From Strigamia acuminata (Eukaryota; Arthropoda; Chilopoda; Geophilomorpha; Linotaeniidae): a DNA stretch of 64,000 nucleotides. The stretch is from contig OX442314.1 in the NCBI GenBank assembly GCA_949358305.1, positions 13,449,060 through 13,513,059 of the forward strand, in the 5' to 3' direction. Position 1 is the first letter of the stretch, and the number at the start of each line of letters is the position of its first letter. The position numbers were made by a program, and so were the translations under genes. The notes beneath the pieces are model-generated. The model did not search any database, had not been told where the DNA came from, and worked only from the letters and a program-made list of their open reading frames with translations. Shown piece by piece: positions 1 to 64,000 of this stretch.

Positions 1-290
1 CATTTCCCCAGCGAATGAGTTCCTTTGCATTCAGTTTGTCCATATACAATTGCTCCCCACTGTAAACAATGTTCACTATAAACTGATTTGCCTTTATAAC
101 ACTGTCGCTCATCACCATAACGCTCTTTTAACTGAACGTTTAGCACTGATTTCATCTAACACTCCGTTTTTCTGGAATGAAATAACAACTTTAAGACGAG
201 CAGGCTCGTATAAAATTCTTCACAAACGTTTGCTTTTTCTTCAATGTCCATTACTCCATTCTCACATTGAACGTAATTACCGGGTACGTC
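1..290 (-). pseudogene. Possible decayed mariner-type transposase N-terminal fragment
   Basis: Read on the minus strand, frames interrupted by stops and shifts give a stretch of the type 'VKERYGDE..' followed by 'VYSEHCLQW', which resembles the helix-turn-helix region of mariner/GVQW-type transposases (usual pattern YGDE..S...V..W). No intact frame remains and no inverted repeats were found. It lies next to a tetranucleotide repeat. The family assignment is a guess from motif spacing; it could be another transposon remnant. Confidence 0.3.
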
Positions 291-292
291 CA

Positions 293-295
293 TAA

Positions 296-354
<59 letters not shown>
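293..354. repeat. (ATAA)n microsatellite
   Basis: About fifteen near-perfect tandem copies of the tetranucleotide aaat/ataa. The long hydrophobic frame it creates on the minus strand (repeated LFIY) is a by-product of the repeat, not a protein. Confidence 0.95.
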
Positions 355-464
355 AAAGCAAACAAGTTGTGTACTTCCTAAAATCCCCAACAGAGCGCGG
401 CCTTCCACTGAGCTAGAGAGTAGTCTACCTGTTCAACCGAAGAAGCCAATATTCAGGCAAATCA

Positions 465-605
465 ACAACTCTAGCAAATCAGCTGCAAATCTGGCAAATC
501 AGCTGCATATCTAGCGGATCACCTGCAAATCAGCCACAAATGTAGCAAAATTTGATGCAAATCAACAGCAAATCTGGCAATTTTTGATGCAAATGTCAAA
601 TCTGT
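465..605. repeat. Degenerate short tandem repeat (caaatcagctg-like)
   Basis: Imperfect copies of a unit of roughly 20 bp built around 'gcaaatcagctgcaaatct' recur several times, with drift towards 'gatgcaaatcaacagc'. No coding potential is seen. Confidence 0.6.
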
Positions 606-3394
606 CAATCACAATTATCAAATCAGTAAATCAAGTTATTTGACATGCAATATGAGTGAATATTGCCAACTCGTGTTCAACGTCGGATCAAAATAGTTTT
701 TTTACGTATGTTGTAAAAGAATAAAATTGAATTTGCAACTACAAACACCGCCGTTCTGTGAGAATATTTAATTTGGTCATTACCGAACAACGTTTGTGTG
801 CCACTCACCCTGTAAATTATTATTTTTAGTGCCAGACTTCGTTCCCTGGTTTGTTGTTTGTCTCTAGCTACTAAAACCCAATTAACATGCAAACATTTGA
901 CAAACATGCAATTCAAATTGCTGACAGAAAAAATAATAGTGCATCTAATTAAGCTTTTATTTGATCTACGGTGCATTTCCTTGAATTCTGACAGCACCTA
1001 TTAAAACTTGAAGAAACTGTTTTGATGCGCCGATAAATCAAAGGCAGATTTTTTTTTATACATATTTATTTTTCTGGCCTTCTAACAGAAAAAAAATATT
1101 GTTACTTTCCCATTTCCTATCACGCCATTCAAAATTTGACCACTTCCTCTCTAAACTTGTTATCAATTCGAACGACATGAAAAAAGCAGAACTATTTTTG
1201 TCAACAGAATTAGCAGATTACAACACAAATGCAAATATTTCTCCCCTGATCGTCGTAAGGCCTTGCCGAATAAAAATAACATGCAAACATATAAATAAAC
1301 TGCAAAAAGTTAAGATTATTTTCGAAATATAACACATAATTGCAACAAAATAATCGAAAACACACTTAAACACATTAAATCATCTAGATTTTACACATGT
1401 GACACAATTCCACATGAAGATGCAAAAAAATGCAATTCTAGCAATATCATGTTTATTGCAGCTGACTGGACTGGCCATGATAGTTTGCAATGCAATAAAG
1501 AATTTATTTTATGTCATACAAGCAGGTGTATTGCGCTGACGGTGCTATAAAATGTATTGAAACAGAAACAAATAGGTACCATCAATATTTCTCCCCCAAA
1601 AATGGTAGTTGGAAAAAATGGGCGGCATGATATGTGTTTGTGATTCCCTAAAGCCTTTTGGTCTCGTATTATTTGCCCAAGTGGACATGGATCTTGTTCA
1701 TACGAACTAAAACCACTTGGCATCAACTCTGTAATTGAGAGCTGAATCTTGCCAGTGCCAATTGTGTTCTTCTTTTCTTTTCTTTTAGAAGAGAAAATTG
1801 TATTTTCAATTCCAAATTGAAATGAAATATTTTTTAAGTTCCATCAGCTTCCTGTTATTGATGCAATGTGCTTGAATAGGATCAAAATACAAAAGGAACC
1901 AAAGTCATCAAAGAACTGATGCGTATCCATGTCAATAATAAATAGACATTGAATAAACTTAGAAATTATTATTATTTCTTCAAGTTTTAGGTGTTTTTAG
2001 CAAATTTAAAATCTTAAAGTATCAAGAAAAATCATCAAAACTTTAATCTTGAGGTTTAATTTGCATATTTAGAATGAAAAATTAAATCCTTGCTTACTTT
2101 TTGCAGCTTATACCTTCGTTTGGGGTTTTAAGCTGTTGCAATTACGAATAAAGGAAGTCGAAAATTCATGAGCTTTTATTGCTATTTTATTTCTTTTTTT
2201 GTGAGATGTAATTAGCTAGAATATTGATTTCTTCGCATTCGAATTTAATGAAATTTAAATATTTAATGCAAAATGTCGTATGCTCTCAGAATATGAAATA
2301 TTTCTGCTCATCCTTTATTGGATTATGTCTGAAGCTTCTTTCCTTTATCTTATTTTTTTTTATCATAAAAACCTGCAAGTGCCTTGGTGTAGAAGAAAAA
2401 GAAGAAAAATGTTTTATTTTATTTCCTTTGGATAGCAGGAGGGTCCAGTCAATGACAACTGTCACTTTTTGAGTCAAAATCAATCTCGAACTCATGATCT
2501 CATTGATATTCTCCACACAAACTTCACTTTTGACCGGATGTCAGTTCCTTCAGCTGACAAATGCAACCACTTCCAACTTCTTTCTAACACACACACACAA
2601 AGAAAGAAAGAAAAAAACACAAATCACGGCGCATAGAACCAGACACATCTACAGTCTGCTGCCACCTGCACTTTACCACTACTTTTTCAGATTAATTAAC
2701 GTATACCTCGTTTCCACATAAAAAAAGGAAAAAAGGGACTAACTCAGCACCTCAATTCGTAGGTCATCAAGGACCAAACGACGGGTCTGGAAGCTGCTTT
2801 CTTTCTAACCACAGATGTGAATTCGTATATCCGCCGTTTGGCAAGATATTCCAACATAAAAATCAAGTTGCTGAGTTAGTCTTCTCCTTGAAAAAGCAGT
2901 AAATTTTACTGGCAATACCACAAGTGCTGGCAAGACAGTCGAATATATTTGAATTGTCAACTTAAAGTGGTTACGGACACCAAAACAGAATGTCTGCCCA
3001 CAAATTCCTCCATGAAGCATTGGTCAGCAGCAGTAGTGTTATTAAATCATCGGGGCAGTTGCCACAGTTTTTCAACTGGTCACATTTGTACATCAACTTT
3101 AAATCCAGTCAAAGTTTGTGTTTGTATGGTTTTTGATGTTTCTACAAACAGCAAAAACAGAAGACAAAAAAACCGAACTACGGAGGTGTGAGATTGCTTC
3201 GTTTTTGTGTCACTGGAAGTGCGACCCCAAATATAGCTTTTATTATTGTAAAAAACCAAAACAAAACATAAATACTTCAAAAACCACTCTATTTTTTGTT
3301 GTTGTTGTTTCTATTTTTTGGTGATGGTTTATGGATGCCCCCATTGACAAAAAAAAAACTTCCGTGCAGAACAGCTGATTGAACCTATTGTTTG
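606..3394. other. Non-coding stretch, probably PLCB intron or flank
   Basis: AT-rich sequence with no supported exon on either strand. Only short random frames occur. PLCB coding exon 3 was looked for on the minus strand and not recognised, so the intron after exon 2 probably continues past the left edge. Confidence 0.5.
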
Positions 3395-3606
3395 TCTAAT
3401 CATGAACCAAGAATATCATGGACACATCCATGTGTTATTTCCTATTGTTTCGTTGTTCTGTGCGCTGATTGGATGTCGGCAATCACATGTCATACATTGC
3501 TTGCCAACTAACTTGTAAACATATTTGTTACCTGATGTCATCAGTGGCAAAACGCACTGAACATGTGGATACGTGTCCATATTATCCTTGGCTCATGATC
3601 TAATCA
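3395..3606. mobile_element. Foldback/MITE-like inverted repeat
   Basis: Bases from about 3395 to 3440 (ctaatcatgaaccaagaat...) are an imperfect inverted match to about 3556-3606 (...ccttggctcatgatctaat). The arms are about 45 bp and the core about 115 bp. It has no coding content, as expected for a non-autonomous element. The superfamily is not clear because no confident target duplication was seen. Confidence 0.55.
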
Positions 3607-4985
3607 TTTATCTTATTTATCAAACAATTTTACTCGTATGTCCTTGAACTTCCAGTTTCTTTGGTATTTAAACAGGTTTTTTATTAGAAGAAAAAAACAA
3701 GCTTTTCAGAAAAGTATGCATTTTATTTCTTTAATAACTAAGCACGTTGAAAGCCCTTTAATGCGTTTTTTGCTTCAATTTTGGAATGCTGATGCGACGG
3801 ATAAATTCCATTCATCCACTTCGCTTCAAAGGTAAACTCAGGTTTAATTCCAGAAACGCAAGTAACATGACAATATTTCTATCGAAAACACACACAGTGC
3901 ACCCAGCGTGTTTGTACACGATTTTCTACTATTTTTTATCTTAGTTCTACTACCTACAGTGCACACAATTCAACCTGCCGACGGCCGACTAAGTTCGACA
4001 AGCCCAATTCCTTCCTTTTAAAACTTTTCTCGTGCCGAAGACGCATCTTTAATTGCGTACAGCCCGGCTTAAAAACCTGCCAAACGCATTATCCAACATA
4101 ATGTACGATACGTGTGAAGGCATTGCTTCATTCATCCAACTCCTTGAGCCAATATCCGTTCCATGGTTTCTTTTCTCGACTGTCTACTCTAATACTAATA
4201 AGGATTCCGTTATCGGAGCTTCGCAGAGTCTGTCTCATTACTCTTTTCCTTTTGTGAAATTATAACACAAAGAGTTTGAAGTTGGGTGATAGCAGTTACC
4301 ACATATTAAAGCAGGTATCGCACTCCACTCTTTGTTTTCTGCTTTAATGACTCGTTTACTCGAATCTTATCATCACGTCGAAATTAGCCGCTAACTAATT
4401 TTACGGCCGGCCTTCAAAATTAGGCAGTAAAGTTCCAAACTATAGGTCAATGGGTAATTATCTAAGATGAATCTTTAAGAGGAAATTTAAACAAAAAATT
4501 GCAACAAAAAAAATTTTTATTCTAGCTTGAAATTATAATTATGCCTGAGGAAGAAGCTACACGAAAATTAATTGCTTTAAACTTGCCCATTTCTCTACAC
4601 TGAAGAGGGCGCTTCTATTGTTTCAAAGCAACAATTAGGGTAGAGCTTTAAATTCGAGGGCGCTTCTATCCACTGCTGTAGTGGCCGTCATTTTTAGGCA
4701 AACTAATCCTTGTTAGTTTGATTTCTTGCACTCAGATTCGCTTTGTTAGCGCAAACTGAGCAGAGAACTTGACTCTATGGCATTAACAATTGTATTAGAA
4801 ATCGGAGTTCACCGAGATCACGAAATGATCAGCGGCGAAATGAAACGACCTCAAAAGTATGCCGTACACCTTTGGCTTTATGCAGTTCTGAAATGGGGGG
4901 TATGTACGATCTACTTTCGGCTTTTCTTATAATTACAGCATTGCTTCTGTTACTTCTACTACAGGAACGCCTCTGTACCAATAAA

Positions 4986-5139
4986 CAGGGGTTGACAAAT
5001 ACCAGACGCCCAGTTACCATGGCACCTGAAAATTTATACTTGGCACCTGAATTTCTTAGCCTGTATTTGCAAAATAGATATGTTGGCTCCTGGGAAAAAG
5101 GGCTGGCTCGTATGTTGTTTTTAGTTTCGTTGACCCCTG
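4986..5139. mobile_element. hAT-like MITE, copy 1
   Basis: The element starts 'caggggttgacaaat' and ends with the inverted form '..ttgacccctg'. Flanks are ccaataaa on the left and ccgataaa on the right, a 7/8 match that fits the 8-bp target duplication of hAT elements. An internal stretch 'tttgcaaaatagatatg' and 'ggctcctg' is shared with the copy at 5809. The open frame across this region is accidental. Confidence 0.7.
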
Positions 5140-5186
5140 CCGATAAATACAGCAGTACTTTTCTGTATCCCAACTATTTACAGCAG

Positions 5187-5490
5187 TACTGTCGGGTCAT
5201 AAAAATCGCCCCAGTACAGCTTAAAGCTCACCTGCAGAATGAGCGTTTATGGTTGTATCCACCTGGTAGTGCAAAAACTTACTGATATGTTGTGACAAAT
5301 TGACATTTACATGATGTCACTCAAACACCTGCACATTATGGGTTTAGATGATTGTGTGACATCATTTAAATGTCAATTTGTCACAACATGTCAGTGAGTT
5401 TCTGCACTACCTGGTGGATATAGCCAAAAACACTCATTCTGCAGGTGAGCTTCAAGCTGGACTGGGATGATTTTTATGACCACGACTGTA
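5187..5490. mobile_element. Long-arm foldback MITE with TA flanks
   Basis: Two inverted arms of about 133 bp (5187-5319 and about 5354-5490) are roughly 80-85% alike by eye and are separated by about 35 bp. The ends read TA-c(a)gtcg..., which suggests a TA-targeting Tc1/mariner/pogo-type origin. Shared landmarks are 'ctcacctgcagaatgag' and 'tgttgtgacaaattgacat'. No transposase is encoded. Confidence 0.7.
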
Positions 5491-5808
5491 GAGCACATTC
5501 AGGCATTTCAGACATTTCTGGCCGCCAGACATTCCTAGACTTAATTAAGAACTTAATTAGTCAGTTGCAACTCAATTCCTGAGGCCGATGTTAAATCGTG
5601 CTATTTTTCATAGATGTTTTCATTCTGCTCCTGCCCCTGCATCATGCAAAGTTTTCATGTTCCTTTATGATTTGTTCAGTTTTGACAATCAACATTATTT
5701 TTGCTTCTGAAATGCCGCCTCTTAGTTTATCCTCCAGGTTTCACAAGTTTGCGGCAGGCATTTCTTCAGTTATAGTGTTAATTATAAATTTTCCGCCGTA
5801 TTTATAGG

Positions 5809-5921
5809 CAGGGGTAGACAAATAGAGGGCACCTGATCGCCACAGAGCCTGAATTTATTAGTCCATATTTGCAAAATAGATATGCTGGCTCCTGATTTAT
5901 TTTCAGTTTTATCTACCCCTG
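5809..5921. mobile_element. hAT-like MITE, copy 2
   Basis: Same family as the element at 4986: it begins 'caggggtagacaaat', ends '..tctacccctg', and carries the shared internal 'tttgcaaaatagatatg'. The flanking 8 bp (tttatagg / ttaataag) match only partly, so the target duplication has decayed. Confidence 0.65.
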
Positions 5922-7230
5922 TTAATAAGACAATGGATTTTTAATAACAGAAAACTACCTACCGCAAACACTGTCATGTCTAATTTCCAATTATAAAAAT
6001 TGTAAATTTAACATAAAAAAAAACACTTTATTGTAAAATTCCATGCATTATGAAAGCTCAGTTTAGTTGTCATGGATAGCAGTACTTATTATTAGACAAG
6101 ACTCAATATTGGCATCACCCATGGAAAACCTCTATAGACTAATGAAAAAATTAAATCTAGAAATTTAATTTGGGTTTCGCAGAAAATACATAAAATTTTC
6201 CCAATCCAATTACTTCCCTTTCAATACAAGACATTAAAAAAATATAAAAACTCCAAAAACCAAAACATTAAAATAACAAAATAAAAAAAAATAAAAATCC
6301 TACATCACTTTAATGCGAAATGTTGCTGAACTTCCGCCCAAACTCAAACTTAAATAAAGTCAGCAAATACTACGATAACACACTCGGATGTAATGAACTG
6401 GAAATATAATACAGCAAGAAACCTTCCGCCGAAATTGCAAACAGCACATACGGTCAATCTAAAGGAAGCAAATGCAAATGCCAACCTCCTGCGCCCACGA
6501 CTTGCAATTCTCCAATTCCCAAGCATGTGTAATCTATTCGCTCGGGACTATCTAAACCTACAGACGTCAGGTAGTGTTTCGTTCATTTAAATTAATCACT
6601 CGCGCTTTATCGTAGGGAAAATGAGTCGCATTACCCGAGAAAATCTACATTAACACATACTTTCGTGAAACAATGTAGTTTCCACAATTAACACAATGGA
6701 GGATAACTTAGCAACTTGGAAACATAACAGTTGGCTTTTCAGTTTCACTAATTACATAAAACTTCATTTATGGTATGTAACATACAAATACATATAAATT
6801 TACAATATGTAAAAATCCACACAAGGATAATTATCTAATGGAGTGGAAAGCAAATGCTGCAGTAGACATTGGTTAGTTTGGCATTTTTGCCACTTTCATT
6901 AAAATTCAGCTTTAAAGGGTAATGTGCATGTGTCACCGTCGATCTAAGTACTATGATTGGTTGGTACAATAAAGGCGGCACAATTTTTGATGGGTTCACC
7001 AAGATCCCTAATCACTTGTCAAACGAGTAGAGACGTTACGTGACAAATGGGAAGAGGAAAGAGGAATTGTCTTGTGGTTCTCGTTGAATATTTTCTGCGT
7101 ACAATTTTGTACCGGAAACATGTAATTACAGAGTCTTCCCTTATAATTATGCTCAGTTTTATGTTATAAGCAGTGTAATAGAAAGGGGCATAATTCTAAT
7201 TTGCGACAGTTTTCGACTACACTTATAGGA
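5922..7230. other. Non-coding AT-rich stretch
   Basis: No supported exon, repeat family or RNA gene was recognised on either strand. It is presumed to be PLCB intron. Confidence 0.4.
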
Positions 7231-7435
7231 ATAGCGTCGATTATCCGAACTAATTGGGAGGCATAGATGCTCGTAAAACCGATTTGTTCGCACAATCAGA
7301 CATTAGGTTTATGGACATATTGTACCGTATATGAAGTTAAAAAAATCTATTAAAAAAATCGGTAAAAATATCTATACAAAATTGTCAGATAACCAATTGT
7401 TCGCATAACCGACATTCAGATAATCGACTCTACTG
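7231..7435. mobile_element. pogo/Tigger-like MITE, copy A
   Basis: The ends are inverted copies of a cagtag.gtcgattatccga motif: 'gcgtcgattatccgaac' on the left and 'gataatcgactctactg' then TA on the right. Internal near-terminal repeats of 'ggttatncgaac' occur in both orientations. A related copy lies in a KAT5 intron at 55470. TA target preference and CAGT ends fit the pogo/Tigger group; no transposase is present. Confidence 0.7.
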
Positions 7436-7795
7436 TACTAAGGGTTTTCAAAATGGAAAAGTACCAGCCACAAACTGTGTGGCAATACAACGTCCTTGCA
7501 TCACATTTCACACATTTCAATAGGTGAATTCAATTGCAAGAAAGTATGTCACTTATTCTCCATAAATGCTTTATGACTTACAAGTGTCATGCTTCACGTG
7601 TCACTTCAGAAGGCACCAAACTTTATCTTCCTTGTAGAAGTGACTTCTGCATTGCGCTTTGTGCAGTTTGTTTTATTTAGTTATTAGTTATACTGTGGAA
7701 ATTTTGGAAATTATCCGAAGTCAAATTAATGCATTCATTCGTAAGCGATTTATGGAAAAGGAAAAAAGAATAAGTAGCACATTCATAAAGTATTA

Positions 7796-7951
7796 CACTC
7801 GAAACTCCTTATAACGAATCGCGATGTAACGAATTTCTCGTAGTAACAAAATAGGTAACAATAGCCTATTTGGTTTGTTGGCCATAGAACAACATGTTAA
7901 AAAAAATTCGTTATAACAAACTATCGTTATAACGAACCGGAGTTTCGACTG
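7796..7951. mobile_element. TA-flanked MITE with 'gaaactcc..ttataacgaa' ends
   Basis: The left end 'cactcgaaactccttataac' and the right end 'aacgaaccggagtttcgactg' are inverted copies, flanked by TA on both sides (7794-7795 and 7952-7953). Internal 'cgttataac' motifs repeat in both orientations. The whole element is 156 bp and non-coding, with Tc1/mariner/pogo-type features. Confidence 0.75.
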
Positions 7952-8295
7952 TATAGACTAAACAGCATTTTAAACAACATATTTAAATTGCTTTTTAAAC
8001 TGCTCGTCTCGACTCTCAATCTAACTTAAAAAACGGCGACCGATTTAGCCTGTTTAGAGTCGCACTGAGCATGCGCACGACGTTTAAACAACAAAACATG
8101 TTTAACTGCGAGCTAAATGTGCATTTGTGACCGACTTCTCCTTTAATAAATTGAACACACCTATTTTTTTGCAAGAAATAAAAAACAACCAAATACAAAG
8201 TAAGATGTAGAGTAACAACAACACCAACAAAAACAAACTAGTAAATGTGTCCAAAACCTAATTCTACAAGATCCTCATCACAAAAACCACTTTAC

Positions 8296-8373
8296 CTTGT
8301 TCTGATCCGTCCAGTAGAGAAAAAATCCCTTTTTATCAACGCGTAGTGTCACTGCTGTGCCAGAAGTAGAATC
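8296..8373 (-). CDS. PLCB: Phospholipase C beta, coding exon 2 (PH domain segment)
   Basis: This 78-bp minus-strand exon is bounded by AG (upstream side) and GTAAAG (donor) and encodes 26 residues beginning DSTSGTAV and ending FFLYWTDQNK. It continues exactly in frame (phase 0) from the exon at 20499-20597. In vertebrate PLCB1 the same region reads WDDDST..., then FFFYWTDQNK, so the match is specific. It is the start of the N-terminal PH domain that helps place the enzyme on membranes, where Gq-activated PLCB cleaves PIP2 into IP3 and DAG. The rest of the gene lies beyond the left edge. Confidence 0.88.
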
Positions 8374-9104
8374 CTAGACAAAAAAAAAGAAGAAAAAAAA
8401 AGGTTAAAACTTTAGCCTTGAATTCATCTTTAAACTCACGTCTCACAACTTTACAATGCACTGCATGCACAAGAGAAAACCATTTTATATTCCAAGGACT
8501 CTCCATCTTACTTCAAGCTACACAGACCAAATTAACCCTTTTTCAGCAGCAGCAGCTGTTTGTATTAAGTAAAATGGTCAAACTGGTAAACAACAATTAC
8601 CTAACATGTAAATGAAATAACTCCCCACTTCTTCATCAAAATGAATATTAACTTGAATAAAAATTAAATAAACAAACAGCCGGCTTTCAATTAATCACCA
8701 TAAACATCCTATAAAATTTAAGCTCACAAATTCGCCTTTAATTGAATCTTAAATTCCATTTAGTTGCAACCATTTGTCCTTTCTGTAACACTCATTGAAA
8801 CAAATAAAAACTCAATTTTCCAGGAAAACAAATTGCATTTTCTCTTGGTGTCTCAACTTGCCCTATAAAAAGATTTATTTCTTAAAAAAAAAAAAAAAAA
8901 CAATCTTTCAACACCATAACCAGACCATATTTTTGACACGTGATAACCTTATCCACATGGCAGCAAAAAAATAATATTATCTAATGTATTAAATAGATAT
9001 CCGCATTTAAACCAACAAAAGGAGCATTTTTCCTTACATCAATGGCAGATTTTTGCAATATATTGCTTTGATTCTGCGATAGTTTGCTTTTGCAATACGT
9101 CCAG

Positions 9105-9440
9105 ATGTCTATTGACAGGAGAAAAGTATCTTGAGTCACATTTTCTATTTACAAGAGTTTTTCCAGACACAATAAGAATCTTTGGCCACATTAGGATAAC
9201 TTATGATGTCATGCTCTGTGCCAATGTTTGGTAACATTATTATTAGACCCCGGATATATATGCAAATTAAATTTCGTTATATGTTTTGATGTTTTTGTCT
9301 TATCGACGTTTATGTTGCTAACAGTTTGCAGTAAACTTTTTCCCGAGTTCAGCAATTTTGCTTCTTCGACATGTCCTCCACATCCCTGTCATACAGCCGA
9401 TAAGTTAGAATGCCATGTTATTTTCTCCTTGCTGCAGACA
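9105..9440. repeat. Dispersed intronic repeat, copy A
   Basis: It shares 'tctattgacaggagaaaa', 'cacattttct', an 'aagagttttt/agggagtttt' block and 'gttagaatgccatgtta' with 13160-13340 in the same order and orientation. It is probably an old transposon-derived repeat; no ends were defined. Confidence 0.55.
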
Positions 9441-10525
9441 TCTATTAGTTATATCGCATCCATATTTATCTTCATCATACCTATAAATTCGTCTCTGCAT
9501 GTGATAACCTTCAAACCCCTTAACTTTCCTTCTTGATTAATGGAAAACATTCTTGGCAAATCCTTTAGCGGTAATTTATCATGCAACGAATCTCCACAAA
9601 TAAAAAAATGACATCATTGCTATTACCAAATGTAATTTCAATTTAGGTTTTCCAAAATCTTTCATCACAAGACAAAAAAAAATTGATCAGATAAATAAAA
9701 GAAAAAAATTTTTGAGAGATAAAAAGCGCCTTTAACGGTTAATTGATTTATTCCTTCAATTATTATTGGTTTTGTAATAAAAAAAAATCAAATTGACTAT
9801 ATCCATCCACTTCCTTCTTTTCTCAAAACCACAGCACGGTTGAAGGGAAAGAAAAGAATCCAGTTTGACACCATCTCATCTTAGCCGAAGAATAATATTG
9901 ACATGGGAAAATGAACTCCCTTTAGTGACCATGGGTTTAAAATGATGTGTAAGAAATTGTGAAATGAAAATCTGAGCTTGAGCCTTGAAAATACCCTTGA
10001 TCTAAAATAAAATTCGTTTGTATTACTTGGAATTGGGCCATCATCACATTACCTCCTGCCAGTGAAACTGATCAATAGGTCAGTTGGCCTTCGACGCGAA
10101 TGAAAATAAAAATCGCACCTAGCAATTGCATCGGTAATAATGCGGAAATCCTGCGTGAACACCGACATTCCTGATTGAATCCGCCGACTTTTCTCACAAT
10201 TGTCAAAATAGCTGGCTTCACATTCAAGTTCAATGAAGCAAATGGATCAACGAGTTATACTCTGATAGAACGGTGCTATTTTAAGTCCAACGACAAGTGA
10301 ATGGGAAGCAATAATGACGCTCCGCTTAATAGAACCCGTTAACGGTCAGCGCTAAGCTGCAAGAATGGCTTCGTGATAGCCGAAGAGAAGAATACAAAGA
10401 TCCGACCTAAATGAACTAACTGCTCCAATGAGTTTTGCCAAGTCGGTTATGGCTGTTTTCCATGTGCAAAACAATTCGCTACTGGGCTAAATGCCCATTC
10501 AAAGTGGCATCCTTTACAACGCGGG

Positions 10526-10830
10526 TCTAAATTGAACAAAACAACTAAAATTAATGTCTAAATTGAACAAAACTGCTAAAATAAATGTCTAACTTGAACA
10601 AAACGACTAAAATAAATGTCTAAATTGAACAAAACGACTAAAATAAATGTCTAAATTGAACAAAACGACTAAAATAAATGTCTAAATTGAACAAAACGAC
10701 TAAAATAAATGTCTAAATTGAACAAAACGACTAAAAAGTCTAAATTGAACAAAACGACTAAAATAAATGTCTAAATTGAACAAAACTGCTAAAATAAATG
10801 TCTAAATTGATCAAAAGCACCAAAAAAAAA
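10526..10830. repeat. 31-bp minisatellite, about 9-10 copies
   Basis: Tandem copies of a 31-bp unit, ctaaattgaacaaaacgact followed by aaaataaatgt. Most are near identical; one copy near 10725 is shortened, and the edge copies drift. The array is preceded by 'catcctttacaacgcgggt' and followed by 'ttctattagagcatttgcca', both of which have relatives beside the array near 12780-12840, so the minisatellite seems to be the core of a mobile or foldback element. Confidence 0.9.
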
Positions 10831-12776
10831 ATTGCAGGAAAAACCGCCGCGTTCTATTAGAGCATTTGCCATAAAAACCTAACTGCTATTTGACTAGTGC
10901 AAGAGAAAAAATTGCATGTTTGTCTGCGCAAATGGCCTGACGGCATTGAAAAAAAAACCTTTTAAAGATTTTTTTTTTTCATTCTAAAAAAATGTCTCAT
11001 TTTGCAAAACATTTTTTTTCCAGTCACTGGCAAAAAACATGTTGATGGCTCACTCAAAAAATGTCTATTTCTGAATTTAAACATCTTTGTTTTATTTTTT
11101 CCTTCAAACAATTGAGTTGTTTGTTTTCCCAAATCCAACAAATTAATTTATACGATTATAACGTTGATTTAAAACTTCAGAACGAGCAACTTAATTGTTT
11201 TTGAATATTCCCTTACAAAAGACTGTTTACATTATTCAGAATAGAAAATGCAACATTTTAAATATGTCCGAACAACAGTTTCAATCCCATATATTTCCTG
11301 TTAAGCTCCGCATTTGTTAACCGTTATTGTCGTTATTTATTGCCACCGAAGTTGAACACAGAACATACAAAGTAGCCATATTTCTCTCCTCCTTTTTTTA
11401 TTAAAAAAAAAAAATATTAAAAAAAAAATTAATTCAAGTTTTCACCTTTCCCAAACGTTGACATCCACCCACCGATCAGATTTCCTGTCACATATAAATT
11501 ACACGCCATTTTTTCCCGCGATATTAAATTCTAGTGACGCCATCAAATGGATCTAATTCCGTCGAGTTTATCCATTAAAGCTTATACAACGTCGATACAC
11601 AATTAACAAGCTGCAAACCCCTCCAAGGAACCAAAACTCATTTTCGTTTCGCGATTTGCAAAAGATAATTTTTAAGCTCAAAACACAAGCGGCATGTTAT
11701 TAAAAATAAAAATTTTTAATTGCCTCATTTTCGTACAGCTTTAAAGCCGAATGTTCATTTAATCACTTCAATTATTCAATTCGCCACGAAAAACACCGCG
11801 TCATTTTTTTCCCCCTTCTTTTCTTGCTCATTACTTTTTATTCCCTTTCAATTTCTCCAACGAGATGTGGATGTGGAACACATTTCCATCTGAAGGTAAT
11901 TTCCGCATTTCGCACTAACTACCTGATCACCGTCGAAAATACATTCAATAAAACTCGTTCCCGACTCCATTTTATACATTTTAATTCATTTCTTATCGCA
12001 CAAAAAGTCACGAGTAATTTTTCAACAACGAAATTGCCCTCAACGTTGAGTGCCACGTTTGTTTCTCTCTCTCTAATCAACATTTGCACTTCTCCTTAAT
12101 TGTTCGCAAAATCTCGCTCACCCAGTCGCAACTTGCGAGCCCTACAGTGAAGCAAACTCCGAATTCTGTTTCTACACCCCCACATGGACACGCACGCGTG
12201 CGCACGGATTTATGCCTCGCACTAAACGTGCATTAGGGAGTCATTACGAGGCAAAACAAAAATTGGCCAGATAAAAAGAAAACTCGAACCTGCAAACTTA
12301 TCTGTCCAATATCTAATAATAAGTGCAGCATCCCCACAGCTCAAGTACTTGTTCTGGCACATAGCCAAGCTTGTGGCACCTCCTTCCTCCTCTATACACC
12401 AAGAACCTGTCGTAAGTCAAGAATAACCGGCTGGGTACTTTCAGATCTCATATCCCATTGTATAAAGCCGGTTTTACGTCTCTCCGAAATAGACTTCTCT
12501 CCCTATTCTATTTTTCTTTACTGTTTTCTTTACTTTTGATGCTTAAAATAATGTGTACTCTTACTGTTGTGAATGCACCTTCTCTTTACACGTCTCATTA
12601 GTGCTCAGGAATCCCTCGCATTACGCGATTAAATTGTTTGAGAAATCGTGTCAAATGAATTGACATTTACAGAGGTAAATAGGGATGTATTCAAAAATTA
12701 ATAATTACTGCTAAAATTAGAAAAGTAATGGATTTAATTAATTAACACATTGAAACTGTAATTACATAATTGATTA

Positions 12777-12970
12777 CCGTAAATGCTCTGATAGAGGATG
12801 CTCATTAAACGCCGTATCCTTTACAACGCAAGTCTAAATTGACCAAAACGACTAAATTCAATATCTAAATTGACCGTAAAGAAGAGATGTCTAAATTGAT
12901 CAAAAACACCACAATAAATGTCTAAATTGACCAAACCGATTGAATTTAATATCTTAATTGGGCTGTGGAT
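12777..12970. repeat. Second, degenerate copy of the minisatellite-bearing element
   Basis: 'gtaaatgctctgatagaggatgc' is followed by 'tcctttacaacgcaagtct' and then about four degenerate units of the 'ctaaattgaccaaaacgact' type. It matches the edge and the unit of the array at 10526. Confidence 0.65.
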
Positions 12971-13159
12971 ACTGTATTAAATTATTTTTTAAATCGCATT
13001 ATAGAAAAAAACAAGTTCAAAATAGTTAAAAGTAAAAACAATTTTAACTCAAATAAAATGAATCTTCTAACTTTTGTTTCTTTCAGTTAGTTTTGCAAAT
13101 AGAGCAGAAGCAGTGGGCATTTACGTCATTTTGCTTGGGGAGCGATAATTTAGAGTTAC

Positions 13160-13340
13160 ACCACTGGTCTATTGACAGGAGAAAATGCTTTGGTTCAAAA
13201 TGCCTATTGACAAATAAAAAGTGTCCTTGTTCACATTTTCTGCTTGCAAGGGAGTTTTCTCAGACGTAAAAGCTGGATTGCCAAATTTAGGATAGTTTAG
13301 GTTAGGTTAGAATGCCATGTTATTTTTTTACTGAAATTCT
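13160..13340. repeat. Dispersed intronic repeat, copy B
   Basis: Shorter partner of the repeat at 9105-9440, with the same ordered blocks 'tctattgacaggagaaaa', 'tcacattttctgcttgcaag' and 'ttagaatgccatgttattt'. Confidence 0.5.
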
Positions 13341-14068
13341 GCCATGAGAAAAATCAAGAAGTAAGAAAAGACTAAAAGGGACTTAAATTGTGACTTATGT
13401 CAAAGTACTTATAAAAGTAATGACCTAAAAAAAAGTCATTTCCTCTTGCCTAAAGACACTTAGGAGGGAAAGAAAGAATTCACTTTAGGGAACGTCGCTT
13501 GAATGGCTCGATGAATCTTTATGTATTCTTTATGTATCTAATCATAAATCCTCCAATAGAGTGCGGAGATTGAAATAACAGAAACAAACTTTTCGTGTTT
13601 AACCGAATTTCTTTTAATTTTAGCAGAGGAAAAAAATTGGATTGTGCACTTAATGAACATGTACTCTGTCGAGGGATTTACGATGTACATAAGTCACGGA
13701 TGGCAACAATTTATTTCCTTAGAAAATCACAAATATCAAGATGAAAAATGTAGACTTTATTCATGTATCGTATTTACGCAATTAAGAGCTGTAACTTATT
13801 CCAATCGCCGTTTATCGTTATAAGTTACAACATAAAGCATTAAGTCAATTTACATCATTTCAAACACCTAAAATAATCAAACTAATTAAAATCACAACAA
13901 ACCTACTTTTCCTGGTAAAATTATACAGGCAACAGTTAGGAGTGAATAGGCTCGGCCAATAGGAACTGCTGAGCTTCTAACGGTGAGCAAGAGTATAGAC
14001 GTACAATTTTTTCAAATGTTCTTGGTCAACTGAAGCCATATTGGTTATATTGCCTTAAGGGTATCCCT

Positions 14069-14640
14069 TCATATAAAGTGATTTAAAAGGTATGTTCTAT
14101 CTTTACTGTGGATATAAGTTATGTCATCGTCCTCAATAACCTCTTTCAAAAAAGTTATGCCGGGGGCTTTAATTGTGCGGTTGGAAAAATCCCACAATGT
14201 ATCGCATAAATCTTTGGGTGATAGTTGCGACACATTAGGCTTGCAATTGGAAATTATAATCAAAACCCTAAAGCAGCAAGATATTTAGTTTCTCTCCATG
14301 CCAATTGCCAATGCATCATGAACAGGAAATAATAAAACTTTATAAATGTCAAACCGGGACTTAACCACAGATAAGTTATACCTCTAACTGTTTGGCACAA
14401 CATTACAAACACTACGTGGCAACTTGTCGTCGGTAATACTTTGATATAATATTGAAATTAATTTTATCAACGTGTGTAAATTTCGATAGTGCAATAAATT
14501 TTGCTCCAAACTAGATTTACTGATCTTTTCCAACGAGCTGTACAACATGGCGAGATTGCCATCCATCAATAATGCATTCAAAACTGAAAACAAAAGTCAC
14601 TTCTCCCTATTTACTGAGATTGGTGGCCAGTCTAACAACG
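14069..14640 (-). pseudogene. Broken coding remnant, possibly FASTK-domain-like, inside the PLCB intron
   Basis: Two minus-strand frames have protein-like composition. The upstream one (14384 to about 14615) follows a good acceptor (ttttgttttcag) and starts VLNALLMDGNLAMLYSSL. The downstream one (14069-14263) contains NVSQLSPKDLCDTLWDFSN. Between them, at about 14264-14383, all frames have stops and no convincing donor/acceptor pair was found. The 'LSP.DL...LW...N' spacing recalls helical repeats of FASTK-type mitochondrial RNA proteins, but this is weak. A rapidly evolving real gene with unseen exons is the alternative. Confidence 0.3.
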
Positions 14641-17600
14641 TCATAAAACCTTTGATTTTGTTTAATACGGGCCGGCAAAACTAATGATTGGTATTGATTT
14701 GAAATTTTCTCAGTCGCAGTGCCCAATAGTTATTGGTTTATTTCAAAAGCAGGATGAAACCAATCAAATCTCTTTGCCCATTCAACCCAACGCCCAACGA
14801 ATGGGCTATCCGATCCATTCATCAGTTTTACCGACCCATTCATTGATTTGGGGCATGACACAAAGTTTCCCTCAAAGATAAATGTTAAGAAATCATTGGA
14901 AAGAAGGTGAACCCAATGAAAACAAATGTCTTACCCATTGGAGTACAATCCAGTTCAATCATACTGTATTATGCCGCTTTAAGCCGCATGCCGTTAGACA
15001 TGAGTTTACCAGGTTTTTGGAATTTGAGTCAAACAGTTTATACCGGCATGCCGGCGTGACTGGTATCAGTGAAAAAGCTGGTTTTTTTGTTTTTTTACTT
15101 AAAAGAGCCCAGATGAATAATTATGTTGAAATTTGGGCCGAAAATTTAAGTTTTCTAAAGATTATTACTAAAATCTTGGTAAATTTATAGAAATTTAGGC
15201 CAATTTTCTACATTTTGGACATCTAAAAATGTTTGTTTAGGCTCAATTCTTATTGAAAAAAATTTACATTTACTTACATCGGCATGCCTGCAAAGCGTGA
15301 TAATATACAGTATAGTAATACATAGTAACTTTTGTTTGAGAGGGGCAACTTAATGAAGGTAAAAAGGCGAAGTGCATGCAGACAGAAAAATAGAAAAATA
15401 TCTTCTCGAGTCACTATGCAGTCCCACTCAGACTTAGTGCATTTCTGCCAGAATAACTTAATACAATCCCAAAGTGAGAAAAGGAACCCATCTCATTTCT
15501 TTTATATAAGAATCTTAAAGCTGAGTATTTTTAAAAGTGATGTGAAAATGTCATATTCGGCAGCCAAATGAAGCACTCAAAAGAGAGCTCTCATTTTGAG
15601 GCTCAGACTGAATGCACCTTCCAATTCCAATTGTATTTTGTTAAACTCACTTCTGAGACAAAGAAACCATGAAGAAAAATTGACCTTTGCTTTTGAGATT
15701 TGAATGCCGCACTTACACTCCACATCCAATATGTTTACTAGGTTCAAACTGCCCGTCATATCCCGCACACGCATTTAACATAGCTATTTCGACAATACAC
15801 GTATCCCTTATTATGCGCGATGTCACTTTACACGTTTTCCCTATTCCGAGATTTTTTAAAAAAGACAATGTGACAATCAACGTGCAATGCGAATCCGTGT
15901 GAAACCTATTGTGCGTAACTATGCCGTGACCGTGTGCACGTATCAACGACGCAACCACCGTGCTTGCACCCCCAATGTATCCAATTCAATCCGAAACAAA
16001 TTAATGGTGCAATTCGAGAAATACCTCAATTACGGTACCATTGCATTGCATCAAAATAATGTTTTTTTTGTATTTATTGTTGTTAAACACTTTTAGACAA
16101 CTGGAATTAGGGGATCTCTGCACAGAAAGAAATGCGCAGTTTGAATTTAGCACAAATATACTGGTGGCATTAGTGTATTTTAACATTTGCGCAGTGTACG
16201 TTCACCTAAGGCCCCAGATTTCTAGGGGCCCCCATTTCAGTTGATCAATTTACCAAAAATAAAAATAAAATAAAAAAAATCGTCTGGTGCCGGTGCCCAG
16301 GTGAAAATTGTAGGTTAGATCCGACTGAAAAACCAAAATAGTCTGAAACCCGCAGCTGTTTTTCTCACATTTTACTTTAATTTGCTCTCAGAACATCCAT
16401 TTGCCTTTGTTTATTCACATTGTCGCTATTCACATTTACCTGTAAAAAAAAAAGTATTGATTTTGCAGGTAGTGTTCATATTGTTAAAAATAGAAAACCA
16501 CTTTATGGAAGCACTTTCATAGTGATTTGATTTGTTTACACTTCGGTGGAACGTATTCTCTCTCACACAGCCATTCAAGCAAACACATCACAAAAAAAAT
16601 TAACGAAATTCGCAAATTTAGAACTAAAATGAAAACCGCTTGTTTATTGGTTTCCTGTCGCGACATATTTACTCTTAAATTTTTAATTGCTAACGTCCAA
16701 GATTAAATAAAGTAATTACAATTCCTACTCGTGAAGGTCCTTTGAAAATTAAATATTGAACGCGTCTAAGCCAATTTTTATACATAATGCACGTACAGCC
16801 TTTTTATTAGCTCTAACAAGTTAAAATACGGCGAATAAAACAGCAATGCTCGCCTGAATTTTTAAGAACTTGAATTTTTTACCCTTATGAATTTTTAAAC
16901 ATTTTACATATTTTTAGCATTTAATTTTCAATTTATTGCCAACAAATCTTCACCTTTGATCCCATTCTCTGCTTTAATGTCGAAATATGGTTAAAATGTC
17001 GCATGGGCCGAAATTCAAATTAAATCTCGCTTGCGCGCATGGCAATACCTAAAATATATTAGCGATTACCATACATACTCGCTCGAGCACCCTGCTTAAC
17101 CTTCCCATAGCCAAGACTGGTTACAACACATTGCTAGCCATGGTTGGTCATTTTTGCCTTCTACGATTGTGCGCATCTGTGAATGTGCATAATCCTATTT
17201 TTCCAGGTGCAATCACATTTTTCCTGGCATGAACACATGTTTTAACACTGATTTCAATATGTTACCTAGTGCAAAAAGGTGGCAAAACGTGTACCGCACT
17301 CCCACTAATCGTGTTTTATGTTATAAATATTAAATTATCTTTTTAATAATTAAAAAAGTACTTGTATTTATTCATCATGAAATAAGAATATTTTTTAGGA
17401 ATAAAGATCGGTCCCCTTAGTTAATTTTCAGGTAAAACAGAATTAGTTATTTAACTATTTCATCTACCCATTTAATTCGTATATTTTGTTTAAAAATTTT
17501 TCAAAAAAATAATTAGTTTTACGTTTAATCTTACAAAAACTTTCCTTTCGCTCTCTTATTCTGAATTTAATACCTAAAAACTCAAATTTTCATACAAATA

Positions 17601-18650
17601 CAATTTTATTCTCCAATTTCTGTATAATCCTAGCAAACATGATAAGCTGGATTTATTTACCATCTTGTAATCAATTTAAAATTAATATTATCACAACAAA
17701 AAGGTGAAGTACTGATACTAGCTTAGATTAAATTAAAAATAAATTATAAATAAAAATTTCTGACAAAAATTAATGATTTCTACATTCATTCATTCATCTC
17801 TTGAACCTTTTCTCAGCTCACCTTCATCACAAAAATTATCTTTAATCAATAAAAACATTGAGAGACTAAGTATTCCATTCTTATGCCTAATTGCAGGGCT
17901 TTTCCACTCATAAAACTAGCAACACCAACACTTTGTCTAGCGATATCAACCTAAAAACTAATAAAAAAATCAAAATTAAAAAAATATACAAATCTCAAAT
18001 TTCCTCGTTCAATCGCAGGTTATACACTTTCTGGTCAATACAGATGGGAAATTGTTTCTCAACATGAGGTGTACAAGGTGATATAAAACTTGCAGGGGAT
18101 GCCACTTATTGACAATCGAATCAATACTTTGAAAAATAGGACCCCCGTGCATCATCAAGTAATGTATTGCACACCATGTATTATTCATACAAAATCCAAT
18201 GGAAAATTGGAGTATAAAACCAGAGAAAAGAGGCAATTTCGTTATACATACCTTTTTAAGAGAATCGCGTCATTTTTGAACCAATCTCAACATATTTCAA
18301 GCTGCTAATCAGCAGGAAATAGTTTTTAGATAATAATATTAATCAATAATAAACAATAATTATAATTCCGCGTGTTATTTCCTTTTCCAGTTTCATTTCA
18401 AAAGAAATTAAGAAATAATTTTTGCTGCGACATTTGCCCAAGTTGCATTAGTTCCATTAAATAAAGGTCATACAGATTCAATTCAAGCTGTTTTGAGGGG
18501 TCCTCGAACGGTTTCAAATCATTAGGACTGTAAGACTGCGACTAACTGACCGAGGCCACAAATTTACTTTTTATTTCCTACCAATTTAAACATTGATGGA
18601 ATCCAATTTGTTCTTTCTTTTTTTTAGTCTAACGATAAAATTACTTAACT

Positions 18651-19094
18651 TCAACGTCGTGAAGTCGGGTCATTTCCTCGAATCCCGTTTCATCGAATGG
18701 CAGTTTTTTTCGATGAAACGTACCATTTTGTCAAAAATTTCGATGAAACGGTACAGTAAAAAAAATCCAAAAACCAAAAAACTAACCTAACCGGACCTAA
18801 CCTGACCTGACCTAACCGGACCTAACCTGACCTGACCTAACCGGACCTGACCTGACCTGATCTAACCTAACCTAACCTGACCTAACACAACCTAACACAA
18901 CCTAACACAACCTAACCTAACCACATAGCCACGCAAATAACATACCCGATGATGGCCAAAATTCGATGAAACGTACCGAGTGGAATTTATAATTCGATGA
19001 AACGACCCCCGTTTTCGCACATTCCAAAAAACGCAAAAAAAAGCGAATTCGATGAAACGGGATTCGAGGAAATGACCCGACCCGTACGACGTTC
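18651..19094. mobile_element. Foldback element carrying a telomere-like CCTAA array
   Basis: Left arm 18651-18698 (tcaacgtcgt..., then gtcgggtcatttcctcgaat) is an inverted match to right arm 19045-19094 (...attcgaggaaatgacccgac, then gtacgacgtt). Inside, the motif 'ttcgatgaaacg' occurs repeatedly, surrounding the array at 18779-18925. There is no coding capacity. The long open frame that crosses the right arm is accidental. Confidence 0.75.
18779..18925. repeat. Degenerate (CCTAA)n/(CCTGA)n interstitial telomere-like array
   Basis: Short tandem cctaa and cctga units, arranged partly as the higher-order 'cctaaccggacctaacctga' and then 'cctaacacaa'. The complement TTAGG is the ancestral insect/arthropod telomere repeat. 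The array is degenerate and internal. Confidence 0.8.
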
Positions 19095-19402
19095 AGTAAA
19101 TGAGTTTAGTATTTATCTAACCCTAACTAGATCGTTACCACTTGAACTGCATCGATATAATTCAACTATTTTCTTCCGTTTGGGCTAGAAAATTCCCATT
19201 TCTAAACTGCCCATGCGCAGTCCTCAACCAAAATGTCAAATTTCTTGCCTCAAATTTGAAATTGCTGCATTTATTCGGCACCAGAAATAGTCGATTGGAT
19301 CATTTGTACGTAAATTTACTCACATTTAAAGCAACGTCTATCCAAATGAGCTAAATCGTGCGTTATTTGCTCATTTTAAATGCGAAGCGAGTGATCAATT
19401 TC

Positions 19403-19452
19403 AAGCGCCATCTTGATTTACAACAATTAAAGCCAAAATCAAAATGGCGCTT
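19403..19452. repeat. Short perfect-loop hairpin (aagcgccat..ttgattt)
   Basis: Left arm aagcgccatcttgattt and right arm aaatcaaaatggcgctt can pair over 17 bp with one mismatch around a loop of about 15 nt. It is isolated in the intron and could be the footprint of a very short MITE. Confidence 0.5.
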
Positions 19453-19517
19453 AATTACTAGAAACTTGAATTACCCTGCTTATGTGGAAATTATCACAAA
19501 CCACTCCAATTTAAAAA

Positions 19518-20140
19518 AAAAATTCATACAATTACAAAATCACAAAAATAAAATAAAATCACGAACCGGAAGAATATTTTCCTTAATTTCACGAACCGGA
19601 ACACCGTTCCGGTTTGCTCCGGTACACTTGGAGCCCCGATCAATTGGAATTATTTCCGTGCCTTCAGCTTTTATAAATTTCAACTTTTCCAAGCATATGA
19701 AACCGAGTCCTAATTGGCCATCAGTCAAGTCACACAAAAGCGATAGGAAGCAAAAAAGAGCCCTTATTAAAACACGGTGTCACCTTCTATCTCCGTATTT
19801 TAGTGGCGAATTCATTCCGATGGTGAATTCGACTCAATTCCTTCCCCTTTCTGATCGCCTGTGGTTAGTGCATGACTAATGATGTAAGAGAACCTGGCGC
19901 CTGATAAAAGAAACCGATCGATCCTACGACAACAAAATGATCTTTTCTATCAATTACATAACATTCCCACGTATATATTCAACTGACCACTGTTATTTCA
20001 CACTCGAAATGGAAAATTTCACGAATCAAAACACTGGAAAATTGTAAAAAATGATTCGTACAATTAGAAAATCACCATAAAAAAAATTATCACGAAGCGG
20101 AACAATATTTTCCGTAATTTTTCCGTACAAAATTAAAATC
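19518..20140. repeat. Local duplication of an 85-bp block
   Basis: Sequence around 19518-19600 (ttcatacaattacaaaatca ... tcacgaaccggaagaatatt) recurs at about 20044-20135 (ttcgtacaattagaaaatca ... tcacgaagcggaacaatatt). It is an old diverged repeat about 530 bp apart in the same orientation. Confidence 0.5.
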
Positions 20141-20498
20141 CTTACTTAATTTTTCGACACCAAAATTCGACTTGAGACCGGTTCGCTGTCTATTTATCAT
20201 TTCATTTCCTAATGGCGGCCTTGAGGCTTTTGGCCAACACTAAATTTCTGTTGATTACGATCTTTTAAATCCTACCTCACATCAACATGAATGTAATAAA
20301 ACGAGAGAGAAATAAAATAAAAAAAATCACATGATTCTATAATTATCATGTTAGGGGTTGGAAAAAATCAATTGCGAGATAATAAAAGTGAATGAAACAG
20401 AAATAAAAAGGTTTTCGGGGGACGTAAAGGTGGGAAAATGAAATTCAAGTTGTGCAGACATAGCGACATAGCCTACAAGTGGTGGCACGTATACTTAC

Positions 20499-20597
20499 GT
20501 CGTCCCATTTCACACACTTGGCGCCTTCTTGCAAACTCTTGGCGACCAAAATCGGTTTGAGTTGAACAACGTGCACTCCTGATTTAGCCCCGGCCAT
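20499..20597 (-). CDS. PLCB: Phospholipase C beta, coding exon 1 (start codon exon)
   Basis: A minus-strand ATG at 20597 opens 33 codons beginning MAGAKSGVHVVQLKP and ending CVKWDD, followed directly by the donor GTAAGT. Human PLCB1 begins MAGAQPGVHALQLKP and has KFVKWDD at the same place, so the start and family are well supported. Insect Plc21C is the likely orthologue. Exon 2 joins in phase 0 more than 12 kb away. The product is a cytosolic/membrane-associated phosphoinositide-specific phospholipase activated by Gq and G-beta-gamma. The gene is divergent from MOK (start codons 712 bp apart), so 20598-21309 should contain both promoters. Confidence 0.92.
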
Positions 20598-21309
20598 ATC
20601 CACTCATTTGGACAGCGACTCACGCTGGTTTGTGATGAGAGAAGTTGGTTTCGCGCCGTCCGATCGCTGGTCGGAGCGCAGCACGTCCGAATCAGGCCAA
20701 TCGAGCCTCGCCTTCGTGCAACTGGAAAGAAATGGGACGTGCCCATTTGCAACCGGAAGGGGTGTTTTGTAGTTGGGACTTGACTCGCTTTCCATAACAG
20801 CACGATTTAAGTTTTACAAAGAATTATCGTTTTGGGATTTGTTTTTTAATTTTAAGGTCGATTCGAAGCTGAATTATATAAGAAAAAGAAAAAATATTTG
20901 TTTAAAAAAATCTTTTTTTTTTTTCGTGATTTTTTTTTTAATTATTATTTTTTGTTTTTGTTTTTGATTTATTTGGATTTTTTTTAAAAACATAAATGGC
21001 GGAATTTGGATTGTTTTTACACACAAAATTTGACAAATGTATTTTTAATGTGTTTTTTTTTTTGTTTTTACTATTTGGGTCACTTGTCTCAAGGTCACTT
21101 TTTAACAGAAAAAAAACTTTGTTTTCCCACACCATTTCCTCTATTTTAATTCTACCGATCTTATATTCTTATACGCAATAATTAAAACTCACGATTGCTC
21201 GCGATGATCGACGATTGTCGATCGAGTTTTCAAATATTGAACTGCAGTGTTGTACAGTAATGTCCATTTTGCATTTAACCAACTGAAAAAAAATAAACAT
21301 TTTAAAATT
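20598..21309. promoter_or_regulatory. Divergent intergenic region PLCB/MOK
   Basis: This 712-bp region lies between two start codons on opposite strands. The first 200 bp beside PLCB are GC-richer; the middle is T-rich low-complexity sequence (20900-21100). No TATA box or named site stands out. Confidence 0.5.
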
Positions 21310-24300
21310 ATGACGACTATTATTGGAAATAGTAAGTTTTCGTAGTTAAATGTTAATAAAACCTCGCAATTAACGTGTTATCAACGTTTTATTGGATTGA
21401 ATTTTCAATTGAGGAGGGTTTTATTACATACGTATAAGCGATTTGGCGCAATTTGATTACAACTTTCATGAATATTCAATCGCACGTAAATTCCTTATTG
21501 AAAACATGGTTCTAATCTCATTAAGTTAATTGGTAGATGATAAGGTTTTTATTGTAAATCGCTACAAATAGGATTTCGCCTTATTTGCAAGAAAGGATCA
21601 GGAACCTTCGCTGATGTTTGGAAATGCCAGGATATTGCAACTGGTGAATTTGTAGCTTGCAAGAGAATGAAACAACTTTTCTGCAGGTTATTTTTTTAAT
21701 GAAAAAAAAATAATTAAAAATTAATAATTAATATTCGAATTTTTATTTTTTTTTAGCTTTGAACAAGCTGAAAACTTGAAGGAGATAATTGCATTGCGAA
21801 AGCTGCATCATCATGAAAACATTCTTAATCTCGAAGATGTCATTTAGTAAGAAGGAGAAACGAAAGAGATAGAAAGAAAAAAAATTAAAACTTAGTCTAT
21901 TCCTTTTTAATCTTTTTAATTAAAAACAATTTAATTCGCAGTGATATTAAGACCGGGAAAATTAGTCTGGTTTTTGAGCTCATGGACATGAATTTATACG
22001 AACTGATAAAAAGTAAAAACTAAAATAAAAAATAAATTTAAGATAAATCTTTTTTTAAGAACTGCACTCATTAAACCTCATGAATATTTGAAATATTTTT
22101 GACGCGAAAACGAAAGAGAATAAATGGCCCGCGCTTTTTAACAGGCAATAAGCCACGTGTTTACTCCCATAATGTTGGCAGTATTATGCAAATGACACGT
22201 TTTATCAAGTATCCAGCGATCGTTAAAAGAGGCTGACAGAAATGTGCAATCCTCTTGTGCCTCTCATCATAATTATCTCCAAGCTTCATCAACTAAAAAC
22301 CATCTAGTTTGATAGTTTCACTATTTACACATTTGTTAATAGAACTCTGCCTTTTTCATCTTTATTTTTGCATTTCCTTAGGTCGAAAAACCCCCGTTCC
22401 TGATTCAAAAGTGCAACATTACATGTACCAGCTGTGTAAAGCTCTAGACTTCATGCATAGGTTAGCAATATTTTTTACTCTCGAGCCAGCATTTTGTCCT
22501 TAAAGCCATTCGATTCTCAATTTTTTTTTATTCTATTTACTAGACATGGCCTTTTTCATCGTGATGTGAAGCCGGAGAACATTCTTGTCAAGGGGGAAGA
22601 ATTAAAACTGGGAGATTTTGGATCCTGCAAACAGTCCAATTCTACTCCACCATACACTGAATATATATCAACTCGATGGTAAGTTGCGAGCATATGTAAA
22701 GAAAGCATTTTTCATGCTCGTTTCCTTTTGTGTCAGCATTTATTCATTGATTAATTAATTGCCGCTCTTAGTTTAGCTAAAACTTGCGAGTAAATCATCG
22801 TTAGCAATTCCCATATAACTGCATTAGCGATATATATATATATAAGAACATATAAAATAAAAAATAAAAACTACCATATACACTTCTTCACTTTGCATTC
22901 TGTCACTGTTCATAATGGAAAGCTAATGGAGGATAGTAAAATGTAATTGAATTAATAGCTGACAAGGGCAGATGGTCATGTTATAGATGCGGGAAGTCAG
23001 TTAGGCTTATTATGAAAACTTGCAGAATTTTATGATTTCATCACCTTTTTTTAATGTATTTTTTGCACATTATATTGATTTACAAAAAAAAAAAAAAACA
23101 TATGAAATGGTTGAAAAAGATTACATTTTAATTTTTATACAAGCAAAAAAAAATTAATTATTTGCAAATGAAATTCATTTTTTTCATCAGGTACAGACCT
23201 CCCGAATGTTTACTTACTAATGGTTGGTACATGAGCAAGATGGATATCTGGGCTGCGGGATGTGTATTTTTTGAAACCATAAGGTATGTTTAATTAAATA
23301 TTAATATGAAAAATTAAATTATAAATTTATAAACTTTTAATAATTTTTATTTTAATTAACCAGTCTGCAGCCACTTTTTCCTGGAACTAACGAAGTGGAC
23401 CAGATGGCATGCATCCATCGAATCCTCGGCACACAGAATATCCATACAACACTGCAGAAATTCACTTTTCGGTAATTGAATGTGCTGTAAATGATCCACC
23501 CCCCAAATAAAAAACCTAACGTAATATCCAAAACAATTTCATTATTGATGGGAGTGCGTGGTAAAAATAGTTAAGGAGGATTCAATTTTTTTTTTTTGAA
23601 TTTATAAAAGTCAAGGTGGAGTAACTTCATTATAACTCAATCTCAACTGGGGCAAGATAATTACTTTATCCAAAGCATGGGTGCAAAAATGAAAAGGCTG
23701 ATTGGATTTTTTTTTTTTTTATTATTATTTTTTTTCTCTTTACAGAAAAAGTTCCCACTTAAAATTCGATTTTCCTCATGAAGATGGTGTCGGTATTGAC
23801 TGTCTTTTGCCTCATTCATCGGCTACTTGTAGAGAACTCATCAAACTCATGTGCACGTATGATCCGGACGATAGGATCAGCGCTCAAGATTGTCTCTCGC
23901 ATCAGTACTTCAAAAAGTATAGGTAAAGTTGATAGCAAAGATGGAGATTTGGGCATAGCTAAAAGAGATTTTAAGGTTTTTTTCCAGGAATTCAACGCTG
24001 CGTGTCGATTTCTTTGATTTAAATTTATTTATACGTATTTCCTGCACCGCAGTATGACTTAATTAATTACGGAACAAATTTTACGACAGTTTGTGCATAA
24101 TTAATAATGGCAAATGGGGATTGCGCTTTAAATTGCGCTGAGAAATAGTGTTGCAAAGAGAAATTATCGCATTCGTATAAATTTCGTGGTGAAAGATCAA
24201 AAATCCATCTTGAATTGAAAAGAATTTGTGAAAAGAATATATTTCCAACCAGATTCTGGTCATAAATAAATTATTAAATCTGACAAATTCGAAACAAAAA

Positions 24301-25110
24301 ATTCAATGACGTTGGTAACTTAGCAACAGTTTCCATAGAAAATTCTATGCCTTGCAGTGGACTTGCATTTAATTCCTAAAAATCAATTAAAACGGGACTG
24401 CTGGAATGATTACATTGCAGTTCAATTAACTTTCTCATTCTAAAGCAAATATATGCATATATTTCAAAATATATAAAATATAGGAATTTAAAATTTAAAA
24501 AAAATAAAACTAAATTTGTTACGCGGTGTTACGTTAAATTAAATACATTTGTGTGATGTTTCAGGGCGGCAAAACGCCGTGGCAAAAAACATACGACAGC
24601 GAAAGTTATGGAAACCGCAGCCTCTATTCCCACTAGTGATGGGAAAAAACCTTCAACGGCTACCGATGTGTCTCGAGAGACGGTTAGCTTACAGTTGAGA
24701 CCACTTAGGAAGTCGACCATCAAACCGAGAACGGTGAGACGAGCGAAAAAATAAATAATAAAAAAGAAACAGACAGTCTATCAAGAATAAATCATTTCAA
24801 ATGACTCAAAATAGATTTTTTTTCACCTAGGCTTTTGTAATTTATTTATTTTATTTTTATTTTATTTCATTTTTTATAGAAACTGACCGTCCGTGAAGAG
24901 AGTTGTGAAACTGGTGCGAAAAGTCTACAGAAATTGCCGAAAATAAATGCCTCCGCATCATCCGCAACATCGAAAAAGATCGTAAAAAAATCGACATTTT
25001 TTTATCATAAAAAATCAAATATTTATTAAATATTTTTACAGATTCCAAAATTACAAAAAAGTCCTCTGAAAAGTCAGAATTTTTTACCACCAATAAGAAA
25101 AAAGCAGTGA
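21310..25110 (+). CDS. MOK: MOK (RAGE-1) serine/threonine kinase
   Basis: Twelve exons join in frame to 409 aa: 21310-21331, 21572-21686, 21757-21846, 21942-22012, 22382-22460, 22544-22678, 23191-23283, 23364-23471, 23746-23922, 24565-24733, 24880-24981, 25042-25110. The kinase fold is complete: glycine loop KGSGTFADV, lysine in [18 protein letters not shown] hinge region, [11 protein letters not shown], catalytic [14 protein letters not shown], activation TEY followed by [25 protein letters not shown] and [10 protein letters not shown] are hallmarks of MOK within the MAK/ICK/MOK group, kinases linked to cilia. The C-terminal tail is shorter and basic and ends with a [13 protein letters not shown] block like the PKLKLS block of human MOK. 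Exon 1 is only 22 nt; the ATG was chosen because it splices to [13 protein letters not shown] poly(A) signal follows at 25232. Confidence 0.93.
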
Positions 25111-25231
25111 TTTATTCTGTAAATGCAAACTTTATTCTTTTTTTTTATAGAACATATTTTTAATATTTTTATTTACTTATTTAAATATTTAAAAAAAAAA
25201 ATTTTGTATTTATTTTATTTTTTATTGCCTT

Positions 25232-25237
25232 AATAAA
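25232..25237 (+). terminator. MOK poly(A) signal AATAAA
   Basis: AATAAA 122 bp after the MOK stop. Cleavage 10-30 bp downstream would fall at the TASP1 stop codon (25266) on the other strand, so the 3' ends probably overlap. TASP1 has its own minus-strand AATAAA at 25131-25136 and 25111-25116. Confidence 0.6.
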
Positions 25238-25265
25238 GAAATTTCTTTTTTTTTAAAATTCTCCT

Positions 25266-26381
25266 CTATTTCTGCTTCAACCGGAACGGCGCTCCCTCGA
25301 CCACCACCGAATTTCCAGCCAACGAATGCGCCGGCAACCGCGACATTCGCACCGCCGCCTTACTATCACTCGTAGACATAAACCCCACGCACATACTATC
25401 GGTCGTATGCGCCCAAATCACCTCCCCAGCTCTATTCTTAGCATCGTACATCAAAACCACCGAGCCGGCTAATCGTTCAGACAAATCATTAAAACTCTTC
25501 GACTTTAAAATCTTGTCCGAATACAAATGTTGCAGCGCTAAAGTCGGGTCCGAACGATCCATTTCCACGACCCGACAACACTCCCGCGCTAAAATGGTCC
25601 GAATTAACGATTCCCCACACCCACTTGTGGCCGCAGCGACTGCACTCTCTTCACCCAGTTGATTCTGCGCCCAACAGCCGCTCCCAAACACAGCAGCTGG
25701 CCCGACTCGTCCCGGGTGCTTCATAATAACTCCTCCGCTGGATACAGCTGCCGCAGTTTCTCCGTTAACATCGGCTCCAATCACCCCGACAGTGTCGCTC
25801 ACTTCGCAGTCGAACTCGGGCCCTGAAATGTCTTTTTCATTCACATTACACACATCGTCTAACGTTTTGTGTGTGGGCGCCATCCTTTTCCGCCACCGAT
25901 GGTAAATCTTGAGTGTTTCTTCGGTCATCATCTCGCGTTGGGAGACGGTGGACATTCCGTGCGATATTCCCCATTGTTTGGCGCCCTCTCCGACGAGAAA
26001 TGACGGCGAGATTCTGCCGTACGAGAGTTTATTGTTTATCTGTTCCACTAATAAAAGTTTTGCTAGGATTGCGGGGTTTTTAATGCACGTTACGGCACCT
26101 ACAGCGCCGTATCTTTGCGTGTTTCCTTCGATCACGCTCGCGTCGCATTCCAGAGTGCCTGTTTCAGTTAGGTTGGAGCCGCATCCCGCATTCGTGTACG
26201 GTGAATCTTCGAGAATTTGGGCGGCCGAGCAAACCGCATCTAGAATTGACGAACCGGTCTTTAGAACTTGCACGCCTTCTACGCATGCTTGTTTGCACAG
26301 TTTTTTGTAATGGGGCGTTTTCGTTACTGAGTGATGGCCCGCGCCTAAATGCACCGATATTATGCCAAAGTTTTGTGGCAT
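25266..26381 (-). CDS. TASP1: Taspase-1, threonine aspartase
   Basis: A single uninterrupted 371-aa frame from ATG at 26381. The Ntn-hydrolase type 2 asparaginase fold is clear: VHLGAGHHS near the N-terminus, TNAGCGSNLTETG, ECDASV, and the autocleavage site with catalytic threonine T197 in SDTVGVIG. These are followed by AAAVSSGGVIMKHPGRVGPA, the TSGCGESLIRTILAREC block and WAHTTDSMCVGFMS. Taspase-1 cleaves after aspartate in MLL/Trithorax and TFIIA precursors and acts in the nucleus. At 371 aa it is slightly shorter than the 420-aa human protein. No intron interrupts it, unlike every neighbouring complete gene. It is divergent from MAD2L1BP (188 bp between start codons) and convergent with MOK. 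Confidence 0.95.
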   Translation of the reverse strand: MPQNFGIISVHLGAGHHSVTKTPHYKKLCKQACVEGVQVLKTGSSILDAVCSAAQILEDSPYTNAGCGSNLTETGTLECDASVIEGNTQRYGAVGAVTCIKNPAILAKLLLVEQINNKLSYGRISPSFLVGEGAKQWGISHGMSTVSQREMMTEETLKIYHRWRKRMAPTHKTLDDVCNVNEKDISGPEFDCEVSDTVGVIGADVNGETAAAVSSGGVIMKHPGRVGPAAVFGSGCWAQNQLGEESAVAAATSGCGESLIRTILARECCRVVEMDRSDPTLALQHLYSDKILKSKSFNDLSERLAGSVVLMYDAKNRAGEVIWAHTTDSMCVGFMSTSDSKAAVRMSRLPAHSLAGNSVVVEGAPFRLKQK

Positions 26382-26569
26382 TTGTGTTGTTTCTTTTATG
26401 TTTTGGGTTTAAAATTCGTACCAACCTCAATAGTGAGTGCTCATTGTGTGCCGGGATGGTTTGGAGGCTTGCAAGAGTCGCCATCAGGTGGGGTTAGTTG
26501 TCGATAACTGAAGAAGCGCCGTTATTACGATAAAACACGTAAACAACACCGCGGAAATTTGATTTAAAG
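26382..26569. promoter_or_regulatory. Short divergent promoter TASP1/MAD2L1BP
   Basis: Only 188 bp separate two start codons on opposite strands, so both promoters must overlap or be shared. No TATA box or named site was recognised. Confidence 0.6.
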
Positions 26570-27404
26570 ATGGCTTTTGGAAGCAGAAATCGCTGTCAAT
26601 TGGTCGTTAGTAACGTTGATTTGGATGGAAAATTGAATCCGCAAAGTTATTGTCAACTTACGATTGAAATTTTGAAATATGCGATTTTTACACGGGGACA
26701 AATTCCTCTTCAATATGATTTTTGGTGCAGAGATTTAAATGCAGTGAAAAACACCGTAAATATTTGATTTATTATGTCTAAAAAACGTGGAATTCTAATT
26801 GATTTTGTATTTTTAGGATGTTTTGGGTGTGTTGCAACGTAATACGAGAAGAAAAAATGAAGAAACCGTCACAAATTTTGAAAAATGGTTCGAAGAAATT
26901 CGAAGTTTATTCATTAACCGCGTCGACGTTCAAGAAATTCTGTTTGTTATTGGTGCGACGTATATTTCGCCGAAGATTGTGTATAAAATAAAGCTGCCAG
27001 GAAATCTGTGGGCGAAGAACGTAGCGTGTGATTTCCTACCCATGCGAATGTGTCTTTTGCAAGTTCTGAAGCAGCTAGTTAAGGCCGAAGAGGCCGTTGC
27101 GGTTGTGGAAATCGCACCCACGAACATGTATTTATTTGTCAAAATGAATTCCAACTGTGGAGTTAATTCCTTGATACCGAAACCTGATTTCCAGCCACTT
27201 CAAAGAGGCATCTGCGTTAATATAAACTTGAATGAAAAAGAGCAACTTTCACAATTTCAAGTGTTTAATGACTCGTTACAGAATTCGACGGACAATTGTA
27301 TAAAAATGGCTGAAAAATTGAGTGAATTACAATTAAACGAGAAGATAAATTCACATTTCATTTGGTTTCAATCACCAATCACAGTTAAAGGTATTAGAAA
27401 TTAA
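26570..27404 (+). CDS. MAD2L1BP: MAD2L1-binding protein (p31comet)
   Basis: Two exons, 26570-26755 and 26817-27404, join in phase 0 to 257 aa (human 274). Landmarks shared with p31comet are the early CQLTIEILKYAIFTRGQIPL helix, the LFVIGATYISPKIVYKIKL strand region and, at the very end, HFIWFQSPITVKGIRN, the counterpart of the human YIWFQAPVTFKGFRE tail. The protein folds like a HORMA domain, binds closed MAD2 and, with TRIP13, disassembles the mitotic checkpoint complex. The intron is 61 bp. It is convergent with FRMD8 (stops 141 bp apart). Confidence 0.9.
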
Positions 27405-27545
27405 AAATATGTTTGTTTAAAAATTCTGTTTAATTTTTGTTTAATGTCTTTTATTGAGTTTCGTGTTGTTTTTTAATAAATAAAAAAGTTGTATTTTACA
27501 AAGAACATTTAAAAAGACACTTATATAAATCTAAGACTCGATTTA

Positions 27546-29803
27546 TTATGATCCCGTTTGACTTATGCAATCACCTAAAAAAAATGAAAAATTTATTTTA
27601 AATTAAAAATAAAATTTAAATACGTTTTTTTACCGTCTTCGTTGAACGTCGTCAATGATAAACGATTCAACTTATTCGATAAAAACGTCGCTGATGAACT
27701 AGTTCGTTTTGCCGCTGCTTTATTCAAAGGTACTAGAGTGTCCGACAATAAATCGGACACAGTTCCGACATCTACTTCTGTAAAAACAATTGTGATTTTA
27801 ATTCGGTGCACTGTGTCGAGTGTGGGGAAAATACCATCGACGTCTAAGGAAATGTTTTGTCTTATTTCAGTCTCGCTTTCCCAATTTTTAGCCGCTTTTA
27901 CATCCTCTACAAATGAGGAAATTATGGCATTCATCATTATGGCCTGTAAAGAAAATTAAATGTTTGAAAATAATTTCTAATTTTAAAATTATCAACTTGA
28001 AGGTTTTTTACTTGTTTAGAAAATAATTGGAGAATTTTCCACACTTTTGATTCAGTTTCCTGAACTTGAAATTGTATATACAACGATGGGAAACAGTCCG
28101 GATTGTACGGTTGACTCGATTTTATGTACGCCCACGAAAATTCCTGATACTTCAAGCCCAAAAGCAAAGTCTGAAACGAATTTGATTTCATGAATTTTCT
28201 AATTAAAGTTTCTAATTAAAGTTTTAATATAAAACAAAAATAATTTTACATTTTCGTCTTCATTTATGATAAAAATTCCTTCAGAATTTATTGCAATTAA
28301 AACTTCCTTGTCTTGCGTGCCGAGGATGTTTGATAACATTGTTTTTGGCTTTTCGATCTGGCCGTGGAAAAATGCACTTCTATACAAAAATTAGAAAAAT
28401 TTAATGATTTTTTAATTTTTAACGATTTTTATTTTATTATACCCATAATATGGAAGCGACCAACAAAAGTGCAAATATTTCTTCTTTAATTGGTCCGCGG
28501 TTGTTGACAACGGAATGTTGCAATATTGTTCCAATATGTGCGAATCGGGCCCACTTTTTGCGTTAAAATTCAACTTTAACAACCAACGATGTTTACACAA
28601 ATGGTGAGGTAAAAATCCATTCACCTTTGATCTAAAAAAAAGAAAAAAAAATTAATTCAATTTATATTTTCGAGTTCAAAATTTAAATGTTCGGTACCTA
28701 AAAAAACTGAGCGTGTGTAAATTTGGATTGAAGGGTCCCAATTCGATGCCCGCTTGCAACGATGCTAGTTTATAATAATCATTTTCCTCGCACGGATAAC
28801 GAGCTTCGAGGATATTGCATTTAGCTTCTTCGTATAGTAAATTTAACACGTTGCAATCTTCGATCTATAAATCAAGAAAATAAAATTACAAATACAGTAG
28901 TTTAAATATCGCAAATTCGACATTTACTTTTTCCTCTTCTTTTATGGAGTAGAAAACATTCCTCTGCAAGGAAAGAATAGGTTCGTCTAATTCTAAATCG
29001 CTTTTATCACATATTGTGTACTTTTGTAGTAACTGCGGCCATTGTTGAAGGATTTTATACGGTAAATGAAACGGCTTCAATTGCACTTCTGCAATTAAAT
29101 CAAATAATTCGATTACATTTTGTCATTTTATTCAAATTTCCAATACAAACCTAATAAAGAAGACGAAAACCACAAAGAGAATATTTTGTGAGCTTCCGGT
29201 GTCGTCAAACCAACTTCCGTTTCATTAAAAACCAAATGAACCAATTCATCAGCCGTTGCAATTTGACCATTTTCCAACTCCAAAGTGACACCAATTTTAT
29301 TTTTCAAGTACACGCATATTTCAAGACCTAAAAATAGAAATAAAACAATGAAATAAAACAATATATTGCAAAGATTTGATCAATTCTGGACATAGAAATC
29401 TCGCGTTAAGCATGCAACATGCATTTCGTGCACCTTTTTTCATTCTTTACTCACAGGGCTTTGTTTTTCTAGTAAAATTGGCAATATGTTGCAGAGGCAG
29501 ATGTTTAGATGAACTACCGAAAGGCAAATTTAAAGGGGAATTCACTTGACAGCGGGGTTTGTTTGCTGTAAATATTGTTATTAGATCTGATGATTGGGAA
29601 ATAGTTGGTTAGTAGAGGTTTTATTGCACAGAAATAAATGGAAATTCACCAGTATTGAATGTTTTTAGGTTTTGGTCTCTTACTAACTTACTGCTGTATT
29701 CAGCGGACGTGCCAGCAAAATGTAGCCTTTCTTTGAATGTCGGTTTGAGTCGAATATCTAGTTTTTTCATACCAAATTCATTGGCATCGCTATATTGAGC
29801 CAT
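27546..29803 (-). CDS. FRMD8: FERM domain-containing protein 8 (Bili orthologue)
   Basis: Ten exons from ATG at 29803 join to 514 aa: 29692-29803, 29455-29565, 29151-29327, 28928-29088, 28698-28864, 28443-28631, 28250-28379, 28012-28170, 27634-27943, 27546-27574. The FERM F1 lobe starts LEICVYLKNKIGVTLELENG. F2 carries LLEVQLKPFHLPYK, NLLYEEAKCNILEARYPC and GFLPHHLCKH. The F3/PH-like lobe has YYGSAFFHGQIEKP and LLLGLKYQEFSW. Each block has a direct counterpart in human FRMD8 (464 aa). FRMD8 binds iRhoms and stabilises the iRhom/ADAM17 sheddase complex; fly Bili dampens Wingless signalling. The extra N-terminal 70 residues are low-complexity and not recognised. Confidence 0.93.
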
Positions 29804-30173
29804 GTGACTTGAGTGTAATGCATCACCAAAACACCAAGTTGTACTTTTTGCAAATGAATATTGTGTAATTACACTTGATTAATTCGTGAAGTGAATCTGA
29901 ATGTAGATATCAGTTATAACCTATGTGTAAGTTGCTTTTGTGCAGATCTTGGGTAACTTTAATACACCTACAACCGTGAGATGATTACAAAATGATGATA
30001 ACAAAAACAACGACGCGTGCTGCCATCTGTCTTTAAAATAGAAAAATGTAGTACCAAATCCAAATTGTCTTTAAAATGTGTTTGTTTTTCTTTTATAAAG
30101 AAAACATTCGCTTTTTTTATTTTAACAGGTTTTTGGTATGCTTTTGTTATGAAATGGAGTTGAGTTACATTTA

Positions 30174-30181
30174 TGACGTCA
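30174..30181. promoter_or_regulatory. CRE-like TGACGTCA, upstream block
   Basis: Palindromic TGACGTCA in the FRMD8-proximal copy of the duplicated block, followed within 45 bp by 'ctcgccaaat' and 'cgcgccaaattt', which are E2F-like. Binding is inferred from sequence only. Confidence 0.45.
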
Positions 30182-30670
30182 TAAAAACTTTCACTTGTCT
30201 CTCGCCAAATCACGCGCCAAATTTGCTTTGTTCGTACCGAGGTTACACTTCTACACCCTTAAAAATAAATTTAAAAAAGAAAAAAGTATGGAATTTATTT
30301 TATAGATAATTGAATCTAAATAATAGATTCGTTTTTAAATTATCAATAAACTGTTTAAATCTAATTTTGAATTGATAACGCCATAATAAGGTAACAGGTA
30401 CCAGCAGCAATGTACGCAGTTTGTTTGTTGTCCACCCCTTAAACTTTTATTATGATCACTTTATCTCTTGCTTCTGGTCAATGGAAAAAATCTTTCGCCT
30501 TTTACTAAAGATTTCCGTGGCCGGGAGTAGTTTATGAGTCTTAAGACCAATTTTTGAAATCCTGTCTTCGGACGGGAGAATAATTAACCAAAAATAAGAT
30601 TTAATTGAAAAAGAAACCTGAAATTTGGGTTTTTCTGTGGCTTTGAAAACACTGCAGAATCCGTTTTTGG

Positions 30671-30791
30671 CAGTGCTGGACTGGCCCGGCGGGGCTACGG
30701 GAAATTTTCCCGTGGCAAGTGGCGGGCCCACCGCAGCCTCTCCCTGTGGCCCGACTCACTAAATTTGTACTCACAAGTCAGTGCAGCCCTG
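30671..30791. mobile_element. hAT-like MITE with perfect 8-bp target duplication
   Basis: Ends are 'cagtgctggactggccc' and the imperfect inverted 'agtcagtgcagccctg'. The element is flanked on both sides by gtttttgg (30663-30670 and 30792-30799). It is 121 bp, GC-rich and non-coding. Confidence 0.75.
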
Positions 30792-31229
30792 GTTTTTGGG
30801 CTGGTTTGTAAATCTCCCCGGAAATTTGGAATTCAGCTGATGTCAGATCAAACAATTGTTGTAGTGTACCTTATTTTAGGTACCTTGGTAGTGTACTACT
30901 TATGTCCTTCTTTTCATCGAGATGTTGAAGTATTATTTTTTGGATGAAACGAACGTTAATTTAGAGTATTTTGTGTTATTTATTCATTTTTAAAAATTAT
31001 GTTTTTTTAGAATTAAAGTTTTCGTATGCTTTCGAGTGCTGCCATCTGTCTTTAAAATATGATATTAAAATAAATAACAATTAAACTACAGCCGAAGTTA
31101 ATCTCTAATAAATGTATATTTTTTTTATGTTGCAGAAATATTTTTAATATTAACTATTTTTTTTCTATTTTTGTTAAGATTTTGTAAGTTTTTGTCTTAA
31201 TATGGACTGGAAGCATTGATTTCCATTTC

Positions 31230-31237
31230 TGACGTCA
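31230..31237. promoter_or_regulatory. CRE-like TGACGTCA upstream of MCM5
   Basis: Perfect palindromic CREB/ATF-type site 72 bp upstream of the MCM5 start codon and 18 bp before the E2F-like site. The arrangement is repeated in the block near 30174. Confidence 0.5.
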
Positions 31238-31254
31238 TAAATCTTCTCTCTATC

Positions 31255-31264
31255 TCCCGCCAAA
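31255..31264 (-). promoter_or_regulatory. E2F site upstream of MCM5
   Basis: tcccgccaaa on the plus strand is TTTGGCGGGA on the minus strand, a perfect E2F consensus, 45 bp upstream of the MCM5 ATG. MCM genes are classical E2F targets, so S-phase control is the natural reading. Confidence 0.7.
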
Positions 31265-31308
31265 TTTACTTTGTGTATACTTCGTGTTTTCTTTGGCTGC
31301 ATCTCATA

Positions 31309-34427
<3,119 letters not shown>

Positions 34428-34433
34428 AAACGT

Positions 34434-34439
34434 TTTATT
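34434..34439 (-). terminator. KPTN poly(A) signal (AATAAA on minus strand)
   Basis: tttatt on the plus strand, 43 bp past the KPTN stop. Cleavage downstream would fall inside the last codons of MCM5. Confidence 0.6.
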
Positions 34440-34470
34440 ATATTGTTTTGTTATTTTGTTTGTATACGGT

Positions 34471-34476
34471 AATAAA
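34471..34476 (+). terminator. MCM5 poly(A) signal AATAAA
   Basis: AATAAA 43 bp past the MCM5 stop. Cleavage 10-30 bp on would fall inside the KPTN coding end (34482 and up) on the opposite strand. Confidence 0.65.
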
Positions 34477-34481
34477 ATACA

Positions 34482-36378
34482 TTAGCTTTCCTTTAATTTG
34501 TCTATTAATTGCGCCAAGCGACCGGCACAAACTTTCGCTACTTCTTCGGACGGATGTTGCAGTATGTGCATTCCTTTGAGTGATAACACAATAAGTTCGT
34601 TCATTCCGTCGTTCGTAATATCGATGTACATAATGGAATGTAATGGATATGCAAAACTTTTTTGCCACTTGAGGTAATATTCGGGTTCCAAGAAGAAGTC
34701 CTCCGAATCGCTTTCGCAGTTAATGTTGTCACCGTTGTACTTGTATATTAATATTTCCTGTTTTGTTTTTTTTAATTAAAATAAATTTAAATTATAAATA
34801 AATTGATGTCAATTTAAATTTCGAAATTATTCACTTGGCCGTAAGTTCCTAAAACGATTTCATTTCGTCCATCCATGTCAACATCAGCCACACAAGCGCA
34901 TAAAACACAGTCGTAATGGTCGCTGTCTGGTAGAATCAATTGATTTTCCAATCCGTTTTGAAGTACATTTCTAAAAATTAATAATAAAGTTATTTATCGT
35001 GGCATTACCCAGTGTTTTCTTTGCTACCTGTAAACTACAGACGATTCTAATGAATTTGTTACTAATAAATGAAATGACGCGTCACGTTCGCTTGTTTTAC
35101 ACACCGACTGGAGAGAGACAGGAACTTCTATTGTACTCGCGGAGGTGAAAAATTGAAGATAAGTAATTGGACCATCGTGACAAACATCCCAATTAGCTTC
35201 AATTGCTGAAACAGTTTTTTAAAAAAATGTATTTTACTTTAAAAGTATAATTATTAACTGAATGTCGCACTTTTAGTTTCCGTATTGACGTAGAATACTC
35301 CCAGGAAACCATCTTCACACCCGATAGCTGTTAAGCGCTTTTTGTTGGCTTCAATATTAACTATGTTCATCCACATAACTCTGTATTTACGAAATATTGA
35401 TCAATTTTCTTTTTTTTTAAATGCTAGGCACATTCATTGTGAAGCAATCTAAATATTGTTCAAAATGGTATTTAGTCTAAACGACTTTATGAATGTGCCT
35501 ACTGTCTGTTTAAATGAATTAATTACATGCTCGGCACTTGGTCGAACTCTGGAAATTGGTCTTTAACCGATTCCTCAACGAATTTATGCATCAATTTATT
35601 CTGTAAACAAACAAAATGTCAATCTACATCAGTTTATTTTTACTATTAAGGTAAATCACCTCTCGATACAAATGAATTTGTGCGTCGCTCCCACTTAGCA
35701 ACCAAACAGTTTCTTGTATATCTCCATTATAAATTCTAAAGAAATAATAATAAAAAAAAAAGTTACGCCACCATTCAAGAACTTTTTAAAAATATATATA
35801 ATATCTACTTAGTATTGTATAATTGATAGGGAATAAACAATAAAGACACACTAGTGCAACTTTGAGCGATACTGTCCAAATTAAAATCCGGTCCAGATTC
35901 CCAGTCGAAATAAATATTTAAGTATTGAGTGCTAGTTTGATTATCAATCGCCTGAAATTAATTAATCAATAATTTGATCATCTCACCTAAATTAACCAAA
36001 CTATTATTCACTTTAATAAACGTAATTCCAATTACAAAATCATTTCCTAAATCAGATTTACTGAATGCACCGATTGATATGATTTCCGCACCACCTATAA
36101 ATAAATTTTAAAACATAGAAAAAAATAAGTAATTCAGCAAAATATATAAACAAAAATTGCACTTTTGTACTTGGAATGTATGTAAAATGGATTTCCTTCG
36201 TCGACGGAAGAATTCGCTCGGTGGTTTTGTGAAATTCGATCGTATAAATTGCCGGATTTCTTAACGACGCTACTAAAATGGAATTGCTCGCTGTGGATAA
36301 ATTCGTCATGCCATAAACATTGCTTTGTGATGGCAAGCCAAAAAAATGGGCTTCTCGAAACGAAAGAAGTTGTGACAT
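34482..36378 (-). CDS. KPTN: Kaptin, KICSTOR complex subunit
   Basis: Nine exons from ATG at 36378 join to 427 aa (human 436): 36171-36378, 36012-36094, 35809-35951, 35660-35735, 35527-35600, 35271-35380, 35028-35205, 34835-34970, 34482-34757. Diagnostic blocks are [102 protein letters not shown] and [18 protein letters not shown]. Each aligns with human kaptin in order. The protein is a WD-like beta-propeller with FG-GAP-type DxDxDG repeats. In KICSTOR (with ITFG2, C12orf66, SZT2) it brings GATOR1 to lysosomes to restrain TORC1 during nutrient shortage. It is divergent from PNO1 and convergent with MCM5. Confidence 0.93.
35425..35501. ncRNA. Candidate microRNA-like hairpin in a KPTN intron
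   Basis: taggcacattcat (35425-35437) pairs perfectly with atgaatgtgccta (35489-35501). The inner arms (aatctaaatatt / gtatttagtct) add imperfect pairing, giving a 77-nt stem-loop inside the 146-bp intron 5. The sequence matches no microRNA I recognise. Either strand could be the template. Confidence 0.35.
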
Positions 36379-36735
36379 TTTCCTTAACTAAACTACCGCT
36401 TATCACTGTCAATCATCATGTATCAACATCACCACCCCGAAACCCAAGACGTAAACATGCGTGCGCAATACTGTGTCAAAATAATAATATATACGCATAT
36501 CTGGAGTCGATGACTGTCATTGGCCGCGAGATAAACTCCTGACACGCTATTGGCCCGAGCCTCCTATCAACCGAGTGTATTTTTATACACCCGGCGACGC
36601 CATCTTTGATCCGAATACACGTGGTGGTAAAATACTGATATATAGAATCTGGAAAGGTATGTAAACATTAAATTATCAATGGTAGAAAATCATATTTTGA
36701 ATGACATTTTACATGGATTACAGTTTGGACAGACA
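36379..36735. promoter_or_regulatory. Divergent promoter KPTN/PNO1 with two CCAAT boxes
   Basis: The 357-bp region between start codons includes a probable 67-bp PNO1 5'-UTR intron. Inverted CCAAT motifs sit in 'gtcattggccg' (36517-36527) and 'gctattggccc' (36547-36557), exactly 30 bp or about three helical turns apart, a spacing typical for NF-Y pairs. Confidence 0.6.
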
Positions 36736-37783
36736 ATGGGTCGTAAACTTGTTCACCGGTCGATAGCGAATGATAATAAAACACCAGAAGTTGTCGTCGT
36801 TAAAAAATCACAGAAACGAAAGGCTGAAGATGATTTGATGGATGTGGAGGCTGGGGAGGGTGACAAAACGTTGTTCCCCCCAATGAAAAAGGAAAAATTA
36901 GTGGTATTTACACAATTAGAAAACTTAAATTCGATATTTTATAAAATAATTTTTTTTTTGATTTTATTTAGGTGGACGTAAGGAAAGTTCCGGTGCCTGC
37001 TCACAGATACACGCCTTTAAGAGAAAATTGGCTCAAGATTTACACACCGATTGTCAATCATCTGCATTTGCAAGTTAGATTTAATCTAAAAACACGACAA
37101 GTCGAGATTCGGGTACGAATTTGGCAAAGATATTCAATTATCTCAATTAATGACTAATTTATATTCATTATTTTAATTTATTTAGACTTGCGAGGAAACG
37201 GAAGATATTGGATCGCTTCAGAAAGCGGCAGATTTTGTCAAGGCTTTTATATGTGGGTTTGATGTCGAGGTATGGAAATATCACTAAATCAAATGTCAAC
37301 AGAAATTATAATTTTTTAAATTTTTTTTTGAAGGATGCATTGGCTTTAGTCAGATTAGATGATTTATTTATTCAGACGTTTGAAATTCAAGATGGTACGG
37401 TGTATTTATATCGATGGCCTTAAAAAAACAATTTTTATTAATTTATTTCTATTTTCTAGTTAAACCTTTATTAAAAGGAGATCATCTGTCTCGAGCTATC
37501 GGCAGATTAGCGGGGAAAAACGGTCGTACAAAGTTTACTATTGAAAATGTAACCAAAACTAGAATAGTTTTAGCAGACAGGTGATGATTTTATACGAATT
37601 TTGGAAATTGTATCTTAATTTACGGCTTTTCTTACACCGTTTAGCAAAATCCACATTCTCGGAGGACTTCAGAGCATACAAATAGCAAAACGTGCCATTT
37701 GTAATTTAATTCTGGGCAGTCCCCCATCTAAAATATACGGCCAGATGCGGCAGTACGCGAGCAGGCTTACGCAACGTTGTTAA
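36736..37783 (+). CDS. PNO1: RNA-binding protein PNO1 (partner of NOB1, Dim2)
   Basis: Six exons join to 237 aa (human 252): 36736-36903, 36972-37112, 37186-37269, 37334-37394, 37460-37580, 37645-37783. The N-terminus is charged and variable. The conserved body begins [20 protein letters not shown], then [38 protein letters not shown]. The KH domain follows ([20 protein letters not shown] and [20 protein letters not shown]). PNO1 binds the 3' end of 18S pre-rRNA in late 40S precursors and recruits the nuclease NOB1. An upstream in-frame ATG at 36679 exists, but it lies between a good donor (gtatgt at about 36659) and acceptor (ttacag, ends 36723), so I place the start at 36736. Confidence 0.93.
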
Positions 37784-38321
37784 ATTAAACACTTTCATGA
37801 CTAAATCAGTTTTAGTGATGTTTATATTTGTGTAATATAGTAGTTTAGTTTTAGGTAACATTTATTTCAAGTTTATACAACGTAAATTACATAAATATTA
37901 AATACAGCGATTGGCAAGCTCTGGAACAAATTCGTATTCCTTTTAAATTTGTGCTTTTCAAGCACTTTCAAATAAAAAAAATTAAAAAAATACACTGTAC
38001 GGAAGTTGTAAAAAAAATGTATAACCATTGATTGTGCTGCGTGTGATGTGAACGTGAATATAAGGCAAAATAAATGGAAGTTGATGGAACTTATTAAAAA
38101 TAATGCTTTTGAAATATGAGTATGGATTCTATATTGCATTTAAACAGTTCTCGTGCGGTGAGCCCTTCTTATAGCTTCAAGTGTAGTCACATTTACAAAA
38201 AGCATTACATTTTGCACAAAATCTTCCTCCTCTTAGCTGATATGCCTTTTAAATATTGCATTTTGTCGGTTTTAAAACCCAGAAAAAGCCACACAATAGA
38301 TAAAAACGGTGCTATCAGTCC
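37784..38321. other. Convergent 3' region PNO1/SPAST
   Basis: 538 bp between two stop codons. It holds AT-rich 3'-UTR sequence with AATAAA-like motifs on both strands. No separate gene is supported. Confidence 0.5.
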
Positions 38322-43346
<5,025 letters not shown>

Positions 43347-44007
43347 CCGTTCGCCATCACTGGATCACTGAGAATGAGTGGAGTCGCCAAAGCGGAGCAC
43401 GAAACTAGATCCGGGAATCGATTCTCTTTTAAAAACATCGAGTTTTTTTATTCACAGACCGATATAACGATGTTTTTATTTTTTAATATCGATATTTGTA
43501 TTATATTTATTTAAAAAAAATGAATCAATTAATAAATAAAACGTGATTTAACGTGCATATATTAAAAAACTACAAATTTAAACAAAAAATCGATTGTCAT
43601 ACTGACGTAAGAAACCGAGAGGAGTTCTGGGATATGTTTTGGATTGGACACGTGTTTGACCTGACGTCAATGGATACGCCTGGACTGCGGCACGATGTCG
43701 GACATAGATGTTCTATTTCCGACCGAGTTTGATGTGCAAAAAAGTTTTCATGGCACGTATCCAACAGAGATATGTTTATTCTTTATTCCCTACAACGTCA
43801 GTGCGTTAATGCGCAATAGTGCTGGACACGTGCGCTAGCGCTAGTAACCAAGGATGCTGTTGTCTTGGCAGCGGATTCGAAAATACAGCCAGATGAACCA
43901 ACTGCGAGCTGCAGCATATAAGAGGCCCAGGAGCAGCGGAGGCTAAATGGCAAAGACTGGAAGCCACGGAGCGAGTTGAGTGCTTCTAACACGACTAACA
44001 GTTGCAA
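43347..44007. promoter_or_regulatory. Divergent region SPAST/pseudokinase
   Basis: 661 bp between start codons. It contains a CRE-like 'ctgacgtcaa' near 43660, a palindromic E-box cacgtg with adjacent 'gcgctagcgc' near 43826-43841, and an AT-rich core at 43440-43610. Site assignments are by sequence only. Confidence 0.45.
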
Positions 44008-45582
44008 ATGGAGCGCTTTTTCGAAGCTTTTCAGCCTGGTTTTCATAGTTATCACCCATTTCGGCTCAACACCTCTTCGGGAGAGATTCGTCCATCGTTA
44101 CATTCGCTGCAAGAATGGTGCAAATTCACCATTTTACAGGTGATGACGCTACGCAATGTGAAACGGAAACAAGATTCTCTTCGCTTGCCACGTGCTTTAA
44201 CCCATTACCTGCAGACATTCACGGCGAACGACTTCATCGAAGTGGAATCCGCACCTTTTGTAGACATTTTCAATTTCAGTTTCTACCACCGAGCTCTCAC
44301 TTACAGAGTTCACTGCAAGTTCGACGGATGCGAGTACTTGGCAACGCACGGATCGAACCAAACCGATCTCGTCGATGCTGCCAAGATGCAGGAGAAAGAG
44401 AAATGGATCAATACGAGTCACGACAACATAATGACAATCTATGGAATTGTTTTAGATGAGCTCACTGGAAACGTGTTCTACATTATGACTGTGCCTCATG
44501 TCTCTCTGGAGCATATTCAGGTTTGCCTAGCGCTTTGATTGTGTGAAATCTGTGCATTTTGCATGACTTTAAAGCGAAATAAACAAACAAACAAACCTAG
44601 CTAGAGATTCGTATTGCACGTTTTCCTGTTTATTTTGGGCGTTGTGTGACTAAACCGAATGAGTAATAACTTTTGTTTTCATATTGGTCAATTGAGATAT
44701 TTTGGCTACAGGTTGTTAACACTGTGCCATTGCAGCAATGGAAATCACCGGGTGTTGCTGCCAAGTGTGTGCGTAATAATGAGTTTTTCATTTGCCTAAC
44801 TTAGCTTTATTGTGTGACGAGTTTTCGTGATTAAAATATTAAAAATAGCTCGGCTTTTATACTTGTTTTTGTTGATTCGATAGATGATGCTGTTTAGTTC
44901 TAGTCTGCAAGTGCCAGAAATTGAACTATGGACTTTAGTGTACCAATTGAGTATGGCACTTTTGTACATTCAATCGTGTGGTCTACATTATGGAGCATTT
45001 GGTTTGGATAATGTTTTTATGGTGGACAATCAAATTGTGCTGGAAAATGAATTAACGAGGAAATCCAGGCGAGTTTATACGATTTTCTATAAAATTATTT
45101 TTTATTTTATTTTTTATTTTTTTTGTTGCAGATTCGGTGAAAATTTATGGTCGCGGATATACCAAACGTCTTGGCATTCGAATTCTTCCACAAATCCGAG
45201 CGACAGCAGTTTATCTAAAAAACAACTGAGTGAAGCGCAGAGTATTTGGTATCTGGGTTTTATCATAAGCAAGTTTGCAAGTACTTATGCAGGATCGCCG
45301 TTGATATCGATCGACATCCCGCAGAATTTCCTCTTCTACAAACGATGCATGACGTTTGACTCGTACAAGACGTATTCGCCCGAACTGTGTCACCTGATAA
45401 TCGACACCCAGAATCCGGATTTCAGCAAGAAGCCTTCGCTCGTTCAGATTCGTGGTTTAGCTTTGGACATGGTTTGGAAATTACAAGGATTGGAAGGAAA
45501 TGATCTAGTCAGAGTTAAGAGCAGTCTTTTAGAATTGGCCAAAAGGGAATTCGAAATGCGAAAACAAACTTATTGGAGATAA
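44008..45582 (+). CDS. Protein kinase-like pseudokinase of unknown function
   Basis: Three exons (44008-44520, 44884-45068, 45132-45582) give 382 aa. The first about 100 residues are unrecognised. The rest follows the kinase scaffold: a region ending NVFYIMTVPHVSLEHI (hinge), a helix ELWTLVYQLSMALLYIQSCG typical before the catalytic loop, then LHYGAFGLDNVFM where active kinases have HRDLKPENI, and IVLENEL where DFG should be. The HRD aspartate, DFG and any VAIK-type lysine are therefore missing, so catalysis is unlikely. Composition is mildly NEK-like. The second intron has a GC donor (ccag/gcgagt) and is 63 nt with no in-frame stop, so retention would add 21 residues. I do not recognise an orthologue. 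Confidence 0.75.
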
Positions 45583-45624
45583 AATTTACAACGACAAAAT
45601 GTATTTATAGAAATATATTTAATT

Positions 45625-45630
45625 AATAAA
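45625..45630 (+). terminator. Pseudokinase gene poly(A) signal AATAAA
   Basis: AATAAA 43 bp after the stop and 22 bp before the POLR3F stop on the other strand, so the transcripts probably overlap at their 3' ends. Confidence 0.55.
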
Positions 45631-45651
45631 TGATTTGTCTCATTTCCGCCA

Positions 45652-47197
45652 TTAATATTGCAACCATTCTTTCATATAAACGCACGTCGATGGTGAAATG
45701 TCTCCATTTTCCGAACACTTATCTATCACCTAAAGAAAAATTGAAATAAAATTAATTTTAAATCAAGTTTTTTCCCCATTTTTTTTTATGTACAACTTTT
45801 AACTTACAGGGCATAAACCACAGGGAATCTGCAACAATCCTACAGATTGCACTAAACTTTCCATCGATAAGTAAGTATTAAAAGTGTCGCCTGAAGATTG
45901 TCCAACTTTACCCATTTGGACAACTTTTTCCACTTTACCGTCGTAAACTAATGTGTTTAAAATCACTTCGATGTCTTGAGCAGTAAGTTCTACCTGTGGA
46001 TTAAACAAATCATTGCTAATTAGAAATAATAACGACATTAAAAACCAAAATTACATTCATCAATCACGTAAAACGAGCAATTTGCATCACATACATCATC
46101 TATATACTCGTTTAGATTGACTTAATGAATGCAACTTGCTTTAATAAACCGTACTTTACAAAAACCTAGTCCCATAATATATTTCCTGACATCTTCCGAA
46201 CTTGCTGAAGCTAATTGCCTTTGCACGAGGGGACTTTTATCAATTTTTTTCGCTTCGTCTAACTAAAATTTGAATAAATTTTAATGAAAATAAACAAAGT
46301 TGTTTCACGTTATTTTAACCGAACCTTGGAGTTCAAATACATGTAGCATTGTTGGTTCAGAACTTCGACAAACTGTTGGTCGAAATCCTGATTACTGTAC
46401 CACGCACCGCCAGTGAGAGAACTGTGCGGGTCCATATCGTACACCATGTACACTTTTCTTTTACTTGCCTCGACGGATTTTACAGATTTAATCGCCCTCT
46501 CAGTCTCTAGAAGCTTCAATATTTTAGTTACGAGTATTTGAGACGGCAAGTTGCTTTTGTTTCGAATGTCACGTATCCAAATGCCTGCGTTAAAAGTACA
46601 TTAGTTCATTAATTTTTTTTATTTTTAAAGTTACCTTTATTTCCCGCCGCTTTAACAATTTGATAAATAAGTTTTTTCTCAGCATCGCCTGTGATTTTTG
46701 GTCCCTCATTGTCTTTCCAACGTACAATAATGCCTTGGTTTTGTTTTGCTTTGTAAATATCGATTTGGTTCTAAAAAGTGTACAATTCAACGATTATTTT
46801 TTTTTAAAGTCGTCGAAAATGTCTACAAATTCATGTACTTTTTTGAGAAGGCGATTAATGGCCGTTGCAACGACCGATTTCTCGACATTTAAATACTCCG
46901 TTAATGCTTTCTCGGGTACTCCTTTTGGGATAGTTTTACAATGAGCAATAATTCTATGAAAAATCAAAATAAACTCGGGTTAAAGCGTAGTTTTAAAAAT
47001 GGCAATAATTTCGATACGTACTTTTCGTCCAACTCCAGTTCAGCCTGTAAAATAAAATAAAATTAAAACATTATAAAACAGAAAACATTGCGGTACTTTG
47101 TTTACATGCAGTGATTAAATGATGTAAAATATGCGCACATTGCGGCATGTAAACAAATGTTATTCCCGTTTGTCCTTACTTGAGATTCTTCGGTCAT
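45652..47197 (-). CDS. POLR3F: RNA polymerase III subunit RPC6 (RPC39/RPC34)
   Basis: Eight exons from ATG at 47197 give 307 aa (human 316): 47180-47197, 47022-47044, 46839-46953, 46635-46770, 46325-46584, 46155-46262, 45808-45993, 45652-45729. Winged-helix domains are recognisable: VVATAINRLLKK, KLIYQIVKAAGNKGIWIRDIR, and the strongly conserved KVYMVYDMDPHSSLTGGAWYS and FVEVLNQQC. The C-terminal part has LTAQDIEVILNTLVYDGKVE, IPCGLCPV and CSENGDISPSTCVYMKEW, whose cysteines form the Fe-S cluster site of this subunit. RPC6 contacts TFIIIB and helps open Pol III promoters. Its start now faces the MULE insertion; KAT5 begins just beyond it. Confidence 0.94.
46055..46130. ncRNA. Candidate microRNA-like hairpin in a POLR3F intron
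   Basis: attcatcaatcacgtaaaac (46055 on) pairs imperfectly with ctcgtttagattgacttaat..gaat ending 46130. It forms a 76-nt stem-loop within the 161-bp intron between exons 6 and 7. The motif 'tcgtttaga' also appears (complementary strand) in the KPTN hairpin. No known microRNA was recognised. Confidence 0.3.
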
Positions 47198-47331
47198 TAT
47201 TCCACCACAACCTAACCTAACCAGTTTTTCTGTACAAAATAAATAGATTTAGCGGCCACTTTCACTCGAGATTGCGTAATGTCGCAAGGTGCTGTCTGCT
47301 GCCGAAGCGTAATTGATTTATTTTCTGCAGA

Positions 47332-47340
47332 ACTTTAAAA
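47332..47340. repeat. Left 9-bp target site duplication of the MULE
   Basis: actttaaaa directly precedes the left terminus. An identical actttaaaa directly follows the right terminus at 54548-54556. Nine bases is the standard duplication length of Mutator transposition. Confidence 0.95.
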
Positions 47341-47453
47341 GGGACAGGATAATTTGCGGAACCGCGGAACTGGCGGAACCGGCGGAACCGATGGGTTTGG
47401 AGAAAACCCGGAATCGCCAATCCTGCGGAAACGGCGGAACGGCGGAACAAGCT
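47341..47453 (+). repeat. MULE left terminal inverted repeat
   Basis: 113 bp, matching the right terminus in reverse complement. At least six GCGGAAC-type motifs lie at near-regular spacing. Confidence 0.93.
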
Positions 47454-47785
47454 ATGGAGGTCAGGGAAAAATAAATTTTAAAAATAAACAAAACTAAAAA
47501 TAAATAAGAAAAAAAAATAAAAACAAATAAAAACAAACAAAATAAAAATAAAGAAAAACAAACAAATATAAAAAATTTGCAATTTTTTTTCCTTAAAATT
47601 AATTTCATTTCTCCAAAAAAAAATTTCAAATTTTATAATGACTCAGTATGCATATTTTTTCGATTATTAATAAATTATATAGAAATTTTCAACAATTAGC
47701 GTGTAATTAAACGATCCGCAAGTGGTATAATACAAGAGTTACAGCAGCACCATATGGTGGCAAAATGCTATAAAATCAAACAAAA

Positions 47786-48300
47786 ATGGCGCCCAGAAAG
47801 GAAAACATGAACATGAACATGAACATGAAGCATGGTAATAACACGATTAAAGGTGAGTAAATTATTTTTGATAAAAAAATTAGGTATGTAACTACAATTG
47901 ATTCTTAAAAACTATTTCTTCCATTCAAACAACCAGAAAACTGAAAACTGAACGAGAATACGGGAATCGAACATCGGAATTGGAACAAAAAAGAAACAAA
48001 AACTTCAACAGACTGAACTATGATAATAAGGGGTTGGTGTAGCTTAGAATCGAAACATTACGGTAAGTTGATAGTTTATTAAAAACGGTAATTATTGTTT
48101 TCAAAGAAAATTATAAACTCAACATGAATAAGAAATAAAAATTCCAATTGCTAGGCAATATTGGAACGGGGATGTTCCATGGTCTATAGAGAAAGACAAC
48201 AGTGCAACAGGAGAATGCCGAGTACCGAGAAGCAGCTGAACTATTCTAATCAGGAAAATTTGTTCAGTGATATGATAATTTGAAGTCGTAACGTTTTTTC
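47786..48300 (+). other. Spliced-looking plus-strand unit inside the MULE
   Basis: caaaaATGGCGCCC starts a short frame (MAPRKEN followed by a repeated MN run) ending at a good donor (ttaaag/gtgagt, about 47852). Acceptors follow at about 47937 (caaccag) and 48155 (ttgctag), and a second donor at about 48061 (ttacg/gtaagt). No long frame continues through the exons. It may be a small element transcript, a captured 5' exon, or chance. Confidence 0.3.
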
Positions 48301-48428
48301 GACGGTTGTTTGTTCCGTTTGTTCCCCGTTCATTTTTTCTCTGGTCATTTGTTTCCTGTTCATTTTTCTCTGGTCATTTGTTCCCTAGTTATCTTTTAGA
48401 TGTTCATATTTTCAAAATTCATTATTTC

Positions 48429-48463
<35 letters not shown>

Positions 48464-48629
48464 ATGAGTTAATGCTTTTACGATTAAATGAAAATAGTCA
48501 AAGTTCAAATGGAAATTTATATCAGTTACATTCTCTTCACAGTGTATGTAATGAAGAGGCTAAACAGACGTTACAAAAAAAACAAGCTTATTTTTTTGCC
48601 TGTCGAAAAAACGAACCCCGATAATTTTA

Positions 48630-51600
48630 TCACAGATTTTTGCATGTCTTGCATACAAAATATTTTGTTGCTTTCAAGACTGAATCAGCTATTGAAATAC
48701 AACCTTGGTGAAACCATTTCCGACACAGAACACAAAACACTTGTTTATCCCCATGGCTTTCATTTTTTTTACAGTCCTGAATTTCACAGATAGTCCAATT
48801 CTTCGAATTATCAGATTCTTTGAGTAAACTAGCGATTTCATTGAAAGTTGTCTCTTCCAAAGTTTGAAGATTTTTTTCAATCCTATCTTGGATGTTATCT
48901 AAGGACACAGCAGCATTGTAGAACTTTTGGTTCAATGATCTATTTAAATTAATTTTCTTTTTAATTGGTGATGATTTAACATTTTCATTTGACATTATCG
49001 CAGTTCCAATCCAAAATCGGGCATTCTTGCTGACAAAACTGCAGTCCAAAACATTCTGCAATATTGCCGATGCGTACACACATACAAAAACGCCACAGTC
49101 AAAAGTGTTTCTTTGCTTTTCTGCATCTATGCAAATTTTGGCTTGCCACAGATTAACTTGGAATGGTAAATCTGCTATCAGATGACAAGCAGCAGCTAAA
49201 GTTGTAAGGTAGCATATGTACTTATCATAGTTTTTCTCAGGGGAGTACGCAGAATCTATTATATAAACACATCTGGTTTTGAAATAAATTATCCCGAGAA
49301 ACCAATGATCATTGTCAACGTTGATTGGTGCAAGGAGAATTTCTTTTTCTAGTGCAGCTGCATTATTTAGGTATTTAAGAATAGGATCCCATTTTGATTT
49401 CACTCTCTTTGGTGATTCAAAAAATGACACAAAATAAGCAGGGCACAATGATGCAACTTCTTTCAAATCATTATTATTAATTTCAGCTGTAATAAAGCTG
49501 TCTAAAATTATGTCTGAAAGCCACACTTCTGGTTTCAGAGTTTCTAACTCTTTTAGCAAGTCCATTTTAATAGTATTTGGAATTTTCATCGGTGATGATG
49601 GACAAGGGTTTTTCCATGGTAAACATTGCTGCAATTTGTCATTTTTGACATGTATTTCTGTCTGTGGGGTAGATGATGAAAATTTCAGCTTGCTTTTAGG
49701 AGTGCTGAAACCTTGATCTTTGCAAACTGGTTTGTCAAAAGTTGAATTCAAATTATAAGATGAAGCTATTTCTAGAGAAGGGCTAGACACATTTTCAGAA
49801 TCACTAAACGAGGCATGCATTTCACACTCATCCTCGTCTAGGAACTGTTTACTTAATTGCGAATCAGGAGCTGCAATTACGTCGTAATCGAAATCTTTAG
49901 GCCTAGGTCTTTTTCGCCCTGCCTTTCCTTCTCGTCCTTTAGCCTGCTTCCGTAGCACTGATAAGTTGTATGTGGCTGTGTCACATTTGCTGATGTTGGT
50001 AGATAATTCGACAGCCAAAATGTGATAACATTTCCCAGTGCTTGGACATGTGCATATCCATTTTCCTGTTCCTGGTGCTGAAATAACTGAATAGGTTGAA
50101 TTATTTTTAACACTTTTCACAAGAAAACATTTGAATTTGGGATGAAGCCCAACATAATCCCGCTCTACACACAGTTGGGCTATCATTGTTTGTGTTAGCC
50201 TGTAGGTATCACTCTTTTCTACTGTGTGATTCCCTTTTGCTAAATTGCATTGTTCTACAATGGTTTCAGGTGGAAGAAATGGTGGGATATCGATGACAAT
50301 TGGACTTTTAAAAGATTCTTTCATTTCATAATTCCCCAGCTTTAGTTCTGCCCGATGAAACTCATTCAGATAATAGCAAATTAAGTAGTGAAAAATAAGC
50401 ACAAAAGTATCAGCAGGCAATTCGTCCCAGTTCACTTCACGCTTTAAAACATAATTAAAACTCTCAGAAATGTTGTTAGTTGCAGATATTCCTTGAAATG
50501 CTCCAAATTTTTGTCGAATAAATTTTGCACTGTGCTTTTGTATGTGGGGGAAAATGTTTTCCTTTATGTAGCACTTAAATTTATCTGACCAAGATACTTC
50601 AAAAGCTGCGTACATCTCTAACAATGATTCATTAGAATTACAATCAAGCAACCTTTCAATATCATCTTTCAACACTTTAATGTCACAGGAATTTCCTCCA
50701 TTTTTCTTGAGCCAATGCTCAACATCTTTAAGCAAATGATTTTGGCAAATTATGAGAGGAATATTAGGGAACAGTTCATTCAAAGATGATATTATTCCCT
50801 GTTCACGGTCACAGACAAATGGAATGTTTGATGATTTATCCATGCCAATTTTTTTTAGAATGGATTCAAGAAACTTTTTATGACAACTTTTAAACTTTCT
50901 CTCATGAATCATGAAAGCAACTGGAAATATGGGATTGTCAATCAGGCGGATATTTCTTATCACAAGAACAGACACATAAAAATCCCCTAGATTAAAAGTT
51001 GTATCATATGATACGACTTGACCAAGCAATGGATTCTTCTTACTTGTTGTGATAATGCTTTTTGCATAGCTTATCGCACTGGGCAATGAGTAAATCACAT
51101 TCAAATCAGGAAAAATGTCAATCGATTCTATACTTCCTAACTGGTGGGCTATTTCGTTCAAACCAAAAATGGCATCATTTGATAAGCGTGATTTTTCTCT
51201 TTCTATTCTGATTGCATTTTTTACTTGATCCAGGTTTCTTGGACGATCGACAGGCATGTGAGCAGCATCACCTAAAGTGCTCTGCTTAGCAAGCAAGGAT
51301 TTATATATAGTTGATGCAGTACTTTGTTTATTGTTAATCTCAGTGATTAAATTTTGAAATACTTTTTTTTGTGATGCGACATACGGTTTATCTCCCCTTT
51401 TTCTATTCCCATGGTTGCTAGGAATATGTAGTGAGTGGTCACCAGTATACGAAATTAAAAAAAAAATTTCATTATTTGGAAGATTAAAAACAGATCTTTT
51501 AAATTCTTTCAAACAATCATTTCCTGATCCTGCTGGATCTTTTAACCAGAAATAACGTTTTATTACTTCTGAATTTGCTTTGGATCTCCCCTGTGCTCTC

Positions 51601-51812
51601 CAACGGTATTGGTCATATCGAAAATCTTTTTTCCCATCACCGTCTTGGGCCTTATAAAGGTACACCTCTCCCCCTTTTGGAAAAACTGGTGGCACATGAG
51701 CAATCAACGATTCTTCAATTTTACCTTTTGATGCATCTAACAAAATGGTTAAAGCATCCCTTGAAGACAACTCTTTGCCACCCATCTGTTTATAAATTGG
51801 AACTGCAGCCAT
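48630..51812 (-). CDS. MULE transposase fused to SWIM, Ulp1-like protease and PHD finger
   Basis: An uninterrupted 1060-aa frame starts at ATG 51812 (open upstream to 51839 without an ATG). Residues 1-150 hold a DNA-binding-like region ending TGDHSLHIPSNHGNRK. Residues about 262-455 are a MULE DDE domain: D270 in SYDTTF, D335 in FVCDREQG, NHLLKDVEHW, and E450 in TNNISESFN as the likely third acid. A SWIM zinc motif has C587, C589, C595 and H597. After a Ser-rich linker a C48/Ulp1-type protease runs about 745-920, with H836 (NDHWF), D853 (IIDSA), Q900 and C906 (FDCGVFVC). A C4HC3 PHD finger ends the protein (C1009, C1014, C1027, C1030, H1035, C1038, C1054, C1057). All catalytic and zinc residues are present, so it looks functional. 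Ulp1 fusion to MULEs is known in plants. Confidence 0.92.
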   Translation of the reverse strand: MAAVPIYKQMGGKELSSRDALTILLDASKGKIEESLIAHVPPVFPKGGEVYLYKAQDGDGKKDFRYDQYRWRAQGRSKANSEVIKRYFWLKDPAGSGNDCLKEFKRSVFNLPNNEIFFLISYTGDHSLHIPSNHGNRKRGDKPYVASQKKVFQNLITEINNKQSTASTIYKSLLAKQSTLGDAAHMPVDRPRNLDQVKNAIRIEREKSRLSNDAIFGLNEIAHQLGSIESIDIFPDLNVIYSLPSAISYAKSIITTSKKNPLLGQVVSYDTTFNLGDFYVSVLVIRNIRLIDNPIFPVAFMIHERKFKSCHKKFLESILKKIGMDKSSNIPFVCDREQGIISSLNELFPNIPLIICQNHLLKDVEHWLKKNGGNSCDIKVLKDDIERLLDCNSNESLLEMYAAFEVSWSDKFKCYIKENIFPHIQKHSAKFIRQKFGAFQGISATNNISESFNYVLKREVNWDELPADTFVLIFHYLICYYLNEFHRAELKLGNYEMKESFKSPIVIDIPPFLPPETIVEQCNLAKGNHTVEKSDTYRLTQTMIAQLCVERDYVGLHPKFKCFLVKSVKNNSTYSVISAPGTGKWICTCPSTGKCYHILAVELSTNISKCDTATYNLSVLRKQAKGREGKAGRKRPRPKDFDYDVIAAPDSQLSKQFLDEDECEMHASFSDSENVSSPSLEIASSYNLNSTFDKPVCKDQGFSTPKSKLKFSSSTPQTEIHVKNDKLQQCLPWKNPCPSSPMKIPNTIKMDLLKELETLKPEVWLSDIILDSFITAEINNNDLKEVASLCPAYFVSFFESPKRVKSKWDPILKYLNNAAALEKEILLAPINVDNDHWFLGIIYFKTRCVYIIDSAYSPEKNYDKYICYLTTLAAACHLIADLPFQVNLWQAKICIDAEKQRNTFDCGVFVCVYASAILQNVLDCSFVSKNARFWIGTAIMSNENVKSSPIKKKINLNRSLNQKFYNAAVSLDNIQDRIEKNLQTLEETTFNEIASLLKESDNSKNWTICEIQDCKKNESHGDKQVFCVLCRKWFHQGCISIADSVLKATKYFVCKTCKNL

Positions 51813-51839
51813 AACCAAAAAAAGTGAAAGCACCCACAC

Positions 51840-52270
51840 AGCTACTACAGCACAAACTTAGTGCAGAAAATTAAAAATCAAATTAAAAAAGCAGCCAGAC
51901 AGCTACTTCAGCACAAACTTAGTGCAGAAAATCAAATGAAAAATGGAAAAAAGCAGCCAGACAGCTACTTCAGCACAAACTTAGTGCAGAAAATTAAAAA
52001 TCAAATTAAAAAAGCAGCCAGACAGCTACTTCAGCACAAACTTAGTGCAGAAAATCAAATGAAAAATGGAAAAAAGCAGCCAGACAGCTACTTCAGCACA
52101 AACTTAGTGCAGAAAATTAAAAATCAAATTAAAAAAGCAGCCAGACAGCTACTTCAGCACAAACTTAGTGCAGAAAATCAAATGAAAAATGGAAAAAAGC
52201 AGCCAGACAGCTACTTCAGCACAAACTTAGTGCAGAAAATCAAATGGAAAATGGAAAAAAGCAGCCAGAC
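51840..52270. repeat. Minisatellite in the MULE: seven units of 61/62 bp
   Basis: Unit starts fall at 51840, 51901, 51963, 52024, 52086, 52147 and 52209. Units alternate between a 61-bp form (..aaattaaaaatcaaattaaa..) and a 62-bp form (..aatcaaatgaaaaatgg..), giving a 123-bp dimer. All share 'agctacttcagcacaaactt' and 'agtgcagaaaat'. The array begins directly upstream of the transposase start. Because 123 is 41 codons, the plus strand shows an open frame of 41-residue repeats; this is a consequence of the period. Confidence 0.95.
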
Positions 52271-52884
52271 AGCAAGCTATTTATCTTGTGCAGTAAGCAC
52301 AAGGCAGCTATACTCTAATTGTCTGACAAAGCAATTCCAAACAACACCAAAGTCAAAATGAAAATTCAATATACCAAAGGAAAGCCAAAGGAAAGCCAAA
52401 GGAAAGCAAGACATGCAAACAGTGAATTGTGATTGCAGACTGCCAACAGGAAGGCATGCATTGCACCCTATATATATAGTAAGACATAGGATTTTGAATC
52501 TCCAATGAAATTCAAGAATATGTGAATTTCCAATGGAATCCAAGCATCCAAGAATCCTTCCAATCCTGATCAACAGGAACTGGATACCCAGGACTCATTA
52601 AGGACCTGACCTAATAGAGAGCTTAATTTTTTGCTGCAAAAAACCGTTAAATTGCCCCTATCCTGGGAACCCCTATCTCTGGATAAGGTTTTGTGGAAAT
52701 TTTATCTGCCCCAATTAGACATTTCATTAAGGCAAAATAGGATAAAAGGGAGAAATGTGGTGAAGTCTCAAAATTATTAATCTCACAAGTCAGTTTCTTT
52801 TTGAAATTTTGTCTTAAAAAGGCAAATTTTTGGCAAAGCTCTCTTTTTTTCCAAAATTCGTTTGTTTTGATCTTACCAAATAAG

Positions 52885-53722
52885 GGCATGTTCCGTAATA
52901 TTAAAATGAATGGCCCACTGGGAACAAATAAAACATTTTTTGCGAAGGTAATATTACATTTTTAAAAAAGAAGGTTTTATTTACATTTACACATATTTGC
53001 AGAGGTTGGCATTACATTCTGGAATGGACTACGCCATCATGCCGCGTGGTGATGTTGCTACAATGGCGCGCGAAGGGGTCACATCTATGCGCAAATTGTT
53101 TGACTGGATTACAACTAGCAGAAGAGGGCTCTTGCTTCTCATAGATGAAGCTGATACAAACGTAATTTATTAACAATTTCAATTTTTTAAGATGTTGTAA
53201 CGTTTAATTAACCTTTATGCACGATAGGGATTAACAACGTTAAATGCATCCCTATACAAACTGGTGAACAATCGAAAAAGTAAGAAAAATTATTTAAAAT
53301 TAGCACGTTTATATTTTATTCGTACTTTTTACATTTTTTTTTAGATTTATACGTGTATTGTACTAGCCAGAATAACAGGAAGAGAAATTGCAAAATGAGG
53401 AGTTACATGGCAGGTATTATGAGTATCAAATTCGTCTTTATGATAATAAATTCTAAATTTGAGTAAATATTATTTTCAGGCTGCTGTTTACGCCGCTGAA
53501 GATGAAATTCTGTCTCATCAAATGGCGATGGATCGTGACAGACTCCATGAAACAAAATAAACAAAGTAGAATGGATGAGTGACTTCTTGGCAAAGAAAGA
53601 TGGACGTCTTCCCGAGGTCGCCGAATCAGGCAGTGCTACAACATCCGAGTCGAGTATATCTTCAATAGGTGTGATGGCTGGCAATATTTATCAAATGACT
53701 GCTGCTTCTAAAGAATCGAGCT
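52885..53722 (+). pseudogene. ATAD3: Broken ATAD3 fragment captured in the MULE
   Basis: ATAD3 is a mitochondrial inner-membrane AAA ATPase. Exon-like pieces with splice signals still in place are: about 52885-52947 (FRNIKMNGPLGTNKTFFAK), 53003-53161 ([18 protein letters not shown].. to [11 protein letters not shown]), 53228-53280, 53345-53412 and 53480-53722. They follow human ATAD3 in order from Walker A through Walker B to the C-terminus. Lesions are plain: Walker A is GPLGTNKT instead of GPPGTGKT, a frameshift lies near LNASLYK/TGEQSKK, a deletion joins LVLA-like sequence to TGREIAK, a TGA follows GREIAK, and another frameshift lies before VEWMSDFLAKKDGR. The host ATAD3 gene is not in this window. 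Introns show that capture was from DNA, not from mRNA. Confidence 0.9.
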
Positions 53723-54432
53723 AAAAATTTTGTGTGTAAAATGCAAATTTGTAGTGTATACAGATTTGTAGTGTATATATTTGGTAATATATTTTCTGCA
53801 ATTAAAATGACGAGTGAAAAGAAATGAGGTGTGACTGAGTTATTGTCCATTTTCTAATAAATTTTTATTTTGTATATTATATAATATGTTCTTAGTCTAC
53901 AAAAATAATTAAAATTAAAAATTAAAATTTACAAAAGCAATCTTACAAAATTACAAATTCCAAGGTAACAGGTTGGGTATTCTTTGTTTTCGATGTTTTT
54001 GTTTCAATTTGATAAGTTTTGACTAATTGATACATCAATTTAAGTGCCCTACCAAAAGCCCCAAAATTCGAAATGCAGAACTGATTTGTTGAAAATATTT
54101 TAACGCTTAATGTGAAAAACTCCCCATGACATCCAGCAGTTTTAATCTCAGTGAAATTAATCAACTATTTTGTAAGGTTTAAAAAAAACTACCAAACCAA
54201 GAACTACATAAAATTTATCTATACTTGCAACTGCAACAATTTTTTAAAATTTAACGTAAAAAGCTTAAAAAATTAAGCGTTTAAACGAAATCGATCTCAA
54301 ACCTGAGCTCAGTGTGAATATGGCATTCTCTGATAAGTGATTTATTCCTAGCAATTAGTGTCTATCTGTTTAATGGGAGATTTTTTTCAACATAGTGGTA
54401 CAGTAATATACAAATTTTATTTTTTCCAGATC
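53723..54432. other. MULE right spacer
   Basis: AT-rich sequence between the ATAD3 fragment and the right terminus. No frame or repeat family was recognised. Confidence 0.6.
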
Positions 54433-54547
54433 AGCTTGTTCCGCCGTTCCGCCGTTTCCGCAGTATCAGAGTGATCCCGGGTTTTCCGCAAACCCATCGG
54501 TTCCGCCGGTTCCGCCAGTTCCGCGGTTCCGCAAATTATCCTGTCCC
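54433..54547 (-). repeat. MULE right terminal inverted repeat
   Basis: 115 bp, ending ..aaattatcctgtccc, the reverse complement of the left terminus, followed at once by the duplication actttaaaa (54548-54556). Confidence 0.93.
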
Positions 54548-54719
54548 ACTTTAAAATACAATTTTATGATTTTTTTGTAAATGTATGTTTGGAATAATTG
54601 TTAAATTATTTATTTATTTTTAATATTATTTATTATCTGGATTTAGTAGAGTTTGTGCTGAAATATTTTAGACCAATGAGAAATGTCTGTTCGCTAAACC
54701 TGAAACGTAGAAATAGAAA

Positions 54720-57801
<3,082 letters not shown>

Positions 57802-58636
57802 TTTTGAATGCTGAAAAAATGCATGATGATAGATTTTGCTCACTTAAACGTTTTCAATTTGTGATTATTTTCCGATTTGGCGTTTGGTGTACTCGAAGGG
57901 GGCAGGAAATATTATGGAAACTGACGATCAGAAAAAAATTGAAATTTTATCATGAATATTAGATTGAAGTTGAATCAGACACGAAATTAAACGCATTAAT
58001 CACATTTAAACTTTATTCTCTACAGTATTTTATTCAATATTTGTCAGCAATTGGCAAAAAAAATCGTTAATATATTTATAAAATCAATGTCAATGTACTG
58101 ATAAAAATCAAGAATGCCCAGATGCCCTTAATTTAAGGAACGGTAGTGGTTAAATGTGATTCTTGTCGTTTTTCAAACTAGTCGATAATTGTGGCGTTTT
58201 AGGCCTGAAATTAGTCGATAACTGTTGCGTATTAGCTCCAAAAGATTAGTCTCTAACTGTGGCATGTTGTGGAATTTTGATTTACATTTTTTATTTCACA
58301 TTGTGTGTGTGCTTTGGTGATTTGGAACATAAATTAATATTCATCTTTTGATTCCTCAGTAATTGGTGAAATAATTTGCTGCTGTAATGTGGTGATAATT
58401 TAAAAACTGATGTCAAGTTTGGAAAATATGGTGCGAAACAAATTTGATTTATTCTTCTCACGCACAAATCCCGAGAAGATTCTACAATTTTATTTCAGAC
58501 TGAAATAATGTTAATTTACGTGTACTTTAATTGACACAATTGCTTGTATAGTTTTGTATGTGTGTGTGATCCTGTATGTCGTGTAAAATATTTTTTAATA
58601 AAGATACAGTGTTCAGACAGTTGAATTAATTTACTC
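57802..58636. other. KAT5 3' UTR and KAT5/METTL24-like convergent region
   Basis: 835 bp between stops. A three-fold degenerate repeat of about 35 bp (attagtcgataactgt.gcg) lies at 58175-58270. The only good plus-strand poly(A) signal seen is AATAAA at 58597-58602, close to the neighbouring gene's stop, so the KAT5 3' UTR may be about 800 nt. Confidence 0.55.
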
Positions 58637-60432
58637 TTATTTTGGATTTTTCATCCAACCGATTGTCAAACAACATTCCTCCGACGGGGATAAGAATTGT
58701 AACGTGTTTGATGTGTCAACCATTGGTTCGGCGAAATAAACATCGAAGCCTAATTCGTTTAGTTTTTGTAAAGCTAAGAACTGGCCTAAATGGTTGAAGT
58801 ATTCTTCGCCGTACCATACATGAATCGTAGCGATGATTTGATTCACGTGCTCTAAAACATGGCTGGAAATCATTTCTTGAATCACTTCCCATTCGCCGCC
58901 ATGCAAGTCCAAGTGAAGTACATCTATGGTCATGTTTTGATGTTCAAGTTCGTGCCTTGTTTCAGTCACAGTTTTAAATAACCACTTCTGCTCTTTTGAG
59001 CCCACAGAATATAAACTACAATAAAAAGTATATTATATTATGTTTTATTTTAAAGTGTGAGAAATTAGAAAATAATTACATTGAATTATTCTTTGCTGCA
59101 AAACTCCATTGATGGAAATACAAATTTCCTTGGAAAGTTTCGTCATTTGAAACAGGATCAAATATGTGGACAGCACAGAAAAGGCTTAACATGCCATTTA
59201 TGAAATCACTTTTAGTGTAACCGAAACTGGAAGAAATTAGATACTGTAAATAAATTAAGGTAAACTGCAAATGATAAATAGACTAACATTGCTGAATAAA
59301 CAATACATGGTTGAATGGACAATGATTTACATAAGGGCCATCGTTTTGTTTGGACATAGGACGCCAAACTTGAATGTTTGTTTTGTACGTTTATAGTAGC
59401 ATTAAAGAGTACAAGCGTTGAACAATCGTGGGTTTGTGTCAGTAGATTGAACACCATTGCAGCTATGATATATTAAAAAATGTTTTCAGTTGGGATGTGA
59501 AGTAGAAAATATTCTTATTTATACCGGTACCTGATAATTGTGTAATGATAACTCCAGTATTGGGTTGCTTTAGCCATGCAGTGGCGATTGTGCAATCAAA
59601 TGTTTCTAAGTTGTCAAGACATGTTTTTGCGTTGTTGCTGACGTGATATAATGCAAAGTCCAAATTCATGTTTAATGATACAAGCACAGAATACCAATTA
59701 AAAAGAAGAGAATGATTTGCTTCTGCAAGATTAAAAACACATTTTTGTATATTTTTCGAAATTATTCAATATATTTTTCGTATTTTACAAACCCACTGAG
59801 ATGAAGGTAAATAAACAGCATTTGGACATTTTCCAATAAATCGTTTTCAGCAAGTTTTCTTATTAAATCTGGCTTAATTGATGCATAATCGCTTAGCTTT
59901 AGCATCATCTCATCATCACCACTCGCATTTTTAAAAGTCTTTTCAAGTTTTTCAAACAAATTCTCATCGTCTTCAGATGTCACTCTCAAAACTTTTGCTT
60001 TTTTAAAATGAATTTCAATTTCCCTTTCAAATGACATGTTTCTCGACCTGCAAGAAAGATATTTGTTTACTAATAACAATAAATAAATTAATTAATTAAT
60101 TAAACATACTCAACACTAACTAAACTGAATTCTTCCGTCAATTTCTTCCCATTTTTAGTTTCCAAGCACACAGGCAAGGTCATGGACTCTTCACCCACAT
60201 GTTTTGCCATTTTACACACCGTTTTGATCTGGTTCAAGAAATCGTGTAGGCGCTGTTCCTCTTGACCCCAGTCTCCAAGCCTCTGCACAATTGAATGCTG
60301 CAACCTTAGCTGATTTTTGTTTTTGTTACCGTATAAAATATAATCCTTGGCAATTGCTAGAAATCCTAATAAGCACATGAGATAAATCAACCTAAAAACT
60401 CTTCCTCGTCGTCTCCAAAAGCACCTCCACAT
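58637..60432 (-). CDS. METTL24-like (Methyltransf_22) type II membrane protein
   Basis: Six exons join to 488 aa: 60110-60432, 59797-60047, 59531-59722, 59288-59462, 59080-59226, 58637-59015. The ATG at 60432 gives a short basic cytosolic end (MWRCFWRRRGRVFR) followed by a hydrophobic signal anchor (LIYLMCLLGFLAIAKDYIL), so the rest should face the secretory lumen. The C-terminal 170 residues look like an SAM-dependent methyltransferase of the METTL24/FkbM-related group: IVYSAIFGYTKSDF, VHIFDPVSND, LYSVGSKEQKW, IDVLHLDLHGGEWEVIQEM, HVWYGEEYF. The middle 250 residues are unrecognised, and the protein is longer than human METTL24 (about 366 aa). Substrate is unknown. The 5' intron choices, notably the donor at 59796 (ca/gtgggt), are by frame only. 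Confidence 0.78.
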
Positions 60433-60985
60433 TTCAACAAGAATAAGTTGCAAATGTCTCTCCGTGATCTTAAGTCGAGATCTTTCCACTGCACGACACT
60501 CATCACGTTTGACCCGAATAGTTTTATTCTCTTGTTATCCGTGGAAAATTTTGTGCATTTTATTTAAAACCATTTGACCTAGTTTGCCAGCAGATTTGTA
60601 TCTAGTGTCACGTTTTACTACAAGTCAACTAATCATAACAAACATTAATTATACTTTATAAGCACGTTGTGTGTTTATTCTAAAAACGAGAAGCGACATG
60701 TATCGTATTCAAATCTGTTGATACAGCTAACTAGGTCAAACATAATGCAAAATTTAATGATAATTTTTAGAAAGCAACAATTCGAATTCGAGCAACAAAA
60801 GTAAATATGGTACATTTTAAAAAAAAAAATATAGGTCACTGTCAGTCCGTGTGTAAAATCGAAATAATCTCATAACGCATTGAACATAAATGTTAAGTTT
60901 ATTATTACATTGTATGAGTTTTAATTATCGAACTTTTTAATTTAAAAACGTTAAAAAATTCTTTTTCCTGCAGTTGTGAAACGTA
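60433..60985. promoter_or_regulatory. Region between XRN2 stop and METTL24-like start
   Basis: 553 bp on the same-strand junction of two minus genes. It should hold the XRN2 3' UTR and the METTL24-like promoter. AT-rich; no specific site recognised. Confidence 0.5.
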
Positions 60986-63900
60986 CTACTTCGACCCTTG
61001 GTCATTATAATGGTAGGTATTCGAACCACCATAGTACTGCGACTGCGACCGGTGACGATGGTGTGGAGGCCTATTGCCGTCACGTGAACCCGTCTAAACA
61101 CGAAAACACGCATTTAATATTCATTCAATATTATTATTATTCAAATCTTACGTTTTTATGTTGTTGGTACTGAGAATAATTCTGCTGGTACTGATTGGAC
61201 TGTTGAGTATAACCCTGCTGTTGATACTGATTATTATCTGATCTATTTCCATATCCGCCTCTTATATTGTAAGTCGAAACTGGGTGTCCGTAATCCTGCT
61301 GCTGTTGTTGGTTGTACTGCGATTGCCTTTGGTACGGTTGAAATCGATTATCGCTATTTCTAAACAATTAAGTTGTAATTTAAATAAAACATACTAAACC
61401 TGATTTATTTTAACTTACCGGTGATTTCTTCCACCACCCCCACCACCATAGCCGCCGCCACCACGTCCTCTATATGGCCGATCTGTTTTAAATAAAAATA
61501 AATAAAAATGAATACCAATTGAAAATAAACTACAATTCTCAACGTACCGTTATTTCGATTTCCATAACCCATACTTGGAGGTGGCGCATTGGAATATGCG
61601 CCTTGACCAGCCATCTGTCCCATACTGTGACTGCATAATTCAAAAAAGTTAGTTTTTAATCGATAAAAAACGTTTTAATTTAATCACTTACTTCAAATGT
61701 CTGTGTCCAGAGTTGTCTAAATATGCGCGTTGCTTAGCAGGAGCCATTCCAATTTGTGGTCTCCAGCCTCGTCCTCCTCCATCATCCCAATCGAGAGCTT
61801 TTAAAACCTTCGGTGGATCACTACCAAACAAAAAGAAAAAAATTAATCAACAAATACGTGACATTTAAAATATAAATACTTACACAGCATTAGGTAAACG
61901 CTTTGCTGGATGGATAAAATCATCGGGATATTTTGGATCGCGATATCTAGCGCTAAAAAGTAAAAAAAAAAACAGTTATAAATTTATCTCAATTTAAATT
62001 AAAATTTCGTTCAACTTACCATAATACTTTATTTTGTGTAATATCAGGTAAACCTGGCAAAATGGACTCTAAAGTTTCGTTGGGTAAAACGACATCTTTA
62101 GCGATCAAAATTGAACCAGCCACACCACCGAATAAGTTAGGAATGACGGACACTTCTTGACTTAAGTTTTTCTCGCCCTCGTATATACCCATCATAAAAT
62201 CGTATCCGGAATTCAACTTGCCGATGTACAATCTATCGTCGCCTCGTACGTTTCTCGCCTCTATTAAACCAAGTTAGATTAGTTAACAACAAACACTTAA
62301 ATGTCGCCATTATTTCTTACCTTCTGCCGCGGTTAACAAGGGATAATATCCTTCTAGTGCTTTCAGCAAGCGTTTTTCATCCACAAACGGAAGTAACGCT
62401 ACACCTTGCCAAGCGAATTTCTTTCCGTTTAAATCAATTTTAAAGTTGTCGGGGTAAAAATCAATTATCGGCGAATCAGGATTGAGCATTAAGTCACCCC
62501 ACGGTCCAGGTATGTGCTGTCGACTTGCCGCTGGAAATACTCCCATCAACTGCTCTAAAGGTTTAAAAGGTTGAGTTTTATTATCAAACTCAATATTCAA
62601 GTCTCCGATATTGTGAAAATCAGATGCAAATGGAGCGTAGTGGTAAGGAAAGAACCAAGTCCAAGATGCACAGCCCTGTAAATTAAATTAAAATTAAAAC
62701 AAATAAATAATAATCCATTTCAATAAGTTTTACATACCTGGTAGTAATATTTCAACACCCAGCATAAGCCCCTGCAATATTCTGCAGCCACTTGTTGCCT
62801 GTATTTTATATTGTCGCTTTGAACATCGAACTTGTTTTGATAGTAGCGATCTTTCCATCCGTCTTCCCACAATCGCACGTCATCGAGAGGTTGTTCCTCT
62901 TCGTCAGAATCTAAGTTAGCGTGTTCCCATTGCCTTTTAACTCCCTTACTGGAAGATGCGGCGTTGTCTTGGTCCTAAAAATCGACAGATCAAAAATAAA
63001 TAAAAAAATAAACGACTAATTAAAATAAGATTCATCACTTACGGTTGAAACACCAGATTTAAGCTCGGCTTTCAAGTCGGTTGCTGCAGCGTGATTGCCT
63101 GAATCGCGACTTTCGGTGTGCATTCCCTGCATGCGCATCTGGTAAGCTTCCTGCCTTGGATTTACCACAGCATTCGGTCTATTGCCGATAGGATTTGGCG
63201 CAAATTGGCCTCTCGGAGTCCATGCTGGTCGATCACGTTGCATTTTCATCCGTTTCTTTTTATCCTTTTGTCTTCGCTGAAATGATAATTCGTTCTCTTG
63301 TCGATTTTTGAAAATCTCGTCTTCCACTTCGCCAAGATCAGTGAGGATTAGTTGCACTCGTTCCAAATGAACCTTCCCGCTGTCGGTCAAATAACCCTGA
63401 AAAATTATTTTAAAAAAATTTCGTCGGACGAAAACAAAATTAATTAAATTTTAAGTTATACATACCCCGGTTTTGAGGATAGTCTTTTGATAGAGCCCGA
63501 TTAATCTATCGATTGCGCCTTCTCTGATTTCGAGTGACGGCAAATGTGGCAGAAAATCGTTGCCTACGAAGAAACACATGAACACCCAGTCGTCAACAGC
63601 TCTCTAAAAAATGTACAAAAAAATAAATAATTTGTAACCACGTAAACAACAATGTATATTTAAAACAAAAACATTTACCAGAGGGGTAAAACTCTGTGCT
63701 TTGTTTACTGTATACTGAAAATACTAACTTCTAAATCAAACGGAAAAGGAAGGTGATGCATCGCAAGTTCTTTCTCAAGATATTCTCGTAAAACATTAAG
63801 TCTCAAAAATATGAAATCCGGTTCAGCCGCGATTGGAGCATTCAATTCATCAAATTCGCCCTGTTTTTCTTTCGCTAATCCCGTACAATCTTTCATTTCA

Positions 63901-64000
63901 TGCCCTAAAATAAACAAATTAGTTAGTTTACCAATCCATCTATCGGAAAAATTGAAAATACTAACCAATTTGACCACACAAGTCACACGAACGAGGTTTA
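60986..64000 (-). CDS. XRN2: 5'-3' exoribonuclease 2 (Rat1), 3' part
   Basis: Thirteen exons are visible; the 5' part lies beyond the right edge: 63966-64000 (partial), 63729-63904, 63466-63603, 63043-63396, 62738-62974, 62321-62675, 62020-62260, 61884-61952, 61692-61820, 61548-61630, 61419-61482, 61152-61359, 60986-61093, together about 731 codons. The visible part starts with the XRN2 zinc knuckle [14 protein letters not shown], then [17 protein letters not shown] and [20 protein letters not shown], the end of the catalytic XRN domain. It continues with [34 protein letters not shown] and [17 protein letters not shown]. The tail is rich in Gly, Gln, Asn and Tyr and disordered. XRN2 degrades uncapped nuclear RNA and drives torpedo termination of Pol II. 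Confidence 0.96.

Follow-up and report, generated by a model that had tools for sequence, protein, structure and literature searches.

The window, i.e., the whole 64,000-nt stretch analyzed here, corresponds to C1:13449060-13513059 of the 237.5-Mb genome of Strigamia acuminata (GCA_949358305.1, OX442314.1), and in protein searches the closest named relative was the geophilomorph centipede Strigamia maritima, with 90% identity for ATAD3 and 83% for Taspase. Window positions 47341-54547 are occupied by a Mutator-like element (MULE) of 7207 bp, in which a segment derived from the host gene ATAD3, a mitochondrial ATPase gene, sits between the transposase and the right end. The element and its captured segment are composed as follows.

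47332..47340, no strand: left TSD, ACTTTAAAA, the same 9-mer occurring outside both TIRs
47341..47453, plus strand: left TIR, ~113 bp, 93% identical to the right TIR
48630..51839, minus strand (leftward): MULE transposase ORF of 1069 aa with MULE and Ulp1 (C48) domains
51827..52273, no strand: ~62-bp tandem repeats, with a unit pair of 123 bp
52274..52833, no strand: MULE non-coding region, also found in loci without ATAD3 DNA, where similarity stops at or before 52833
52834..52877, no strand: left junction filler of ~44 bp, partly common to the old relics L015 and L016
~52878..~54402, plus strand: captured segment of the host ATAD3 locus, from within exon 8 to exon 13 with four introns, then 3'UTR, polyA signal and intergenic DNA
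52878..52947, plus strand: 3' part of ATAD3 exon 8, with Walker A now GTNKT
53003..53161, plus strand: ATAD3 exon 9, with a 10-bp deletion close to its 3' end
53228..53279, plus strand: ATAD3 exon 10, with deletions of 18 bp and 1 bp
53345..53413, plus strand: start of exon 11 joined to the end of exon 12 via a ~283-bp deletion, with an in-frame TGA
53480..53724, plus strand: ATAD3 exon 13, with frameshifts, running to the parental stop codon
53856..53861, plus strand: AATAAA polyadenylation signal, retained
54433..54547, minus strand: right TIR
54548..54556, no strand: right TSD, ACTTTAAAA

The features by which MULEs are recognized were found at this locus. The TIRs are ~114 bp long and 93% identical, beyond the >100 bp of long TIRs, and the TSDs, at 9 bp in all six full copies of the element and 8-9 bp in all seven derivatives checked (of 23), lie within the 8-10 bp range. 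The transposase matched the MULE domain PF10551 at 29.5 bits against a cut-off of 27.6 (E=1e-6); its PF00872 match fell below that profile's own cut-off, and PHD and SWIM matches were sub-threshold only. Its reading frame was open in all six full copies. To the right, the MULE ends ~170 bp upstream of the putative first ATG (54720) of a MYST acetyltransferase gene at window 54548-57800, one exon of which matched MOZ_SAS with E=2.3e-43 and which we take to be of the KAT5/Tip60-like subfamily.

The host ATAD3 gene itself (locus L014, C1:17.597 Mb) was intact, as its 13 exons join to 620 aa without internal stops, and its protein carries the Pfam domains ATAD3_N and AAA. When all 10 candidates were scored, L014 was the sole full-length nucleotide match to host ATAD3 in the genome, although such a DNA search may miss a diverged paralogue; the remaining matches were the six elements, two short relics and one 40-base piece on C9. 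Apart from ATAD3-locus DNA, no element match of at least 60 bp was found in the 9.9 kb around the host gene. Downstream of ATAD3, positions 54-236 of L014 resemble the ATAD3 3' region (73.5% to window 53802-53983), perhaps as a local duplication.

The fragment matched the host gene at the nucleotide level with E values of 5.8e-146 (82%) and 3.9e-110 (85%), far past chance. Its limits on the host locus are L014 6375 within exon 8 (window 52878) and L014 ~4449 (window ~54402), and window ~54403-54414, judged by eye, is probably host-derived as well. The five blocks stem from six host exons (8-13), exons 11 and 12 being fused; the intron between these two is absent because the fusing deletion took it out too. 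The initial annotation, made from the window sequence alone, had described five ATAD3-like pieces in gene order, with splice signals and introns retained, lying within the TIRs, and all of this was present; most splice sites remain in place. It had placed the fragment at 52885..53722, where ATAD3 sequence does lie, but the captured DNA starts at ~52878 in exon 8 and ends at ~54402, ~680 bp beyond 53722, the position at which the stop codon begins.

Copies in plant Pack-MULEs keep introns, and a lack of similarity to the host introns had been named beforehand as evidence against a capture. Excluding gaps, the introns of the fragment were 84.6% identical to those of the host over 240 aligned bases (37/240, 15.4% divergent), and the 3'UTR plus downstream DNA was 85.3% identical over 658 (97/658, 14.7% divergent). 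Capture of host ATAD3 by a MULE at the DNA level is thus upheld. The damage reported earlier was equally real: Walker A reads GTNKT instead of GTGKT, there are frameshifts, a single TGA lies in frame and an internal part is deleted. With gapped columns dropped, divergence from the host at codon positions 1, 2 and 3 was 14.0, 8.0 and 12.1% (28/200, 16/199 and 24/198). The proposed comparison with the genome's own, intact ATAD3 yielded a dN of 0.108 and a dS of 0.196 over 192 codons, a ratio of 0.55 (bootstrap 95% interval 0.32-0.95), with ~0.5 expected for a neutral copy compared with a constrained parent. By this sequence measure the fragment evolves in a pseudogene-like manner, the interval being compatible with constraint as well, and it is most likely without any function as a protein.

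As the initial annotation had advised, the fragment was sought in other copies of the element, and it was found in six full copies, the window copy included, rather than in one. All six have identical outer TIR ends, and each is bordered by its own perfect, different 9-bp TSD. Four copies are a single substitution (51815) away from the window copy, and two of these also have 123 and 369 additional bases in the repeat tract at 51827..52273. The fifth other copy, L013 (C1:47.585 Mb), has 29 substitutions, 4 to the left of 52274 versus 25 to the right, a distribution suggesting that L013 may be a mosaic of two element lineages.

A second, shorter form of the element was represented by a 2.5-kb derivative at L048 (102-2645; C1:2958401-2960944), whose TIRs are the same as those of the full element. 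Its left half is repetitive and folds back on itself; this is followed by a short segment from the left sub-terminal region, by DNA from downstream of ATAD3 and by the right TIR. In L048, the only derivative to be read throughout, nothing matched the transposase ORF. The inner junction is consistent with a deletion that brought ~47472 and ~53903 together at AAAA(T), and only ATAD3 downstream DNA, without any ATAD3 exon, is retained. Because L048 keeps host DNA further downstream than the 7.2-kb element does, the original uptake was longer than what the latter now holds. Scoring of all 32 candidates placed the derivative at 23 loci, 21 of them complete over the 701-bp query and 2 incomplete, and 20 of the 21 complete ones (query counted) reached the self score over the 701 bp. 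TSDs of 8-9 bp bordered L048 and six further derivatives, i.e., all seven that were checked. The left part of L048 (181-1756) is a large fold-back palindrome of short tandem repeats, and one derivative at C6:12503499-12513137, with TIRs 9.6 kb apart, presumably carries a large insert.

Taken together, the element family has dispersed ATAD3-locus DNA to 29 genomic places (6 full and 23 derivative loci). The family was further surveyed through its TIR end pattern, allowing at most 2 mismatches and using the reversed pattern as a control; ends were paired by orientation and neighbourhood, and derivatives were assigned by comparison with the 23-locus set. The survey returned 62 terminal matches, compared with 0 for the control, and these resolved into 28 pairs (6 full elements and 22 derivatives), with one half derivative and 5 ends left over without a partner. 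Given that all 28 pairs are either a full element or a derivative, all pairs found carry ATAD3-locus DNA, more diverged ends being invisible to this pattern. No ATAD3-locus DNA was detected in the ~1.2 kb taken at each of the five unpaired ends.

Like a Pack-MULE, the 7.2-kb element bears a host gene fragment between its TIRs with the parental copy elsewhere, and the parental copy at L014 is not flanked by the same TE when matches of at least 60 bp are considered. The initial annotation had called it Pack-MULE-like, which holds for the capture of a host gene by a MULE but not for the strict sense of the term, which calls for the lack of a transposase: because an open transposase is retained, the 7.2-kb element is a transduplicating autonomous MULE and no strict Pack-MULE. 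The 2.5-kb derivative does provide a transposase-less form, but one with downstream DNA only and no ATAD3 exon. Transcripts or small RNA from the captured part are common in Pack-MULEs but do not define them.

Older traces of the family were also present in the genome. L015 and L016, whose sequences are nearly identical for the most part, contain a 117-bp relic with 87% identity to the element; the relic includes the altered Walker A codons and some of the left junction. Decayed transposase relatives share 85-89% protein identity. Several loci match the MULE non-coding part only as far as 52751-52833. At six of these, no ATAD3-locus DNA was found in the 2.2-3.1 kb past the end of the match, and no right TIR (5 substitutions allowed) was found in the 2.2-2.5 kb fetched at loci without ATAD3 DNA. 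In place of the ATAD3 slot, L061 and L066 continue as AT-rich repeats and L065 as other DNA, while in L063 and L064 element matches are slight or absent. No ATAD3 was found beside the decayed transposase copy on C8 (L062, L031), where the locus is scrambled. In none of the 11 relative loci scanned was a TIR found, nor was an ATAD3-free full-length element. In a related MULE at C1:6935630-6940292 (L025, L026, L061), the transposase pieces have only 43-54% protein identity to the window element, but identity reaches 84-98% in the 62-bp repeats and in the non-coding DNA upstream, as if modules had been exchanged between MULE families.

The timing of the capture was addressed by aligning 194 codons of the fragment with the host and S. 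maritima proteins. Of these, 139 were the same in all three and 30 were changed in the fragment only, one being the stop; at the 25 sites differing between host and S. maritima, the fragment had the host residue at 14, that of S. maritima at 4 and neither at 7. Since the fragment sides with the host at 14 sites and with S. maritima at only 4, the capture most likely occurred after the split from S. maritima, and some host changes probably postdate it, as the fragment resembles S. maritima rather than the host at those 4 sites. These 4 sites would also make a sister species a possible donor. In the shared stretch, the window element diverges by 2.4% from L013, 6.5% from the derivative and 15.1% from the host. 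The window element, L013 and the derivative share one non-host base at 57 sites, a count that is unrooted and includes host-side changes, as well as one 43-bp gap versus the host; 3 further sites favour other groupings. These site patterns, with the 57 sites read as unrooted, indicate that a single capture underlies all carriers, and that it took place long before the recent burst. Because no more than one site separates five of the six full copies, and all but one of the 21 complete derivatives stand at the self score, the bursts are far younger than the capture; to judge from such near-identical copies, the MULE was apparently mobile until recently.

Two other origins of the fragment can be set aside. 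A segmental duplication of ATAD3 with a MULE inserted afterwards is extremely improbable and was rejected, as the fragment occupies the same place in six elements with six different flanks and TSDs; moreover, the whole host gene matches the six loci only within the element, and the 0.9-1.3 kb flanks of the six copies contain no ATAD3 match, the one weak 42-base match beside the window copy lying outside the ATAD3 gene. An equally negligible chance attaches to a processed, mRNA-derived copy having landed in the element, which was rejected on account of the four introns and of host DNA reaching ~640 bp beyond the host polyadenylation signal. A recent entry of the element by horizontal transfer, ATAD3 having been taken up in a related species, would account for five of six full copies being at most one substitution apart beside a ~15% non-coding divergence of the fragment from the host locus. 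We nevertheless regard it as unlikely, because the fragment sides with the host at the diagnostic codons counted above, because dS is about twice dN, as with capture from the host's own gene, and because the diverged junction relics L015/L016 and the transposase relatives reside in the same genome.

The fragment might serve as a regulatory device, with antisense or small RNA derived from it reducing the expression of ATAD3. Such an action is possible in principle given stretches of 32, 27, 26, 23, 21, 20 and 20 nt that match ATAD3 exons exactly, and most splice sites and the AATAAA are kept. Since the transposase gene points leftward, transcription beginning in the right TIR would place ATAD3 antisense sequence in the leader, and long Mutator TIRs are said to contain promoters (PMC3310237). 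Against this, neither the divergence by codon position nor the dN/dS of 0.55 gives a sign of constraint on the fragment, and the commonest form, the 2.5-kb derivative, is without any ATAD3 exon. We therefore hold this role to be unlikely, if slightly less so than horizontal transfer, and it is similarly doubtful that each burst of element activity would also yield RNA, perhaps small RNA, against host ATAD3.

The explanation we favour, at a probability of about 0.9, is that of an autonomous MULE which stayed mobile until recently and which carries, as a passenger, 3' DNA of the host ATAD3 inherited from its ancestor. The ancestor would have acquired ~1.9-2.2 kb of contiguous DNA from the ATAD3 3' end, beside its right TIR, perhaps by template switching or gap repair while the element was being replicated or excised, and the uptake may have left the ~44-bp filler at the left junction; this presumed mechanism is modelled on the template-switch proposal for Ssk-FB4 (PMC8277862). 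As suggested by one junction, a ~6.4-kb internal deletion at the AAAA(T) microhomology would then have produced the transposase-less derivative, which, with ATAD3 downstream DNA only, would have moved in trans. The proposed order is capture, decay, deletion and burst.

MULE gene capture has been studied mainly in plants, and the centipede element offers a clear animal example. One animal genome here combines an intact parent and a carrier whose transposase is open with a deletion derivative and old relics. The succession of events is legible from sequence, and one system allows tests both of how the capture works and of how it affects the parent gene. Among the literature matches listed, at the level of titles and abstract beginnings, no ATAD3-carrying or centipede MULE was reported, few of these matches having been sought under the name ATAD3. 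According to the portions of the papers compared, a survey of 100 animal reference genomes found no Pack-MULE and one polymorphic family in flies (PMC8277862), an arthropod MULE survey mentions gene capture as a possibility (PMC13359780), and plants are treated in PMC6431247; PMC8074501 names Pack-MULE only in its references.

The following comparisons likewise refer to the parts of the cited papers considered here. In plants, Pack-MULEs and transduplicates resemble our element in MULE TIRs, 8-10 bp TSDs, a parent elsewhere and often multiple copies, whereas strict Pack-MULEs lack the transposase that the 7.2-kb element has (PMC8277862, PMC6446971, PMC5225508). The Tm1 Mutator/Foldback elements of root-knot nematodes share 9-bp TSDs, inverted ends of complex, repetitive structure, the coexistence of autonomous with non-autonomous members and a proposed host uptake (a histone hairpin), but are thought inactive by their authors, with no multi-exon parental gene described (PMC3169594). 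Muta1 of Aedes aegypti is likewise an animal MULE whose copies in the genome are identical and whose TSDs measure 8-9 bp; unlike here, its transposition was shown in yeast and no host gene fragment is reported in the part compared (PMC5225508). In Nematostella, an insertion at the Nv1 locus places animal DNA between MULE ends at several loci and was called "suggestive of a pack-MULE", but it spans ~15 kb, and the part compared contains no parental gene or transposase analysis (PMC9842752). A further relative in kind is Ssk-FB4 of Drosophila melanogaster, taken by its authors to represent Pack-MULEs in Drosophila: host genic DNA is enclosed by an arthropod MULE-like element, repeated transposition is evident from distinct TSDs (9-10 bp), as it is from the distinct TSDs here, and a junction insertion of unknown origin measures 45 bp compared with ~44 bp in the centipede (PMC8277862). 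FB4, however, is non-autonomous with its transposase unknown, whereas the centipede element has one, and the captured Ssk gene, almost complete and polymorphic, has been reported to form a young coding family, whereas the ATAD3 copy is old, broken and present in all six full elements (PMC8277862). With Ssk-FB4 and the sea anemone insertion as animal precedents in print, the centipede element is a new animal case.
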